From Rhodocytophaga aerolata (GTDB lineage: Bacteria > Bacteroidota > Bacteroidia > Cytophagales > 172606-1): a stretch of 64,000 bases of DNA. Below are positions 1-64,000 of this stretch, one piece after another. A program made the position numbers and the translations under genes. Numbering within the stretch: the first letter of the stretch is position 1; each line of letters opens with the position of its first letter. The stretch is from assembly GCF_030503435.1 (NCBI RefSeq), contig NZ_JAUKPO010000006.1:1-64000 (forward strand). The letters run 5' to 3'. The notes under the pieces are model-generated. The model saw nothing but the letters and a program-made list of their open reading frames with translations. It had not been told where the DNA came from and did not search any database.

Positions 1-43
1 GGTACTGCCCTCACAAGGTGGGAGAGTAGGTCCCCGCCACCTC
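1..43 (+). rRNA. rrf: 5S ribosomal RNA, 3' end (partial)
   Basis: The first ~43 bases match the conserved 3' part of bacterial 5S rRNA: GGTACTGC, then GTGGGAGAGTAGGTC and a closing GCCACCTC. The 5' part lies outside the window, so this is the end of an rRNA operon running in from the left. A strong terminator follows within a dozen bases. The exact 3' end is estimated. Confidence 0.85.
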
Positions 44-53
44 ATTATCAAGC

Positions 54-84
54 AAAAGCCTCCCCACAAAGGAGGCTTTTTTGT
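54..84 (+). terminator. rRNA operon intrinsic terminator
   Basis: AAAAGCCTCC pairs with GGAGGCTTTT around a 7-base loop and is followed by a T run. It directly follows the 5S rRNA end and should stop rRNA transcription. Confidence 0.85.
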
Positions 85-480
85 TTCCTATCCCTCCTCC
101 GCATCTTTCTCGCTTTGCTCATTTCTTCACTGCTCCTGCTCTTCCTCCTCCTATGTTATCTCACCCTTGAAGCGGATTCTTTACAGAATGTATTCAGATG
201 GCAAGCATTCATTTTACAACACTAATTTTGTAAAAAGAATATTTGAATCAGAAATTGTATATAAACTTTAAGCATCATTTACTATTCATGCCAACCCTAT
301 ATTGGGTAGCATCTATATGGCACTATACTTTAATAAAATACATAAAGTGCCACTATATCTTATCTACTGTTAGTTAGCTCATTAAAAACCTTTATAAAAA
401 AACCTATTTGCATGACTTGATTATATGAATACTGCTATATACTTTTAACCTGTATAGACAAATCTTGCAAAAGTCCATAT
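85..480. other. Non-coding gap between rRNA operon and envC-like gene
   Basis: No gene is supported here. Bases ~86-172 are strongly C/T-rich on the plus strand. Bases 318-352 contain an imperfect inverted repeat (TGGCA..CTTTA / TAAAG TGCCA). The rest is AT-rich without recognisable features. Confidence 0.5.
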
Positions 481-519
481 AATAAAACAGGTAGCCTTCT
501 TGTGACTACCTGTTTTATT
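481..519 (-). terminator. Terminator of the envC-like gene
   Basis: AATAAAACAGGTAG pairs with CTACCTGTTTTATT around an 11-base loop, about 20 bases beyond the stop of the minus-strand gene. A/T runs on both sides make it bidirectional, although no plus-strand gene needs it here. Confidence 0.85.
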
Positions 520-537
520 TAAAGATATTATTATTTT

Positions 538-1758
538 CTATTTAGTATTCAACCAAGCTTGAGGATTTAGTTTTTCTTGATTTTTCCAGATCTGAAATTG
601 TAGTTCTGACATGCCATCGGCATCCGTGAAGACTTCTCCAATCACCTGATTCGCTTTTACATTTTGCCCTACCTTTACATTCACCTTAGCTAATTTGGCA
701 TACACCGTTATATAATCGCCATGCTTTATAGCCACTAATTTATTAACACCTGGTATGTAAGTGACTGTCCATACTTCCCCATCATATACAGCTCTAACAG
801 GTTCTCCCTTGTTTGTTTGAATATACACGCCAGGATTATCAATAGTTATTCCTTTCAAAATAGGATGAGGTTGTTCGCCAAATTTGCTTGATATAAACCC
901 CGATTTTACAGGCCAGTTCAGTTTAGCTTTACTATCTGCAAATGATGCAGATATAGTAGCCTCTTTGGCCGACTCAATAGAGGCAGCGGCTTTGTTGGCC
1001 TCTGCTTCTCGTTCTGCTCTTCTTATCTCTTCTGCAATTAAGTCTTTTATTAAACGGTCTATTCCTTCTATGGATTTTTTGGTATCGGCTAATTCTGCTT
1101 CAAGTTCTTTCTCGCGGTTACTCAACTGTTTCACCACCTGACTTTGTTTCTCTTTCAAAGCCAGCAGATTATTATTTTCCACCAGTTGTGTTTGCAGCAG
1201 CTGGTCTTTTTCAAGTTTTTTATTAGTAAGATCCGTTTGTTGTACGATAAGAATGGTTTTTATTTTTTCTATTTGGCTTACTTGGTTTTTACGTGCCTCT
1301 GCATAATGCCGCAGATACTGCAATCGCATGACTAATTCATTAAATGTGGTAGATGAGAAAACAAATACTAATCTGCTATACGTTGTTGTGGCTTTCGAAG
1401 CTGCATAGACCATGGCACTATATTCTTTACGTAACTTCACCAGATCGTTCTCCATTGAATAAGTAATCTGGTTAAGTTCTGCCATTTCAGTGTCCAATAG
1501 CTTAATCTCTCTGGATATATTGTTAATTAGCTGTGATTGATTTTGTATCTGCTGATTTAAGGCAGTTAATTGACCGATAGTGGCTTTTTTTTCATCAGCT
1601 GTTTCACGCAGACTTTTATTGGTTTCCTCCCGTTTCCGTAAGATTTGTTTTTTCTCCTTCTCTAACTGGGCTTTAGATTTTTGTGCAAGAGATACATGGC
1701 AAATACATAGTGAAAGAAACAGGCTTAGTACTATACCTTTTATCAAACGCATATACAT
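538..1758 (-). CDS. EnvC-like murein hydrolase activator (degenerate M23 domain)
   Basis: Probable periplasmic activator of cell-wall amidases used in daughter-cell separation. A signal peptide (LSLFLSLCICHVSLAQ) leads into a long Lys/Glu-rich coiled coil of about 230 residues, then a C-terminal LytM/M23 fold. The zinc-ligand positions of active M23 peptidases are lost: the usual HLHF is LQFQ in SELQFQIW, and the first His-x3-Asp region reads GITIDNPG. This is the EnvC pattern, in which the domain activates an amidase rather than cutting peptidoglycan. I chose the ATG at 1758 because it places the signal peptide at the N terminus and avoids overlap with the upstream gene; the open frame runs to 1851 and 1752 is also possible. 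It is the last gene of a minus-strand run. Confidence 0.85.
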   Translation of the reverse strand: MYMRLIKGIVLSLFLSLCICHVSLAQKSKAQLEKEKKQILRKREETNKSLRETADEKKATIGQLTALNQQIQNQSQLINNISREIKLLDTEMAELNQITYSMENDLVKLRKEYSAMVYAASKATTTYSRLVFVFSSTTFNELVMRLQYLRHYAEARKNQVSQIEKIKTILIVQQTDLTNKKLEKDQLLQTQLVENNNLLALKEKQSQVVKQLSNREKELEAELADTKKSIEGIDRLIKDLIAEEIRRAEREAEANKAAASIESAKEATISASFADSKAKLNWPVKSGFISSKFGEQPHPILKGITIDNPGVYIQTNKGEPVRAVYDGEVWTVTYIPGVNKLVAIKHGDYITVYAKLAKVNVKVGQNVKANQVIGEVFTDADGMSELQFQIWKNQEKLNPQAWLNTK

Positions 1759-1786
1759 TGTAGACCGACGGTTTATAGGTAAAGCC

Positions 1787-2545
1787 TTATTTTCTATCAT
1801 ATTTTTGTGGAATATCGAAAGGAAACTTAAGCTCTTCATCTGTAATCTCAACTTTTTGATGTTGGATGTTCACTGATGTCTGGTCGTTGCCTTTAGTAGC
1901 CTGATACTGTAATGAAACTATACTACTGTAAGGAAATAAAAAAGTATTTAAAGGTTTAAAGTCTCCGTAATCAACTGTTAACGAATTATTAGTCGGCTGT
2001 TCAATCATCAATAATTTAGTAAGTTTCATGGTGTTTGCACTTATAAAATTATCTATAGTAATAGAGTTTTCACTTTGCCTAAGTAAGAAGTGATCTTTCT
2101 CTTTCACTAATTTGGCATTATCGCTTTCTTGGGCTAACGGCAAGTTTCCCACAATGGCAGCTTGAATAATGTCGAAGGTGATATTGAAATTAAACTTTTC
2201 GCTTAACGACTTAAAATCATACGCAGTAAACTCATTTTTTAATCTATTTACTACCAGAATTGAATCTTGTGTGATTAATGCACGCACGCCTTCCACGCCT
2301 ATCTTAGAAACAGATATCCAGATTAAGCTGTCTTTTTTTATTCGGATATTTGCAATGGCATTCAGGTTATTTTCAGAATCTGTATAGGTCACTTTTGATC
2401 TGGAACTGAAATATTTGAAATCAATTTCCTGAACACTGAGGTTTTTTATTTTGGTGGTAGAGGTAGGAAGATTTATTTTTTGTCTTTTACAGGAGAAAGT
2501 AAAAATAACTAGGAAGAATAAGATATAATATGTGTATTTATTCAT
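1787..2545 (-). CDS. DUF4292 family lipoprotein
   Basis: A 252-residue predicted lipoprotein with lipobox FTFSC (Cys19). It resembles the Bacteroidota DUF4292 family, whose predicted fold is close to the LolA/LolB lipoprotein carriers; a role in outer-membrane lipoprotein handling is inference from that fold. The N-terminal half (SLIWISVSKIGVEGVRALI) carries the most recognisable family motif. It overlaps the end of the TPR gene by 8 bases and lies just ahead of the envC-like gene, so the three are probably co-transcribed and translationally coupled. Family assignment is by recognition of motifs, not a search. Confidence 0.8.
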   Translation of the reverse strand: MNKYTYYILFFLVIFTFSCKRQKINLPTSTTKIKNLSVQEIDFKYFSSRSKVTYTDSENNLNAIANIRIKKDSLIWISVSKIGVEGVRALITQDSILVVNRLKNEFTAYDFKSLSEKFNFNITFDIIQAAIVGNLPLAQESDNAKLVKEKDHFLLRQSENSITIDNFISANTMKLTKLLMIEQPTNNSLTVDYGDFKPLNTFLFPYSSIVSLQYQATKGNDQTSVNIQHQKVEITDEELKFPFDIPQKYDRK

Positions 2546-4286
2546 AAAGCTTTTTCTGGGCTATTTTTTTGTCAATCAGGTCGCTGCTTTCGCCCAATTG
2601 CTTTGCCTTCATCCATTGTTGTAAGGCTAACTCTGTTTCACCCAATTTATATAGTACGTCTCCGTAGTGTTCTAAAACAGTGCCATTTGTGGCTTTGGCT
2701 GCTGCTTTTTCAAGATATTTTCTGGCTTGCTGATAATCTTCTAGCATGTACAATATCCAGGCATAGGTGTCCAGGTACGTTGGATTATCCGGATGCTTTT
2801 CTAGTAGCTTCCCTGCCATCTGCTTGGCTTTATCCAGTTTTTCTTTTCTTAACGATAAATAGTAGCTATAATTATTAAGTACAGTGGCATTTTCTGGTTC
2901 ATTTGCCAACACAGCTTCATAAGAAGCATCAGACCGGATGTAATCACCCATGCCGTTGTAGGAATCGCCGAGCAGTACTTCTATATCATTTAAAAGCTGC
3001 TTGTTGCTGCCCGATAGTTTTTTGCTTTCTTCCAGCGATAATACAGCTTTTTCGTAATCTTTTTTCATGAGAAACCCATAGCCATTAAAAAACCAGAAAA
3101 CCCCTTGGTTTGGAAATAACTCTAAAGCTTGTTCAGAATGTGTAAGCAAGCTATCTACCTGGTGAAGTTCATAATCCAGGCGGATAAGCTGATGCCAGGT
3201 TTCAAATTCAGAATTATCCAGCTTCAAGGCAGTAAGAAACATATCGCGGGCACGTTGCTTTTCTTTAGAAGATTCAAGCAAATGTCCGTAAATAGCATAG
3301 GCTTTAGCCTCATTGGGATGGGTTTTAATGATAAGATCAGCCAGTTTCAGTGCATTTTTTTTAGAACTTTCATCTTTCAGCACTTTTATGTAACTGGCCA
3401 ATATCTGCACCTTGGTATCAGCCTCTAAATCCGGACTGCTGAATGCAGCTAATAATTCTTGTTCGGCCTTTTCAGTCTGCCCATTGCTCCGGTATATATC
3501 AGACAGAATCAGACGTGCCTGGGCCTGCTCACTACCTTCCTGAATAATCCGCTCCAGCAAAGGAATAGCTTCTTTAGACCGGCCGTTAGACATATATATT
3601 TCAGCCAGCAGAATGGTATATTTTATTTCGCCGGGAAAAGCTTCTATTAATTTTTTGCTTTCAGCAATAGCTTCGTCTGTTTTATTTAATTTCAGATAAA
3701 TTTGCTGCTTCTGGCGTACTACATCTTCATTAATGCCAATTGTTTTTTCTATACGGTCGTAGAGTTTTATGGCATCTTCATATTTTTCCTGGAAGAGATA
3801 AATATTGGCCAGATTAAAATAACTTTCAGGGTCCTCAGGCAGCTTTTTCATCAAATCCTGATATACTTTTACTGCCTGAGGGTATTTTTTTTCTTTTTCG
3901 TATAAGCTTGCCAGCAAGTAATAATAATATTTATTGCTATCATCTAATCTTAACGCCTTCTCTGCAAAAACTACGGCTTGTGTACTATTGCCTGCTTTAG
4001 CCTGGGCATCAGCCATAGCATAGTTTGCCCCTCCATTATCCGGATTAGCCTCCAATGCTTTCTGAAATTGATCAATGGCTTTGGCATAATTTTCCAGTAC
4101 ATAGAACTTCATACCTTCGGCAAAATAGTATTCAGCCTGGGTTAGATTCCTTTCCTTTTGTATTTCACTTACTACATTTTCTTTTGCCTTTTTTTTCGAC
4201 TTCTGTGCCCAAACAGGGCTTGCCTGGAACATAGTCAGAACCAAAAGAGAGGTAGATAGGCATTTTATTAAAACAGGAGTATTCAT
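2538..4286 (-). CDS. Tetratricopeptide-repeat protein, exported
   Basis: A 582-residue protein with a signal peptide ending near PVWAQ, then a Lys-rich linker and about a dozen TPR-like helix pairs. Examples are AEYYFAEGMKFYVLENYAKA, DPESYFNLANIYLFQEKYED and PTYLDTYAWILYMLEDYQQA. TPR arrays act as protein-binding scaffolds, and the signal peptide places this one in the periplasm or attached to the envelope. Its neighbours (nucleotidyltransferase, DUF4292, EnvC) point to envelope assembly. No catalytic domain is visible, so the exact function is unknown. Confidence 0.85.
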   Translation of the reverse strand: MNTPVLIKCLSTSLLVLTMFQASPVWAQKSKKKAKENVVSEIQKERNLTQAEYYFAEGMKFYVLENYAKAIDQFQKALEANPDNGGANYAMADAQAKAGNSTQAVVFAEKALRLDDSNKYYYYLLASLYEKEKKYPQAVKVYQDLMKKLPEDPESYFNLANIYLFQEKYEDAIKLYDRIEKTIGINEDVVRQKQQIYLKLNKTDEAIAESKKLIEAFPGEIKYTILLAEIYMSNGRSKEAIPLLERIIQEGSEQAQARLILSDIYRSNGQTEKAEQELLAAFSSPDLEADTKVQILASYIKVLKDESSKKNALKLADLIIKTHPNEAKAYAIYGHLLESSKEKQRARDMFLTALKLDNSEFETWHQLIRLDYELHQVDSLLTHSEQALELFPNQGVFWFFNGYGFLMKKDYEKAVLSLEESKKLSGSNKQLLNDIEVLLGDSYNGMGDYIRSDASYEAVLANEPENATVLNNYSYYLSLRKEKLDKAKQMAGKLLEKHPDNPTYLDTYAWILYMLEDYQQARKYLEKAAAKATNGTVLEHYGDVLYKLGETELALQQWMKAKQLGESSDLIDKKIAQKKLYE

Positions 4287-4378
4287 TGGAATCTAATTTT
4301 TAGTCAGAAAGCGTACATCACCCTCGCATGCAGGCAGCACATATAGCCACAAAACGTATGCAGAAAACGGTCGCCGGC

Positions 4379-5383
4379 TTAGGATATAATTACGTTGTAG
4401 TCTCCTACACTTAAATCACTAGGTCTTCCTTCAAATTTAGCAAAATTACCTAACATAGAGTTAGAAATATTGGCATTTATCACCGATGTGTTCTTTTGAA
4501 TAATGGAGTTCTTAACCACTGAATCTCTGATGGTTGAGCCATCGCCAACAGATACATACGGCCCTACTACCGCATGCTGAATTTGTACGTTTTTACCCAG
4601 GTATACCGGAGGAATAATTACAGCATTTTCAACTTTGGCAGAAGCATCTATCAACTGGGTATCTTTTATATACTCCAAATAACGTTGATTGGTATATACG
4701 GTAGCATCTTTATTTCCACAATCTAGCCATTCGGTAACTTGGCCTGGGACGAATTTAGTACCTTTGCTCTTCATATTCTCCAGGGCATTGGTTAGCTGGT
4801 ATTCCCCCTTGTCTTTTATATCATGATCTAGCAGGTACTGAAGTTCATTTTTGAGGTAATTGCCATCTTTTATATAATAGATGCCAATAATAGCAAGGTT
4901 AGACACAAAGGTTTCGGGCTTTTCTACAAACTCTGTAATTTCATTTTGCTCATTCAGTTTCACTACTCCAAATGGCCTGGGATCTTCTACTTGCTGCACC
5001 CATATAATACCTTCCTTAGATGAATCTAACGTAAAATCTGCTTTAAATAATGTATCGGCAAAGGCTACTACCACATTGCCTTGCAAGGCTTCTTTGGCAC
5101 ATAAAATGGCATGGGCTGTACCTAAAGGCTGATCCTGATAGTGAATAGAACCTTGGGCACCTACCGATTTAGCAATATCCATTAATTGATTTTCTACTTC
5201 TTTCCCAAAGTCGCCAATTACAAAGGCTACTTGCTCCACAGGCTGGTTACAAACCTTGGCAATATCTTCTACCAGACGTTGTACAATAGGTTTTCCTGCA
5301 ATAGGTATTAAGGGTTTGGGAACGGTAAGTGTATGTGGGCGCATCCGTTTGCCCATGCCAGCCATAGGAATAATAATTCTCAT
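4379..5383 (-). CDS. Sugar-phosphate nucleotidyltransferase with left-handed beta-helix tail
   Basis: A 334-residue NDP-sugar pyrophosphorylase. The N-terminal signature MAGMGKRMRPHT followed by VPKPL is the nucleotide-binding loop that activates sugar-1-phosphates with NTP. The C-terminal ~90 residues show hexapeptide-like repeats (VYLGKNVQIQHAVVGPYVSV) forming a beta-helix, as in RmlA-like/GlmU-like enzymes of archaeal and Bacteroidota type. The sugar cannot be told from sequence; glucose-1-phosphate is the most common substrate. The flippase two genes upstream suggests precursor supply for a surface polysaccharide. Confidence 0.85.
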   Translation of the reverse strand: MRIIIPMAGMGKRMRPHTLTVPKPLIPIAGKPIVQRLVEDIAKVCNQPVEQVAFVIGDFGKEVENQLMDIAKSVGAQGSIHYQDQPLGTAHAILCAKEALQGNVVVAFADTLFKADFTLDSSKEGIIWVQQVEDPRPFGVVKLNEQNEITEFVEKPETFVSNLAIIGIYYIKDGNYLKNELQYLLDHDIKDKGEYQLTNALENMKSKGTKFVPGQVTEWLDCGNKDATVYTNQRYLEYIKDTQLIDASAKVENAVIIPPVYLGKNVQIQHAVVGPYVSVGDGSTIRDSVVKNSIIQKNTSVINANISNSMLGNFAKFEGRPSDLSVGDYNVIIS

Positions 5384-5615
5384 ATAGATTTTGTGTTTAT
5401 ATAGGTTTGTTTACTAACTAATGTTTCTTCGATGAATAATTTACTGAATTTTTAATGGTATAATAAAAAAATGTCAAATTAATAGCTAAGCAGCTCTTTC
5501 TGTAAGCGAATCAATCAGGGAAACTGTATTCACTTATAGCGGATAAAAGCCTTTCGTGTTGCACCTGGTCGAGGCAGTTTTAGAACGAGCCTGGGGGGCC
5601 ACCATATATGCAAGG

Positions 5616-6059
5616 CTACGATTTGCCAGTGCTTCCATATCCGCCAGTTCCTCTTGTTGTATCCGTGAGTTCCTCTGCCAGTTGCCATCTTACCTGCTGA
5701 TAGGGAGCTACAATCATCTGGGCAATCCGCTCGCCGTTTTCTACAATAAAGGGTGTATCGGAAAGATTGATTAATAGTACTTTAATCTCTCCTCTGTAGT
5801 CGGCGTCAATGGTACCAGGACTGTTTAATACCGTTAATCCGTGCTTAAAAGCTAGACCACTTCTGGGACGTATCTGCGCTTCATACCCTTCAGGAAGTTC
5901 CATGAATAAACCGGTAGGAACCAGCACCCTTTGCAGTGGCTGCAAAGTAAGGGAAGTCTCCAGATTGGCCCTCAAATCCATTCCTGCCGAATGCTCCGTT
6001 TGATAGGAGGGTAAAGGATGCTTAGATTGGTTGATGATTTTTACTGAAATGGTTTCCAT
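5616..6059 (-). CDS. dut: dUTP diphosphatase
   Basis: Hydrolyses dUTP to dUMP and pyrophosphate, keeping uracil out of DNA and supplying dUMP for thymidylate synthesis. All five trimeric dUTPase motifs are visible: AGMDLRA (1), PRSGLA (2), [10 protein letters not shown] (3, with the catalytic Asp), RIAQMI (4) and the flexible tail [10 protein letters not shown] (5). The ATG at 6059 gives 147 residues, the usual family length; the frame runs 22 codons further upstream without family resemblance. Confidence 0.95.
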
Positions 6060-6176
6060 GAACGTAGGAAAGATAGTTTGTTTTAATCTGGCTGGGAAGA
6101 TAAAGCTAAAATCCGGAATAGACAAAGCTTCGGCTAGCTACATAATGCTTGCTTTCTTTTTACTGCGGCAACCTGC

Positions 6177-7682
6177 TTAGGAAGCAGTCTTGGGTCTGAT
6201 CAACTTTGGCTTTTCTATAACAAAAACCAAGACTACAAAAATCAAGCATAGGAACAAATGAAAAGCCGTGGCCATAATCTGGCTGCTGATAGAAATGTTC
6301 ATGGCTACGTAAATCAATACACCTGCACTCAAGATATATATAGCCGCTGATTTTAAATCATAAGGAATAGGGTAGTATTTGTTGCCTAATACATAACAGG
6401 CCACTGTCATTACAATGCAGGAGAGCAGAAATGTATAAGCACAGCCCATATACCCAATAACCGGGATTAATAAAATATTGCCTGTAATAGAAATGAAAGC
6501 ACCAATCAACGTAATCCAGGTGCCATAATGGGTACGGTCAGTCAGCTTAAACCAGATAGAGAGATTATAGTACACGCCCAGAAATAAGTTAGCCAGCAGC
6601 AGAACCGGCACCACTGCCAGACCCGTCCGGTAAAGCGGACTCCGCAGAAAAAGCTGACCTAATATATCCAGATTTACACTTACCCCCAGCCATATAATGG
6701 TACAAACAATAATGAACCACTTCATCACATTGGCAAACAAATGAGGAGAGTTCTTATCTTGGGCTTGTGAGAAGAAGAAAGGCTCAGCGGCATAGCGGAA
6801 TGCCTGAATGGCCAGACTCATAAAAATGGATAATTTATAACAGTTGCCATAAATGCCTAAGGCATCTTTTGAAGTCAGGTTCCTGTAAAATCCTTCAGGC
6901 AATAATTTTTCCAGCATCGTGCGGTCAAACATTTGATTGGTTATTCCTGCCAACCCCATTATTAAAATAGGATAGCCATAGATTAACATAGCTTTTATGT
7001 CTTCTTTACGGATGGTAAATGTAAACCTGGCAAACGAAGGATAGAGTAACAGAAAAAAAGCCGCATTAGCAATCAAATTCGCCAGTACAATGTAGCCAAC
7101 ACCTAAGGTTGGGTTATACACATGTAAAATAAATGGTTTCAGAGAAACAAGCCAGTTTCCTTCATAGATGTTCCGGCAGAACCAAAGGAAAAAGAAGTTA
7201 AGTGCCACATTAATGGCTATGTTTATCATACGTGCTTTCACAAAGGTAGCGGCTTTCTTTTCCAGGCGAAGCTGGGCAAAAGGAATAGCCACAATGGCAT
7301 CAATAGCTAAAATTATAGCCAGCCATGAAATAATATAGCCTTGCTCTGGATAACCAAGTGCAGCGGCAATCTCTGATGAAAACAGGATAAAGCTACCAGA
7401 CAGCAGAGTGCTGCTGATAATAAGAGAGGTAAGGGCTATGTTGTAGTATTTGCGGTCAGTAGTTTTGGAAGCAAAGCGGAAGAAGGCCGTTTCCATTCCA
7501 TAGGTATAGATCACATTGAAAAATGCTACATACGCATATAACTCTACAATGATAGACATTTCCGACGGACGTGCAAACACAGCCGTATGCAGAGGTACCA
7601 GTGCATAATTAAGCAGGCGGCCTAATATACTGCTTACCCCATACAGGGCGGTTTCGCCTGCCAGTTTTTTAAGAACACTCAT
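6177..7682 (-). CDS. Polysaccharide flippase (Wzx/MATE-like), multi-pass membrane protein
   Basis: A 501-residue protein, almost entirely hydrophobic helices (about 12-14 predicted), of the oligosaccharide flippase superfamily. The N terminus (LAGETALYGVSSILGRLLNY) matches the start of this family, which moves undecaprenyl-linked glycans across the inner membrane. A nucleotidyltransferase lies two genes downstream, consistent with surface polysaccharide or O-unit synthesis. Its start codon and upstream region lie inside a long inverted repeat, which may affect translation. The exported substrate cannot be inferred. Confidence 0.85.
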   Translation of the reverse strand: MSVLKKLAGETALYGVSSILGRLLNYALVPLHTAVFARPSEMSIIVELYAYVAFFNVIYTYGMETAFFRFASKTTDRKYYNIALTSLIISSTLLSGSFILFSSEIAAALGYPEQGYIISWLAIILAIDAIVAIPFAQLRLEKKAATFVKARMINIAINVALNFFFLWFCRNIYEGNWLVSLKPFILHVYNPTLGVGYIVLANLIANAAFFLLLYPSFARFTFTIRKEDIKAMLIYGYPILIMGLAGITNQMFDRTMLEKLLPEGFYRNLTSKDALGIYGNCYKLSIFMSLAIQAFRYAAEPFFFSQAQDKNSPHLFANVMKWFIIVCTIIWLGVSVNLDILGQLFLRSPLYRTGLAVVPVLLLANLFLGVYYNLSIWFKLTDRTHYGTWITLIGAFISITGNILLIPVIGYMGCAYTFLLSCIVMTVACYVLGNKYYPIPYDLKSAAIYILSAGVLIYVAMNISISSQIMATAFHLFLCLIFVVLVFVIEKPKLIRPKTAS

Positions 7683-7809
7683 AAGCTGATGTGCTAATTG
7701 AAAGATGTGCTACTTGGTTGTTACCTGAGTAACACCAGTATAAGGTAAAATTAGCCGATAGATTAGTTATATATACTGAAAATTTGTAAAAATTAGCACA
7801 TCAGCCTAT
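7681..7809 (-). promoter_or_regulatory. Long inverted repeat spanning the flippase start codon
   Basis: GCTGATGTGCTAATT at 7685-7699 is the perfect reverse complement of 7791-7805. With one mismatch the arms extend to 7681-7699 and 7791-7809, separated by ~91 bases. In the minus-strand transcript the 5' arm begins ~20 bases after the enoyl-CoA hydratase stop. The 3' arm runs into the ATG (7682-7680) of the flippase gene, so pairing would hide its ribosome-entry region. Inside the loop sits a small hairpin (GTTAC CTGA GTAAC, 7720-7733), and GATGTGCTA is repeated at 7688 and 7704. The repeat is seen directly; its function is inference. Confidence 0.6.
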
Positions 7810-7830
7810 AAGGTAATTAGCATAGAGGTT

Positions 7831-8616
7831 TCACTTTCTCTGGAATTTTGCGGGGCGTTTTTCTAAAAAAGCTTTGGTGCCTTCTTTAAAATCTTCGGAT
7901 TTGCAACAGATGCTGAAAGAGTTGGCTTCCGTCTGGTACCCATCTTCTTCTTTATTGTATACCGCATTTACACAACTGATCACCATCTCAATGGCCAGAG
8001 GTGCTTTGGAAAGTATTTTCCTTAGAATTTCTTCTGCCAGTTGAAGTAGTTGCGCCTGGGTAGGGACCACATGATTTACCAGGCCGATAGCCTTTGCTTC
8101 CTGTGCTGAAATAGTGTCAGCTGTCATCATCAGTTCCAGAGCTTTGCCTTTCCCAACTAACTGAGTAAGCCGCTGGGTTCCACCATACCCTGGTATAAGC
8201 CCTAGATTTACTTCTGGCTGGCCAAATTTGGCACTTTCTACAGCTATCCGTATATGGCAGGCCATTGCCAATTCACACCCTCCGCCTAAGGCATATCCAT
8301 TAATAGCAGCAATTACCGGTTTGGGGCAATTTTCAATCATAGCAAATATCTCTTGCCCACGTTCAGCAAATTTGCGGCTGCTTACTTCCGTTAAGGCGGC
8401 AATTTCTGAAATATCAGCTCCGGCAATAAAGGCTTTTTCGCCCTCCCCTGTAAAAATTACGCCTTTTATCTCCCGGCTGTCGTATACCTGCTGCATAACT
8501 GTGCCTATTTCTTCCATCGTCTTATGGTTTAAGGCATTCAGTTTGGAAGGACGGTTAATACTTACGGTCAGAATACTGTCTTTTATGAGTAAATTTATAT
8601 TATCAAATGCTAACAT
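7831..8616 (-). CDS. Enoyl-CoA hydratase/isomerase family protein (crotonase)
   Basis: A 261-residue crotonase-fold enzyme, probably hydrating short-chain 2-enoyl-CoA in fatty-acid or butyrate-type metabolism. The oxyanion-hole stretch AINGYALGGGCELAMAC and the following FGQPEVNLGLIPGYGGTQRL carry the two glutamates typical of true hydratases. The ATG at 8616 gives the usual length; an in-frame upstream extension to 8664 has no family support and would overlap the -7 promoter element. It is the first gene of the minus-strand run that continues through the flippase. Confidence 0.9.
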   Translation of the reverse strand: MLAFDNINLLIKDSILTVSINRPSKLNALNHKTMEEIGTVMQQVYDSREIKGVIFTGEGEKAFIAGADISEIAALTEVSSRKFAERGQEIFAMIENCPKPVIAAINGYALGGGCELAMACHIRIAVESAKFGQPEVNLGLIPGYGGTQRLTQLVGKGKALELMMTADTISAQEAKAIGLVNHVVPTQAQLLQLAEEILRKILSKAPLAIEMVISCVNAVYNKEEDGYQTEANSFSICCKSEDFKEGTKAFLEKRPAKFQRK

Positions 8617-8641
8617 TTGTTTATTTCTTTGATGAAAGGGG

Positions 8642-8649
8642 CAAAGATA
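8642..8649 (-). promoter_or_regulatory. -7 promoter element upstream of enoyl-CoA hydratase
   Basis: On the minus strand this reads TATCTTTG, an exact match to the Bacteroidota -7 consensus TAnnTTTG, placed 26 bases before the start codon. No well-spaced -33 TTTG was found, so only the -7 box is supported. Confidence 0.5.
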
Positions 8650-8749
8650 CAATAGAAAAATCAAAATGCTGTGGTATCCTACTCAGATTTCGTTACAACT
8701 TAACTGGATAATAATCTGATGTTTTTGCCTGATTTATTACACATACCGC

Positions 8750-8757
8750 TATTTTTG
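8750..8757 (+). promoter_or_regulatory. Probable promoter of icd
   Basis: TATTTTTG matches the Bacteroidota -7 consensus TAnnTTTG, with a TTTTTG (8722-8727) about 22 bases upstream as a possible -33 element. Transcription would start near 8764, 40 bases before the icd ATG. Confidence 0.5.
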
Positions 8758-8803
8758 CGTTACTAATTAAAGAATACAGTCTTTAAATTAAACAGCTTAA
8801 CAT

Positions 8804-10252
8804 ATGACTCAGAAAACAAAAATTACGGTGGCTTATGGAGATGGTATCGGTCCGGAAATAATGAATGCTACCCTCCGGATTTTAGACGCAGCCGGTGCCC
8901 AGATAGAGAAAGAAGTAATTGAAATAGGCGAAAAATTGTATCTGAAAGGGGTAAAGACAGGGATTGAACCATCTGCCTGGGACTCTTTGCGGAAAACGAA
9001 GGTATTTTTGAAAGCACCCATTACCACCCCGCAAGGTGGCGGATATACCAGTTTAAATGTTACTACCCGTAAAATGCTGGGCCTGTATGCCAATGTGCGG
9101 CCCTGCCAATCGTACCATCCTTTTGTAGTTACCAAGCACCCCACCATGGATCTAGTGATTATCCGGGAAAATGAAGAAGATCTGTATGCCGGTATAGAGC
9201 ATCAGCAAACCAATGAGGTAGTGCAATGTTTGAAGCTGATTTCCCGGCCAGGTTGTGAAAAAATTATCCGGTATGCCTTCGAATATGCCAGAGCCTATGG
9301 CCGCAACAAGGTAACCTGCCTTACCAAAGACAATATTATGAAGCTAACCGATGGCTTGTTTCATAAAGTATTCGACCAGATTGGCGAAGAATATCCGGAT
9401 CTGGAAAAAGAGCACTGGATTATTGATATAGGATCTGCCTTGCTGGCCGACGAACCCGAGCGGTTTGGAGTAATTGTGACTCTTAATTTATATGGAGATA
9501 TTATTTCTGATATTGCTGCCCAGATTGCCGGTTCTGTAGGAATGGGTGGCTCAGCCAATATTGGCGATGCGTGTGCCATGTTTGAAGCTATACATGGTTC
9601 TGCCCCAACTATCGCCGGAAAAGGTATTGCCAATCCTTCAGGTTTATTGCACGGAGCTATTATGATGCTGGTACATATCGGGCAAGCCGATGTGGCAGCC
9701 AAAATACACAATGCCTGGCTATGTACGGTAGAAGCTGGTATTCACACTGGTGATATCTACAAAGAAAAGGTAAGTAAAAAGAAAGTAGGTACTGAAGAAT
9801 TTGCCGATGCTATTATCGAACGGCTAGGTGGTACCCCGCACTTATTTAAAACAGTGAGCTACTTGTCTGCGCCGCGCCCTATTTATTCAAGAGAAGAGGC
9901 CACTCAAACAAAAGCAAAAAAGGAACTAGTTGGGGTAGATGTATTTCTGGATTGGGACGAAGGTACAGCCAATGATCTGGGCAGAGCAGTAGAGCAGATA
10001 CGCACTGAAACCCTGAAACTTTCGATGATTTCAAACCGGGGTGCCAGGGTATATCCGGATGGCTTACCCGAAACATTCTGTACGGATCATTGGCGGTGCC
10101 GGTATGTAAGTGAAGGTGGTAAACCCATTACACATGATGCCATTATTGAACTGCTTACTAAAATGAGACAGGCAGGATATGATTTTGTGCAAACAGAAAA
10201 TTTATGCACATTTAATGGAAAACCAGGATATTCGATGGGACAAGGCGAGTAG
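8804..10252 (+). CDS. icd: NADP-dependent isocitrate dehydrogenase (long type)
   Basis: Oxidatively decarboxylates isocitrate to 2-oxoglutarate in the TCA cycle. The N terminus VAYGDGIGPEIMNATL and the substrate/metal segment ENEEDLYAGIEHQQ are typical of the isocitrate/isopropylmalate dehydrogenase family. At 482 residues with an added C-terminal domain (from about residue 350) it matches the longer Thermus/alphaproteobacterial-like form rather than the ~416-residue E. coli enzyme. It is monocistronic, with its own promoter and terminator. Confidence 0.92.
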   Translation: MTQKTKITVAYGDGIGPEIMNATLRILDAAGAQIEKEVIEIGEKLYLKGVKTGIEPSAWDSLRKTKVFLKAPITTPQGGGYTSLNVTTRKMLGLYANVRPCQSYHPFVVTKHPTMDLVIIRENEEDLYAGIEHQQTNEVVQCLKLISRPGCEKIIRYAFEYARAYGRNKVTCLTKDNIMKLTDGLFHKVFDQIGEEYPDLEKEHWIIDIGSALLADEPERFGVIVTLNLYGDIISDIAAQIAGSVGMGGSANIGDACAMFEAIHGSAPTIAGKGIANPSGLLHGAIMMLVHIGQADVAAKIHNAWLCTVEAGIHTGDIYKEKVSKKKVGTEEFADAIIERLGGTPHLFKTVSYLSAPRPIYSREEATQTKAKKELVGVDVFLDWDEGTANDLGRAVEQIRTETLKLSMISNRGARVYPDGLPETFCTDHWRCRYVSEGGKPITHDAIIELLTKMRQAGYDFVQTENLCTFNGKPGYSMGQGE

Positions 10253-10280
10253 AGCTGAAACTAAAGAATCAAGAGTAAAC

Positions 10281-10309
10281 AAAAGAGCAGGCAATAGTTT
10301 GCTCTTTTT
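10281..10309 (+). terminator. icd terminator
   Basis: AAAAGAGCA pairs with TGCTCTTTT around a 10-base loop, ~30 bases after the icd stop, and ends in T residues. Confidence 0.75.
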
Positions 10310-10483
10310 GCATTAATTAAATCCTGGGTAATGTTAAAATTTATAGATGAATGAGTTGTTCTTAAAATGAGAGAACACAGATAGTGTATTGCAAAAAAAT
10401 ACAAATTTTAATCGAATTCTAATTAACCCTATTCAGTTTTCTGCGTAAACTAACCTATAATAACCAGCTAACTCAATACAATT

Positions 10484-11152
10484 ATGAAAAAAAATCAATT
10501 TTACCACTCTAAAAAACTTCTCAGCTTTAGTTTTTTAGCCATTGCACTATTCTTAGTTTCCCATATAGCATCTGCGCAAAGTAACAGAGATACTCAGCCC
10601 CGGTTTGGTATTAAAGGCGGTGTAAACTTAGCCAATCTGTATATTGACGATGTGAACGATGAAAAAGCTAAATGGGGATTACATGCCGGTATTTGGGCTA
10701 AAGCACCCATAGGTGAGTTTTTTGCCATTCAGCCAGAGCTTTTATGGTCTTCTAAAGGAACCAGACTAGCCAGCTACAACAATATTCCTTTCACCCAGGA
10801 TGGAGAAATCCGTTTTAATCTAAACTATGTAGACTTGCCGGTATTGGCTTCATTAACTCTTGGACCCATAAGCTTACAAGCCGGACCTTATATTTCTTAC
10901 CTGGTGAACGCTAATGTGAAAAACTTACGTGAAGACATGACTACCGGAACATCCGTAGATTTAGACAGAGGCGATTTTAATTCTGTAGATTATGGCTTAT
11001 CTGGTGGTATTGCATTAGATATTAAAGGATTCCAGTTAGGTGCCCGCTATAACCATGGCTTAAGAGAGATAGGCAAGAGTGACTTAGCAGGTCAGTTAAC
11101 TACTAACTCCAAAAATGCAGTAGCACAAGTTTTTGTTGCAATCGGATTCTAA
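10484..11152 (+). CDS. Outer-membrane beta-barrel protein (porin-like, PF13568 type)
   Basis: A 222-residue protein with a signal peptide (FLAIALFLVSHIASAQ) followed by amphipathic strands and the family's opening motif RFGIKGGVNLANLYI. It is predicted to form an 8-stranded outer-membrane barrel ending in an aromatic residue (VFVAIGF), the usual signal for barrel insertion. Proteins of this type are very common in Bacteroidota and rarely have a known substrate. It is a single-gene unit closed by a strong terminator. Confidence 0.85.
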   Translation: MKKNQFYHSKKLLSFSFLAIALFLVSHIASAQSNRDTQPRFGIKGGVNLANLYIDDVNDEKAKWGLHAGIWAKAPIGEFFAIQPELLWSSKGTRLASYNNIPFTQDGEIRFNLNYVDLPVLASLTLGPISLQAGPYISYLVNANVKNLREDMTTGTSVDLDRGDFNSVDYGLSGGIALDIKGFQLGARYNHGLREIGKSDLAGQLTTNSKNAVAQVFVAIGF

Positions 11153-11175
11153 ATCAACCGTTATTAAATTGCATT

Positions 11176-11214
11176 AACTAAAAAAGCCAGGCTTAAACCT
11201 GGCTTTTTTAGTTA
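11176..11214 (+). terminator. Bidirectional terminator between the OMP gene and tdh
   Basis: AACTAAAAAAGCCAGG pairs with CCTGGCTTTTTTAGTT around a short loop. With A and T runs on both sides it can end both the plus-strand barrel gene and the convergent minus-strand dehydrogenase gene (stop at 11273). Confidence 0.88.
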
Positions 11215-11272
11215 ATGGGTATAGCTATGTCTATGTATTAAGTTAGCAAAACGCATCTACATAAATAGAAAC

Positions 11273-12244
11273 CTAACTTACTGCCTGCATTTTTAACTTT
11301 CTGAGATTAGATAATATATCTTTTGTCATGGTTGGAAGACTATATTCAGGTTGCCATGCCCAGTCTGCACGGGCTACACTATCGTCAATGCTGGAAGGCC
11401 AGGAGTCAGCAATTTGTTGCCGGTAATCGGGTTTATAGCGGATACTAAATGTCGAGATATGCTTTTTTATTTCAGCGGCAATTTCTTCGGGAGAAAAACT
11501 GATTGCTCCCACGTTGTAGCTAGACCGGACAGTCAGTTTAGCTGCTTCTGCTTCCATTAGCTGGATAGTAGCTTTTACGGCATCTGGCATATACATCATA
11601 GGCAGATACGTTTTTTCTTTCAAAAAACATTCATAAACTTCCCCTTCCAGGGCTTTATGGTAAATTTCTACGGCATAGTCGGTAGTACCTCCGCCAGGAG
11701 GTGTTTTGTAACTGATTAACCCAGGGTACCGCAAGCTACGAACATCTATTCCATACTTCTGAAAGTAGTATTCACACCAGCGTTCGCCTGCCTGCTTGCT
11801 GATACCATAAACAGTGTTTGGGTCCATTACTGCATATTGAGGCGTCTGCTGGGAGGGAGTATGTGGGCCAAATACAGCAATAGAGCTAGGCCAGTATACC
11901 TTTTTCAACTTCTTTTCCCTGGCAAGTTCCAGTACGTTTAACAAACCTGCCATATTTACATCCCAGGCCAGTTTCGGATTTTTTTCACCAGTAGCAGATA
12001 AAATAGCTGCCAGGTGATATATGTGGCTGATTTTATAAGTATCTACCAGCTGGCCTAGCTTCCGGCTATCTAACACATCCAGTTGTTCAAAAGGCCCGGA
12101 TTCTGCCAGTACAGGTACTCTGCATTGTAAGTCAGAAGCAATTACCTGAGCTGCTCCATACATTTCTCGCAAGGCAAGTGTCAGTTCGGTTCCTAACTGG
12201 CCACAGGCGCCAATAATCAATATATTTTCCGTTTCACTGTTCAT
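11273..12244 (-). CDS. tdh: NAD-dependent L-threonine 3-dehydrogenase (epimerase-like SDR type)
   Basis: Oxidises L-threonine to 2-amino-3-ketobutyrate. The protein is 323 residues with the Rossmann motif IGACGQLGTE (residues 11-20) and the short-chain dehydrogenase triad Ser121, Tyr146 and Lys150 in VYGISK. This resembles the UDP-galactose-epimerase-like threonine dehydrogenases known from Flavobacterium, which are unrelated to the zinc enzyme of E. coli. The gene is divergent from kbl, whose product uses the 2-amino-3-ketobutyrate formed here, which strongly supports the assignment over a generic sugar epimerase. Confidence 0.85.
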   Translation of the reverse strand: MNSETENILIIGACGQLGTELTLALREMYGAAQVIASDLQCRVPVLAESGPFEQLDVLDSRKLGQLVDTYKISHIYHLAAILSATGEKNPKLAWDVNMAGLLNVLELAREKKLKKVYWPSSIAVFGPHTPSQQTPQYAVMDPNTVYGISKQAGERWCEYYFQKYGIDVRSLRYPGLISYKTPPGGGTTDYAVEIYHKALEGEVYECFLKEKTYLPMMYMPDAVKATIQLMEAEAAKLTVRSSYNVGAISFSPEEIAAEIKKHISTFSIRYKPDYRQQIADSWPSSIDDSVARADWAWQPEYSLPTMTKDILSNLRKLKMQAVS

Positions 12245-12317
12245 AAAATAAAGAATATGTGCGAAGCTACTAAGATTAGCTTGCTCAAAAAATTCAAAAG
12301 CTTTTAGTTTATATACG

Positions 12318-12325
12318 TATCTTTG
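12318..12325 (+). promoter_or_regulatory. -7 promoter element of the small gene/kbl unit
   Basis: TATCTTTG matches the Bacteroidota TAnnTTTG consensus, ~70 bases ahead of the small gene at 12398. No clear -33 element was found at the right distance. Confidence 0.45.
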
Positions 12326-12397
12326 CCCATTATTTGGCTGCTTATTATACCTATTTAACTAAAAGAAACACGGCCTTTTACCTCTATAGTAAAAAGT

Positions 12398-12742
12398 ATG
12401 GAACCTGATTTTGAGCTTTATTTATCAGAAAAGAAAATAGACAGCCAGGCATTCCAAAAAGAGGAGCCGGAAAAGTGGCAAGAATTTCTAAAGCTTTTCA
12501 GCCAGGTGCATCCGGCAAGTTTTACGGTACAAAAAAAATTTCTGATAAACGATCTGCGGCGGCTTTATCCATTAAAAGTGGTTCCTCCGATAGCTCAGCC
12601 AACTATTGAAAAGGTAAAAACTGAAGAACCTAACGTGGAAGAACCTAAAAAAGCCGCCAGGCCGGTAGTACGAAGGGCTGCAATAATAAAAAAGCCTGAA
12701 ACTGGCAGTGAAGAAACCAGTGAACAAAAGGAGAACCAATAA
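12398..12742 (+). CDS. Small hypothetical protein upstream of kbl
   Basis: A 114-residue soluble protein of no recognised family. The first ~70 residues look folded, with helices and a basic patch (KKFLINDLRRLYPLK). The last ~45 are a Pro/Glu/Lys/Arg-rich tail (VEEPKKAARPVVRRAAIIKK) likely to be disordered. It has no signal peptide and no Cys. It lies 45 bases before kbl on the same strand and shares its promoter, so it is probably co-expressed with threonine degradation; whether it acts in that pathway is unknown. Ordinary codon use and a conserved-looking N terminus support a real gene. Confidence 0.7.
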   Translation: MEPDFELYLSEKKIDSQAFQKEEPEKWQEFLKLFSQVHPASFTVQKKFLINDLRRLYPLKVVPPIAQPTIEKVKTEEPNVEEPKKAARPVVRRAAIIKKPETGSEETSEQKENQ

Positions 12743-12787
12743 ATAACCCAGCATACCTATTCATCAGCACATTAACCAACCTAATTT

Positions 12788-13978
12788 ATGTACGAAACAT
12801 TAAAACCAGTTCTGGTAAAGGAGTTAGAAGAAATAAAAAAAGCAGGATTATTCAAGAAAGAACGAGTAATAACGACTCCACAAGATGCCATAATAGAAAC
12901 TACGGAAGGAAAGCAAGTAATTAATTTCTGTGCGAATAACTACCTGGGTTTATCATCTCACCCTGCCGTAATGGAAGCCGCTAAAGAAGCCATAGATACG
13001 CATGGGTATGGCATGTCATCGGTGCGGTTTATTTGTGGCACACAGGATATTCACAAAATCCTAGAAAAAAAACTATCTCAATTCCTGGGTACCGAAGATA
13101 CCATTTTGTATGCGGCTGCTTTTGATGCCAATGGAGGCGTATTTGAGCCACTGTTCGGGCCGGAAGATGCCATTATTTCAGACGAACTTAACCATGCGTC
13201 TATTATAGATGGCGTGCGGCTTTGCAAAGCCCAGCGATTCCGCTATAAACACAACGACATGGCCGACCTGGAAGAGAAACTAAAAGAATCACAGAGTTGC
13301 CGCCACCGCATTATTGTAACCGATGGGGTGTTTTCCATGGATGGCACTGTTGCCCAGTTGGACCGCATATGTGATCTTGCCGACCAATACAAAGCGTTGG
13401 TAATGACTGATGAAAGCCATTCTACTGGCTTTACAGGTAAAACTGGCCGGGGCGTACCAGAGCTGAAAAATGTAATGGGCCGGGTAGATATTATTACTGG
13501 CACTTTAGGTAAGGCCCTGGGCGGTGCATCCGGTGGGTTTACTTCCGGCCGGAAAGAAATTATAGAATTGCTACGTCAACGCTCACGTCCTTATTTGTTT
13601 TCCAACACACTGGCCCCTTCTATTGTGGGGGCTTCTATAGCTGTACTGGACATGCTTACCCAAACCACAACCCTGCGGGATAAGCTGGAGTGGAACACCC
13701 GGTACTTCCGAGAAAAGATGACTGCTGCCGGGTTCGATATAAAACCGGGCGAGCACCCGATTGTACCCATTATGCTCTACGATGCCGTTCTCTCGCAGCA
13801 AATGGCCCAGAAACTTCTGGAAAGAGGTATCTATGTTATTGGATTTTACTATCCGGTGGTAGCTAAAGGCCAGGCGCGAATCCGGGTGCAAATATCTGCA
13901 GTACACGAAAAAGACCATTTAGACAAAGCCATTGCCGCATTTACCGAAGTAGGTAGAGAACTACAGGTAATTAAATAG
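12788..13978 (+). CDS. kbl: Glycine C-acetyltransferase (2-amino-3-ketobutyrate CoA ligase)
   Basis: A PLP enzyme that cleaves 2-amino-3-ketobutyrate with CoA to glycine and acetyl-CoA, the second step of threonine degradation. The 396-residue length equals that of the well-studied enzyme. The PLP lysine is Lys242 in [13 protein letters not shown]. Further family motifs are [25 protein letters not shown] and TDESHSTGF. The divergent tdh gene supplies the preceding step. Related alpha-oxoamine synthases exist, but the context favours KBL. Confidence 0.95.
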
Positions 13979-14014
13979 CGTTAACAAAATTTATTCTGCA
14001 AACGTATGGGCTAA

Positions 14015-14068
14015 CAGCCAGTAAGCCAGCCGGCTTTTCGAATGCCTGTTGCCTATACCGACTGGCTG
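14015..14068. repeat. Nested inverted repeats in the kbl-DHH gap
   Basis: CAGCCAGT (14015-14022) pairs with ACTGGCTG (14061-14068). Between them a second small hairpin AAGCC AGCC GGCTT (14023-14036) is followed by TTCG. No long T run follows, so this is at best a weak kbl terminator. Confidence 0.35.
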
Positions 14069-14183
14069 CAGGAGAGGTACATTTGTTTTTAATCATTTTT
14101 ATTGCCAATTTTGATTTTTATTACAATTACGAATCCTTACCTGTAGCCGGTTTTTGCCTGTTTGTTATTTTCTCCATGAAAAG

Positions 14184-15197
14184 ATGCAACATCTGGAAAA
14201 ATTTAAAGAACTATTAAGTTCACCCAAAAAAATAGCGATTACTACCCACCAGAAACCGGACGCAGATGCTTTAGGCTCTTCTTTGGCACTGGCCTTTTAT
14301 CTTCAGAAAAAAGGCCATCAGGTACAGGTAATTACTCCAACGGATTATCCGAAGTTTCTGCATTGGATGCATGGGAATGAGCAGGTAATCATTTTTAATG
14401 AAGGAAAGGAAAAACTATCCGCACAGATAATGCGGGACGCAGATATCATTTTTTGCCTCGATTTTTCAGTGTTAAACCGCATTAATGAACTGGGAGAGAT
14501 TGTACGAAATGCCCCCGGATACAAAGTACTCATAGATCATCACCTGGAACCTGAACATTTTGCTGATTTTGAATACTGGGATACTGGCGCGGCAGCTACA
14601 GCACAACTTATTTATGAGTTAATTGTAATGCTGGGCGACCGTTCATATATAGATACTGCTATTGGCGAATGTATATATGCCGGTATAATGACCGATACAG
14701 CCTCTTTCCGCCATTCCAACACTACTAAACGTGTACATCAGATTAGTGCAGATCTGATAGAAATAGGCGTGGAAACCAACCGCGTACAACGCCTGGTTTA
14801 CGATACCAATACGGAAGCCCGGTTACGGTTTTTAGGCTGGGCACTATCCGAAAAATTAATTGTTTTGCCCGAATACCGCACAGCGTATTTTGCTATTTCC
14901 GAACAGGAGCTTAACCGCTTCCAGTCACAAACAGGCGATACGGAAGGTTTGGTTAATTATGGATTGTCGATAGAAGGTATTGTGCTGGCTGCCCTTATTA
15001 TGGAGCGGGATAAAACAGTCCGCTTGTCTTTCCGGTCGGTAGGCGATTTTTCTGTTAATGAGTTGTCCCGGAAACACTTTGAGGGAGGTGGCCACAAGAA
15101 TGCCGCAGGGGGTAAATCTGATTTGAGCCTGCAAGAAACGGTTACCAAGTTTCTATCTTTATTACCCACTTACAAAGATCAGCTACAAACTGTCTAG
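14184..15197 (+). CDS. DHH/DHHA1 phosphoesterase (NrnA-like oligoribonuclease/pAp phosphatase)
   Basis: Probably degrades short RNA oligonucleotides and 3'-phosphoadenosine 5'-phosphate in the cytoplasm. It carries the DHH metal motifs (THQKPDADALGS, FCLDFS and the DHH signature in LIDHHLEP) and the C-terminal DHHA1 substrate motif GGGHKNAAGG. The ATG at 14184 gives 337 residues; the open frame begins at a TTG at 14154, which lacks family support. The related cyclic-di-AMP phosphodiesterases have extra membrane and PAS domains, absent here. Confidence 0.88.
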   Translation: MQHLEKFKELLSSPKKIAITTHQKPDADALGSSLALAFYLQKKGHQVQVITPTDYPKFLHWMHGNEQVIIFNEGKEKLSAQIMRDADIIFCLDFSVLNRINELGEIVRNAPGYKVLIDHHLEPEHFADFEYWDTGAAATAQLIYELIVMLGDRSYIDTAIGECIYAGIMTDTASFRHSNTTKRVHQISADLIEIGVETNRVQRLVYDTNTEARLRFLGWALSEKLIVLPEYRTAYFAISEQELNRFQSQTGDTEGLVNYGLSIEGIVLAALIMERDKTVRLSFRSVGDFSVNELSRKHFEGGGHKNAAGGKSDLSLQETVTKFLSLLPTYKDQLQTV

Positions 15198-15417
15198 CAG
15201 TTGCGCAATTAATGCCTGTATGCTAGTTCGCTGAAAATTTTTCCTGCCTTGCAACCAATTTTATTCACTGTGGGTCTTTCATAAAGAATGCATGTACAAC
15301 TGTATTCGCTTACAAAAACACTGGAAGTTCCCAGGTAGATGAACATAGAATTGTTGCTTTTACTCTCATTAGCAGTGTTTTTCTGAAAACTGTAACCACT
15401 TTGTTTTTAAATCTGAG

Positions 15418-15425
15418 TAAATTTG
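15418..15425 (+). promoter_or_regulatory. -7 promoter element upstream of the FKBP lipoprotein
   Basis: TAAATTTG fits TAnnTTTG ~48 bases before the start. A TTTG at 15400-15403 is closer than the usual -33 spacing, so the call is tentative. Confidence 0.35.
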
Positions 15426-15472
15426 TTTAATTCTTTTTTATACATTACAAAAGCCCATTTTATTCAACCCTA

Positions 15473-16405
15473 ATGAAAAATTTCAGACTGATGATGCTTG
15501 GCCTGGTAGCCATATTTGCTTTCCAGGCTTGTACGAAAGACCCTAATAAAGAAAGTGAAGAAAAGTACAATCAAAATTTACAACAAATTCAGCAGTATTT
15601 TACAGCAAAAGGCATAAATCCCTGGAATGGTACTACAGGCTGGCAAGAAGCAGGCACTGGCGATAAACGGTATTATTATGTTATCCAGTCGGCTCCTCAA
15701 GGTGGAGGTACCAAACCTGCTACCGGCGACCAATTAGTGGTACAATATGTAGGCCGCTTATTAGACGAAACTAAATTCGATAGTTCAGCTTCCGATAAAC
15801 CTTTACGTTTTGCTTTTAATGATGGTACCATTATCGAAGGTTTTAATCTGGGTATAGGTCAATTGCAGCAAGGGCAAGTAGCAGACTTGTACCTGCCGCA
15901 TACATTGGCATATGGCAATAGAAATTTGGAAAAAATACCTCCTTATTCTGCTCTGAAATTCCGTGTAACCCTGGAAAAACTAATGACAGAGGAACAAGCC
16001 TTAGTTGATTACTATACCACAAAAAAACTGAAAAATGCAGACAGTACTGCCATAACTCCTTTTTCGATAGCTGTAGGTTCAAATAACTTTAATGTATACC
16101 GTATTATTACTAAAGTAGGTACAGGTAATATTCCGGACTCTACTGGCAAAGTAACATTAAATTACAGAGGCTTATTTCTGAACGGACTGGAATTTGATAA
16201 AAATACTATTTCTCCTTCCACTTCTTTGGACAAAATGAAATTGATCCCTGGCTTTAAACAAGCACTTTTGAAAATGAAAGAAGGTGAAAAAGCGGTAGTA
16301 TTGATGCCGTCTGGAGCAGCATATGGTGCACAAGGTGCCAGTTCTATTCCTCCGTATGCCCCCCTTGTTTTTGAAATGGAATTGCTTAAAGTTGAAAATC
16401 CATAA
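15473..16405 (+). CDS. Lipoprotein with two FKBP-type peptidyl-prolyl isomerase domains
   Basis: A 310-residue predicted lipoprotein (lipobox FAFQAC, Cys20). Two consecutive FKBP domains are visible, roughly residues 80-165 and 210-308. Domain 1 contains QLVVQYVGRLLD, IIEGFNLGIG and AYGNRN; domain 2 contains KVTLNYRGLFLNG, LIPGFKQAL and AYGAQG. FKBP domains isomerise prolyl bonds and help fold exported proteins. Bacteroidota carry related lipoproteins, including the gliding protein GldI, but GldI has a single domain, so I do not use that name. Both domains have Phe instead of Trp at the pocket-floor position. Confidence 0.88.
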   Translation: MKNFRLMMLGLVAIFAFQACTKDPNKESEEKYNQNLQQIQQYFTAKGINPWNGTTGWQEAGTGDKRYYYVIQSAPQGGGTKPATGDQLVVQYVGRLLDETKFDSSASDKPLRFAFNDGTIIEGFNLGIGQLQQGQVADLYLPHTLAYGNRNLEKIPPYSALKFRVTLEKLMTEEQALVDYYTTKKLKNADSTAITPFSIAVGSNNFNVYRIITKVGTGNIPDSTGKVTLNYRGLFLNGLEFDKNTISPSTSLDKMKLIPGFKQALLKMKEGEKAVVLMPSGAAYGAQGASSIPPYAPLVFEMELLKVENP

Positions 16406-16428
16406 ATTTAACCTAAGTTATTTTTCAG

Positions 16429-16460
16429 AAAACCATTGCCAGCCAAGCAATGGTTTTTTT
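16429..16460 (+). terminator. Terminator of the FKBP lipoprotein gene
   Basis: AAAACCATTGC pairs with GCAATGGTTTT, followed by further T residues, ~25 bases after the stop. Confidence 0.82.
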
Positions 16461-16487
16461 ATTTGTAGTTTCCGCAATCTTCTTCCT

Positions 16488-16495
16488 TATGTTTG
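16488..16495 (+). promoter_or_regulatory. Probable promoter of the glycoside hydrolase/asnB unit
   Basis: TATGTTTG matches TAnnTTTG, with TTTG at 16462-16465 about 22 bases upstream as the -33 element. The start codon at 16544 follows 48 bases later. Confidence 0.5.
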
Positions 16496-16543
16496 CTATA
16501 TAATTTATCTATATTTAATAATCACTCAGGGAATTGAATCCAC

Positions 16544-18007
16544 ATGAAACAACTCATTCTGGCCTGTATTATCCTTTTGACAGGGAGTAGTGCTCTTCCG
16601 CCTTCAAAACCCATTTCTTTGCACCCGGAGAATCCACATTACTTTCTGTTCCGGGGGAAGCCTACTATTCTTATTACCTCAGGTGAACATTATGGAGCAG
16701 TATTAAATCTTGATTTTGATTACATCACTTATTTAAATGCCCTTCAGAAAGATGGGTTGAACTATACGCGTATTTTTACCGGTTCGTATGTAGAAGACCC
16801 GGGGGCATTTAATATTTCTAAAAACACCTTGGCTCCGGCAAACGACCGCTATGTGGCTCCCTGGATTCGCAGCAATATGCCTGGCTATGACAATGGCGGC
16901 AATAAGTTTGACCTTACTCAATGGGACCAGAGTTATTTTACCAGATTAAAAGATTTTATAACCGAAGCCGGCAAAAGAGGGATTGTGGTGGAAGTAACGC
17001 TATTTAGTTCGTTGTATGGCTGGTCGGAAGGATGGAAAAGTAGCCCGTTGAACCCGAAGAATAATATAAACCGTACTGATACCATGGTATTTTATAAAGT
17101 ACAGACATTAGGCAATGGCAACTTACTTGCCCACCAGGAGAAGATGGTACGAAAAATTGTACAGGAACTGAAAGAATTCGACAACGTGATCTACGAAATC
17201 CAGAACGAACCCTGGGCTGATAACCCTAAACAGGTAGCCACAGTAAGCAAACTAGATACTGCCCAGCCCGAATGGCAGACCAAAGTAGAAGCCGCCAGCG
17301 ATTCTTCGCTAGCCTGGCAAAAATACATGGCCGCAGCTATCAAAGACGAAGAAAAAAACTTCTCAGCCCAGCACCTGATTGCCCAGAATGTAACCAACTT
17401 CGCCTATAAACTGCCATCTACTGACCCGAATATTTCTATTATTAATTTTCATTATGCCCGCCCGGAAGCCGTATCCTATAATTATAACCTCAATAAAGTA
17501 ATCGGCTTTGATGAATCTGGCTTTGCTGGCAATGCAGATAGTACCTACCGAAGGCAAGCCTGGCGGTTCATAATGGCCGGTGGCGGTTTGTTCAATAATC
17601 TGGATTATTCGTTTACCGTACAAAAGCCAGATGGCACCGACAAACAGGAAGCACCTGGCGGTGGGAGTGTTGCCTTCCGGAAGAACCTCTATATACTGAA
17701 AAAATTTATGGAGAACCTGGATTTTATTCACCTAAAACCAGATACTATGGCAGCCGCACATGTAGGTCAGGGTAGGGTATATGCGTTAAGTAAGCCCGGA
17801 AAAGAGTATGCCTTTTACCTGGAGAATTTGCAAACTAGTACACTTGATCTGCAACTGCCAGCCGGAAAGTATACCGTAAACTGGACAGATCCTGCTAGCG
17901 GAACCAAACAAAAACCACAGCAGCTGACTCATACAGGAGGACGGCTGTCTGTAAGTATTCCAGGCAATAATGCAGAATACGCCTTGCATATACACGTAAG
18001 GCGGTAG
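16544..18007 (+). CDS. Secreted clan GH-A glycoside hydrolase (cellulase-like)
   Basis: A 487-residue exported protein (signal peptide LILACIILLTGSSALPPS) with a (beta/alpha)8 hydrolase core. The acid/base is probably Glu222 in IYEIQNEPW and the nucleophile Glu324 in GFDESGFAG, the two-glutamate retaining arrangement of clan GH-A. The opening LHPENPHYFLFRGKPTILI resembles DUF4038/GH140-like and GH5-like enzymes. A C-terminal beta domain (from ~residue 410) probably packs against the barrel. The substrate cannot be read from sequence. The asnB start lies 2 bases past its stop, an unusual tight pairing. Confidence 0.8.
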   Translation: MKQLILACIILLTGSSALPPSKPISLHPENPHYFLFRGKPTILITSGEHYGAVLNLDFDYITYLNALQKDGLNYTRIFTGSYVEDPGAFNISKNTLAPANDRYVAPWIRSNMPGYDNGGNKFDLTQWDQSYFTRLKDFITEAGKRGIVVEVTLFSSLYGWSEGWKSSPLNPKNNINRTDTMVFYKVQTLGNGNLLAHQEKMVRKIVQELKEFDNVIYEIQNEPWADNPKQVATVSKLDTAQPEWQTKVEAASDSSLAWQKYMAAAIKDEEKNFSAQHLIAQNVTNFAYKLPSTDPNISIINFHYARPEAVSYNYNLNKVIGFDESGFAGNADSTYRRQAWRFIMAGGGLFNNLDYSFTVQKPDGTDKQEAPGGGSVAFRKNLYILKKFMENLDFIHLKPDTMAAAHVGQGRVYALSKPGKEYAFYLENLQTSTLDLQLPAGKYTVNWTDPASGTKQKPQQLTHTGGRLSVSIPGNNAEYALHIHVRR

Positions 18008-18009
18008 TA

Positions 18010-19866
18010 ATGTGTGGCATTCATCTGATTATTGATACAACCGCCCGGCTTACCCAAGAGCCTATCCGGCAAATGGCTACTTCCCTGGATTACCGGGGGC
18101 CAGATGCCGTACATATAGAGGAAATAGCCTCAGCGGCACATAAAGTTTTTGTTGCGCAAAACCGCCTGCGGATTACCGATATACGTCCTACAGCCGATCA
18201 GTTGTTTCATTCTCCCTGCGGCAGATACGTTCTGGCTTACAATGGAGAAATTTATAACTATCAGCAGCTAAAAGCTTCCTTACGGCGTTCGTATACATTT
18301 CAAACCAATACAGATACCGAAGTACTACTTTATTTATTGCTGGAAGAAGGAGAGAAATGCCTTTCCCGCCTGAATGGGATGTTTGCTTTCATCTGGTACG
18401 ACAGGCAAGAAGAAAAAGTAGTGCTTTGCCGCGACCGTTTTGGCATGAAGCCCTTGTTTTACGCCCAGACAGATTCATATCTAATCGTTTCTTCAGAGAT
18501 TAAAGGTATTCTCTCATCAGGTCTGATCAAGAAAAAGCTAAATACCAGCCAGATTGCCTATTACCTTCAATATAAATTTGCCCAGCGGCCAGCTACATTC
18601 TATGAAAATATTTATGAAATAACTCCTGGTACGTATTACACAACCTCTACAGGGCAACCATTGACAGAAGCAGGTACTATACATTTAGAAAAAAATACAC
18701 TGCCTATTTCAGAACAAAAAATTGTATATACACTAGAAGAAACATTGGTAGAAGCAGTAAAGCGGCATTTGCCAGTGGAAGTGCCTGTGGGTTTGTTTCT
18801 AAGTGGCGGCGTAGATTCTACACTTCTTCTGGCACTGGCGAAAGAGGCAGGTATACCGCATTTGCCTGTTTTCTCCATTGCCAATAACCCAGCCGATAAA
18901 GCATTTGGGACTAAGGATTATTATTACGCCCGCCAGGCTGCCAGGCAATATGGAGCAGAATACCACGAACTGACTATACAAAATGATATTCTGGATGACT
19001 TTGAGACATTTGTCAGCTATATAGATCAGCCGGTAGGAGATGGAGCCGCCTGGCTTACTTTCCTGCTTTCAAAAGAAGCAAAAGCCCATGTAAAAGTAAT
19101 TTTAAGCGGCGCAGGCGCAGATGAATTATTTGCCGGGTATAACAGGCACTGGGCTTATTACCAGTATCTGAAGCATTATCATAAGCTGGTAAAAGTATTG
19201 CCCGCACTTAAAAAAACGGCTTCTATTATTCCTACCGGCCGTCAACTACCCTTCCGGAAACCATTTAGGTTATTGCAGAAACTAGCAGTACAAGCCAGTG
19301 TTTCACCTGAGCAAACCTTTCTTAATTTTACGGCTCATCTGAGTTTAGGCAGCCATTTACCCGGAAAGGCACCTCTTGTAGAAATGGATAATACGGCAGT
19401 TGAGCAGTATTTACAAAAAGCACTTATCTACGATCAGACTAACTACCTTTCAGCAGACATACTTACCCTCACCGACCGCATGACGATGCAACATAGCCTG
19501 GAAGCACGGTTGCCTTACCTGGATGCAGAAGTAGTAAAGTTAGTTAAGGCATTGCCAGCAACCTTTTTAGTAAAAAATGGAAAGAAATGGCTGTTGAAAG
19601 ATATACTTACCAGGATAGGGGGAAAAGCCTATGTAACCAGGCCGAAAGAAGGCTTTGGAATGCCCTTTGGTGCATGGCTGCGAACAACTAAAGGCACACC
19701 TTTTATTCAGCTGGTGAAAGACAAGGATAATGAACTATATCAAACAGTCTCCTATGAGCTGGTAGAACGGTTATTACAGGCACATCTATCTGGCAAAATG
19801 GATTATTCGTCCGAATTATGGACAGTTGTTTTACTAGCAGCCTGGATAAAACACCATTTTTCATAA
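18010..19866 (+). CDS. asnB: Asparagine synthase (glutamine-hydrolysing)
   Basis: A 618-residue two-domain enzyme. Cys2 (MCGIH) is the N-terminal nucleophile of the glutaminase domain after Met removal; the synthetase domain carries the ATP-pyrophosphatase loop SGGVDS (265-270). It makes asparagine from aspartate, glutamine and ATP, or amidates a related carboxylate. Paralogues of AsnB are common in surface-polysaccharide clusters, where they may amidate sugar acids. The neighbouring glycoside hydrolase (2-base gap upstream) and glycosyltransferase downstream make that role possible here, but the motif set alone fits ordinary asparagine synthesis. Confidence 0.9.
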   Translation: MCGIHLIIDTTARLTQEPIRQMATSLDYRGPDAVHIEEIASAAHKVFVAQNRLRITDIRPTADQLFHSPCGRYVLAYNGEIYNYQQLKASLRRSYTFQTNTDTEVLLYLLLEEGEKCLSRLNGMFAFIWYDRQEEKVVLCRDRFGMKPLFYAQTDSYLIVSSEIKGILSSGLIKKKLNTSQIAYYLQYKFAQRPATFYENIYEITPGTYYTTSTGQPLTEAGTIHLEKNTLPISEQKIVYTLEETLVEAVKRHLPVEVPVGLFLSGGVDSTLLLALAKEAGIPHLPVFSIANNPADKAFGTKDYYYARQAARQYGAEYHELTIQNDILDDFETFVSYIDQPVGDGAAWLTFLLSKEAKAHVKVILSGAGADELFAGYNRHWAYYQYLKHYHKLVKVLPALKKTASIIPTGRQLPFRKPFRLLQKLAVQASVSPEQTFLNFTAHLSLGSHLPGKAPLVEMDNTAVEQYLQKALIYDQTNYLSADILTLTDRMTMQHSLEARLPYLDAEVVKLVKALPATFLVKNGKKWLLKDILTRIGGKAYVTRPKEGFGMPFGAWLRTTKGTPFIQLVKDKDNELYQTVSYELVERLLQAHLSGKMDYSSELWTVVLLAAWIKHHFS

Positions 19867-19967
19867 TATGCTTTTGCTTAGCAGATTTTAAGCAAAAAAG
19901 CTTCCAGAATGTAAGTTTCCTGGTATGAATACAACGTTTGTATAGTAGTGCTGAGCAGATAAAATAC

Positions 19968-19975
19968 TAAATTTG
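19968..19975 (+). promoter_or_regulatory. -7 promoter element upstream of the glycosyltransferase
   Basis: TAAATTTG fits TAnnTTTG 23 bases before the start codon, so the glycosyltransferase may have its own promoter as well as read-through from asnB. The nearest TTTG (19937-19940) is ~27 bases upstream, a little far. Confidence 0.4.
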
Positions 19976-19998
19976 CTAATTGCTATGGAAAGTAACAA

Positions 19999-21237
19999 AT
20001 GAACATACTCTACATTCACCAATACTTTAATACCTATGCAGATGGAGGCTCCTCCAGATCCTATTACCTGGCAAAAGCGCTTGTAGAAAACGGACATAGA
20101 GTAGAGGTTATTAGCAGTCATAATCAGAAGAAGTACAAAAAGTCGGAAATAGAGGGTATTACCGTTCATTATCTGCCTGTGTACTATGATAACCGTTTAG
20201 GTTTTAGTGGCCGGGTATATGCTTTTCTGAAATTTGTTTTGAAATCGTATCTACTGGCTATAAAAATGAAGCAAGTGGATATTTGTTATGCTACTTCTAC
20301 ACCGCTTACAGTAGGCATTATCGCCTGCCTGCTGAAAAGATTCAGGCATATTCCTTTTTACTTTGAAGTCCGGGATTTGTGGCCGCAAGCCCCAATAGAA
20401 ATGGGTGTAATCAAGAACAAGTATTTGATAAAAGCACTTTTCGCCCTAGAAAATTATATCTATACCCAGGCGGATAAAATTGTAGCGCTTTCTCCTGGAA
20501 TTGCACAAGCTGTTGTTACTAAAGTAAAAGATATGGCAAAGGTGCATATGGTTCCGAACATGGCCGATTGCGATTTTTTCGAGTTTGATGAAGAATCTAT
20601 ATGGTATGGCTCACCTGAGAAACGCACCGGTAAATTTACCATTGCTTATTTTGGTGCAGTGGGCCAGGTAAATTACCTGGAAAGCTATCTGGAAGTTGCC
20701 AGATTTTTTCAGGAGAAGAATCTGACTAACGTAGAATTTCTTATGATAGGCAAAGGTAGCCAATGGCAATACTTACAGAATAAGGCAAGGCAGCAGGGGG
20801 TAACGGCTATGCAATTTGTGCCCCATACCAGCAAATATGAGCTTCGGGAAATACTAAAACGTGTGGATGCAGTATACATTTCTTTTGCTCAGTTACCTGT
20901 TCTGGAAACCAATAGCCCTAATAAGTTTTTTGATAGCCTGGCAGCAGGTAAACTATGCATCGTAAATACAACCGGGTGGATACAAACCTGTATAGAGCAG
21001 GCAGGCTGTGGTTTTTATGCTGCGCCAGACAATCCTGGGCAAGTTTATCGAAAGCTACTTCCTTATATGGCTAGCAAACAGAAATTGGCAAAAGCAAAAA
21101 CGGCTGCCAGGTTGCTGGCTGAAAAACAATTTTCCAGAGAAAAACTCAGCTGGTATTTTAGTAGTCTTTTCTCGCCAGTTGCTGGTAGACAGGCTAACCT
21201 ACAGGAGCCGGTAGTGGTAGGGGAGGAAACAAATTAA
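19999..21237 (+). CDS. Glycosyltransferase family 4 (WbuB-like)
   Basis: A 412-residue GT-B glycosyltransferase. The N-terminal domain starts ILYIHQYFNTYADGGSSRSYYLAKAL, with the glycine-rich acceptor loop; the C-terminal domain includes FTIAYFGAVGQ and a donor-binding stretch around TNSPNKFFDSLAAGK. WbuB-like enzymes transfer N-acetylaminosugars in O-antigen or capsule synthesis. Donor and acceptor here are unknown. It follows asnB by 132 bases on the same strand. Confidence 0.88.
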   Translation: MNILYIHQYFNTYADGGSSRSYYLAKALVENGHRVEVISSHNQKKYKKSEIEGITVHYLPVYYDNRLGFSGRVYAFLKFVLKSYLLAIKMKQVDICYATSTPLTVGIIACLLKRFRHIPFYFEVRDLWPQAPIEMGVIKNKYLIKALFALENYIYTQADKIVALSPGIAQAVVTKVKDMAKVHMVPNMADCDFFEFDEESIWYGSPEKRTGKFTIAYFGAVGQVNYLESYLEVARFFQEKNLTNVEFLMIGKGSQWQYLQNKARQQGVTAMQFVPHTSKYELREILKRVDAVYISFAQLPVLETNSPNKFFDSLAAGKLCIVNTTGWIQTCIEQAGCGFYAAPDNPGQVYRKLLPYMASKQKLAKAKTAARLLAEKQFSREKLSWYFSSLFSPVAGRQANLQEPVVVGEETN

Positions 21238-21285
21238 CAGGCTATAACTTATAGAATGCTAAACATATTCTTACCATAACTTAAG

Positions 21286-21315
21286 TAACATAACCTGCTT
21301 TTTAGAGTTATGTTA
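21286..21315. repeat. Inverted repeat between glycosyltransferase and TonB receptor
   Basis: TAACATAAC pairs with GTTATGTTA around a 12-base loop. No T run follows, so it is not a typical intrinsic terminator. It may be a weak terminator or an operator for the receptor gene. Confidence 0.35.
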
Positions 21316-21402
21316 GTACTGTATCTATATCTATAAATGCTTGCCTTTCTTAAAAGCAGGATAAGGCATACTAACAGATTAAGTCAATCGTCAATAGTGC
21401 AA

Positions 21403-23745
21403 ATGAAGGTGAATGCAGGTTTACGCGTGGTGGCATATAAAATTTTCGTATGCTTCGTTGTTGCTTTCGTAATTTTCTCCAGAAGTCATGTAGTTAATGC
21501 GCAGAGTAATTTTTCAGTTAGCGGATATGTAAAAGATGCCGATACAGGCGAAGACCTGGTAGGAGCTACTATATATGCTCCGGCTTTAAGCAAAGGTACC
21601 ACCACCAATGCATACGGATTTTTTTCCCTTTCCTTGCCAGCCGACAGTGTGCAGCTGGTTATTTCTTATATTGGATATCAGCAAGTTAGCCGACGTCTGC
21701 TTTTAAACCGGAATACACAGCTTACCATTGTTCTTTCTCCCGAAAAAAGGGAATTACAGGAAGTAGTTGTGCAGGCCGAATCGCTACAGGACAAGCTCAA
21801 TCAGACACAGATGAGTGTGGAAAAGCTTAATATTAAGGAGATAAAACTGGTGCCTGCTATATTCGGAGAAGTAGATATAATAAAAGTATTACAGTTGAAG
21901 CCTGGCATCCAATCGGGTGGAGAAGGAGCCAGCGGATTGTACGTGCGTGGGGGCGGCCCTGACCAGAACCTTGTTCTGTTAGATGAAGCTACGGTATATA
22001 ATGCTGCCCACTTGTTTGGTTTCTTCAGTATATTCAATCCGGATGCTGTAAAAGGAGTGGATCTATATAAAGGTGATTTCCCGGCTCAGTATGGGGGACG
22101 GTTGTCGTCAGTGGTGGATGTAAAGCTGAAAGATGGCAACGATCAGAAGTTTACCGGTTCCGGAGGTATTGGAGCTATTGCCTCGCGTCTTACTCTGGAA
22201 GGGCCATTAGTCAAAAATAAATCATCTTTTGTGCTATCTGGGCGGCGTACGTACTTTGATGCGTTCACTCGGGCACTTAACCGGGCAAACAGAGACAATG
22301 AAGACTATAACGAGATACCAGATTATTATTTCTATGATCTGAATGCAAAGGTAAATTATGACCTGGGTGAGAAAGACCGCCTATTTGTGAGTGGTTACCT
22401 GGGGAGAGATAAGTTTGGGTTTCAAGGAGATAACTTTAATATCAACTTTAACTGGGGCAATAATGCAGCCACTGTCCGGTGGAACCATATTTTTAGCCCT
22501 AAACTATTTGCTAACACTTCTCTTATCTATTCTGATTATAAGTACACGATTGAAAACAAGTTTGACATATTTAGCTTTACACTGGGGTCTACTATCCGCG
22601 ATCTGGGAGCTAAAACAGACTTTTATTATACAGCCAATGCCAATCATACCATCCGTTTCGGAGGCCAGTATACCCATCATACCTTTGACATCGGACGCCT
22701 GCAAGCAGATAGTGAAGATGGAACAATCGCCTTTAACTCCGGGCAAGGGCTCACCGGATCAGAAATAGGGGCGTATGTATCCAGTGAACTAACGGCAGGT
22801 CCACTGTGGCGGTTTAACAGTGGGCTTCGGTTTTCCGGGTTTGAGAATAAAGGCAAATGGTTTGGAGGAGTAGAGCCCAGGCTAGCCGCCAGGTATAAAC
22901 TAAGCGAAAATACTTCTTTAAAAGCAAGTGCCTCCCGCATGTACCAGTATGTACATCTGGTAGCTAATTCCGGTGCTTCCCTGCCCACTGATATTTGGTA
23001 TCCTTCTGGCCGGCTTGTACAACCACAGCGTTCAGATCAGCTTGCCGCCGGGATCAGTACCTTATTATTCAAAGGCAAGTTATTGCTGACCAATGAGGTG
23101 TATTATAAATGGATGAAAAACCAACTGGACTTCCGCGATGGAGCACAGCTATTTGTTAATCCACGGCTGGAAGAAGAATTTGTTTTTGGCCGCGGATGGG
23201 GGTATGGCAACGAAATATACCTGGAAAAACGGGAAGGCCGCACGACTGGCTGGGTTGGCTATACACTTTCCTGGACATACCGCAAATTTAATGATATTAA
23301 TAATGGCAATCCCTTTTTTCCCCGCTACGACCGCAGGCATGATGTTTCAGCCGTGCTGATTCATGAGCTTTCCAGGCGTTTATCAATCACTACTACCTGG
23401 GTGTATGGTACTGGTAATGCTATATCGCTGCCTGTAGGCCGTTTTTTAGTGCAAGATATTAATGGCTCTAACTTTACGGTGGTGCCAGAGTATTTGCAGC
23501 GGAATAGCTTCCGGATGGCTCCTTACCACCGGCTGGATGTAGGGCTGGTATGGCGGTTTTTTCCAAAATGGGGCGAATCGGATCTTACCTTGAGTGTGTA
23601 CAATGCATACAACCGGAAAAATCCGTATTTTATTTATTTTGAAGAAGTACGGGACAGGCAAACAGATATTATTACCGGATTTAAGGCTAAACAAGTATCT
23701 CTGTTCCCGGTTATTCCTTCTATCACCTATAATTTCAAATTCTAA
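21403..23745 (+). CDS. TonB-dependent outer-membrane receptor with carboxypeptidase-like N-terminal domain
   Basis: An outer-membrane transporter driven by TonB. After a signal peptide (VFVIFSRSHVVNAQ region) comes a CarboxypepD_reg-like beta domain starting VSGYVKDADTGEDLVGATI. A plug domain follows with GLYVRGGGPDQNLVLLDEA and QYGGRLSSVVDVKL, then a ~550-residue barrel ending ITYNFKF. I chose the ATG at 21403 because the signal peptide then begins with MKVNAGLR; the frame is open from 21337. There is no SusD-like partner, but a DUF4249 lipoprotein follows 25 bases downstream, a pairing common in the phylum. The ligand is unknown. Confidence 0.88.
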   Translation: MKVNAGLRVVAYKIFVCFVVAFVIFSRSHVVNAQSNFSVSGYVKDADTGEDLVGATIYAPALSKGTTTNAYGFFSLSLPADSVQLVISYIGYQQVSRRLLLNRNTQLTIVLSPEKRELQEVVVQAESLQDKLNQTQMSVEKLNIKEIKLVPAIFGEVDIIKVLQLKPGIQSGGEGASGLYVRGGGPDQNLVLLDEATVYNAAHLFGFFSIFNPDAVKGVDLYKGDFPAQYGGRLSSVVDVKLKDGNDQKFTGSGGIGAIASRLTLEGPLVKNKSSFVLSGRRTYFDAFTRALNRANRDNEDYNEIPDYYFYDLNAKVNYDLGEKDRLFVSGYLGRDKFGFQGDNFNINFNWGNNAATVRWNHIFSPKLFANTSLIYSDYKYTIENKFDIFSFTLGSTIRDLGAKTDFYYTANANHTIRFGGQYTHHTFDIGRLQADSEDGTIAFNSGQGLTGSEIGAYVSSELTAGPLWRFNSGLRFSGFENKGKWFGGVEPRLAARYKLSENTSLKASASRMYQYVHLVANSGASLPTDIWYPSGRLVQPQRSDQLAAGISTLLFKGKLLLTNEVYYKWMKNQLDFRDGAQLFVNPRLEEEFVFGRGWGYGNEIYLEKREGRTTGWVGYTLSWTYRKFNDINNGNPFFPRYDRRHDVSAVLIHELSRRLSITTTWVYGTGNAISLPVGRFLVQDINGSNFTVVPEYLQRNSFRMAPYHRLDVGLVWRFFPKWGESDLTLSVYNAYNRKNPYFIYFEEVRDRQTDIITGFKAKQVSLFPVIPSITYNFKF

Positions 23746-23770
23746 GCTTCAAACAGTATCGTATTTTTAT

Positions 23771-24619
23771 ATGCTTATTCATTCCATACCCACTCATTGC
23801 AGAAACTTAATCAATACAGCAGGGTGGCTTGTTTCGTTGGTTTTACTTATGGCGTTGGTTACTGCATGTGATCTGGAAAAAGAAATAGAAGTGCCTTTAC
23901 CTGATTATGATGAACAACTGGTAGTAGAATGCTACCTGGAAGATGGCCAGCCCTACCGGATGGCTGTTACTGAAAGTGTCAGTTATTTTGAAGGCCCACG
24001 GCTGCCTATTGTCAACGATGCCAGTGTAAATATTACCTACGGGGCCGACCGTACTACCCTGAATTATTCAGTAGAAGTAGATACTTTTTACCGGAAAGCC
24101 TATAACTATGTTTCTAACAAACCCACCAGAGCTGTGCAGGGAATAGAGTATACGCTGGAGGTAAAAGATCCTAAAGGACGGTCTATTACAGGGACAGCCA
24201 GATTTTTGCCGAAAGTACCTATTAAATCAGTGGAGTGGAAATACAATGAAGATGACTTTGCCTTTCTGTTAGTAAAATTTGACGATGATCCCTCTCTTAC
24301 CAATTATTACCGCTTACAGATACATAGAGACAGCCTCAATAAAAATGCCGATGTAGATTTTAATCTGGACGATTCATTTAACACCAATGGCGAAGTTACC
24401 TTAGGCACCGGATACAATTATCAGGCAGGAGATACGGTGTACGTTTCTTTATATCATATAGAAAAAAGCTACTACGACTTTCTGGAAACTGTAGCGGCAG
24501 CGGCTAATGCCAATGGAAATCCTTTTGCTCAACCGGCTAAAGTAAAATCTACAGTAAAAGGAGGAATGGGTGTGTTTGCTACCCTTGTCTACGATCGAAA
24601 AAAAATAGTACTTGAGTAG
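23771..24619 (+). CDS. DUF4249 family lipoprotein, partner of the TonB receptor
   Basis: A 282-residue predicted lipoprotein with lipobox LVTAC followed by Asp-Leu-Glu-Lys-Glu. The early part (DEQLVVECYLEDGQPYRMAVTES) is the typical N-terminal beta-sandwich start of DUF4249. Members usually sit next to a TonB-dependent receptor, as here, and probably form its surface-exposed partner; that function is inference. The ATG at 23771 lies after the receptor stop. The open frame extends back to 23594 inside the receptor gene, which is unlikely to be translated. Confidence 0.82.
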   Translation: MLIHSIPTHCRNLINTAGWLVSLVLLMALVTACDLEKEIEVPLPDYDEQLVVECYLEDGQPYRMAVTESVSYFEGPRLPIVNDASVNITYGADRTTLNYSVEVDTFYRKAYNYVSNKPTRAVQGIEYTLEVKDPKGRSITGTARFLPKVPIKSVEWKYNEDDFAFLLVKFDDDPSLTNYYRLQIHRDSLNKNADVDFNLDDSFNTNGEVTLGTGYNYQAGDTVYVSLYHIEKSYYDFLETVAAAANANGNPFAQPAKVKSTVKGGMGVFATLVYDRKKIVLE

Positions 24620-24754
24620 GGCGCATTTCTGTAGCCAGGCTACCTGTAGAGGTACCGAAGGAACCTTCTTAAAAGGGCAGATGTATATAAATGGAGTGCA
24701 TACCCTGGGAAAAGTTTACTAGCCTGGCAGGGTGTACCGCATAACTAATATACA

Positions 24755-24979
24755 ATGGAAGAAAAAATGAAATCGCCGGGAGGCTTTCTCGACAGAGACC
24801 TTCTGCTGGTAGATAAAGAAGTAGCTGATTTTTTTGAAGATAATGGAGTTCCGCAAATATATACGCATCCCTACAACGATAGTCATAGTACAGGTTACAT
24901 CCGGTATATCCTAGAAGGCCGCAAGGTAATACTACTCGATTGTGTAGTAACTGACCGCCGGGATAAAAGTATAAACTAA
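24755..24979 (+). CDS. Small hypothetical protein (74 residues)
   Basis: A soluble acidic protein without signal peptide or recognised domain. It reads as a plausible folded sequence (LLLVDKEVADFFEDNGVP, GYIRYILEGRKVILLDCVV) and sits between DUF4249 and xerD with a terminator after it. No function can be assigned. A longer antisense frame (24669-25016) is less protein-like. Confidence 0.55.
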   Translation: MEEKMKSPGGFLDRDLLLVDKEVADFFEDNGVPQIYTHPYNDSHSTGYIRYILEGRKVILLDCVVTDRRDKSIN

Positions 24980-25004
24980 ATAGTTTGCTAAAGAAGCAAT
25001 TCAC

Positions 25005-25043
25005 AAAAAGGCTCACCAGTTTACCTGATTGGTGAGCCTTTTT
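25005..25043. terminator. Bidirectional terminator between the small gene and xerD
   Basis: AAAAAGGCTCACCA pairs with TGGTGAGCCTTTTT around an 11-base loop. A/T runs on both sides serve the small plus-strand gene and the convergent xerD (stop at 25056). Confidence 0.88.
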
Positions 25044-25055
25044 GTTCCAAGGAGG

Positions 25056-25955
25056 TTAGCTTCTGGGGTGGTAATCTTTGATAATTTGTTTCAGATAATC
25101 CCGGTCCAGGTGCGTGTATATTTCGGTAGTAGTTATAGACTCGTGGCCTAGCATCTCCTGTACGGCCCGCAGGTCGGCACCACCTTCAATTAAATGCGTA
25201 GCAAATGAATGCCTGAAGGTGTGAGGGCTGATACTTTTCTGCAGACCAATCCGCTCGGCCAGTTCTTTAATAATCATAAATACCATTACCCTGGAAAGTT
25301 TGCCGCCCCGCCTGTTCAGAAAAACATAGTTCTCAAACTCTTTTTTGACTGGTACATGGCAACGGATCTGCTCTATATAAATGTTGAGGTATTTGAGGGC
25401 ATCGCGGCCAATAGGCACCAGTCGTTCTTTATTACCTTTGCCAGTTACACGCAGAAAACCAATATCGGTGTATACGTTTGTCAGTTTCAGTTCTACCAGT
25501 TCCGATACGCGTAAGCCCGAACTATATAGGGTTTCTATAATGGCCCGGTTGCGTGCACCTTCTGGGGTAGAAAGGTCTATGGCCAACAGTAACTCATCTA
25601 TCTCCGGTAAACTTAACGTATCTGGCAACTTACGCCCCAGCTTAGGTGATTCTAAGAGATGGGAAGGATCATTCTTAATGATATCTTCCATCAGCAAATA
25701 CCGGTAAAACGACTTAATACCAGACAATATCCTGGCCTGCGACTGTGCTGACATACCCAGTTCACCAATGTATTGCAGAAAATCCAGTAAATCGCCGGAA
25801 GAAACAGCCTCGGGTAACACATTTTTACCAGACAGTTCCAGGTATTGTTGCAGTTTGTCTACATCGTGTATATACGCCTCTATAGAGTTGCCAGCCAGTG
25901 ACCGTTCCAGTTGCAGGTAGTTCTTAAATTCTTTTATGGCGCTTTTCCAATTCAT
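25056..25955 (-). CDS. xerD: Site-specific tyrosine recombinase XerD
   Basis: Resolves chromosome dimers at dif during cell division, together with XerC. At 299 residues it matches XerD in length. The full catalytic set is present: Arg149 (GLRVSEL), Lys173, His245 and Arg248 (HTFRHSFATHL), His271 (LGHESITTT) and Tyr280 (IYTH). These are each one residue offset from the E. coli XerD positions. There is no att-like repeat or phage gene nearby, so this is the housekeeping recombinase rather than an integrase. Confidence 0.92.
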   Translation of the reverse strand: MNWKSAIKEFKNYLQLERSLAGNSIEAYIHDVDKLQQYLELSGKNVLPEAVSSGDLLDFLQYIGELGMSAQSQARILSGIKSFYRYLLMEDIIKNDPSHLLESPKLGRKLPDTLSLPEIDELLLAIDLSTPEGARNRAIIETLYSSGLRVSELVELKLTNVYTDIGFLRVTGKGNKERLVPIGRDALKYLNIYIEQIRCHVPVKKEFENYVFLNRRGGKLSRVMVFMIIKELAERIGLQKSISPHTFRHSFATHLIEGGADLRAVQEMLGHESITTTEIYTHLDRDYLKQIIKDYHPRS

Positions 25956-26101
25956 GCAGAAAGTATACGGGTTAGAGTAGGATTGTTTAGTAAAGATAGA
26001 GCTTTCTTCATAGCAGAGTCATGAACAACTAAAAATCAGTTGAAATTAAATGGCTTGAAAAGTAACAACTTAGCTAATTGATAAAGCTTTTTTAAACTCT
26101 G

Positions 26102-26132
26102 TTGTGATAAGAAAGGGCTTTGGTTAACTTTG
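26102..26132 (+). promoter_or_regulatory. Promoter of aroQ
   Basis: TTG (26102-26104) and TAACTTTG (26125-26132) are separated by 20 bases, matching the Bacteroidota -33/-7 arrangement (TTG-N19-21-TAnnTTTG). The aroQ start follows 28 bases later. This is the best-spaced promoter in the window. Confidence 0.6.
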
Positions 26133-26160
26133 CCTGCCACTACATAACCAACCATACCGG

Positions 26161-26586
26161 ATGAAATTACTTATTATTAATGGCCCTAATCTGAATCTGC
26201 TAGGTGTACGGGAAAAAAGTATATACGGAAGCGAATCATTCGAAAATTATCTGGAAAAGTTGAAAACCAGGTATCCGGATGTAGACTTAGCTTATTTCCA
26301 ATCCAATATAGAAGGTGAACTTATTAATAAGTTGCATCAGGAAGGCTTTTCAGTAGATGGCATTATTCTGAATGCCGGTGGCTATACACATACTTCTATT
26401 GCACTGGCAGATGCCATATCAGCCATTACTTCTCCGGTGATGGAAGTACATATCTCCAATATTTATGCCCGCGAAAGTTTCCGCCATCACAGTTACCTGA
26501 GTAGCCGTTGTAAGGGTGTTATTTGTGGGTTAGGAATGGAAGGTTACCGCCTGGCCATAGAATATTTTTTGAACCAGCCGAAATAA
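26161..26586 (+). CDS. aroQ: 3-dehydroquinate dehydratase, type II
   Basis: Third step of the shikimate pathway: dehydrates 3-dehydroquinate to 3-dehydroshikimate. The protein is 141 residues, normal for the dodecameric type II enzyme. It shows IINGPNLNLLGVRE, the catalytic Tyr22 in IYGS, the NAGGYTHTSIAL segment, His97 in VHISN and Arg108. It begins a plus-strand run of housekeeping genes. Confidence 0.95.
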   Translation: MKLLIINGPNLNLLGVREKSIYGSESFENYLEKLKTRYPDVDLAYFQSNIEGELINKLHQEGFSVDGIILNAGGYTHTSIALADAISAITSPVMEVHISNIYARESFRHHSYLSSRCKGVICGLGMEGYRLAIEYFLNQPK

Positions 26587-26622
26587 CGTATTTTTTCTTC
26601 ACCAATTATTACTCATCATTCT

Positions 26623-27687
26623 ATGGCTATTACCTTTTATCCCGGTCCATCTAAAGTATATCCGCAAGTGGCTCACTACATGCAGGATGCTTATACACAA
26701 GGTATATTAAGTGTAAACCATCGGAGTGCTGTGTTTATGGATGTATGCCAGAGAAGTATTGAGCTACTGAAAGAGAAACTGCATATTCCGGCAGATTATT
26801 CGGTGATGTACGTATCTTCCGCTACTGAAAGCTGGGAAATTATAGCCCAGTCGCTGGTAGAGAAACATAGTTATCATCTGTACAATGGGGCTTTTGGAGC
26901 AAAATGGCGGGAATATTCGGCTAAGCTGCGCTCTAAATCTGAGGGCTACGCGTTTGGCCTAAATGAAGAATTGCAAGCTGATGCCGTATATATTCCTTCA
27001 GAGGCAGAGATTCTGTGCTTTACTCAAAACGAAACATCTAATGGGACACAAGTAAACAATACTACGTTAGCTAATTTTTCTAAAGGCTATTCCGATAAAT
27101 TGATCGCCGTAGATGCTACCTCTTCATTAGGCGGAATTACCCTGGATTTTACGCTGGCAGATATCTGGTTCGCTTCCGTGCAGAAATGCTTAGGATTGCC
27201 TGCCGGACTAGGGCTGCTCGTCTGTTCACCCCGGGCCTTAAAACGTGCCCGTCAACTCGGGGAGAATGATCATTACAATAGCCTGCTGTTTATTCAGGAA
27301 AACATAGAGAGATACCAGACGCATTATACACCTAATGTGCTCAGCATTTATCTGTTGATGCGTGTAATGGAAAATGTAGATGAAATTGGCATGCTCAGTA
27401 ATCGGATAAAACAACAAGCAGCAGACTGGTACACCTTTTTTCATGGAAGAGAAGACATGAAGCCACTGGTAGGAAACCCTGGCGTGCGGTCAGATACGGT
27501 TATAACCATACAAGCTGATCCGGTACTGATCGGGCAACTAAAGGAAAAAGCGAAACAGGAAGGAATAACCCTGGGAAATGGCTATGGAGCCTGGAAGCAG
27601 AACACTTTCCGGATTGCCAACTTCCCGGCTATTACAACCGAAGAAATACACACGCTGCAAGCTTTCCTCAACAGGCAGATAGAGTAA
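26623..27687 (+). CDS. Class V aminotransferase (phosphoserine aminotransferase-like)
   Basis: A 354-residue PLP-dependent transaminase. It opens with TFYPGPSKVYPQV, as in SerC and alanine/serine-glyoxylate aminotransferases, and the PLP lysine is probably Lys188 in ASVQKCLGLPAGLG. A role in serine synthesis is possible, but the protein differs from canonical SerC in the substrate-binding region, so I leave the symbol empty. It lies 36 bases after aroQ and is probably co-transcribed. Confidence 0.82.
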   Translation: MAITFYPGPSKVYPQVAHYMQDAYTQGILSVNHRSAVFMDVCQRSIELLKEKLHIPADYSVMYVSSATESWEIIAQSLVEKHSYHLYNGAFGAKWREYSAKLRSKSEGYAFGLNEELQADAVYIPSEAEILCFTQNETSNGTQVNNTTLANFSKGYSDKLIAVDATSSLGGITLDFTLADIWFASVQKCLGLPAGLGLLVCSPRALKRARQLGENDHYNSLLFIQENIERYQTHYTPNVLSIYLLMRVMENVDEIGMLSNRIKQQAADWYTFFHGREDMKPLVGNPGVRSDTVITIQADPVLIGQLKEKAKQEGITLGNGYGAWKQNTFRIANFPAITTEEIHTLQAFLNRQIE

Positions 27688-27715
27688 GTAGTAGGTCAGA
27701 CAGCTATACTTTCCA

Positions 27716-27723
27716 TACTTTTG
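27716..27723 (+). promoter_or_regulatory. -7 promoter element upstream of marC family gene
   Basis: TACTTTTG fits TAnnTTTG, 41 bases before the ATG at 27765; no -33 TTG is seen. An internal promoter within the run is possible. Confidence 0.35.
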
Positions 27724-27764
27724 CCGGGAACACCTTTAACTATTAATCAACCAGTGGATTGCCT

Positions 27765-28331
27765 ATGTTTAGCCTGAAACAAATACTATCGGTTTCTCTT
27801 ATTCTATTTTCGGTGATAGACATTATTGGCTCCATTCCGATAATAATTGAGCTACGCAAAAAAGCCGGGCGCATTGAGTCCGAAAAAGCGACTATTGCTG
27901 CGGGCGTACTTATGTTTGGCTTTCTGTATTTAGGTGAATCTATTTTAAAACTTTTTGGGGTAGATGTAGCGTCGTTTGCCATTGCCGGAGCCATTATCAT
28001 CTTTCTGATTGGGATGGAAATGACGCTGGGTATTAACATTTTTGTAGAGGATACAAATGCTGGTACTACCTCTATTGTTCCTTTAGCTTTTCCTCTGATT
28101 GCCGGAGCCGGCACCATGACCACCATTATTTCCCTCCGGGCAGAATATACCACGCCTAACATACTGGTAGGTATTACCCTAAACCTAGTGTTTGTTTATA
28201 TTGTGCTGAAGTCCTCGGAATGGATTGAAAGTAAATTGGGAAATGCCGGTGCAAATTTATTACGGAAAGTATTTGGCATTATTCTGATTGCTATTGCCAT
28301 TAAATTATTTAAAACGAATCTGGGCTTATGA
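27765..28331 (+). CDS. MarC family integral membrane protein
   Basis: An inner-membrane protein of 188 residues with about six hydrophobic helices, including FSVIDIIGSIPIIIEL and the family-typical PLAFPLIAGAGTMTTIISL. MarC proteins were once tied to antibiotic resistance, but that role was not confirmed and their function is unknown. I prefer the ATG at 27765 over a TTG at 27759. The gene overlaps rnhA by 4 bases (ATGA), so the two are translationally coupled. Confidence 0.87.
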   Translation: MFSLKQILSVSLILFSVIDIIGSIPIIIELRKKAGRIESEKATIAAGVLMFGFLYLGESILKLFGVDVASFAIAGAIIIFLIGMEMTLGINIFVEDTNAGTTSIVPLAFPLIAGAGTMTTIISLRAEYTTPNILVGITLNLVFVYIVLKSSEWIESKLGNAGANLLRKVFGIILIAIAIKLFKTNLGL

Positions 28332-28795
28332 TCACAATGTATACCGATGGTGCTTCCAAAGGAAATCCTGGTCCGGGTGGGTATGGAGTTGTACTAAAAT
28401 ACAATCAGCATAGAAAAGAATTAACCGCTGGGTACCGCAAAACGACCAATAACCGGATGGAACTACTAGCTGTAATTGCAGGATTAGAAGCCTTAAAAGG
28501 GACCGGGCATCAGGTGGTAATTTATTCTGACTCTAAGTATGTGGTAGATGCGATTGAGAAACGCTGGTTGTGGGGCTGGCAGAAAAAAGGGTTTGCCAAA
28601 GTAAAAAACCCGGATCTTTGGCGCAGGTTTTTAAATATATTTAACCAGCATCAGGTGAAGTTTATCTGGGTAAAAGGGCATGCCGGAAATATAGAAAACG
28701 AACGTTGCGACCAGCTAGCTGTGCAAAGTGCGGCTGGCCCAAATTTGTTAATAGATAGTGGCTATGAGGCAGGAGCAGATACAACAGAGCTATAA
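28328..28795 (+). CDS. rnhA: Ribonuclease HI
   Basis: Cleaves the RNA strand of RNA-DNA hybrids, removing primers and R-loops. All four metal-binding acids are present: Asp7 (YTDGASKGNPGPGG), Glu45 (RMELLA), Asp68 (YSDSKYV) and Asp128 (ENERCDQLA). The basic handle region (KRWLWGWQKKGFAK) is also there. Its 155 residues match the bacterial type 1 enzyme. Confidence 0.96.
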   Translation: MITMYTDGASKGNPGPGGYGVVLKYNQHRKELTAGYRKTTNNRMELLAVIAGLEALKGTGHQVVIYSDSKYVVDAIEKRWLWGWQKKGFAKVKNPDLWRRFLNIFNQHQVKFIWVKGHAGNIENERCDQLAVQSAAGPNLLIDSGYEAGADTTEL

Positions 28796-28869
28796 AAATA
28801 CAGGTGGTGCAACAATCATTTTTACATTCTAAACGTACGTAACGGAGGTATATAATCAACGTTTTCCTC

Positions 28870-29580
28870 ATGTCTAATTCCTACTTTCAGTTTAAGCAAT
28901 TCCGCATACAGCAGGATAAAACAGCCATGAAAGTTTGTACAGATTCCTGTATTCTGGGAGCTTATGTCCGGGTAGCCCAGGCTAAACAAATACTGGATAT
29001 TGGCACAGGTACCGGACTGCTGGCTTTAATGGTTGCGCAACGCAGCCAGGCCCAGATAGATGCCGTAGAAATAGACAAGGCTGCTGCTGAACAAGCCACA
29101 GAAAATGTAGCGGATAGCCCTTTTGCCGACCGTATCAGAGTTCATAGCAGCAGTATACAAGCGTACAGTGTGCGTTGCCGGAAAAAGTACGATGTAGTAA
29201 TTTCTAATCCTCCCTTTTTTTCGAACCATCTCAAACGAAAAGAGTTTTCTCAAAATGTAGCCCTGCATAGCGAATCTCTTCAATTATCAGAATTAGCTAT
29301 TATTACTTCTTATTTGTTAGAGAAAGAAGGCTCCTTCATAGTAATGCTGCCGGTGCACGAAACCAATTTGCTGGAAGCGGCGGCTGAAGAAGTAAATCTT
29401 TATCCGTATGAGAAGCTACACATTCTGGAAAAATACAAAGGGCGGCAACTACGCATTATTACCTCTTTTGCCTTTAATCCACAGCCTTGTGTAGAAAGAA
29501 CGTTGTATATAAAAACCCTTGAAGGCACCTATACACCAGATTTTGTTTCCTTATTGCAACCCTACTATTTGTATATGTAA
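28870..29580 (+). CDS. tRNA1(Val) (adenine-37-N6)-methyltransferase-like protein (TrmN6/YfiC)
   Basis: A 236-residue SAM-dependent methyltransferase. The start FKQFRIQQDKTAMKVCTDSCILGAY is characteristic of YfiC/TrmN6, followed by SAM motif I LDIGTGTGL (42-50), the acidic residue in AVEID, and the N6-adenine/amino-methylase motif NPPF (113-116). The family methylates A37 of tRNA1(Val). It ends a plus-strand run and meets sprA head-on across a strong terminator. Confidence 0.88.
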   Translation: MSNSYFQFKQFRIQQDKTAMKVCTDSCILGAYVRVAQAKQILDIGTGTGLLALMVAQRSQAQIDAVEIDKAAAEQATENVADSPFADRIRVHSSSIQAYSVRCRKKYDVVISNPPFFSNHLKRKEFSQNVALHSESLQLSELAIITSYLLEKEGSFIVMLPVHETNLLEAAAEEVNLYPYEKLHILEKYKGRQLRIITSFAFNPQPCVERTLYIKTLEGTYTPDFVSLLQPYYLYM

Positions 29581-29581
29581 T

Positions 29582-29621
29582 ACAAAGGGCTTACTAGTTT
29601 TAAAACCAGTAAGCCCTTTGT
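29582..29621. terminator. Bidirectional terminator between the methyltransferase gene and sprA
   Basis: ACAAAGGGCTTACT pairs with AGTAAGCCCTTTGT. The loop itself can extend the stem with one mismatch (AGTTTTAAAACC). It lies between two convergent stops. Confidence 0.85.
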
Positions 29622-29641
29622 GTATTTTCTATCCGGTGAGT

Positions 29642-32600
29642 TTACTGGCTTAAACTGTAGCGGAGTTGAACACCAAAGTTGGTATTAGACCTTTTGAATG
29701 AAGAAGATATTCTGGGATCATTAATATTTCTGTCAAAGTACATTTGCAGGTTAAGTCTTTGGTTAACAGTGTAGGTAATCGCAGGTTTAAATTGTATCCC
29801 TAAATTACCTGCTGTTACCGTACTGCCTTCTTCTATGCTGCGTTGTATGGTTCTGCCACTTCTCAAGGTAAAGTCGCACCGGAAGTTCAGGTCATTTTTT
29901 AGCACTGTATTTTTTCCATTCACTTTGAAAGGCAGGCGGGTATTATTGCGGGTAAATCCTAACCCAATCACTAAATCTTTATTCTGAATTTCTGTTACCT
30001 GGATGTTAGATAACTGCAGCAGTATGTTCCGCTCCTGGTTGTATTCCACACGGGCCGTAATTTTATTTTGTGTACGTACGTTAATTCCAATTAACGGAGC
30101 AAACCTTTCTGTAATCGTTACCTGATCAATTACATATACCGGGACATACGTTCCGGAGTCACTTTTCAGGCTGGGTAACTGCTCATTAATTTTGCCATTA
30201 TTCATACTTACTACTCCTTCTTCATATTCCAGAGAGGAAGTGAAGTTCCGCACCGTATAGTTAGATGTGTAACTATGCGTCAGGTTAACAGAAGAGAAAA
30301 AGTTCTTTAACAGTTCCAAACGCGATAAGCCAGCGTAGTCTACCCGCCAGTTAGGCAGCGGAATAGCCGGAAACTGAGATAATTTCATTTTTTTTGGATC
30401 TTTGCCAGTGTAGGCCGCAATAAATGCCGGAATTACCACATCCTGCGATTTATCACTATACGAACCTTCCGCCTGGTTCATAGTAGCCAACCGGTTCATA
30501 ATAGTTTCTCGATATTTAGAAAAATTACTGAATACCGGAGATTCATTTAAGCTATTGTCATTCTGGAAAGCTGTTTTGATAGATAAGATAGAAATGCTAT
30601 AATTTCCCATCAGTACCGGATTCTGGCTACCATACACAGGATTTCCGAATGCGTCTAGTATAGGTGTCCTGATTCCGGTTAATGTGTCTTCGTCTACTTG
30701 TGCTCTGTAGAATTCATTATAATCTATTGTTTTCAGGCGTTTAGCATCCAGCTGTATCTTAAAATCACGGAAAGGTTCTAACGCTGTGCGTATATTCAGG
30801 TTTTCTGTAAAGTTCTGGCTGAACTGCTCATTGAGATCCGGGCTTCTGGATAAGAGGCCTTGCTCAGCAAGTGTTTTGCGGACAGATGCATCTTGGCTGC
30901 CAAGTATAAAACCATAGCCAGGATAAGTAAATGTACTATCTAAACCAAAGAAACGTGGGTTGCCTAGGAAGCCAGGTAAAACAGTGCTTTCTTCAATGCC
31001 ATATTGTATATTAATTGTCCGGGCGGTCATTAGCATACGCACCACACTTTTTAAAGCCCGAAGCTCTGGCGGCCTTTTTACTGTATCCTGTACCGCCTGA
31101 GTCTGCTGCTTTTGCGGTTGCCCTGGAGGTGTGTTGGGTTTAGCAGGTGGCGGCGTGTTAATGTTTTTCAAAAACTTCACCTTGTTATATAAACGTGTAA
31201 GATCAATACGGCCTTGTATTTCCCGCTGGCGGTTGTTCTGAATAGTATTACCAAAGAAGTTTCTTACCAGTGAACTGTCGGCCTGGTATTCTTGTAAGGT
31301 TATATCATATGCTGCCTGTGAAGCTGCCTGCCAATTGTACCCGGCACTGTACCGTATATTGGCATTCAAAAAGTCAGTAAGCGGGAATTTATCCAGAGGA
31401 ATCTGGTAGGTGGCCGTAACCCGCTGGCTGAAGTTCTTCATCCGTCCCAGGCGTTTCAAATTGGCTAGTACAGAATCTCTTTTGGTAAAGCCGGGCCGGA
31501 GTTCATCTTCATTTATTTCACCGGTTGGTTCATCAATTACTGAGTTAGCAGTGGCGGAATAATCTAATACAAGACTACGGGTCAGGTTCCATTTTACATC
31601 ATACAGGCGGTTGAACAGGAAAGACTTTTCGTACATGGGCAGTATACCAATGGTTGTGAGGTCGGCACTGCGTAGCTGAGTCTTAGTAAAACTTCTGTCT
31701 AAGTCGCCGCGCACGGTCACACTTTTGGGTGTAAGGCTGAAGTTAAACTCTTGCAACCATTTCAAATACGGTGAACTTAAAAAGGTTAGTTTTTTAAAGG
31801 GTTCTATTGGCTTAGCATCACTTGTGTAGTTGTAAGCCAACCCGGTACGGTAGTTCTTCTGCAGATACTGCTCGGTCAGAATATTGGATTGCTGAATGTC
31901 ACTATAGGCATAGGTAAACGATAAATTCTCAATGTCGTAAAAATGGGTTTTAGCTTCCGGATTGAGTTTTACCTTTTGTACATTCGTAAAGTTTATACTT
32001 CTACGCGTAATGTTATCTTCCACCAGTCTGCGGTACGAACTTCTGGTTTGCCCTCTGTCATCCCGTAAATTATCTAAAGCTACATCCAGCCGCATATCCG
32101 GATCTAAGGGGTTAAAGCGGGGTTTTACATTCTGCCGTTCATAACTTACAAACATGGGGATTTTCAAGCCGAAAGAAGAAGGAAGCAGTTTATCCAGGTT
32201 AACGTTGGAACTAACATCCCATAAGGTTGTATTTTCGCGGGCACGTTCTGAAATCTTTTGCTGGATACTTCCAAAGCCATAGGTCATGTGTTTTATGGAA
32301 GCAGTAACAGTAGCAAAATCAGCCAATTTAGCACTTATCCGGCCAGTAGCCGCCCAGCCTGCTTCCTGGTCAAATCCATTCGAGCGTAATTCGTTGGCCC
32401 AGATACATACCGTTTTAGGACTTTGGTCTGGTGAAGCAGGATTGCGCACCCCAATCATTAGCGTCTGTACAGCACTTAAGTCGGGGTTACCTATAACCCG
32501 GATGGTGTAGCGGCCTATCGTTTCTGCATAAGGAATTACTAAGCTTTTATTCTGCACATTACGGCTAGCTTTTACATTTATCAGGTCTTCAAAAGCGACA

Positions 32601-35600
32601 TCTATCTCATTTTCTGCTGGCCATACCTCGGCCGGGTCAGCATTGCTAGGCTGGCTTATTGTCAGAGGCACTTCTATCTCGTAATAGTTCTCTGAGTAAT
32701 CTGTTCCTAAGCGCAAGAAAGCGGATATTTCTCCCGACCGTGTATTCTGTTCAGCAGTTTCAGCATGCAAGAACATTTTCAGGCGTTTGTAGTTAATCAG
32801 GTCCAGGGTAACATTTTTGAAAGCCGCTCTGGAATCCCGGTCTCTCAGGTCTTCTACACACATTTTTAACGATTGCTCATTGAGCTGGCGGTTATTCAAG
32901 GTAGTAATATCCTGATCGCGTGGCATGCCCGGAGGTATTACATATGGGGAGGTAGTAGAAGTGCCAAGGCCATTCTCTTCAATATTCACCGTAGACAAAG
33001 TAAACTTGGCATCATACCGTTCAATGGGCTGCTGTATGCCTCTGTCGAACATACTTTCTTCGTACTGCCGCCATTGGTTAGATACTAACTGGTATTGTGC
33101 CATACGTAATACGGTAGGCTCGGCAAAGTTTGTTAACACCATCCGCATAAACCGGATGGATTTAAAGCCGTTGATGTTACCTACTTTTTCGTATCCTTCC
33201 CGGATAGGTATGCGGAATAAGTACCAGTTTACATCTTCTCCATCCACTTTAGTTGTAACTCTATCTACAATATTGTTCCTGCCTACTTCCATATCTTGCC
33301 GACGGATACTTATTCTATACTGGTAATATTCTTCCAGGTCAGAAATAGTATTGTCTTTGTTTAGGTCCTCATTGTTGGGAAGTGTAGTGGCCGAACGGAT
33401 CAGTTCAGAATTATCAGCTTCCGGAGAATTACCCTCCATCCCATTAAACTTCCTGTAACGCTCTAGTACCTTTGCATCCTGAGAGTCGAACTGAGGATCT
33501 AGGAAATATTGAAAATCATCGCCGGAAGGGTCATTGGCAATCTGCTGTCTGGCTCCAGCAGGTATTTGGTTGAGGTAATCCCCAAAATATGTTGCTTCAG
33601 TGCTGCTATTTAATCCGTCTAAACCAATATCCTGGCGGGCGCGGCTGCCGGCTGTATTTTCGAACGCATTGTTCAGGAATTGTTTAGTGGTTACGCGTCC
33701 CCACTGATTTTCTGCTATTTCTGTTCTTCCTGGGGCTGGGGTATCTTCTACCGGCAATCCATTTTCAAAGGCGTGGCGGCTGTCTCGCATAATATCTTCA
33801 GAGATGCTGCCTAAGTTAATAAATAAATCGCCTCCTCTCCGCTGGCTGCCATCATAGTTATATTTTCCATCCAACACTCTACCGCGTTCTCCTTGTATAA
33901 AGGGGTCCATCATCCAGAATTCAATGTATTGGATATTAGCATTATCAAAATCAATATCATTAGTCATGGCTCTGGAAATAGCTCCATAGTTTCCTGTTGG
34001 ATTTTTTAAGGTGCCATCTGTATTCAGGTCCGGATTATAGTTATATAGCCCTCTTTCTTCGGGAAAATACGCCAGGTCAAAAATTGATTCATTCAGTTGA
34101 GCAATAAAAGCAGCCCGGTTCCTGAATATTTCCTGAGGGTTTACCTTCCGGATATAATGATTGGTCATATCTGCTTCTGTAATATTGCCAGGGAAATTAG
34201 GCCCGCCTCTTCTATAGAAAATCGGATCGACCGTATACCAGGCTAACTTAGCCCGCCGGTAAGCATTGTTCCGGTTGGTAGAATTATATTCAGGAAATAG
34301 CCTGGGTGTAGAGCCTAGAGCCCAGGTCTGATGAGGGGTGCGGCCCAGATCGAAGGGTAATTCGGCATTCTCAAAGTCATCTATAAAAGAGTTGTTCTGG
34401 GCAAGTGGAGCCACTCCCGGAGATAAACGTGCATATTCGCCACTGATATTGATGGTAGAAGGTTCTTTGGTTTGAATTAGCGGCAGTTTATCTAATAAGG
34501 CTGTGAGAATACGAGACTCTTTCCGGAAGTTGGCATCCAGGCCGAAAATGGAATTATTGGTAGGTTCGTTACCCAAGCCAACACGGCGTAGTAAAGGTCT
34601 TTCCTTTAAGTTCATAAATGTAGAACCTAAAATAAAATCTTTAGACACTTCGTATTCTGCTCTGGCTCCTACCAAAAAGCGGGTCTGGTTATTAAAAAGA
34701 TCATTCTTTTCAAACTGAATATCTATCGGCCTTCCGGAATTTAATATACTTTCATTCACGATACGCACCCGTTGGCCCTCTACAATGTAATCTTGCCCGT
34801 TTACTAAGGGCACTCCTCCGGCAGTAACAATTACCGAGTTTTCGTCTGCATTAATTGCGGGAAGCATAAATTCATTGGAAGCGGAAGACTGAAAACTGCC
34901 TTTAATAAAGAATTTATTTTTGTCGGCTATTTGCTGGGCTTCTTGTTTGGTAGACTGATAGAGCGTAGGAAATACATATTTACTGATAAGGTTTCCTTCG
35001 GTTGCAGGATTAAAATATGTTTGCAAATGGCTTCCAAATGGTTCGAGCACAGGAAATATGATACGTCCATACCGGCTATCAACCGTAATGCCTTCAATGA
35101 AATCAAAATTTCCATCTATTTGCGGATCACCTTGCGGATTCAACTGGTCTAACTTTAATACCTGCACCAATGGTATATCTTTGGTGCGGGCTCCTTCCTG
35201 CAGACTTGGGTTATCAATACCGGTAACGTCGTCTTTATAAATTACTCTTAGCTGGAAGCCTTGCTTGTTAATTTGCCCGTTTCCCAGTGAGTAGACGTTT
35301 TTCATCATCAGATCCCAGGTAGGCAAATCTATCCGAACTGTAGAAGGACGAAGCAGCTTTAGTACAATTACTTCATCTTCATTGCGTGCCTGATAATCTT
35401 CCATCAACTCACCTACTTTATACTTTCTGCCTTGGTATGTATATTCATAGGCAACAGCCAGAATTTCATCGTTCCGTAAGGGCGTATTTAGAGAGATATA
35501 CCCAAGTTGTGAATGAAAATTGTATTCTGTTTCAGCCAGTCGCCGGGCAGATCGCAGCAGTTCAAAATCTGTACCTCTAACCAATCCTCTACTTTCAAGA

Positions 35601-36898
35601 CCACTGCCTGCGTTATCAACCTGGCGTATGTTTGGAATTGTTATAACATTGCTAAATAAACCATTTGCTTCATTGGAAGCCGGTCCTCTGGTCTGAGGAG
35701 TACCAATTACCGGAAAATCTGGTCTGTATACATTTTCACGTGTTTCGGCTAAATCTAGCAAGGCTACTGTATTACGCAGCGTTTGCGTATTGTTATTGCG
35801 GTTAGTTACATATACTTCCATCCTGGTAATCATTACCCCTGAAGTAATAGTGGGGATAGTCCGCAAAGCGCGCTCATAATTATCCCGGAAGAATTGGGAT
35901 AGGAAGAAATGGCGATTATCTTCATACTCACTTACTTTCAATTCAAATCGGCGGGTTTGCACCCCTCCTTGCACTCCTACCCGGTCGATGCTAGCTCTTT
36001 GGTTAGCGGCAACACCAGTGACGCTTAGTCTGCCAAAACGAAGCTGGGTTTTCAAACCAAATAAATTTTGTGCCCCTGTAATCAATGTGCTGTTCACGGG
36101 CATACTCACATTCCCTGCTTCTATCTTCTGAATAATATCTTCTTCAAAACCTGTATAGTCTAGTTTTAAATTTTGCTCATACTGAAAGCTAGCTTTGGTA
36201 TCGAAATTGGCCATTACTTTCATCTTCTCACCCACTTGTCCTATGGCATTCAAACTTACCTGCTGATCAAAGTCAAATAGAGGCACGCTTTGCTGGCGTA
36301 CAGGGATGTTGGGATTAGCTACTTTTTGAAACCTTCCGGCAAAATCTAAATTAACAAAGCCATTGGTTTTAAAATCTATGTAGTTGCCGCCAAATATACG
36401 GTCGAAAATAGGGCTGATATATATTTTAGGAATAAGTCCTCTTGCCGTAACTTCACTTTTGCCATCCGCAGCAGCTGTTTTGCTTTGCCAGTAATCTCTG
36501 GCCATCCGCCGGTCCTGGTACTGGGAAAATTGGTCAAAAGTCATGGAATTTGCCGGGCGGTAATCTAAATCGCCAATTTTCTCGTATATGGTAACATTGC
36601 CGCTAGAATCTGCTTCTGTTTGCAACTGAATGCTTTTAGGGTTGCTCAGTTGAAGAGGAGAAGACAATAAACGGTTAGAAAAAGGGTCGCCATATCTGTC
36701 GCGTGAAAAGAAACTTGCTTTCCGCTCCCGAGGTATATTGGGCAATGAATCTTTTTTAGTGGAATCGGAAGGTACAGTGGTAGGCACTTGCTGAACGTAC
36801 ATACGGGTGCTTGTATGTGCTTCGGCAAAAGACAGCAGTGTAACCAGGGAAAATAAAATTCCTGCCGGAAACCATATGTAAAATGTGAGCTTGGGCAA
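29642..36898 (-). CDS. sprA: SprA, type IX secretion system outer-membrane translocon
   Basis: A 2418-residue outer-membrane protein with a signal peptide (LVTLLSFAEA) and long stretches of alternating amphipathic strands. Its length and features, such as NYIDFKTNGFVNLDFAGRFQ and the repeated SprA-N type blocks, match SprA (Sov), which forms a very large barrel that exports type IX cargo and is needed for gliding in related species. The C terminus ends as strands (NFGVQLRYSLSQ). Two type IX cargo proteins in this window (51655 and 61239) fit an active system. ruvA and malic enzyme lie directly upstream on the same strand. Confidence 0.95.
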   Translation of the reverse strand: MPKLTFYIWFPAGILFSLVTLLSFAEAHTSTRMYVQQVPTTVPSDSTKKDSLPNIPRERKASFFSRDRYGDPFSNRLLSSPLQLSNPKSIQLQTEADSSGNVTIYEKIGDLDYRPANSMTFDQFSQYQDRRMARDYWQSKTAAADGKSEVTARGLIPKIYISPIFDRIFGGNYIDFKTNGFVNLDFAGRFQKVANPNIPVRQQSVPLFDFDQQVSLNAIGQVGEKMKVMANFDTKASFQYEQNLKLDYTGFEEDIIQKIEAGNVSMPVNSTLITGAQNLFGLKTQLRFGRLSVTGVAANQRASIDRVGVQGGVQTRRFELKVSEYEDNRHFFLSQFFRDNYERALRTIPTITSGVMITRMEVYVTNRNNNTQTLRNTVALLDLAETRENVYRPDFPVIGTPQTRGPASNEANGLFSNVITIPNIRQVDNAGSGLESRGLVRGTDFELLRSARRLAETEYNFHSQLGYISLNTPLRNDEILAVAYEYTYQGRKYKVGELMEDYQARNEDEVIVLKLLRPSTVRIDLPTWDLMMKNVYSLGNGQINKQGFQLRVIYKDDVTGIDNPSLQEGARTKDIPLVQVLKLDQLNPQGDPQIDGNFDFIEGITVDSRYGRIIFPVLEPFGSHLQTYFNPATEGNLISKYVFPTLYQSTKQEAQQIADKNKFFIKGSFQSSASNEFMLPAINADENSVIVTAGGVPLVNGQDYIVEGQRVRIVNESILNSGRPIDIQFEKNDLFNNQTRFLVGARAEYEVSKDFILGSTFMNLKERPLLRRVGLGNEPTNNSIFGLDANFRKESRILTALLDKLPLIQTKEPSTINISGEYARLSPGVAPLAQNNSFIDDFENAELPFDLGRTPHQTWALGSTPRLFPEYNSTNRNNAYRRAKLAWYTVDPIFYRRGGPNFPGNITEADMTNHYIRKVNPQEIFRNRAAFIAQLNESIFDLAYFPEERGLYNYNPDLNTDGTLKNPTGNYGAISRAMTNDIDFDNANIQYIEFWMMDPFIQGERGRVLDGKYNYDGSQRRGGDLFINLGSISEDIMRDSRHAFENGLPVEDTPAPGRTEIAENQWGRVTTKQFLNNAFENTAGSRARQDIGLDGLNSSTEATYFGDYLNQIPAGARQQIANDPSGDDFQYFLDPQFDSQDAKVLERYRKFNGMEGNSPEADNSELIRSATTLPNNEDLNKDNTISDLEEYYQYRISIRRQDMEVGRNNIVDRVTTKVDGEDVNWYLFRIPIREGYEKVGNINGFKSIRFMRMVLTNFAEPTVLRMAQYQLVSNQWRQYEESMFDRGIQQPIERYDAKFTLSTVNIEENGLGTSTTSPYVIPPGMPRDQDITTLNNRQLNEQSLKMCVEDLRDRDSRAAFKNVTLDLINYKRLKMFLHAETAEQNTRSGEISAFLRLGTDYSENYYEIEVPLTISQPSNADPAEVWPAENEIDVAFEDLINVKASRNVQNKSLVIPYAETIGRYTIRVIGNPDLSAVQTLMIGVRNPASPDQSPKTVCIWANELRSNGFDQEAGWAATGRISAKLADFATVTASIKHMTYGFGSIQQKISERARENTTLWDVSSNVNLDKLLPSSFGLKIPMFVSYERQNVKPRFNPLDPDMRLDVALDNLRDDRGQTRSSYRRLVEDNITRRSINFTNVQKVKLNPEAKTHFYDIENLSFTYAYSDIQQSNILTEQYLQKNYRTGLAYNYTSDAKPIEPFKKLTFLSSPYLKWLQEFNFSLTPKSVTVRGDLDRSFTKTQLRSADLTTIGILPMYEKSFLFNRLYDVKWNLTRSLVLDYSATANSVIDEPTGEINEDELRPGFTKRDSVLANLKRLGRMKNFSQRVTATYQIPLDKFPLTDFLNANIRYSAGYNWQAASQAAYDITLQEYQADSSLVRNFFGNTIQNNRQREIQGRIDLTRLYNKVKFLKNINTPPPAKPNTPPGQPQKQQTQAVQDTVKRPPELRALKSVVRMLMTARTINIQYGIEESTVLPGFLGNPRFFGLDSTFTYPGYGFILGSQDASVRKTLAEQGLLSRSPDLNEQFSQNFTENLNIRTALEPFRDFKIQLDAKRLKTIDYNEFYRAQVDEDTLTGIRTPILDAFGNPVYGSQNPVLMGNYSISILSIKTAFQNDNSLNESPVFSNFSKYRETIMNRLATMNQAEGSYSDKSQDVVIPAFIAAYTGKDPKKMKLSQFPAIPLPNWRVDYAGLSRLELLKNFFSSVNLTHSYTSNYTVRNFTSSLEYEEGVVSMNNGKINEQLPSLKSDSGTYVPVYVIDQVTITERFAPLIGINVRTQNKITARVEYNQERNILLQLSNIQVTEIQNKDLVIGLGFTRNNTRLPFKVNGKNTVLKNDLNFRCDFTLRSGRTIQRSIEEGSTVTAGNLGIQFKPAITYTVNQRLNLQMYFDRNINDPRISSSFKRSNTNFGVQLRYSLSQ

Positions 36899-36989
36899 TG
36901 GTAGTATAAAAATAGTTTAACTTCGATCTTATGCTCGTTTAGGATAGGTGCGGCCTACAACATTCAGGTATGCAGGTTTTTGTGTGGTC

Positions 36990-37583
36990 TTAACTTGGTT
37001 TGAGCGCCTTTTTTATGAGTTGCTCTATTGACAGCTGATTGCCTTCCTGTTTTAATATAGTATCGATGCTTTTCTCCGCCACATTCTTAGGTATACCTAA
37101 TGTTACCAAAGCTGATAACGCTTCGTTGCGTATTGTATTGTTTGTGGGAGAAGGGAAATTGGGCGCTTCTCCGGCAAACATGCCTTTCTTTATTTTATCT
37201 TTCAGTTCCAGGATTACACGTTGCGCAGTTTTGGTTCCAATGCCTTTTATACTCTGGATGGTGCGTAAATCTTCTGAAACAATGGCTTGCTGAATCTCCG
37301 CATAAGACAAAGAAGAAAGCATCATTAAGGCTGTATTGGGACCGATACCTGATACACTGATTAATTCCAGAAACAGTCTTTTTTCGGCGTTTTCTACAAA
37401 ACCATATAATGTGTGTGCATCTTCCTTTATATGCAAATACGTCTGCAAACGGCATCTCTCCCCTTCTTTGAGGGCACTATAGGTTTGTAAAGAAATTTTT
37501 ATGTGATAGCCAACTCCTGCTACATCAATGATGACAAATGTAGGATCTTTATAAGCTAACTTTCCGTCTATGTAGGCGATCAT
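36990..37583 (-). CDS. ruvA: Holliday junction branch migration protein RuvA
   Basis: Binds four-way junctions as a tetramer and loads the RuvB motor for branch migration. The 197-residue protein starts MIAYIDGKLAYKDPTFVIIDVAGVGY (OB fold). It has the helix-hairpin-helix segments SVSGIGPNTALMMLS and IKGIGTKTAQRVILELKDK, and a C-terminal domain that contacts RuvB (EALSALVTLGIPKNVAEKSI). It lies 91 bases upstream of sprA and 30 bases downstream of the malic enzyme gene. Confidence 0.95.
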   Translation of the reverse strand: MIAYIDGKLAYKDPTFVIIDVAGVGYHIKISLQTYSALKEGERCRLQTYLHIKEDAHTLYGFVENAEKRLFLELISVSGIGPNTALMMLSSLSYAEIQQAIVSEDLRTIQSIKGIGTKTAQRVILELKDKIKKGMFAGEAPNFPSPTNNTIRNEALSALVTLGIPKNVAEKSIDTILKQEGNQLSIEQLIKKALKPS

Positions 37584-37613
37584 TTATATAAAATGCAATA
37601 GTATATATTCTAA

Positions 37614-39941
37614 TTAAAAACTAGCGGTAGGTTCCATATGGTTAACCGTACGTACGGATGTATTTTCCTGGGTAATGGTTTTGCTTGTTTGTGCTTCAAC
37701 TACGGCAATAGCTACCATGTTTATAATTTCCCGGATAGAACTACCTAGTTGCAGGACATGCACAGGCTTACGCATTCCCATCAGAATTGGGCCAATGGCT
37801 TCTGCACCTCCAATTTCCTGCACAAGTTTGTAGGCAATATTTCCTGAAGCTAAATCAGGAAATATTAAGGTATTTGCTCCTGTTTCGGCCAGTTCACTAA
37901 AAGGATAGTTCTCTTGCAGCATTTTTGGGTTCAAAGCAATATTTGCCTGCATTTCCCCATCAATTACTAAGTGTGGATATTTGTTTTTGGCTTTCTGGGT
38001 GGCGGCAATCATTTTATCGGGAAGCTCTCCTTTGTTAGATCCAAAGTTTGAATAAGAAAGGATAGCAATCCGGGGCTCTACGTCAAAGAATTGTACTTTG
38101 TCTGCGGTAAGGCCAATAATATCAACCAGTTCATCCGCTGTTGGGTTATCGTTTACAGTAGTATCGGAGAAGAAATAAGGTTGTTTGTTATTGATGATTA
38201 CATACATACCTGCTACCCGGTTTACATTGTCGGCCACTCCTATTACTTGCAAGGCAGGTTTAATGGTTTTGGCGTAATCTTTCGTCAGACCAGAAATTAG
38301 TGCATCCGCTTCACCGGTTTCCACCATCATGGCACCAAAGTAATTCCTGTCTAGCATCATCTTCTTCCCTTCGAAGGCAGTAATTCCTTTACGTTTACGT
38401 TTATCGTAAAGAAGGTTACCGTATCTTTCCAACCTTTCTGTCTCTTCGTAAATATCAATTATTTCACACTCATGCAATTCCAGGTAATTATCCCGTATAA
38501 TTTGTTTAATTATTGCGCGGTTACCTAAAAGAATAGGTATGGCAATATTTTCATCTTGCAATATCTGGGCAGCCTTTAATATTTTATAATTATCTGCTTC
38601 TGCAAATACAACCCTTTGTGGATTTTGACGGGCCCGGCCGATGATCCGGGTCATCAGTTTCTGATCTATACCTACCCTGCGTTCCAGTTCTAAATGGTAT
38701 TGCTCCCAATCGGGGATAGCCCTACGTGCTACACCCGAATCCATAGCAGCTTTGGCTACTGCAGGTGAAATAGTGGTGATTAATCGTGGATCTAAAGGTT
38801 TGGGTATCAGGTATTCTCTACCGAATACCAAAGCATTATTTTCATAGGCTTTGTTCACCATTTCGGGTACCGGGTCTTTGGCAAGATTGGCTATGGCATG
38901 TACGGCTGCCAGTTTCATAGCCTCATTAATTTCTGTTGCCCGTACATCCAATGCCCCTCTGAATATATAAGGAAAGCCCAGTACATTGTTTACTTGATTG
39001 GGATGATCTGAACGTCCGGTAGCCATAATTATATCATTCCTGGAGGCCATGGCTACCTCATAGGCTATTTCCGGGTCAGGATTTGCAAGAGCAAATACAA
39101 TGGGGTTAGGTGCCATCTTCTTCAGATGCTCCTGGGTAATTACATTGGCAGCCGATAACCCGACAAATACGTCGGCTCCTGTTAAGGCTTCTTCCAGGTT
39201 GTATACAGGCTTATCAGTAGCAAATTCTCTGCGGATATCATCCAGGTCAGCCCGGTCAGACCGGAGTATCCCATGAATATCGTTCATAATGATATTCTCT
39301 TTTTTTACCCCCAATGCCATATATAATTTTGTACAGGCAATAGCGGCAGCGCCGGCACCATTCATCACCAGGGTGATATCAGCAATATTTTTACCTACCA
39401 GTTCAATAGCATTCAGTAGTGCAGCCGAGGAAATAATAGCTGTTCCGTGTTGGTCATCGTGCATCAGCGGAATATTCATCTGCTTTTTTAACTCCTGCTC
39501 AATCAGAAAGCATTCCGGTGCTTTTATGTCTTCCAGGTTTATACCTCCAAAGGTAGGCTCCAGGGATTTTACTATTTTAATAAATTCATGCGGATCTGTG
39601 CAATTGATTTCTATATCAAATACATCTATACCAGCAAATTTTTTAAACAGTACGCCTTTGCCTTCCATCACTGGTTTAGATGCATCAGGGCCAATATTTC
39701 CTAAGCCTAGCACAGCCGTTCCATTAGAAATTACGCCCACCAGATTTCCTTTCGCCGTGTATTTATATACATCCTCGTAGTTGCTGGCTATGGCCTTACA
39801 TGGCTCAGCTACGCCAGGGGAGTAAGCAAGTGCCAAATCTAATTGCGAACTTAGCATTTTAGTAGGCACTACCTCTATTTTGCCTGGCTTACCCTGGGCA
39901 TGGTATTGTAAAGCGTCTTCTTTTCTGATTTTGATGGCCAT
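37614..39941 (-). CDS. maeB: NADP-dependent malic enzyme with phosphotransacetylase-like domain
   Basis: Oxidatively decarboxylates malate to pyruvate, producing NADPH. The 775-residue protein has a malic N-terminal domain (LDLALAYSPGVAEPCK), a Rossmann domain (LVMNGAGAAAIACTKLY) and, from about residue 420, a phosphate acetyl/butyryl transferase-like domain. That last domain is usually regulatory (acetyl-CoA sensing) rather than catalytic. This is the MaeB architecture. The ATG at 39941 is preferred to one nine codons upstream. An inverted repeat lies just before the start. Confidence 0.92.
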   Translation of the reverse strand: MAIKIRKEDALQYHAQGKPGKIEVVPTKMLSSQLDLALAYSPGVAEPCKAIASNYEDVYKYTAKGNLVGVISNGTAVLGLGNIGPDASKPVMEGKGVLFKKFAGIDVFDIEINCTDPHEFIKIVKSLEPTFGGINLEDIKAPECFLIEQELKKQMNIPLMHDDQHGTAIISSAALLNAIELVGKNIADITLVMNGAGAAAIACTKLYMALGVKKENIIMNDIHGILRSDRADLDDIRREFATDKPVYNLEEALTGADVFVGLSAANVITQEHLKKMAPNPIVFALANPDPEIAYEVAMASRNDIIMATGRSDHPNQVNNVLGFPYIFRGALDVRATEINEAMKLAAVHAIANLAKDPVPEMVNKAYENNALVFGREYLIPKPLDPRLITTISPAVAKAAMDSGVARRAIPDWEQYHLELERRVGIDQKLMTRIIGRARQNPQRVVFAEADNYKILKAAQILQDENIAIPILLGNRAIIKQIIRDNYLELHECEIIDIYEETERLERYGNLLYDKRKRKGITAFEGKKMMLDRNYFGAMMVETGEADALISGLTKDYAKTIKPALQVIGVADNVNRVAGMYVIINNKQPYFFSDTTVNDNPTADELVDIIGLTADKVQFFDVEPRIAILSYSNFGSNKGELPDKMIAATQKAKNKYPHLVIDGEMQANIALNPKMLQENYPFSELAETGANTLIFPDLASGNIAYKLVQEIGGAEAIGPILMGMRKPVHVLQLGSSIREIINMVAIAVVEAQTSKTITQENTSVRTVNHMEPTASF

Positions 39942-39953
39942 AAAAAATTGAAA

Positions 39954-39991
39954 AAGGTATGAGGTCAATGAACTCTAACGGTGCATACCTT
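39954..39991 (-). promoter_or_regulatory. Inverted repeat in the malic enzyme leader
   Basis: AAGGTATG (39954-39961) and CATACCTT (39984-39991) form an 8-bp inverted repeat with a 22-base spacer, 13-50 bases ahead of the maeB start. It could be an operator or a leader hairpin; neither can be decided from sequence. Confidence 0.3.
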
Positions 39992-40030
39992 ATAAAAATA
40001 TATCTTTACTATTTCGTCAACTGACTATAG

Positions 40031-41164
40031 CTAATTTTGTACATCTTTTGCTACTGCTGCCTGGGCACCCGCCGGACGGAATGTCCAGAGGATAGCTTCC
40101 AGCTGCCGCATAAATTCTCTCTTTTTCTCAACACCGGGGCCTAAAATAAATCCTTCAATATAATAAAGCCGATTGGAGGTATCATCTACAAAAATATAAC
40201 TTAAGAACGGACCGCCTCTGGAATTATTTTGCAATTTCCATAACCCTCTCGTTTCTATACCAAATTTATCATTGAAGACCAGTTGCTTAAACGTGGGTTC
40301 TACATAATCCTGAGTAGCCATGTATGAATCTTTAATTTTCTGATTATACATCTTCTTATACCCAATGGTATCTCGCCAGGCTATTATTTTTTCATGATTA
40401 AAGGCATCTGTAGACTGGTATGGCTTGTAAGCTACAAATACATGCATATTCACTTGTTTACCAGGAAAGGTAGCCCACACGAAGTTCGTATCGCTCTTGG
40501 CTAAGGCAAAACCTTCAGGCAAACGCATAGTAAAGCCATGCTCTTGCTTGATCTTACTAACTAAATCTGTGTTTTCTGTTTTAAATATATTTTTATTGAT
40601 TCTGGCTAACTCTATTTGATTAAAATGCTGCCTGATCTTTTCTTTGTTTTTGCTTAGGTTGCTAATAATCTGCTGATCTGTTTTGCCAAAGATATGCAGT
40701 ATTTCCTGGCCTCGGGCAAATTCATTCTGCTTAGCAAACATAAAGAACGATGAATCACGATTGATAGCCTCTATGGTTTGTTCAGAAAAGAAAGACTGCT
40801 GCCGTTGCCCTGAAGGACTTTCATCTTCAAGAGAGGTTACAAACAGAAGGTTTTTATGCGTTTTGATAAAGTTATTTAAATTGTCCGGATGAAAATAAAT
40901 CAGTTTGAAATAGGGTTCTGATGTTAATAATCCGGGTACTTCTGAGCTAAAGATGGAGCGAAGGGTATCTCCCATTTTACTTTTCCACCTGGCTGAATCC
41001 ATAACCACTACAATCTCGCCAATGTTACCTTTGCTAGGTACACTAGCCATATCTTTTTTGTCTTTTTCAGTGCAGGCAATAGGAAACAGAAATAACAGAG
41101 GCAGGATGGTATAAAAGAATTTTGAAATTATATTAGGTGCTTTATTCATTTTTTTGAACATCAT
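40031..41164 (-). CDS. DUF4837 family lipoprotein
   Basis: A 377-residue predicted lipoprotein with lipobox FPIAC followed by TEKDKKD. The start of the mature protein (SKGNIGEIVVVMDSARWKS) and the late segment TRGLWKLQNNSRGGPFLSYIFVD are typical of DUF4837, a Bacteroidota-only family of unknown function. It is flanked by the LysM lytic transglycosylase and malic enzyme, so an envelope role is plausible. An in-frame ATG at 41149 is an alternative start that still keeps the signal peptide. Confidence 0.85.
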   Translation of the reverse strand: MMFKKMNKAPNIISKFFYTILPLLFLFPIACTEKDKKDMASVPSKGNIGEIVVVMDSARWKSKMGDTLRSIFSSEVPGLLTSEPYFKLIYFHPDNLNNFIKTHKNLLFVTSLEDESPSGQRQQSFFSEQTIEAINRDSSFFMFAKQNEFARGQEILHIFGKTDQQIISNLSKNKEKIRQHFNQIELARINKNIFKTENTDLVSKIKQEHGFTMRLPEGFALAKSDTNFVWATFPGKQVNMHVFVAYKPYQSTDAFNHEKIIAWRDTIGYKKMYNQKIKDSYMATQDYVEPTFKQLVFNDKFGIETRGLWKLQNNSRGGPFLSYIFVDDTSNRLYYIEGFILGPGVEKKREFMRQLEAILWTFRPAGAQAAVAKDVQN

Positions 41165-41315
41165 AAAATTATAGAAGAGTTTTATTTGAATCAGACTATC
41201 TATAATTAACGGATTTCTTGAAGAAATATATCCTTAAAATTAAGATTTTTATTTTAAGAGTGATAGCATTTTATTACTTCCAGCTAGCATCTTACCTCCT
41301 CCTATACAGTTATTT

Positions 41316-41362
41316 AAATTAAAAACGAATCCAGCTAAGTTGTCTGGATTCGTTTTTAATTT
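41316..41362 (-). terminator. Terminator of the lytic transglycosylase gene
   Basis: A 19-bp perfect stem, AAATTAAAAACGAATCCAG with CTGGATTCGTTTTTAATTT, around a 9-base loop. It begins 17 bases after the minus-strand stop and ends in A/T runs on both sides. Confidence 0.88.
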
Positions 41363-41378
41363 TGCAGGTTTAATATAA

Positions 41379-42911
41379 CTAACCTATAATGAGCTTCTGG
41401 CCAGGCTTAAGAGAGTTGCTTTTAAGTTTATTCAGTTTCTTAAGTTTCTCAACTGAAATGCCCCCATGATTTTGTGAAATTTTCCATAAGGTATCGCCAG
41501 GCTGTACATAATATACTTTTTCTTTTACTATTGGGATTACCTTTGAACTAGAAGCGGTTTTCTGTTCAACGGATGTGCTGCCAGTTTTAGATGTAGTTTG
41601 CGCAGAGGCTAGGCTGCTGGGACTAACAGGTTTGCCCTTTACCCAAATGGCTAATTTTTGTCCTGACTGGATTGTATTACCTCGTAGATGATTCCATTTC
41701 CGGATATCTGCGGCAGATACATGATACTTTTGAGCGATTCTTCCTAGTACTTCACCTCGTTTTACATGGTGTACAATTTTTCTTTTACCAGAACTATTGT
41801 AGGAAGGTTCATCATTCACCACTAGCAGTTCCAAAGATTTGGTATATACAGCTGAGTCAAGAATGCTTAACCTGTTTTCTACATAAAATTCTTTTCTTTC
41901 CGTAGGTATGCGTAAAGCGTAATTTCTTAGATGGCTGGGAATAATATTTTTCTTTACTTGTGGGTTAAGGGATTTCAAGTCTTCAAAAGAAACATCCATA
42001 TGTTTTGCCAGCAACTCCATGTCAATGTGTTTTTCGGGGTTCAGCCAAATTGTATCATGGGCAATATATCTTTCTAAAGAATCAGCTCTGAATCCGTAAT
42101 AATTTTCTGCGTGGCGCATAATGTAGTTTACAGCCACAAACATAGGCACATAAGATCTGGTCTCTCTGGGTAAATAATTATATATCTCCCAAAACCCCGT
42201 TTTATTTCCTGAACGCCGGATAGCTCTTCTGACATTTCCCGGACCACAATTATAGGCTGCCAGTGCAAGTTCCCAGTCGCCAAACATATTATGCAAATCT
42301 TTTAAATAAGAGCAGGCAGCTTCAGTAGATTTATACGGGTCCATCCGTTCATCTATAAATGAATCTTGATAAAGTTTGTATTGCCTGCCTGTTGCGGACA
42401 TAAACTGCCATAAACCTACCGCCCGTGCAGGTGATACAGCTCTGGGATTTAATGCGGATTCTACAATGGATAGATATTTTAGTTCATCGGGTAATTCATG
42501 CTTTTTTAAGTACTGCTCATACATTGGGAAATACAAGTGCTGACGCCGAAGCATGTTGGTTACAAAACTTCTTTTCCGTACTGTAAAGTAGTTGATAAAC
42601 CCTTTAATAGTTTTATTATAAGTCATCGGAATAGTAGTAGCCATATCCATACACTGGATCTGGTCTAACATTAATTCCTCTGGTAGCTCAGTAATGATTT
42701 CCTCAAAATCCATAACAAGCAATGTTGAATCGAGGGGAGCTTGCCCGGTAGTATCACTGTCAGCTATTACATCAGATTCCGTTTCTACTTCTTCCTCTTC
42801 TTCAAAAGGTTCGGGGTATTGCGTCTGGCTATGAGCAGTTACTTGAACTAGTAACATGAAAATTATGGCAATTGCTGTTTTGAATACGTTACGTTTCAAT
42901 AGTAAAATCAT
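41379..42911 (-). CDS. Membrane-bound lytic murein transglycosylase with two LysM domains (MltD-like)
   Basis: Cleaves peptidoglycan glycan strands to 1,6-anhydro products. The 510-residue protein has a signal peptide, an acidic linker and an SLT domain with catalytic Glu151 in [15 protein letters not shown], followed by [15 protein letters not shown] and [13 protein letters not shown]. Two C-terminal LysM modules (about 378-424 and 464-508, each opening [14 protein letters not shown] / [14 protein letters not shown]) bind the wall. This is the MltD layout. It is separated from gatA by 130 bases. Confidence 0.92.
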
Positions 42912-43041
42912 ATCCAGATCTTATTTAAAATTGTCAAATTATTATACTTACAAGATTTAAAAATACAAAAATTACCCTAACCTGTAAGAATCATGTACTG
43001 TATTTATCTCCTTTATTGCGTGAGCGTAACCTGATAGTGCG

Positions 43042-44463
43042 TCAGTTTTCCATAAGATATTTAGAAAAAGCTAATAATCTTTCTTCACCAAAATAATTAG
43101 TCATTACCTGTAATCCGATAGGTAACCCATTTTCGTCATAACCATTAGGTATAGATATTGCCGGAATACCCACTACATTAGCTTGTACAGTAAATAAGTC
43201 TGCCAGGTACATTTCTAAAGGGTTAGCCGTATGTTCGCCTATTCGGAAAGCAGTGCTGGGGGTAGTAGGTAATATAACAAAATCATACATTGCTAATAAC
43301 TCGTCTGTTTTTTCCTTAATAATCCGCCGTACTTTTTGTGCTTTGGTGTAATAAGCATCATAATAACTGGCACTTAGTACAAAGGTGCCTAACATAATTC
43401 TTCTTTTTACTTCCTCTCCAAAGCCTTGAGTACGGGTATACTTATACATATGCTCTAATGTATTGCTTTGTGGACTTCTAAAGCCATATTTTACGCCATC
43501 GTAGCGGGAAAGATTAGAGCTTGATTCGGCAGTAATAAGGATGTAATAGGTAGGTAACAGATAGTCGAGCAAAGGTAGATCAACTGCTTCCACCTGATGG
43601 CCTTCGCTTTTGAGAAAGTCGATTTTTTTCAGGATACCATTCCGGATAGATTCTTGTATTCCCTCACTATCTATAGTTTCCCGGATATAGGCAACTTTTA
43701 GCTTATTGGAAATAGATAATTTCTGAGAATACGGAGGTACCTCTGTGTGTGACACGGTACTATCAAAGTCGTCTTTACCAGACATAATTTCTAACAAGAG
43801 AGCCGTATCCTCTATACTTGTGGCAAGTATACCAATGGTATCAAAAGAAGAAGCGTACGCAATTAGCCCATACCGGGAAATACGGGAGTAAGTTGGTTTT
43901 AATCCAATAATGCCACAAAACGCAGCAGGTTGCCGGACTGAACCGCCAGTATCAGAACCTATAGAGGCTAGACACATGCCTGCCTGCACCGCTACAGCTG
44001 AACCACCGGATGACCCGCCAGGAACCCGGGTAGTATCGGCATCATTTAAAACAGGACCAAATGCAGAGTTCTCATTGGAGGAACCCATCGCAAATTCATC
44101 ACAATTTTGCCTTCCTATAATAATAGCGTCTTCATCAATAAGACGTTGAACGGCAGTAGCTGTAAATTGCGATACAAAGCCATCCAGTATTTTGCTTCCG
44201 GCTTGCAAGCGATGATCCTGATAGCAGAGGACATCTTTAAGCCCTATTACCATACCGGCTAATCTGCCTTGTTTGCCTTGGGCTATCTTATGGTCAATTT
44301 CTTGTGCACGGTCTAGTGCCTCTTTATCATATACTTCTAAAAAGGCATTTAAATGTGCTTTGTTTTTAATAGTAAAAAGGTAATGTTCCACAAGTTTTTT
44401 GCATGAAACATTACCTTCACGGAGATCGTCAGTGATTTGTTTGAGAGAATAATATGTTTTCAA
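43042..44463 (-). CDS. gatA: Asp-tRNA(Asn)/Glu-tRNA(Gln) amidotransferase subunit A
   Basis: Glutaminase subunit of GatCAB, which converts mischarged Glu-tRNA(Gln) and/or Asp-tRNA(Asn) to the amide forms. The amidase Ser-cisSer-Lys triad is intact: Lys76 (VIGLKDVL), Ser151 (GGSSGGSAVA) and Ser175 (GSDTGGSVRQPAAFCG). Its 473 residues are standard. tatA lies 3 bases upstream, an operon arrangement; gatB and gatC are not in the window. Confidence 0.94.
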   Translation of the reverse strand: MKTYYSLKQITDDLREGNVSCKKLVEHYLFTIKNKAHLNAFLEVYDKEALDRAQEIDHKIAQGKQGRLAGMVIGLKDVLCYQDHRLQAGSKILDGFVSQFTATAVQRLIDEDAIIIGRQNCDEFAMGSSNENSAFGPVLNDADTTRVPGGSSGGSAVAVQAGMCLASIGSDTGGSVRQPAAFCGIIGLKPTYSRISRYGLIAYASSFDTIGILATSIEDTALLLEIMSGKDDFDSTVSHTEVPPYSQKLSISNKLKVAYIRETIDSEGIQESIRNGILKKIDFLKSEGHQVEAVDLPLLDYLLPTYYILITAESSSNLSRYDGVKYGFRSPQSNTLEHMYKYTRTQGFGEEVKRRIMLGTFVLSASYYDAYYTKAQKVRRIIKEKTDELLAMYDFVILPTTPSTAFRIGEHTANPLEMYLADLFTVQANVVGIPAISIPNGYDENGLPIGLQVMTNYFGEERLLAFSKYLMEN

Positions 44464-44466
44464 AAC

Positions 44467-44682
44467 CTATTTTGTAATGGGTTTATCGTCTTTTACGCTT
44501 TCTTCTATTTCATCTTTGATTTCCTTGGTAGCATCTTTGAATTCTCTGATACCTCTTCCCAGACCACGTGCTAATTCAGGAATTTTTTTTGCGCCAAAGA
44601 AAATCAATACAAACAGGACAATTAAAAAGATTTCAGGACCACCCAGGTTTCCTAAAAAGGCAAAAATGGTTGTAAGAGCCAT
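44467..44682 (-). CDS. tatA: Twin-arginine translocase subunit TatA/TatE
   Basis: A 71-residue pore-forming component of the Tat export system for folded proteins. One membrane helix (GPEIFLIVLFVLIFFGAKK) is followed by the amphipathic helix IPELARGLGRGIREFKDA and a charged tail. The FGAKKIPELAR motif is diagnostic. It is immediately upstream of gatA; a tatC gene is not in this window. Confidence 0.93.
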   Translation of the reverse strand: MALTTIFAFLGNLGGPEIFLIVLFVLIFFGAKKIPELARGLGRGIREFKDATKEIKDEIEESVKDDKPITK

Positions 44683-44712
44683 AAAAATTAAAATTTAAAA
44701 TAATTGTGTTAA

Positions 44713-44720
44713 CAAAGATA
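44713..44720 (-). promoter_or_regulatory. -7 promoter element of the tatA-gatA unit
   Basis: On the minus strand this reads TATCTTTG, matching TAnnTTTG, 31 bases before the tatA start. A clear -33 element was not found. Confidence 0.45.
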
Positions 44721-44913
44721 CATATAAATTCATGGAAAGTGAAAGCAGAACTTGTTTAAATGCACAAACCCTATTTTAGTAAAAGGGCTTAATTATATAA
44801 GCAGCCGATTGTTCTTTCTATCACTTTTAAAATGTTCTGGTGTCCAAAGCCTTATGTTATTAAAACTTTTAAGGGCAACAGAGAAAACGTACGAATAATT
44901 CAACTACCTGGAT

Positions 44914-45351
44914 TTATTGCTGTTCATTAATTGGGCTCATTTGTTGATGTTCCCATATTCTGAAATTTTCTATGTCTGATTTTATTGAATTAGTTACCCA
45001 TATGATTAATGCTATATCGTCTGTAAGACCTAAAATGGGTAGAATATCAGGAATAAAGTCTAGGGGAGAAACAAAGTACAATAATGTTGCAATTACTAAT
45101 GTTACCGAACGCCAAGGAACTTCCCGGTAATCGCCTTGTTTGTAAGCCCTGACCATTCTGCGTAAAGTACCCAAATTATCCAGGAAGGATGCATTGTTTT
45201 CGCTTTGGTGCAGATTTTGTGTTTTACTTGATACTTTGTTTAACAGGTCACTTATTTTGGAATTACTTTTTGCATAAACAACAGCTTGTTCAAGAGCTTT
45301 CTTGAAAAAAATGGACTTTATTACACGTGCAGCTAATCTGGAAGCAGACAT
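44914..45351 (-). CDS. YkvA family protein (DUF1232), membrane-associated
   Basis: A 145-residue protein carrying the DUF1232 core LLYFVSPLDFIPDILPILGLTDDIALI, a hydrophobic hairpin seen in YkvA-like proteins across bacteria. The N-terminal ~70 residues are basic and helical (SRLAARVIKSIFFKKALEQ). Function of the family is unknown. It is a single gene, divergent from the orphan gene at 45773 across a 420-base AT-rich gap. Confidence 0.87.
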   Translation of the reverse strand: MSASRLAARVIKSIFFKKALEQAVVYAKSNSKISDLLNKVSSKTQNLHQSENNASFLDNLGTLRRMVRAYKQGDYREVPWRSVTLVIATLLYFVSPLDFIPDILPILGLTDDIALIIWVTNSIKSDIENFRIWEHQQMSPINEQQ

Positions 45352-45493
45352 AAAATTTACTTAAAAGGTTAAACTAATATGTTAAGATACGAATAAAACG
45401 GTGATAGCAGCTATATTATTGATGAATGAGTAACAAGGTAGAAATTAAATTTTTATACACTTTGCGTAAAAAGTTTACATAAGATAGATTACC

Positions 45494-45587
45494 TTTTTCT
45501 ATTATAATCTATAAATGTAGAGTTAATCAATAGTTAATCTCATAAATTGTCAATTTTAACGATTGAAACAAGTAGATTATAGAAAAA
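45494..45587. repeat. Inverted arms and 11-bp-spaced direct repeats in the divergent promoter region
   Basis: TTTTTCTATTATAATCTA (45494-45511) is complementary to TAGATTATAGAAAAA (45573-45587) except for a 3-base bulge. Between the arms, AGTTAATC occurs at 45521 and 45532, exactly 11 bases apart. Such spacing puts two sites on one face of the helix and suggests a binding site for a dimeric regulator. Elsewhere the 45352-45772 gap shows only the promoter element listed separately. Confidence 0.4.
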
Positions 45588-45622
45588 AATAAGTATAAGT
45601 TTCTATGAATAAAATTTAGTAG

Positions 45623-45630
45623 TAGTTTTG
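45623..45630 (+). promoter_or_regulatory. -7 promoter element of the orphan gene
   Basis: TAGTTTTG fits TAnnTTTG but lies 143 bases before the start codon, implying a long leader if used. No -33 TTG is seen. Confidence 0.3.
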
Positions 45631-45772
45631 TTTATTGCATTCAACCAGCCCATTCAACACTTTATAACATTAGACCAATGAATAGTATTATTCAACCATT
45701 TGTCTAATATGCTGCATAATTCCGTCACTTTTAATATTGTAATAATTAAACACGTAATTCTACAAACTGATT

Positions 45773-47302
45773 ATGGAATCTCTTAGCGAATTGATACGAT
45801 TGGTAACAAAAAAAAGGGTAAAAAAGGTTGAACTTTTTGATGAAAACAGTAGGAATAAGTCAAGCAATTATTTTAGATTATTTGATGGAATTCATACCGA
45901 AAAGTATCAATCAGATGCAGATGCAGCAAAGGATATTTATGCCTGCGATCCTTCTGAAAAAAAATATCTGATTTTAAAGACACGTTTAAAGCAGAAACTT
46001 CTTAATACTTTATTCTTTCTTGACTTCGAAGATGAAAACACCCCACAATATAAAGCTGTGCTCTATGAGTGTAATAAAGCGTTATACTGTGCAAAAGTAT
46101 TATTAATGAATGGCTCAAAGAGAATTGCTATCCCTGCCATAGAAAAAACACTTAAAAGAGCCCAGGAATTTCATTTAACAGATATTGAACTGGAGTGTGC
46201 AAAAATTTTAAGAAGCCATTATAGTACTAGCAATCAGTACAAAGAATTTGTACAGTATAAAGAACTAGCCGATCAGATTGAGCAACGGCTGCACGCAGAG
46301 AATGTATCCGATAGATACTACCAGGAGTTGGTTGCTATGTATGCGAAATCTAAGTCGAACAGGCCCAAAGTAAAGCGTTTGGCTGAAAAGTATTATAAAG
46401 TTTTACAAGAAGATTTTAAAAAGTACGATAGCACCAAGCTAAGTCTTAATTATTTTAAGATCAAAACTATGTTTCATCAGTTCTCTGATGACTATGCCGC
46501 TGCTATTGAAGTAACTGAGCAAGCAGAGGCATATGTAAAGAAAAACCCTAAGTTTCATCCGGCCTCCAGAATTGAGGAATTGGCCATTCAAAAGATGAAT
46601 TTCTATCTGCATTTGAAGAATTTTGAAGGTGGAGAAATATATGCCAAAAAAACTGTTACACTTTTTGAAGAAGGCAGTACTAACTGGTATAGTTTTCAGG
46701 AATATTATTTATTGCTGGCCATGCATACTGGGCAGTATTTGAAAGCTGCTCAAATATTTCAATCGGTTGTAGAGTTGTCTAGCTTCCGCTTACTTTCTGA
46801 GATAAAAAAGGAACGGTGGAGAATCTTTCAAGCCTATCTGCATTATATATATAAGTCGCAGAAGATAAAGGAAATCCGGCCAGCTATTCAGAATGCTAAA
46901 ACTAACTTTAGAGTAAACGAATTCTTGGAGGAAAAACCAGCTTTCGCTAAAGAAAAAAGAGGGTTAAATATTGCAGCCTTAACCGTTCAGATTATGTTTT
47001 ATCTGGAGAAATTTGAAACAGATAAAGTAAATGAATGTGTGAATGCAATTTCAAAATATTGCAGAAGATATCCCAAAAAGGACATCAACTTCAGAAGTGA
47101 GTGTTTCATAGAAATGTTGGTAAATATGAGTAAAGAAGATTTTAGATTTTACCAGACAAGAAAGGCTTCCGAAAAAATCTATGAAGAAATGATATCCATA
47201 CATATGGAGTATCATGGAGGGAACAGAGCGTTAGAAGTAATGCCCTATGAAGTTATGTGGAATATTATATTAGACAGATTAAAGACTTACAAATACGGTT
47301 GA
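45773..47302 (+). CDS. Hypothetical protein, probable helical-repeat (TPR-like) protein
   Basis: A 509-residue cytoplasmic protein (no signal peptide or membrane helix) that I do not recognise. It is rich in Lys, Glu and aromatic residues and appears all-helical, with loose 34-40 residue periodicity (AIEVTEQAEAYVKKNPKFHP, LLLAMHTGQYLKAAQIFQ), like the TPR solenoids of Bacteroidota regulators. No catalytic motif is visible. It is monocistronic, with a long structured upstream region and its own terminator. Confidence 0.8.
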   Translation: MESLSELIRLVTKKRVKKVELFDENSRNKSSNYFRLFDGIHTEKYQSDADAAKDIYACDPSEKKYLILKTRLKQKLLNTLFFLDFEDENTPQYKAVLYECNKALYCAKVLLMNGSKRIAIPAIEKTLKRAQEFHLTDIELECAKILRSHYSTSNQYKEFVQYKELADQIEQRLHAENVSDRYYQELVAMYAKSKSNRPKVKRLAEKYYKVLQEDFKKYDSTKLSLNYFKIKTMFHQFSDDYAAAIEVTEQAEAYVKKNPKFHPASRIEELAIQKMNFYLHLKNFEGGEIYAKKTVTLFEEGSTNWYSFQEYYLLLAMHTGQYLKAAQIFQSVVELSSFRLLSEIKKERWRIFQAYLHYIYKSQKIKEIRPAIQNAKTNFRVNEFLEEKPAFAKEKRGLNIAALTVQIMFYLEKFETDKVNECVNAISKYCRRYPKKDINFRSECFIEMLVNMSKEDFRFYQTRKASEKIYEEMISIHMEYHGGNRALEVMPYEVMWNIILDRLKTYKYG

Positions 47303-47329
47303 TTGTAACTATCTCGTGTAATCCTTGTG

Positions 47330-47360
47330 AAGAAAGGCTGCCCAACTGGCAGCCTTTCTT
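47330..47360 (+). terminator. Terminator of the orphan gene
   Basis: AAGAAAGGCTGCC pairs with GGCAGCCTTTCTT around a 5-base loop, 28 bases after the stop. Confidence 0.87.
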
Positions 47361-47714
47361 AGTATATATAGCCTTATAATGTAAACTCACATAAGCAGAT
47401 AACACATGACTTAAAACGATTCCTGATAGGTAATAAAACTGTTGACTTATGAAATATTAATTCTACGAATTATAACTACATATGGAGTTTTATGCAATAC
47501 ATTCAAGCCTATAATTAACAGCGGTTACCTTTCAGATAGTTGAAAATAGATTCTTCTACGAAGTAAATTGTATATAGCAATGCTTTGCTTGTTTACAATA
47601 AGTATTATGTACCCTCACTTTATACATATGTAATGTATAGTTGTAGATCAAAAAATGATACCTATAGTTTAGTTGTACTTATGTAAAATACTATTCATGT
47701 AAGTAAGATACCCT
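47361..47714. other. AT-rich non-coding gap before the first collagen-like lipoprotein
   Basis: No gene is supported. The only feature noticed is AGATCAAA (47645) followed by CCTATAGTTT (47661), which also occurs in the same order before the second paralogue (49011 and 49020) and may be a shared promoter region. Confidence 0.4.
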
Positions 47715-48746
47715 ATGAAATCATTTTTGTTTCGAAGATTTGCAGCTAGAATGATCCAATGTGCTGCTTTTTTTTTAATTGTATTTTTATATAGTTGCAA
47801 AGGAGAAGATGGCGAAGTAGGGCCAAAAGGAGATACCGGAGAAACAGGGACTCAAGGCACTCCTGGTATACAAGGTCCGCTGGGTGCTCAAGGTCCACAG
47901 GGACCCCAGGGTCCGCAAGGTCCGGCAGGAGAAGGCTATGAAAAAGCTTTTGAAAATGGATACATTAAAGGAACTATTAAAGGTACACGTAGAGATGGTA
48001 CTGGCTTTGAACAAGCTTTTAATTTTAAACTAGCATTTAACACAGAGGGGTTTATCAAAAATGGGGAAGCACACGAACTGGTACTTTCGCGCTTTGAGAA
48101 ACGCATAGATGAAAATGCGATCAAACTGACTTTGTTGGTGAAAGACAAAGATAAGCCTACACAGTCTTTTAGTCTGACTGATTTTCAACTCAATTTCTCC
48201 CATATACTAGATGATAGAAGCAGATTTATTTTTTCTACAGAAACTGACTTTCAATCGTGGTGGATTCAATTACCTATGTCAATTAATAATAACCAGACCT
48301 ATCAGTTGACCGATTATGGTCTGGAGCCTGAGTATTATGTATCGTCAACAGATAAAGCATACTATGTTTTTACAACAAAAAATGGCAGTAGGGTATATTT
48401 TGATGCCGTGGGAAGTAATGAAAGTGAGCCAGGTATGTTTGCCTATATAGTAAATAATAATGGCATAAAAAGCTTTACCTCTCAAACTTATGAAGAGCTT
48501 AGCTATGCTGATCAAGTTTTTACTACAACAGATCATGTTAATTTAGCTGACCAGTTTGAAGTGCCTGCAGACACATATCAAATTTCTGAGTATGCTTATA
48601 ACAAAACAACCGGAGTGGTAACATTTAGTTTTAAAGTAAACGTGGGATCTTTTTCTAAAAATAGATCATATAACCCAGCCGAAATTAATGGTACGGTAAG
48701 TGTTAATGTATTTGATGGACAGGTAATGCGGGAGGGAGCAGAATAG
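47715..48746 (+). CDS. Lipoprotein with collagen-like Gly-X-Y segment (paralogue 1)
   Basis: A 343-residue predicted lipoprotein (lipobox LYSC, Cys28). Directly after the Cys it carries about 15 uninterrupted Gly-X-Y triplets (residues 30-74), including GPKGDTGETGTQG and three GPQ in a row. After GEGYEKAFENGYIKGTIKGTRRDG comes a ~260-residue beta-rich domain with no recognised family. Gly-X-Y repeats form triple helices, so a trimeric stalk lifting the C-terminal domain off the membrane is the likely shape; that is inference. The next gene is a clear paralogue with a shorter stalk. Confidence 0.85.
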   Translation: MKSFLFRRFAARMIQCAAFFLIVFLYSCKGEDGEVGPKGDTGETGTQGTPGIQGPLGAQGPQGPQGPQGPAGEGYEKAFENGYIKGTIKGTRRDGTGFEQAFNFKLAFNTEGFIKNGEAHELVLSRFEKRIDENAIKLTLLVKDKDKPTQSFSLTDFQLNFSHILDDRSRFIFSTETDFQSWWIQLPMSINNNQTYQLTDYGLEPEYYVSSTDKAYYVFTTKNGSRVYFDAVGSNESEPGMFAYIVNNNGIKSFTSQTYEELSYADQVFTTTDHVNLADQFEVPADTYQISEYAYNKTTGVVTFSFKVNVGSFSKNRSYNPAEINGTVSVNVFDGQVMREGAE

Positions 48747-48768
48747 ATTTATAAGGTACTATTTATGT

Positions 48769-48813
48769 AAGATGCTATACTTGCAGGATAAACACCTGTA
48801 AGTATAGCATCTT
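48769..48813 (+). terminator. Terminator after collagen-like paralogue 1
   Basis: A 19-base arm (AAGATGCTATACTTGCAGG) pairs with CCTGTAAGTATAGCATCTT around a 7-base loop, with one mismatch. It separates the two paralogues into independent units. The remaining bases to 49053 contain no gene. Confidence 0.75.
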
Positions 48814-49023
48814 ATGTTTTATGCAAATAAGAGCTAGATAACGGTAAAATAAATATTCTATTTTTAATCTTTCCTTCAATGCTCTGATTTGAATTTATTA
48901 ATTAACATCTTGTTAGTCAGGTAAGTATGTTAATTATTTTTAAGATGTTTACTATTCTTTCTTCAAACATACCAAAGGTGTGATATAGTAAAAATAAGAA
49001 CAAATGGATAAGATCAAAGCCTA

Positions 49024-49031
49024 TAGTTTTG
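49024..49031 (+). promoter_or_regulatory. -7 promoter element of collagen-like paralogue 2
   Basis: TAGTTTTG fits TAnnTTTG, 22 bases before the start codon. The wider block CCTATAGTTT is shared with the region before paralogue 1. Confidence 0.4.
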
Positions 49032-49053
49032 AGAAAATTCAAACAATATTCTT

Positions 49054-50058
49054 ATGAAATTTGGAAATTCCACAAAACAATTGTTCAAACAATCATCATT
49101 TTTTGCATTGGCTTTAACCATTGCAGTAGTAAGTTGTAAAGGCCCAGAAGGCGAAGTAGGACCAAAAGGAGATACAGGCGCTACTGGTGCTCAAGGCATT
49201 ACCGGAGATAGCTATGATAAAGCATTAGAAAACGGTTTTTTAAAAGGCACTATACAAGGAACCAGAAAAGACGGTACTGCATTTGAAGAAGCTTTTGAGT
49301 ATAAACTGACTAATCTTGCAGCAAAGTTTGAAAGTGTCTCTTCAACTGAACACACTATACATCTGAATCGTTTTAAAAGTGTATTTGGAGATAATAATTC
49401 TGCATCTATGGGACTGCAAGTTACCAATAAAGATCAGGCAGGTGCTACAGCTAAATTAAATGGTGCTTATTTTTATTTTCAAAAAGAATTGTCAGGTAAA
49501 AAATTATTTTTAATTAGCGCAGAACCTAGATTCACAGATAGAAATATGGTTTTACCAATGTCAAAAGAGAATAATAAAAACTATAAGTTGGTTGATTATG
49601 GTCTAAACTTTGAGAACTATTCAGGAGAAAATAATGAGAGGTATGTAATATATAAAGACACTGATGGCAATAGCATTTATTTTGCTGAAAAATATTATTT
49701 TGACGGAAGTACTGGATGGTATAATCCTTTCAGCTACATTATTAGTAGTGACGGTGTAAAGTCTACTAGCTCAGAAATATGGAATGGTGTTAGATGGTAT
49801 GAAGGTAATAAATTCCGTTCGTCTACAGGTGTTGATTTATCTGAAACTATTAATGTACCTGCAGATACGCAAGAGATTACTAATTTTGGTTATAATCCAA
49901 CTACAGGTTTATTATCTTTTGATTATAAAATAATCATCAGTGAACTTAGATCTCTTGATAATTCTATAAGAAATACTACTATGCATCCATTAGAAATTAA
50001 AGGTAGCTTTAGTGGTACTGTATATAACGGAGTGGTGATGAGAAAAAGTTTTGAGTAA
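49054..50058 (+). CDS. Lipoprotein with collagen-like Gly-X-Y segment (paralogue 2)
   Basis: A 334-residue lipoprotein related to the preceding gene throughout. Cys28 is the lipid site (VVSC), at the same residue number, and is followed by only ~8 Gly-X-Y triplets (GPEGEVGPKGDTGATG). After SYDKALENGFLKGTIQGTRKDG a beta-rich domain ends EIKGSFSGTVYNGVVMRKS, matching EINGTVSVNVFDGQVMREG in paralogue 1. The C-terminal domain is of unknown function. Stalk length is the most obvious difference, as if triplets were gained or lost after duplication. Confidence 0.85.
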   Translation: MKFGNSTKQLFKQSSFFALALTIAVVSCKGPEGEVGPKGDTGATGAQGITGDSYDKALENGFLKGTIQGTRKDGTAFEEAFEYKLTNLAAKFESVSSTEHTIHLNRFKSVFGDNNSASMGLQVTNKDQAGATAKLNGAYFYFQKELSGKKLFLISAEPRFTDRNMVLPMSKENNKNYKLVDYGLNFENYSGENNERYVIYKDTDGNSIYFAEKYYFDGSTGWYNPFSYIISSDGVKSTSSEIWNGVRWYEGNKFRSSTGVDLSETINVPADTQEITNFGYNPTTGLLSFDYKIIISELRSLDNSIRNTTMHPLEIKGSFSGTVYNGVVMRKSFE

Positions 50059-50073
50059 CCATTAAAATAAGAG

Positions 50074-50115
50074 TAAAGCAAAAAAGCCTGTAGTTATATA
50101 GGCTTTTTTGCTTTA
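50074..50115. terminator. Bidirectional terminator between collagen-like paralogue 2 and murF
   Basis: A perfect 15-bp stem TAAAGCAAAAAAGCC / GGCTTTTTTGCTTTA with a 12-base loop lies between two convergent genes. Confidence 0.9.
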
Positions 50116-50128
50116 GGGCGTAACATAA

Positions 50129-51424
50129 TTATAGTAGATCTACAATAGTTTCTAATCCCATTCCCCGGGAGCCTTTGATGAGTATTTGAGCATTAAATAT
50201 TTTATTTTCCAGCAGCCAGTTATTCAGCGAGAACTTATCTATGAAGTATAAAGCTTTGGGGTTGGCGGCTACAGCAGCTTGCATCCTCTTTCCACATAGT
50301 AACACTTTATCAAAATGTCCCCGGGCCACTACTTCACCAATTTTTAGATGTTCTGCTTCACTTTCTCCTCCTAGTTCAAACATATCGCCAAGTATCACCA
50401 CCTTGTTAGGAGCCTGTACAGTCATAAAATATTCTAAAGAGGCCTGCATAGAGGTGGGGTTTGCATTGTAAGCATCGAGGAAAATAGTATTTGATCCTTT
50501 TTTTACTACCTGAGAACGGTTGTTGTCAGACAAATATTCACTAATAGCCATATTAGCTGCATCTGCATCTACCTCAAAATATTTACCTACACACAAAGCT
50601 GCCGCTATATTCTCAAAATTGTGTGCTCCGGAAAGTTGGGTTTCCACTATTTCACCATTTTCACTGCGGTATTTTACAAAAGGAGTAGAAGCCAGCAACT
50701 CACAGCTAAAGTAATTCCCTACCTGAGGGTATTGTACAACTTCCCCGAAATAACGGGATTCAATCATTTGCTGTAATGCCTCATTTAATGAATTAGAAAA
50801 TACGACTCCATTACGGAATTGGAGGAAATCATAAAGTTCTCCTTTGCCGCGTTTTACACCTTCTATACCGCCAAAACCTTCCAGATGAGCTCTGCCAATA
50901 TTGGTAATTATCCCATGTGTAGGTTCGCAAATAGTAACCAATTCTTCTATATCTCCCACTTTATTTGCACCCATTTCTATAATGGCTATTTCAATATCGC
51001 TGGTAATAGACAGTAAAGTAAGGGGTACACCAATGTGGTTGTTTAGATTTCCTTTGGTGGCATAGGTTCTGTATTTCTTTCCTAATACTGCATTTATTAA
51101 TTCTTTTGTCGTTGTTTTCCCGTTAGAGCCTGTAATTCCAATAAATGGAATGGTTAATTGTCGCCGGTGATAGTTGGCAAGTTGTTGCAATGCTTTTAAT
51201 GAATTCTCTACTAAAATGTACCGGTTATCAAGGGCAAACTCTTTTTCATCTACCACTGCATAAGTTGCTCCTGCATCCAGAGCTTGTGCGGCAAATGTGT
51301 TTCCGTTAAACTTGTCGCCTTTGAGTGCAAAGAATAAAGAGCCAGGTAGTATCTTCCGTGTATCTGTAGAAACATTTTTACAGGATAAGTATACTTTATA
51401 TAAATTTTCCAGGTCAGTTTGCAT
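50129..51424 (-). CDS. murF: UDP-N-acetylmuramoyl-tripeptide--D-alanyl-D-alanine ligase
   Basis: Adds D-Ala-D-Ala to the UDP-MurNAc tripeptide, the last cytoplasmic step of peptidoglycan precursor synthesis. The Mur ligase ATP loop is GSNGKTTT (residues 99-106 from the chosen start). The N-terminal domain contains VSTDTRKILPGSLFFALKG, typical of MurF, and the C-terminal domain VVILGDMFELGGESEAEH. The ATG at 51424 gives 431 residues; the frame is open to 51475 without family resemblance. It stands apart from the usual mur-fts cluster, as is common for murF in Bacteroidota. Confidence 0.92.
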   Translation of the reverse strand: MQTDLENLYKVYLSCKNVSTDTRKILPGSLFFALKGDKFNGNTFAAQALDAGATYAVVDEKEFALDNRYILVENSLKALQQLANYHRRQLTIPFIGITGSNGKTTTKELINAVLGKKYRTYATKGNLNNHIGVPLTLLSITSDIEIAIIEMGANKVGDIEELVTICEPTHGIITNIGRAHLEGFGGIEGVKRGKGELYDFLQFRNGVVFSNSLNEALQQMIESRYFGEVVQYPQVGNYFSCELLASTPFVKYRSENGEIVETQLSGAHNFENIAAALCVGKYFEVDADAANMAISEYLSDNNRSQVVKKGSNTIFLDAYNANPTSMQASLEYFMTVQAPNKVVILGDMFELGGESEAEHLKIGEVVARGHFDKVLLCGKRMQAAVAANPKALYFIDKFSLNNWLLENKIFNAQILIKGSRGMGLETIVDLL

Positions 51425-51472
51425 AGAAGAAAAGTTTGTGGATTTTGAAACATTATTGTTCTGTAGATATAA

Positions 51473-51480
51473 CAAAATTA
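51473..51480 (-). promoter_or_regulatory. -7 promoter element of murF
   Basis: The minus strand reads TAATTTTG, fitting TAnnTTTG, 49 bases before the murF start. This also supports the shorter start, since the longer frame would begin inside the promoter. Confidence 0.4.
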
Positions 51481-51654
51481 TAGTACTATTGCTTTATAAG
51501 TAGATGTAAACCAGGCAAACCGGATGCTACCCATATATTAGAACTAATACACATGCAAAATAGGCAAAATATCATAGACTAATTATCTGTTGAATATAAA
51601 AGCACTAAAAGTACACGTTATTATAAAGCAAATAGTTATTAAATACTTCATTCA

Positions 51655-53901
51655 GTGAACAGGCACTTGCTCCCTTTTATTCGTATTGTTTGGCTGTTCT
51701 GCCTAGCGTTGATAAATTACTGGGCAGCGGTTGCTCAATCATATACCTTTGCCTATGAGACCAGTATTCCCTTAGTGGTAGATGGAGATACGTTGAATAA
51801 TAGCTGGGCTGGCGGGTTAAACGCGGGTCAGTTTAGTACAATGCATTTAAATAACGATGCTATAGAAGATTTAGTAGTATTTGACCGGACAACTAACAAA
51901 CTTACCACTTATATAGCTGTACCTTACCAAAATTCATACCGCTACCAGCATACACCTACCTATGAGCAGCAATTTCCGGAAGGCCTTCAGTTTTGGATGC
52001 TCCTCGCAGATTATAACAACGATGGTAAAAAAGATATATTTACTCATACAAACTTAGGAATCAAAGTCTATAAAAATATATCTGCTCCAAGCCAGCTACA
52101 ATGGGAACTAGTAGCAGATCCGCTAGAAACACAAGGTTTTTCGGGCATTATTAACTTATATGTTTCTTCTACAGATATTCCGGCGATTGTGGATGTAGAT
52201 AATGACGGCGACCTGGATATTCTCACGTTCGATGATGTGGGTGGCTCAGTAGAATATCACCTGAACCGGAGTAAAGAGAATGCAGGGAACACGGAAACCT
52301 TAGATTTTCAGAAGGTGAATGCTTGCTGGGGTAAATTCCGGCAGGGCAGTGGCTGTCAGGAGTTTTACTTTGGCATTGATTGCGGCCCTTCAACCGGCAG
52401 AACCGGTAATGTACAGCGGGTAATGCATAGTGGTTCGTCTCTTTTATTGCTTGACCTGGATGGCGACGAAGACAAAGACCTGCTTAATGGCCACACAGGA
52501 TGTGATGGACTGGCTCGTTTAGTTAACCAGGGAAATGCTGCTACTGCTTTATTTACGGCTTTCGACAAACAATTTCCAGCCAGTACGCCAATAAATTTTC
52601 CTACTTTTCCGGCAGTATACTATGAAGACCTGGATTTTGATGGAATAAAAGATCTGATTGCTGCACCCAATGTATTTGATAATGAATTAGATAACGTAGA
52701 TTTTACCCGGTCAGGTTGGTTTTATAAGAATACCGGAAGTACTGAAACGCCACAATTTGAGCTCAAGCAAACGAATTTTCTGCAGGCCACTATGCTGGAT
52801 ATAGGGGAGAATGCTTCCCCGGCTTTGGCTGATTATGATGGGGATGGCGACCTGGATTTATTTATAGGCAGCAGAGGCAAATGGGATGCAAGTCAGAATA
52901 AGTTTTACGCTACCATTTATTTATACAACAATGTAGGTACCGCGCAGAAACCAGTTTTTGAGTTGTTGACTGATGATTACTTAAACTTGTCTTCACTTCA
53001 GGTTACAGATATAAAGCCATCTTTTCATGATCTGAATGGCGACCGGTCGCTTGATTTGATCTTCTCTTCTACCTCCGGAAGAAATGCAACGTTACAATAT
53101 ATGCTTAATCAAGCTCCCAGAAATGAGGTATTTGCTTTTTCTGTAAACAATCTCCAAAGCTGGCCACTTAGCTTTTCACCTACGGATGTACCATTATTAT
53201 ATGATATAGATGGAGATAAAGATTTAGATGCATTGGTAGGAAAATTTAATGGAAGTCTGGAGTATTACAAGAATACAGGTTCCAATGCTTCGCCAGCATA
53301 TACTTTAGAAAATGCCAGTTTGGGCGGGCTGCCAGCTGATCCTTTTGCCCGTTACCTGGCGTTAACCGTAGCCGACCTGGACAATGATGGAAAACCTGAG
53401 TTGATCACTGGCGATAGAAAAGGGATATTGAAAATATATGCAGATTTTGCAAATCAGCTAACAAAGCCATTCACGCCTGTTACAGATTTTGTGTGGAATA
53501 ATCTACAAAAAGAACTTTCTTCGCCCCAGTTAAATGGCATGCTTTTTCCAACGGCGGCTGATCTTAACGGCGACAATTTGCCAGAGTTGATTGTAGGAAC
53601 GCAGGCTGGAGGAATAATAGTATTAGCAAATACCTCTGACGGGGGAAGCCCTGCGCCTGGTCCGGATGAGACCGGTACTGTTTTTCCTAACCCTACCAGT
53701 AGGTACATTTATTTGAATTTGCCTGCAGAAAGCGATGTAGCATTGTACTCGGTTGTGGGTCAACAATTAGTAACCCGCAAATCCGTTCCTGCCAACCGGG
53801 AAGTTGCCCTAGATCTCCATCATCTGCCGGCAGGAGTATACTTGTTGAAAATAGTTGCCGGCGAAGTCCAGACAGTAAAAAGAATCGTACTATACAGGTA
53901 G
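51655..53901 (+). CDS. FG-GAP/VCBS repeat protein with type IX secretion sorting domain
   Basis: A 748-residue secreted protein starting at GTG (no ATG is available upstream), with a signal peptide ending near AVAQ. The body has many calcium-binding FG-GAP style repeats: DVDNDGDLDIL, DYDGDGDLDLF, DIDGDKDLDAL, DLDNDGKPELI. These suggest a beta-propeller used in adhesion or surface binding. The last ~75 residues (VFPNPTSRYIYLNLP ... GVYLLKI) form a type A type IX sorting domain, so the protein should leave through SprA, encoded in this window. The stop codon is directly followed by the next ATG. Confidence 0.9.
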   Translation: MNRHLLPFIRIVWLFCLALINYWAAVAQSYTFAYETSIPLVVDGDTLNNSWAGGLNAGQFSTMHLNNDAIEDLVVFDRTTNKLTTYIAVPYQNSYRYQHTPTYEQQFPEGLQFWMLLADYNNDGKKDIFTHTNLGIKVYKNISAPSQLQWELVADPLETQGFSGIINLYVSSTDIPAIVDVDNDGDLDILTFDDVGGSVEYHLNRSKENAGNTETLDFQKVNACWGKFRQGSGCQEFYFGIDCGPSTGRTGNVQRVMHSGSSLLLLDLDGDEDKDLLNGHTGCDGLARLVNQGNAATALFTAFDKQFPASTPINFPTFPAVYYEDLDFDGIKDLIAAPNVFDNELDNVDFTRSGWFYKNTGSTETPQFELKQTNFLQATMLDIGENASPALADYDGDGDLDLFIGSRGKWDASQNKFYATIYLYNNVGTAQKPVFELLTDDYLNLSSLQVTDIKPSFHDLNGDRSLDLIFSSTSGRNATLQYMLNQAPRNEVFAFSVNNLQSWPLSFSPTDVPLLYDIDGDKDLDALVGKFNGSLEYYKNTGSNASPAYTLENASLGGLPADPFARYLALTVADLDNDGKPELITGDRKGILKIYADFANQLTKPFTPVTDFVWNNLQKELSSPQLNGMLFPTAADLNGDNLPELIVGTQAGGIIVLANTSDGGSPAPGPDETGTVFPNPTSRYIYLNLPAESDVALYSVVGQQLVTRKSVPANREVALDLHHLPAGVYLLKIVAGEVQTVKRIVLYR

Positions 53902-54300
53902 ATGCAAGCAGCTATTTATTTTCAGATACTAAACGATACAGCCTATACGTATGAAAAGCCTCTAGTAAATGCCTTAAAACAACAATTCCCAGCCTTGGTC
54001 ACTTTTGATTTTGATACTCAATCGGATAGAACCATGGTTGGCTATGCAATGGATTTACTAGAGAAATCAGAAAAAGCCATAATCATTATAGAAGCAACAG
54101 ATGGTCCGGCAAATGGGGTTATTATGTTTATGGAGAAAATAGCCATGAATAAAAATAAATGTATGGTGTTGTTAGTCGGGCAGCATCCATTTGTGCAAAA
54201 AATGCTTACTCCGCTGGAGGCAAATCAAGTTATTCAGGCAGAGCAGGATGGTGCCTATATGCAGAAAGTAATACAATTTTTGTCAGCAGAGCCCCTATAA
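53902..54300 (+). CDS. Hypothetical protein coupled to the FG-GAP gene
   Basis: A 132-residue cytoplasmic protein with no recognised family. Its ATG abuts the TAG of the preceding gene, so translation is probably coupled. The pattern of hydrophobic strands and helices (KAIIIIEATDG, KCMVLLVGQHPFV) suggests a small alpha/beta Rossmann-like domain. No catalytic motif is clear. The relation to the secreted FG-GAP protein is unexplained. Confidence 0.75.
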   Translation: MQAAIYFQILNDTAYTYEKPLVNALKQQFPALVTFDFDTQSDRTMVGYAMDLLEKSEKAIIIIEATDGPANGVIMFMEKIAMNKNKCMVLLVGQHPFVQKMLTPLEANQVIQAEQDGAYMQKVIQFLSAEPL

Positions 54301-54357
54301 ACTTTTTCAGCAGAATACAGGTTTTTAGTTATACCATCTATTTTTGCATACATTTCC

Positions 54358-55893
54358 ATGAACAAATATATTTTATGGCTGCTAAGTATGGCAGTATTTT
54401 CCAGCTGCCAGCCGCAAACTAATACGGCTACCGAAACAGATAAGCCAACTAACAAACCAACAGCAACAGCTATGGATTTACCTGCAGTAACTGCCCCAGA
54501 AATTAACACAGACTATGGCTGGCTCAACACCGACAGAGCGTATACCTTAAAAGATTTCCGTGGTAAAATTGTGCTACTCGATTTCTGGACATTTGGCTGT
54601 ATCAACTGCCAGCATATTATTCCTGATCTAAAAAGACTGGAAAAAGAATATGCAAAAGAATTAGTTGTTATAGGAGTACATTCAGCAAAATTTGAGTCAG
54701 AAAAAACCAATAATAACATCCGGAAAGCTATTTTGAAATTTGGCATTGAGCACCCGGTGGTAAACGATGCCGATTTTAAGGTATGGGAAAGTTATGGAGT
54801 AAAAGCATGGCCTACCATTACACTTATTTCACCCGATGGGAAAGTAGTAGGCCAACGTTCCGGAGAAGGCGTATATCCGGTGGCTAAAAAAAGTATAGAT
54901 AACCTAATAAAACAATACGGCGATAAAATAAACCGCGAACCCATAACTTTTAAGTTAGAAAAAGCCAGTGAAGCCAATTCAATTGTCAGGTTTCCTTCTA
55001 AATTAATTTCCGATGAAGCCGGAAATATCTGGCTGTCGGATAGCGGCAATAACCGGGTTGTAAAGATAAATAAGTCAGGGAAAATACTGGAAGTAATTGG
55101 CAAAGGAGAGCAAGGGTTTACAGATGGTGATTTTGCTACAGCTACTTTTTACGAACCTCACGGATTAGCCATTAAGGGAAATACCTTATATATAGCCGAT
55201 TCCAAGAATAACTCTATCCGCAAAGCCGATCTAACAACCAAGCAAGTAGAAACCGTGGCTGGCGATGGTGAAATGGGCTATTATTTTTTGAATGATAAAT
55301 GGGAGGAGGCTGTAAAACCCAACAGTCCCTGGGATTTGCTCATTGATGGCAATGTGATGTATATTGCTAATGCCGGAAACCATCAGGTATTGAAAATGGA
55401 TCTGGCTACGAACAAAGTAACCCGTTTTGCCGGCAGTGGGAGAGAGGCATTAACCAATGGTACCTTACGTGAGGCCGCCTTTAATCAGCCTAGCGGGTTA
55501 ACTAAAATCGGAAACACGTTGTATGTAGCCGACCCGGAAGCAAGCGCTGTACGGACAATTAATTTACAAACCAGCACAGTGGCTACTCCAGTTGGCAGAG
55601 GGTTATTCGACTTTGGCGATAAAGATGGAGACGTAGACGATGCCTTGCTGCAACACTGTGTAGGAGTGGCTGCCAATAATAATAATATCTATATTGCCGA
55701 TACCTACAATGGAAAAGTGAAACTTCTAGATTTAAAAAACGAGCGCATAAGTACGCTGGTAGCCGGGCTAAACGAACCCAACGATCTGCTGTTTATAGAA
55801 AATGAACTCTGGGTAACCGACACCAATAATCATCAACTGGTTAAAATTAACCTGAAAAGCAGCGAAAAAAATATTGTTACTATTAGCCAATAA
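54358..55893 (+). CDS. Lipoprotein with thioredoxin-like and NHL-repeat domains
   Basis: A 511-residue predicted lipoprotein (lipobox FSSC, Cys17) with a Thr/Pro-rich linker. A thioredoxin-fold domain (about 45-185) carries the redox pair Cys81/Cys84 in FWTFGCINCQH, followed by an NHL beta-propeller (about 200-505) with repeats such as NIWLSDSGNNRVVKI and NTLYIADSKNNSIRKA. The combination resembles NHLRC2. A periplasmic redox role on an unknown partner is inference. A TATTTTTG motif lies at 54339 but is too close to the start to be a convincing promoter. Confidence 0.87.
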   Translation: MNKYILWLLSMAVFSSCQPQTNTATETDKPTNKPTATAMDLPAVTAPEINTDYGWLNTDRAYTLKDFRGKIVLLDFWTFGCINCQHIIPDLKRLEKEYAKELVVIGVHSAKFESEKTNNNIRKAILKFGIEHPVVNDADFKVWESYGVKAWPTITLISPDGKVVGQRSGEGVYPVAKKSIDNLIKQYGDKINREPITFKLEKASEANSIVRFPSKLISDEAGNIWLSDSGNNRVVKINKSGKILEVIGKGEQGFTDGDFATATFYEPHGLAIKGNTLYIADSKNNSIRKADLTTKQVETVAGDGEMGYYFLNDKWEEAVKPNSPWDLLIDGNVMYIANAGNHQVLKMDLATNKVTRFAGSGREALTNGTLREAAFNQPSGLTKIGNTLYVADPEASAVRTINLQTSTVATPVGRGLFDFGDKDGDVDDALLQHCVGVAANNNNIYIADTYNGKVKLLDLKNERISTLVAGLNEPNDLLFIENELWVTDTNNHQLVKINLKSSEKNIVTISQ

Positions 55894-55902
55894 CAGCTAT
55901 AC

Positions 55903-55943
55903 AACTAAAAAAGCCGGAATGGTTGAGTTTCCGGCTTTTAGTT
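55903..55943. terminator. Bidirectional terminator after the thioredoxin-NHL gene
   Basis: AACTAAAAAAGCCGGAA pairs with TTTCCGGCTTTTAGTT with minor imperfections. It lies between this gene and the convergent small membrane gene (stop at 55970). Confidence 0.8.
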
Positions 55944-55969
55944 ATTTATTAAATTATAGACTCCTTATA

Positions 55970-56131
55970 TCACATCACCCTTCGGCCTGAGAATAGTCTG
56001 ATTAAAATTGCGATTACAGCAAGTACTAATAATACGTGAATAAAGCTACCTACAGCTTCGCCGAATCCTACGTAGCCTACCAACCAAAGGATGATCAGTA
56101 TAACGGCTACCCATGTTAGTATATTTCCCAT
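55970..56131 (-). CDS. Small lmo0937-like membrane protein, copy 1
   Basis: A 53-residue protein, starting MGNILTWVAVILIILWLVGY and ending with RLFSGRRVM. It has two short hydrophobic helices joined by a conserved GFGEAVGSFIH turn. This matches the lmo0937 family of tiny membrane proteins, whose function is unknown and which often occur near stress genes. A near-identical copy lies 131 bases upstream on the same strand, followed by a csbD gene. Confidence 0.8.
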   Translation of the reverse strand: MGNILTWVAVILIILWLVGYVGFGEAVGSFIHVLLVLAVIAILIRLFSGRRVM

Positions 56132-56262
56132 TTTTTTAATAGTTTAAGGTTAAAGTTTTTGTTAGTGTTATTTTATTGGTTTTAAATACAAAGCAGATTC
56201 TCTTAGATCTTTATGTATTTATGAGGTATTAAATTGAAAAATCGATTTGGTTAGGACTAGAT

Positions 56263-56424
56263 TTAAAGTACCCGTCGGCCGGAGATTACGCGAATCAAGA
56301 TAGCGATTACGGCAAGTACCAGTAGAATATGAATAAAATTACCTACGGCATCTCCAAATCCAACATAACCAATTAACCATAAGATGATTAATACGATAGC
56401 TACAATATATAATATGCTTCCCAT
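56263..56424 (-). CDS. Small lmo0937-like membrane protein, copy 2
   Basis: A 53-residue protein, MGSILYIVAIVLIILWLIGY ... RVISGRRVL, with the GFGDAVGNFIH turn. By eye it matches copy 1 at about 41 of 53 positions, with mostly conservative changes. The two genes also share a similar AT-rich leader (AGTTTAAGGTT followed by T-rich sequence), so the duplication included upstream DNA. Function is unknown. Confidence 0.8.
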   Translation of the reverse strand: MGSILYIVAIVLIILWLIGYVGFGDAVGNFIHILLVLAVIAILIRVISGRRVL

Positions 56425-56501
56425 GATTTTAAATTTTTGAGTTTAAGTTTAAGGTTTTACTTTTTTGTTGTGTTATACTGTTTATTTAAAAAATTTGTTG
56501 T

Positions 56502-56702
56502 TCAGAAGTTATCTCTTTGCAGGGATCTTACTTCTTCCCGGATTGCTTCTCTCGACTTTCCGATTCTATTCTGAAGACGGCCATATAATTCATCCTCACG
56601 GCCTTCTTCGTACAACAAATCATCGTCAGTGAGATCAGCATATTTTTGTTTCAGCTTTCCTTTCAGTTCATTCCAGGAGCCTTTTAAATTTAATTCATCC
56701 AT
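56502..56702 (-). CDS. CsbD family stress protein
   Basis: A 66-residue hydrophilic helical protein. The opening LKGSWNELKGKLKQKYADLTDDDL and the centre EEGREDELYGRLQNRIGKSREA are typical of CsbD/YjbJ. Such proteins are abundant in stress and stationary phase, but their molecular role is unknown. It heads a short minus-strand set with the two tiny membrane proteins. Confidence 0.88.
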   Translation of the reverse strand: MDELNLKGSWNELKGKLKQKYADLTDDDLLYEEGREDELYGRLQNRIGKSREAIREEVRSLQRDNF

Positions 56703-57035
56703 AGCTAAGTTTATGTTTTGTTTAATTTGTTGTACACACCTTTCTACGGGGCACTATAAATAAAAGTTATATTTCTTTAAAAAAATTTGACTTTTCAAAA
56801 AACTTTTCTATAGAATATAGGTTCTACCTAGGGGCTATTGTATTTTATTTATGAATACAGTAGCCTTATGTTTTTGTACGGTAAAAGCTGCTTTGGGTTT
56901 ACTAAAACAGGTGGCTCATTGGTAAGCTGTTGTAAAAAAAATATAGTCCGGTAATACATAAGCTCTATTTATATCTTTTCCGTATAATATCTATCTTGAT
57001 AAAATTTATTTACGTATGAAAAATAAAGCTTTGCA
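56703..57035. other. Non-coding gap between csbD and the peroxiredoxin gene
   Basis: This divergent region is AT-rich and should hold promoters for both genes. No convincing TAnnTTTG element, repeat or small gene was recognised. Confidence 0.4.
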
Positions 57036-57497
57036 ATGCCCTTAAAAGAAAAAGAATTAGCCCCGGATTTTACACTGCCATCTACCAGCGGAAAGAAATT
57101 TACTTTATCTGAAGATTTAGCTAATAAGCCCTGTATACTCTTTTTTTATCCCAAAGATTTTACGCCAACGTGCACAAAAGAGGCTTGCGAATTCCGTGAT
57201 ACCTTTGCTGCCTTCAGAAACCTGGATATAGAAGTAATAGGCATCAGCCGCGATGATATAGCCACTCACCAAAGGTTTAAGGAACAGTATAATTTGCCGT
57301 TTCAGTTGCTTGCCGATACCGACGGAAAAGTAGCAGGCTTATACAAAGCCCTTATTCCGGTAGTAAAAGTGACACGCCGCGTTACGTATCTGCTGAACAA
57401 AAATCATCGGGTTGCGGCTGTTTTCGAAAATATGTTCACAGCTGAGAAACATATAGCAACGATGGTAGAGAGAGTAAAAGTAGGCGCTTTGAATTAA
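57036..57497 (+). CDS. Peroxiredoxin, Bcp/PrxQ type
   Basis: A 153-residue thiol peroxidase that reduces hydroperoxides. The peroxidatic Cys46 lies in DFTPTCTKEAC and the resolving Cys51 is five residues later, the atypical 2-Cys arrangement of Bcp. The N terminus APDFTLPSTSGKKFTLSE is standard. Nearby csbD and small membrane proteins give the area a stress-response flavour, though they lie on the opposite strand. Confidence 0.92.
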   Translation: MPLKEKELAPDFTLPSTSGKKFTLSEDLANKPCILFFYPKDFTPTCTKEACEFRDTFAAFRNLDIEVIGISRDDIATHQRFKEQYNLPFQLLADTDGKVAGLYKALIPVVKVTRRVTYLLNKNHRVAAVFENMFTAEKHIATMVERVKVGALN

Positions 57498-57604
57498 CTT
57501 TTTCTGCCTTCACATAAGGCTGAGTGAACACCAATATTTGTTTTTTGTGATTGTTTGCCCAGATTTGAAGAAATAAAGAAATTTCCCCGCATTACTCACA
57601 TATT

Positions 57605-58027
57605 ATGGAACAAGGCCAAACCTACACGCATGAGTTTACTTATTCACAGCAGCAGGTAGACCAGTTTGCGGCTCTTACCGGCGACAACAATCCTTTACAT
57701 CTGGATGCAGCCTATGCGGCTAAAACACCTTTCCGGAAACCTATTATGCACGGGTTCCTGGGAGGAAGCATTTTTTCCAAAGTGTTAGGTACACTTTTTC
57801 CTGGCGAAGGGTCTATTTACCTGAAACAAACGATGGAGTTTGTAAATCCTATGTTTGTAGATGTTCCCTATGAAGCCGTATTTATCGTAAAAGAAATATT
57901 GCCTAATTCCATAGCACTGATCGAAACACTGGTGGTAGACAAAGCCAGCCGTACCGTACTGATTACCGGCGAGGCGTTGGTCAGAAACAAAAAGATCAAG
58001 CGTATCAAGGCAACTTCTGCTGAATAA
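57605..58027 (+). CDS. MaoC-like (R)-specific enoyl-CoA hydratase
   Basis: A 140-residue hot-dog fold enzyme. The hydratase motif LTGDNNPLHLDAAYA supplies the catalytic Asp and His, and the following PIMHGFLGGSIFSKVLG is typical of PhaJ/MaoC proteins. It probably hydrates trans-2-enoyl-CoA to (R)-3-hydroxyacyl-CoA. No polyhydroxyalkanoate genes are nearby, so its pathway is uncertain. Confidence 0.88.
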   Translation: MEQGQTYTHEFTYSQQQVDQFAALTGDNNPLHLDAAYAAKTPFRKPIMHGFLGGSIFSKVLGTLFPGEGSIYLKQTMEFVNPMFVDVPYEAVFIVKEILPNSIALIETLVVDKASRTVLITGEALVRNKKIKRIKATSAE

Positions 58028-58073
58028 TACGTTTATCCTGTAAGAACCTGAACTCCATACTTATACCCGTTGC

Positions 58074-58949
58074 ATGAGGAATTTCATTCTGGCTACTTTC
58101 TTTCTTTGCTGTGCCTTTACTTCCGATAAAAAAGCATATCAGTTATTTAATCAGAAGGGTAAATTGGTGGAGTACGAGCAGGTGGTAACAGATGCTCTGG
58201 AGGCTGATATTGTTTTATTTGGAGAACTGCACAACAACCCCATCTGTCACTGGCTGGAGCTACAATTGCTGAAAGATCTGCATACTAAGAAGAAAGATAA
58301 ATTAATTCTGGGAGCAGAAATGTTTGAAGCCGATGACCAGGTGGTGCTAGATGAGTACTTACAGAAAAAAATTACCAGTAGGCACCTGGAAACAGAATCT
58401 AAGTTATGGAATAATTATGCTACCGATTATAAGCCCCTGGTAGAATTTGCCTTAGCTAATAACCTGCCCTTTGTGGCTACCAATATTCCCCGCCGCTATG
58501 CCAGCATGGTGGCAAAATCAGATTTGACGGTGTTAGATAGTTTAGGAAATGATGTAAAAAAGTGGATAGCCCCCCTACCTATAGAGGTAGATTTGAATTT
58601 GCCCGGCTATAAAAAAATGATGAATACTGGAGGAGAGAGTGGTATGGCTCACGGGCACGGCATGAATATGGGTAATTTGGCCAAAGCACAAGCTATAAAG
58701 GATGCCACCATGGCTCATTTTATTTTATCCAACTGGCAGTCTGGCCAAACGTTTTTACACGTAAATGGTAGCTACCATTCCGATAATTTTGAGGGAATTG
58801 TCTGGTATTTGAAAAAGCAAAACCCACAACTGAAAATTCTCACCATTGCTTCGGTAGAACAGCCAGAAGTAACTAAACTTCAAGACAAATCTCAAAATTT
58901 AGCTACCTATGTTTTGGCTATTCCTTCAGATATGACCAAGACCTATTAA
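58074..58949 (+). CDS. ChaN-like protein (haem-binding uptake / Tiki superfamily)
   Basis: A 291-residue exported protein with an N-terminal hydrophobic signal (FILATFFLCCAF) that may end in a lipidated Cys. The family core is clear: ADIVLFGELHNNPICHWLELQLL, LILGAEMFEADDQVVLDEYL and ATNIPRRYASMVAK. The His/Met-rich loop GMAHGHGMNMG is a usual feature of these proteins. ChaN of Campylobacter binds haem, and related Tiki proteins are proteases. Function here is not settled. Confidence 0.85.
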   Translation: MRNFILATFFLCCAFTSDKKAYQLFNQKGKLVEYEQVVTDALEADIVLFGELHNNPICHWLELQLLKDLHTKKKDKLILGAEMFEADDQVVLDEYLQKKITSRHLETESKLWNNYATDYKPLVEFALANNLPFVATNIPRRYASMVAKSDLTVLDSLGNDVKKWIAPLPIEVDLNLPGYKKMMNTGGESGMAHGHGMNMGNLAKAQAIKDATMAHFILSNWQSGQTFLHVNGSYHSDNFEGIVWYLKKQNPQLKILTIASVEQPEVTKLQDKSQNLATYVLAIPSDMTKTY

Positions 58950-58961
58950 ATAAGCCGCTTT

Positions 58962-59246
58962 TCAACTCTGCTCCACTTTTACTCCCCGCCAGAAGGCTAC
59001 ATACCCTTTTATCTGTTTAGCAGCTTCTTTCGGATTGGGATAGTACCAGGCAGCATCTTTGTTTTCCTGGCCGCCAGCCTGGATTGTATAATAAGAGGCT
59101 TCGCCTTTCCAGGGACAATGGGTATGCGTGGAACTATCTTTCAACAGGTCTTTTTTTACAGACTGGGGTGGAAAATAATGGTTACCTTCCACTACAATTG
59201 TGTCGTTACTTTCTGCAACTACCGTATTATTCCAGATGGCTTTCAT
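58962..59246 (-). CDS. DUF427 family protein
   Basis: A 94-residue small beta protein. The starting segment MKAIWNNTVVAESNDTIVVEGNHYFPP and the HCPWKGEASYY motif are diagnostic for DUF427. The family's function is unknown. It is convergent with the ChaN-like gene with only 12 bases between stops. Confidence 0.9.
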   Translation of the reverse strand: MKAIWNNTVVAESNDTIVVEGNHYFPPQSVKKDLLKDSSTHTHCPWKGEASYYTIQAGGQENKDAAWYYPNPKEAAKQIKGYVAFWRGVKVEQS

Positions 59247-59311
59247 AGTTTTTAAGCTTTATATCTACTAAACTAACGGAAGCAAAATTAGTTCTGATTG
59301 GTATGAGAGCT

Positions 59312-61153
59312 CTAAGGTTTTTCTTTGCCTGAACTATATCCCGCTTTGCTTTGCAAGGCTTCTATGGCAGAGGCTAAATAGGCCAACGGGGCATTCCAGT
59401 TAATGGCAATTTCATTGGATGCATACGAGCAGTCATCATCAGTAAAAGTTTCATCTGCAATAGTGGACGTATACGTGGTACATTTATCCTGACGTGGGGC
59501 ATTGGCATTTGGCCCGCCGGAAAGTAAACCGGGTACTGGTTCCTCTACCTGATCGGCAATGGATGGCCGATGGTGCGGATGCATAGGCGTTTTATCTCCA
59601 AAACCAGTCACAAAAGAAAACCCTGTGGCATTTCTACCTACTAAATAATCCAGGTTGATTAATGCGTAGTCTAAATATTTTTTATCGCCAGTAAGCCGGT
59701 ACACTTGAATAAGCGCAATACCCTGGTTAGCTGCCACAGCTGAACTCCCCCATATATAATCTTTTGCAGATTTTCCCATAACCGTGGCATACGAACGCTT
59801 CGAAGCTCCGTCTGTCAGTTCATCGGCAAATTGTACTAGCTGCTTTCTTAACTGAGGAAAATCTTTTTTTGCAACAGGCGTTAAGTCCTTCTCAAACCTG
59901 GCCAATGTATAATAACCCAGTAAGCGTACTTGTGCCCAGGATGGCAAAGGCATTTGTGTATCCGGAAATATGGGAACCGCCTGATAATAGCTGTCTTTTT
60001 TTGTGGTAATGTATAGTTCTGAGGCTGCCCATATAAACTCATCTGTTACATCTTTGTCACCATAGGCTCCTGTGCTTACATCTGGGTCATACTGTTTGTT
60101 CAGGGCTTCCTGGTCATATAGAACCGCCGGATTCTGGCGTGCCCAGTCCCAAGCCCTGGTAGCAGCGGTGAGGCACGAATCTGCCAACCCAGGTAATGCT
60201 TGAGGAAATTTTCTGGCAATGCGGCTTGCCTGCGCCATTACAGCTGCAAAATCCAGGGCTGCTGGAGTGCTTTTCTGTACCACATACCTGGGGTTTTTAG
60301 CCTCTTCTGGCATTACCATGCCATCAAATCTAGGGTTGGTTAACTTATGATATACGCCTCCGTCATTTGGATCTTGCATGGCCAGCATCCAGCGGAGATT
60401 CCATAAGGTTTCGTCGAGCAGGTCGGGAAGGTTGTTATTGCTCTCTGGAATGTTCAGTTTCAGGGTATCAAAATACGTGGGAAAATCTTCATACAATGAA
60501 AGTAAGGTGCCGGTAGTAATGCCACTGTTGACAATGTATTTATTGTAGTCTCCGGCGTCATACCAGCCAAGCGGAGCAGAAATTTTGGTGCCTTCCGGCC
60601 GTTGAGTAGTGGCAGCCGAAGGATGGATTAGTACCTGGGTATCTTCCTGTACATGCCCTGCCGGACGTTGCCATTTGCCTGCATATTGCTCAGGTAGTGG
60701 AGTAGAAATCCGTTGGAAATAAAATCCTTTGATAGAAGCTTTGGCTACCTCCTGGTGTACTTTTGACTTGATTTCGAAGGGGTATGAATGGCCTATCTCC
60801 GGAATGTATACCACATAGGAGCCTGGGGTAGTAAGAGCAGAAAAATCGGCAATGCGTGTCTTTTTAGCAGAAAATTCAGAAGTGCGTGGCTCGGTCAACT
60901 TTCCGGTAAAAACTGTTTTCCGAAGGTCTATGGTAGTTATATAAAATGTGTTACCAGCCTCAGCAGCCACTACAGCCACTTTAGGACCCGATGGGTAAAA
61001 GCCTATCTGGTTTAGCCGGATTTGTCCGGAGAGTGTAGCCTTTTGCGATTGATTAGCCGGAGTGCTAGTTTGCTGTGCTATGCTAAAATGGCTGATAAAG
61101 AGAACCAACACCATTATTGGCAGTAATTTTCTGAAGAAGAAAAAAATATTCAT
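59312..61153 (-). CDS. Glycoside hydrolase family 9 (cellulase-type) with N-terminal Ig-like domain
   Basis: A 613-residue exported enzyme with a signal peptide ending near HFSIAQ. An N-terminal Ig-like CelD_N domain (about 42-130, QIRLNQIGFYP ... PFEI) precedes the (alpha/alpha)6 catalytic barrel. Catalytic residues fit GH9: Asp199 and Asp202 in GWYDAGDYNKYI as bases and Glu581 in YASNEIAINWNAPL as acid. The HPHHRPS loop is the family signature. It likely cuts beta-1,4-glucans. It is downstream of a GH-A hydrolase on the same strand and has no type IX tail. Confidence 0.92.
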   Translation of the reverse strand: MNIFFFFRKLLPIMVLVLFISHFSIAQQTSTPANQSQKATLSGQIRLNQIGFYPSGPKVAVVAAEAGNTFYITTIDLRKTVFTGKLTEPRTSEFSAKKTRIADFSALTTPGSYVVYIPEIGHSYPFEIKSKVHQEVAKASIKGFYFQRISTPLPEQYAGKWQRPAGHVQEDTQVLIHPSAATTQRPEGTKISAPLGWYDAGDYNKYIVNSGITTGTLLSLYEDFPTYFDTLKLNIPESNNNLPDLLDETLWNLRWMLAMQDPNDGGVYHKLTNPRFDGMVMPEEAKNPRYVVQKSTPAALDFAAVMAQASRIARKFPQALPGLADSCLTAATRAWDWARQNPAVLYDQEALNKQYDPDVSTGAYGDKDVTDEFIWAASELYITTKKDSYYQAVPIFPDTQMPLPSWAQVRLLGYYTLARFEKDLTPVAKKDFPQLRKQLVQFADELTDGASKRSYATVMGKSAKDYIWGSSAVAANQGIALIQVYRLTGDKKYLDYALINLDYLVGRNATGFSFVTGFGDKTPMHPHHRPSIADQVEEPVPGLLSGGPNANAPRQDKCTTYTSTIADETFTDDDCSYASNEIAINWNAPLAYLASAIEALQSKAGYSSGKEKP

Positions 61154-61238
61154 TTTAGGTATATTAGGTTGTTGTGTCTGAATCTACGTTTTTATAATGA
61201 TTTTTTAAATAAGCATACATGGTTAGCAAACAATCTGC

Positions 61239-63167
61239 TTATTGTATAAGTAGCTTTGCTATATGAACATGTTTAGAACTATGTAGCCTGACCAGATAAA
61301 TTCCTGGTTTTAGCTGTGTATGCAAATTAAGCTGATGTTGATTGGCCAAGAGGGGCTGACTATAGATGATTGTTCCATGGATATCTACTATCTCTATTTT
61401 TGAGAATTTTCCTTCTGGTAAATCTATTGTAAACTGATTACCGGAGGGATTAGGAAATACATGTAGATAGGTTGTTTCTGTTTTGTCTATTGCCAAAGGA
61501 GAGCCATTGCCATTTTCGACTAATACATAGTGCACTGACCTTGCCGGGGCGGCAACCTTTATCCCATTTTCCATAGTAGCCGATAGAGCAGAAATATTTT
61601 CCACAGTAGCCGGGCCACCAGCTGCATAAGGAGATCTCTGGCCATTTACCAATACATTCAGAGAAAAATTGCCATTGTCTTGGCCTCCGGTAAGTGAATA
61701 TACATAATACCGGTTGCCATAGCCAAAATTCTGTAAATCCAGGGCAACGGTTTCTGCGGTATTTCCTTTATTTACGATTACTACCCCTGCCTGTCCGGAG
61801 TCAAATATGGAGGCATAGGCTACAATAGTACTACTGCCTGTTGTGGATGAAGTAACCAGGTAATTGCCGAAGAACTTCTGAAAGTAATACATATAATAAA
61901 ATACCGGCCTTGGATTCCATTTGGGCACGTTTCCAGGTTCATCGCCTTGCGAAAACATGCCATGGTCGTTGCCATTGTTCCAGCCATTCGCCAAATCCCA
62001 GCGGCTGGCCATGCCATATTTATTTTTGATTAGTTCGCCCAAGGTCATAGTCGCATGTATGCCATTAATATACGAAACATATTGTCTGGAGCCTTCCGCA
62101 AAAATATTCCATTCAGTAAGGGCAACTGGTTTCATAGCTACACCTGCCGTTTGTATACTTTTGCTAATATAGTCCATAATGGCCCGGCTTTCCAGCCCAG
62201 GCGTACTCAGTATTTGATCGGGTGTGGAATTTTGCCCATAAGGGGTATAATAACTGTGGACAATAAAGAAGTCGGCTGCATTGCCAATGGCTTTAAACAA
62301 GCCAGCATTCCAGGTTTTATTTACCTGCGTATCCCAGCTGGGAGGTTCCGTTTGAATGAGCTGGGCACCAATATGAATTGTAGTTCCTATTTCAGCCGCC
62401 GCTGCCCGCATAGAATCGGCAAATACGTTGAAGTGCTGGCCGTACAATTCACCAGTAATAATTTCTGGCTGTCCATCTTTATTTTTTCTGGTATCTATCC
62501 GGTAGCCAGCCTGCCAGGTACCAGCATTTTCGTTTCCAATTTCCCAATACCTGGTTCTTCCTTTATCATACCGTACCCACTCAGCGGCATAATGAGCAGC
62601 TGTTTGTACAGGAGTTGGCCCGGTGCCATAACGGGCATAGCTATAATTAACAGTAATAATACCTGTGCTGCTAGTCATCTCCAGCATTTTGTAATAATTG
62701 TCTAAAGAAAGTGTCCAGCTTTCGGTATTCTTTCCAAACCAGTAATAGTTACTATATTTTTTCCCTTCCACATCTAGTAAGGTATCTGGTACATCAGCCG
62801 GGAGCTGGTCTTTGGAGGCATCCCAGAAGAAAACACTGCTTAGGTTGCCGCCTGGGAAGCGGATAATATTTGGTGAAAGTGTCTGAATATGGTTTAGCAA
62901 ATCTGGCTGATCTACCATTTGACTCATATAGACATTGGCATTGGTACCAAAAATATATTTAGATACTTTGGCCAGTGTATCCGTACAGTTTATGGTAATA
63001 GTTGCCGTAGGACTCATAGCAGGAGGGGCGAAGTTTGTATATGGAGGAATAACTGCATTTTTGGGCTTAAAATCATCCAGGAAAAAGCCTTGGGTAGGTT
63101 GAGCCAAAAGAGGTAGGTGTTGACTAATCAGGAGTAGCAAAACAAAAAGGTAGTATTTTTTTAACAT
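61239..63167 (-). CDS. Clan GH-A glycoside hydrolase (GH51-like) with type IX sorting domain
   Basis: A 642-residue secreted hydrolase. After the signal peptide and a linker, a (beta/alpha)8 domain carries acid/base Glu213 (WEIGNENAGTW) and nucleophile Glu352 (ALTEWNIFA), the arrangement of GH51 arabinofuranosidases and related GH-A enzymes. The RFPGGN motif near residue 103 is also typical. A beta-sandwich follows, and the last ~75 residues (VFPNPSGNQFTIDLP ... GIYLVRL) are a type A type IX sorting domain. The exact family number (GH51, GH39-like or other) and substrate need a profile search. It is 85 bases upstream of GH9. Confidence 0.87.
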   Translation of the reverse strand: MLKKYYLFVLLLLISQHLPLLAQPTQGFFLDDFKPKNAVIPPYTNFAPPAMSPTATITINCTDTLAKVSKYIFGTNANVYMSQMVDQPDLLNHIQTLSPNIIRFPGGNLSSVFFWDASKDQLPADVPDTLLDVEGKKYSNYYWFGKNTESWTLSLDNYYKMLEMTSSTGIITVNYSYARYGTGPTPVQTAAHYAAEWVRYDKGRTRYWEIGNENAGTWQAGYRIDTRKNKDGQPEIITGELYGQHFNVFADSMRAAAAEIGTTIHIGAQLIQTEPPSWDTQVNKTWNAGLFKAIGNAADFFIVHSYYTPYGQNSTPDQILSTPGLESRAIMDYISKSIQTAGVAMKPVALTEWNIFAEGSRQYVSYINGIHATMTLGELIKNKYGMASRWDLANGWNNGNDHGMFSQGDEPGNVPKWNPRPVFYYMYYFQKFFGNYLVTSSTTGSSTIVAYASIFDSGQAGVVIVNKGNTAETVALDLQNFGYGNRYYVYSLTGGQDNGNFSLNVLVNGQRSPYAAGGPATVENISALSATMENGIKVAAPARSVHYVLVENGNGSPLAIDKTETTYLHVFPNPSGNQFTIDLPEGKFSKIEIVDIHGTIIYSQPLLANQHQLNLHTQLKPGIYLVRLHSSKHVHIAKLLIQ

Positions 63168-63263
63168 ACAGAAGATGTCAGGCGATGAAGTAAATAATCC
63201 TTTTAAACACGCATACCCAGGAGGTCCGACGTAGTTGTGTGACTACTCAAAGAAAGCTATGCT

Positions 63264-63310
63264 GTTAAAAAATAAAGACTACCAGAGTCGAAGCAGCCCT
63301 GGCAGTCTGG
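63264..63310 (-). terminator. Terminator of the glycan-binding protein gene
   Basis: On the minus strand GACTGCCAG pairs with CTGGTAGTC (one G-T pair) around a 13-base loop, followed by TTTATTTTTT. It lies ~90 bases past the stop at 63401 and separates that gene from the GH-A hydrolase gene. Confidence 0.75.
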
Positions 63311-63400
63311 TTGTGTTATATTTTGAGTCAACACTTATAACACATTTAACTATGATATTTTCTTACAAATCTTTTTAAGACTATATGGAAGCTGAATCCT

Positions 63401-64000
63401 TTACTGGCGTACTACCATGTTTTCAATTCTGAAGTTATCCAGGGCTAAGGTTGCCTGAATACCATTGGCTGTCGGATTTTGAATCACAATCCGGATCTCA
63501 TTCGGATTCAGGTCAGAATATTTGGTAAGCTTGCCACCGCCATCAGCCGCAGAAGCAGCCAAGTCTGCTAACGGTACACTCATGGTATACCATTTGCCAT
63601 CGGTGCTGCGCACAAAATCTGTCAGTTTAACCAATTTCTCAACGGTGCCAGCAGGTGTTCCAGGTATCCATACAAGTAATTCTAACCCTTCTAAAGAGCC
63701 ACCGCCTGAGGCAGCAATTTCCATTTTCAGATCGAAGTTAGAGATTGGGGCATCCGCCGCATATTTAGGTGAAGTAGTTTCCGGAATTAAGCGGTTTGTA
63801 CTATAGTTGCTCATGCTGATCACTTTATCATTGTTCCATCCCCATCCGCCTGGGACTACCTGGCTTATCAGGCCGAATTTGTTGTCGATGGCATTTATAC
63901 CAGGCGCAGAGGTTACTACAGCTTTGCCAGCATCTAAGCCCCAGCCAAAGGCATTTACATCATCCCAGTTATGGATAATGCCTTCGTTGTTGAACAACTT
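63401..64000 (-). CDS. Probable surface glycan-binding protein, C-terminal part (cut by the window edge)
   Basis: The last ~199 residues of a protein that continues past the window's right edge; the frame stays open to base 64000. The visible part is a beta-sandwich with many aromatic residues (HNWDDVNAFGWG, GGWGWNNDKVIS) and a closing ALDNFRIENM. This resembles the C-terminal glycan-binding domain of Bacteroidota surface glycan-binding proteins encoded next to SusC/SusD pairs. Identification is tentative because the N-terminal IPT/TIG domains expected for that family are outside. With the GH9 and GH-A genes it suggests a polysaccharide utilisation locus to the right. Confidence 0.65.
   Translation of the reverse strand, partial: KLFNNEGIIHNWDDVNAFGWGLDAGKAVVTSAPGINAIDNKFGLISQVVPGGWGWNNDKVISMSNYSTNRLIPETTSPKYAADAPISNFDLKMEIAASGGGSLEGLELLVWIPGTPAGTVEKLVKLTDFVRSTDGKWYTMSVPLADLAASAADGGGKLTKYSDLNPNEIRIVIQNPTANGIQATLALDNFRIENMVVRQ

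What the first reader, a model, noticed from the sequence alone, without database searches (positions are those of the whole stretch)
7681..7809. Long-range inverted repeat that hides the start codon of a polysaccharide flippase gene
A 15-bp perfect inverted repeat (19 bp with one mismatch) brackets almost the whole gap between the enoyl-CoA hydratase and flippase genes. In the mRNA its 3' arm covers the bases directly upstream of the flippase ATG and the ATG's first bases. Pairing would block ribosome entry, and the loop contains its own hairpin plus a repeated GATGTGCTA that could support alternative pairings. This is the arrangement of a translational switch (ligand, protein, temperature or upstream translation). 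A miniature transposon remnant with terminal repeats is the main alternative.
Basis: partly seen in the sequence, partly recalled or inferred. Interest (0 to 1): 0.55.

Follow-up and report, generated by a model that had tools for sequence, protein, structure and literature searches.

The report
Octamer-repeat hairpin filling a gene spacer
The hairpin in front of this flippase gene looks like one worn copy of a family of eight-letter DNA repeats that often come as mirror-image pairs in the gaps between genes of some Cytophagales bacteria, so covering the start codon is probably a side effect and not a dedicated switch.

Summary
The inverted repeat is real and not chance: 15 bp perfect, 22 bp in mRNA with two G·U pairs, predicted to cover the flippase AUG (fold z -7.0). 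The proposed switch is not supported: 29 of 54 syntenic hydratase/flippase spacers (one a duplicate) hold no exact inverted repeat of 8 bp or more, and ten homologous spacers aligned to this one show no likeness. Covariation could not be tested. The arms match a dispersed octamer family, (C/T)AGCACAT. The 15-mer arm occurs 126 more times in 390 Cytophagales genomes (reversed control 2); the tandem form in 34 of 390 (339 hits, control 1) and in 0 of 284 sampled genomes outside the order. Opposed words within 200 nt in the fetched loci read TGTGCT...AGCACA (49:0). Of 120 arrays examined, 35 lie by a start codon and 48 by the stop codon of an opposite-strand gene; both are about 1.7-1.9 times what random spacer points give, so starts are not singled out. 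Best reading: a degenerate, strand-symmetric, spacer-filling element made at the DNA level; start-codon burial (about 24 kcal/mol) is an incidental, possibly real, brake. How the family spreads, and its polarity, remain unexplained.

The parts
7678..7699 (-). mRNA 3' arm of the inverted repeat (perfect core 7685-7699); covers the flippase AUG (7680-7682)
7791..7812 (-). mRNA 5' arm of the inverted repeat (perfect core 7791-7805), beginning 19 nt from the hydratase stop codon
7681..7712 (-). Degenerate octamer array pointing at the flippase start: TAGCACAT CTTTCAAT TAGCACAT CAGCTTAT
7793..7824 (+). Degenerate octamer array pointing at the hydratase stop: TTAGCACA TCAGCCTA TAAGGTAA TTAGCATA; period-8 reading made by eye
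   Evidence: sequence
7713..7738 (-). Inner hairpin in the loop
7739..7755 (+). Word TATAAGGTAAAATTAGC, repeated as TATAAGGTAATTAGC at 7807-7821 (2-nt difference)
6177..7682 (-). Flippase gene (Polysacc_synt_3, PF13440)
7831..8664 (-). Enoyl-CoA hydratase gene (PF00378)

Best explanation
The feature is a short, worn member of a family of intergenic repeats found here only within the order Cytophagales. The unit is an octamer, (C/T)AGCACAT, in tandem or at multiples of about eight bases. It often occurs as two opposed arrays in the order TGTGCT...AGCACA, so that each arm points outward at the gene on its side, near the coding boundary, whether that is a start or a stop codon. Shown: sharing of the arm word, polarity, position and distribution. 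Inferred: the arrays grow by replication slippage and are inverted or homogenised by template switching at the hairpin, a DNA-level process limited by selection on the flanking genes. In this co-directional spacer the arm next to the flippase is predicted to bury the AUG in read-through mRNA. That is a by-product which may lower flippase translation, and would be relieved if the 5' arm were missing through an internal transcript start or RNase III cleavage. The genome encodes RNase III; neither event was shown.
For: Exact 15-mer AATTAGCACATCAGC: 128 hits in 28 of 390 Cytophagales genomes, 126 in 27 without the window's own two; reversed control 2. Tandem AGCACATYAGCACATYA: 339 hits in 34 of 390, control 1; in a phylum-wide sample 1 of 296 genomes, one of the 12 from the order, 0 of 284 others (control 4 hits, all in one genome). 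Of 120 distinct arrays examined: 35 within 60 nt of an ATG (6 of them also by a stop), 48 by the stop of an opposite-strand ORF, 29 other, 8 in ORFs; random spacer points of the same loci: 243 start, 301 stop, 850 other of 1394. TGTGCT lies within 160 nt upstream of 51 of the 120, downstream of 3. With 9-base words, adjacent opposed pairs within 200 nt: 49 (-,+), 0 (+,-), p 3.6e-15. Own genome, 464-kb sample: 23 spacer AGCACAT words, 19 nearer the boundary ahead (12 starts, 11 stops); without this spacer 16 of 20, against 161 of 286 for 55 permuted words (Fisher p 0.03); within 40 nt of that boundary 13 of 20 against 80 of 286 (p 0.001). Of 56 permuted words one is as frequent in spacers, ATCAGCA, itself part of the repeat. 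Two further own-genome sites: L214 with the same 16-nt spacing of two words before an ATG, and L215 with a 10-bp form of the arm pair in a divergent spacer. The spacer is a mosaic of direct repeats: summed score reached by 1 of 150 shuffles, the single best by 6 of 150. RNase III gene 202.7 bits.
Against: The own genome holds no exact tandem 17-mer, so this copy is degenerate and membership rests on word, spacing, polarity and position. The word was suggested by the window and by recall, so the search was guided. Slippage plus template switching does not explain a 49:0 polarity or one word shared across families. Start-proximal inverted matches (p <= 0.01) occur in 8 of 21 homologous spacers of 63-300 nt without the index, against 20 of 332 other co-directional spacers (Fisher p 5.7e-5), which fits a role at this locus, though none of the other 53 homologous spacers holds an AGCACA or TGTGCT word. 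Both stem mismatches are G·U on the mRNA strand, mildly favouring RNA-level selection. No growth, inversion or movement was observed.
Confidence: 0.6

Rival explanations
1. A dedicated translational switch: the stem hides the flippase start until a ligand, protein, heat or translating ribosome opens it.
For: Start burial 24.1 kcal/mol against 7-8 without the 5' arm; fold z -7.0; start-proximal inverted matches enriched in homologous spacers (8 of 21 against 20 of 332).
Against: 29 of 54 syntenic spacers have no exact inverted repeat of 8 bp or more; burial over 20 kcal/mol in 2 of 53 distinct spacers; no likeness to ten homologous spacers; the same word lies at stop codons elsewhere; no Rfam match; opening still costs 16.1 kcal/mol at 60 C.
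Confidence: 0.12
2. A processing or insulation hairpin: RNase III cuts the 22-bp stem, or transcripts start inside the loop, so that the flippase start is open only on its own mRNA and is shielded from hydratase read-through.
For: Opening cost falls from 24.1 to 8.3 when the RNA begins within the 5' arm (7801) and to 7.4 when it begins in the loop; RNase III gene present; adhE and lambda cIII are cited as precedents in PMC5371410 (passages read).
Against: No exact match to a recalled Bacteroidetes promoter consensus in 7651-7900, only partial -7-like matches; no such hairpin in 29 of 54 homologous spacers.
Confidence: 0.2
3. A repeated site for a sequence-specific DNA- or RNA-binding protein, which keeps the word AGCACAT and its polarity, as MacGregor suggested for TAACTGA heptamers.
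For: One word in at least five families of the order and a fixed polarity.
Against: No candidate protein was sought; arrays sit at starts and stops alike; genomes of one family (f12) range from 0 to 50 hits.
Confidence: 0.2
4. A classical MITE with terminal inverted repeats.
For: Inverted arms around a loop; arm words are dispersed.
Against: No second copy of the 161-bp unit in the genome (next best E 0.1); arm lengths and loops differ between the sites read (by eye).
Confidence: 0.05

Closest known systems
TAACTGA heptamer direct repeats upstream of start codons (MacGregor 2015, PMC4679880; abstract and passages read)
   Same: Short-word tandem arrays in spacers, most in one genome close to start codons; found in scattered genomes including five Bacteroidetes; sets may be split by related words.
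   Different: Different word and length (8 not 7); here arrays are often inverted pairs forming hairpins and lie at stop codons as well. The passages read report one inverted case in the main genome; in a cyanobacterial sample some sets lie between stop codons or reversed.
Cyanobacterial STRR heptamer repeats (recalled; only a search listing seen)
   Same: Degenerate tandem short words in spacers (recalled).
   Different: Other word, other phylum (recalled); inverted-pair polarity not checked there.
REP/REPIN palindromes (search listing and abstract starts only)
   Same: Dispersed intergenic hairpins.
   Different: Arms here are tandem octamers of varying length; no GTAG or CGTC tag and no RAYT link was looked for.
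Template-switch origin of hairpins (Monttinen and Loytynoja 2022, PMC8794818; abstract and opening read)
   Same: A mutation process that can create and homogenise perfect stems.
   Different: Not shown to act here; it does not explain the recurring word or the polarity.

Membership tests
AGCACATY octamer spacer family (defined here) | Arm carries the octamer word | tested here: met
   Exact 15-mer arm at 126 other sites in 390 genomes, control 2; at least one of these (L339) looks coding by eye
AGCACATY octamer spacer family (defined here) | Perfect tandem of two units | tested here: not met
   0 exact tandem 17-mers in G000; units are 16 nt apart with a degenerate unit between. Hence 'worn relative', not full member
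AGCACATY octamer spacer family (defined here) | Polarity TGTGCT then AGCACA, arms pointing at gene boundaries | tested here: met
   Window order is (-,+); fetched family loci 49:0
TAACTGA direct repeats | TAACTGA heptamer in tandem | tested here: not met
   Heptamer absent from the spacer on both strands
Riboswitch or RNA thermometer (Rfam) | Match to a curated family | tested here: not met
   No hit at E <= 1 against 4227 families
Riboswitch or RNA thermometer (Rfam) | Compensatory changes in homologues | not testable with these tools
   No homologous spacer of similar sequence among ten aligned; one congener held
MITE | Multiple copies of the whole unit | tested here: not met
   Single copy in 9.07 Mb
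MITE | Target-site duplication | not tested
   No empty site at hand
Intrinsic terminator | U-run after the stem | tested here: not met
   The 3' arm runs into AUGAGUGUUCUU; the terminator scan (loops of 3-8 only) lists none on the minus strand in 7500-8000

The most novel reading that the evidence does not exclude
Cytophagales carry an undescribed family of strand-symmetric intergenic elements: opposed arrays of one octamer, with a fixed polarity, that colonise spacers and stop at start and stop codons alike. An unknown sequence-specific mechanism (an enzyme acting on hairpins, or a binding protein) maintains the word across families of the order. The window holds a decayed copy that doubles as a cis-acting brake on a flippase.
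Probability: 0.4. Interest if true: 0.65.

Novelty: new variant of a known kind. Interest (0 to 1): 0.48.

Why it matters
It turns a one-gene riddle into a repeat family that can be counted over hundreds of genomes, with a polarity rule and a position rule that can be tested. It also warns that hairpins over start codons in these bacteria may be by-products of spacer-filling repeats, so fold scores alone should not be read as regulation. Repeat-rich genomes in the set give a direct route to the mechanism.

Tried and rejected
MITE: no second copy of the unit. Riboswitch or thermometer: no Rfam hit, start still closed in silico at 60 C. Terminator: no U-run. tRNA: none in 7400-8100. Coupling to the hydratase stop: cost falls to 11.5 kcal/mol only if the ribosome covers 28 nt beyond the stop. 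Promoter in the spacer: no exact match to a recalled consensus. A strict lag-7 tandem scan found nothing in the sampled own genome. Covariation: impossible at this locus; in orthologous spacers of repeat-rich genomes (read by eye, eight groups) arms are mostly kept and loops change, and I saw no clear compensated change (L316 loses pairs relative to L287). G/C skew of long-loop 5' arms (G>C 42, G<C 14, ties 9, two groups summed) was post hoc. In PMC8450116 I looked for a precedent of read-through burial; the passages shown gave none. A search of the paper library for six octamer strings found 0 papers; other literature searches. So 'undescribed' means not found in those searches of an open-access library. 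Correction: a notebook entry says five of eight TTAGCACATCA sites lie in ORFs; one search shows three in ORFs (L212, L213, L216) and one (L211) in a stretch without a mechanical ORF, more than 220 nt from the nearest one.

Full report
Observation. On the mRNA (minus) strand the two DNA mismatches become G·U pairs, so the predicted helix runs unbroken for 22 pairs and takes in the flippase AUG. It folds far better than shuffled sequence (z -7.0, 0 of 200), and the best inverted self-match of the spacer is reached by 0 of 150 shuffles. The spacer is also a mosaic of short direct repeats: the summed score of the best four is reached by 1 of 150 shuffles, the single best by 6.

Gene context. Hydratase (PF00378), flippase (PF13440) and dUTPase (PF00692) lie in a row, an order seen in other Cytophagales. 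Of 54 hydratase/flippase spacers (one a duplicate), 29 hold no exact inverted repeat of 8 bp or more; 25 of those are 36 nt or shorter. The spacers of the nearest relatives (L013-L017) do hold start-proximal hairpins, but of other sequence, built from other short words. Ten homologous spacers aligned to this one are no more alike than shuffles allow, and none of the other 53 spacers in the set holds an AGCACA or TGTGCT word. Start-proximal inverted matches (p <= 0.01) are commoner in the homologous spacers of 63-300 nt (8 of 21 without the index) than in other co-directional spacers of the sampled genomes (20 of 332; Fisher p 5.7e-5). That speaks for a tendency at this locus and counts against my reading. 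Yet burial over 20 kcal/mol is seen only here and in L015 among 53 distinct spacers. In the own-genome sample 7 of 181 co-directional starts, mechanically called, reach 20 kcal/mol, and 8 of 309 co-directional spacers of eight genomes, this one included, fold with z <= -4 and a start paired at long range.

The arm word elsewhere. TTAGCACATCA occurs eight times in the 9.07-Mb genome. Two are this spacer's arms. Two more are in spacers near genes: L214, where two words 16 nt apart precede an ATG as they do here, and L215, where a 10-bp form of the arm pair lies in a divergent spacer. Three lie inside ORFs and one (L211) in a stretch without a mechanical ORF, more than 220 nt from the nearest one. 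A tandem version (AGCACATYAGCACATYA) occurs in 34 of 390 Cytophagales genomes, 339 hits against one for the reversed control. In a phylum-wide sample it occurs in one genome of the order and in 0 of 284 genomes outside it; the reversed control gave 4 hits, all in one genome. The exact 15-base arm of the window occurs 126 further times in those 390 genomes, control 2; at least one single hit (L339) looks coding by eye.

Rules of the family. I examined 120 distinct arrays, from loci taken off the tools' listings, not at random. Turned so that they read AGCACAT, 35 end within 60 nt of an ATG on the same strand (6 of these also by a stop), 48 end by the stop codon of a gene on the other strand (-30 to +80 nt), 29 are elsewhere and 8 fall in mechanical ORFs. 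Random spacer points of the same loci give 243, 301 and 850 of 1394. So both boundaries are raised, 1.7-fold and 1.9-fold, and starts are not singled out. TGTGCT lies within 160 nt upstream of 51 arrays and downstream of 3; with longer, nine-base words the adjacent opposed pairs within 200 nt are 49 in the order TGTGCT...AGCACA and 0 in the other. Such a pair reads the same from both strands. In the own-genome sample 23 AGCACAT words lie in spacers, 19 nearer the boundary they point at, 12 starts and 11 stops. Without this spacer it is 16 of 20, against 161 of 286 for 55 permuted words (Fisher p 0.03), and 13 of 20 lie within 40 nt of that boundary against 80 of 286 (p 0.001). The window element obeys the same rules: one degenerate array points at the flippase start, the other at the hydratase stop, with period eight (and by eye).

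How it works. Shown: word sharing, polarity, position, distribution. Inferred: growth by slippage and inversion by template switching at the hairpin. Template switching is reported to make perfect stems (PMC8794818; abstract and opening read), but it does not explain the recurring word or the polarity. Effect on the flippase: a read-through mRNA would carry a buried start (24.1 kcal/mol to open), an RNA without the 5' arm would not (7-8). In Flavobacterium johnsoniae initiation is reported to be tuned in part by structure near the start (PMC6847099; passages read), so a brake is plausible but untested. RNase III cleavage could lift it; the gene is present and precedents are cited in PMC5371410 (passages read).

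Relation to known kinds. The nearest published case found is the TAACTGA heptamer of Beggiatoaceae, cyanobacteria and five Bacteroidetes (PMC4679880; abstract and passages read). The present family differs in word, unit length, inverted pairing and its place at stop codons. I call it a new variant of a known kind. That the window element is a decayed member I hold at about 0.85; that the spacer-filling reading is the right mechanism at about 0.6.

Limits.

Noticed in passing
L013-L017, L068 (homologous flippase spacers): Start-proximal hairpins built of other short words about 7-8 bases long (for example a 31-bp perfect arm in L015, 27 bp in L068), each with its own sequence.
   Followed up: partly
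L177:10674-10769; L148:18476-18545; L164 several; L185:12827-12930; L199:825-896: Similar word-repeat inverted pairs at other genes in relatives: several different words seem to follow the same plan.
   Followed up: partly
L259, L260, L292, L302, L309, L311, L312 and others: Upstream of some octamer arrays lies a second dispersed repeat (like GAGGACGGATTGCTTCG...CGCAATGACA, read by eye); 109 array pairs share upstream but not downstream sequence.
   Followed up: no
window 12766-12772 and 4336-4342: Further AGCACAT words in spacers of the window, 15 nt before an ORF start and 36 nt before an ORF stop boundary.
   Followed up: no
L056:11484-11552: Another spacer of this genome almost filled by a long hairpin abutting a start codon (opening cost 31.1 kcal/mol).
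   Followed up: no
L077, L078, L081, L096: Four Pontibacter flippase spacers share a different hairpin (around GAACGCGCTATACCT) followed by T-rich sequence, terminator-like by eye.
   Followed up: no
noncoding long-loop inverted repeats, sampled genomes: The 5' arm has more G than C in 42 cases, fewer in 14, ties 9; short-loop repeats lean slightly the other way (48 against 64, ties 20; post hoc).
   Followed up: no
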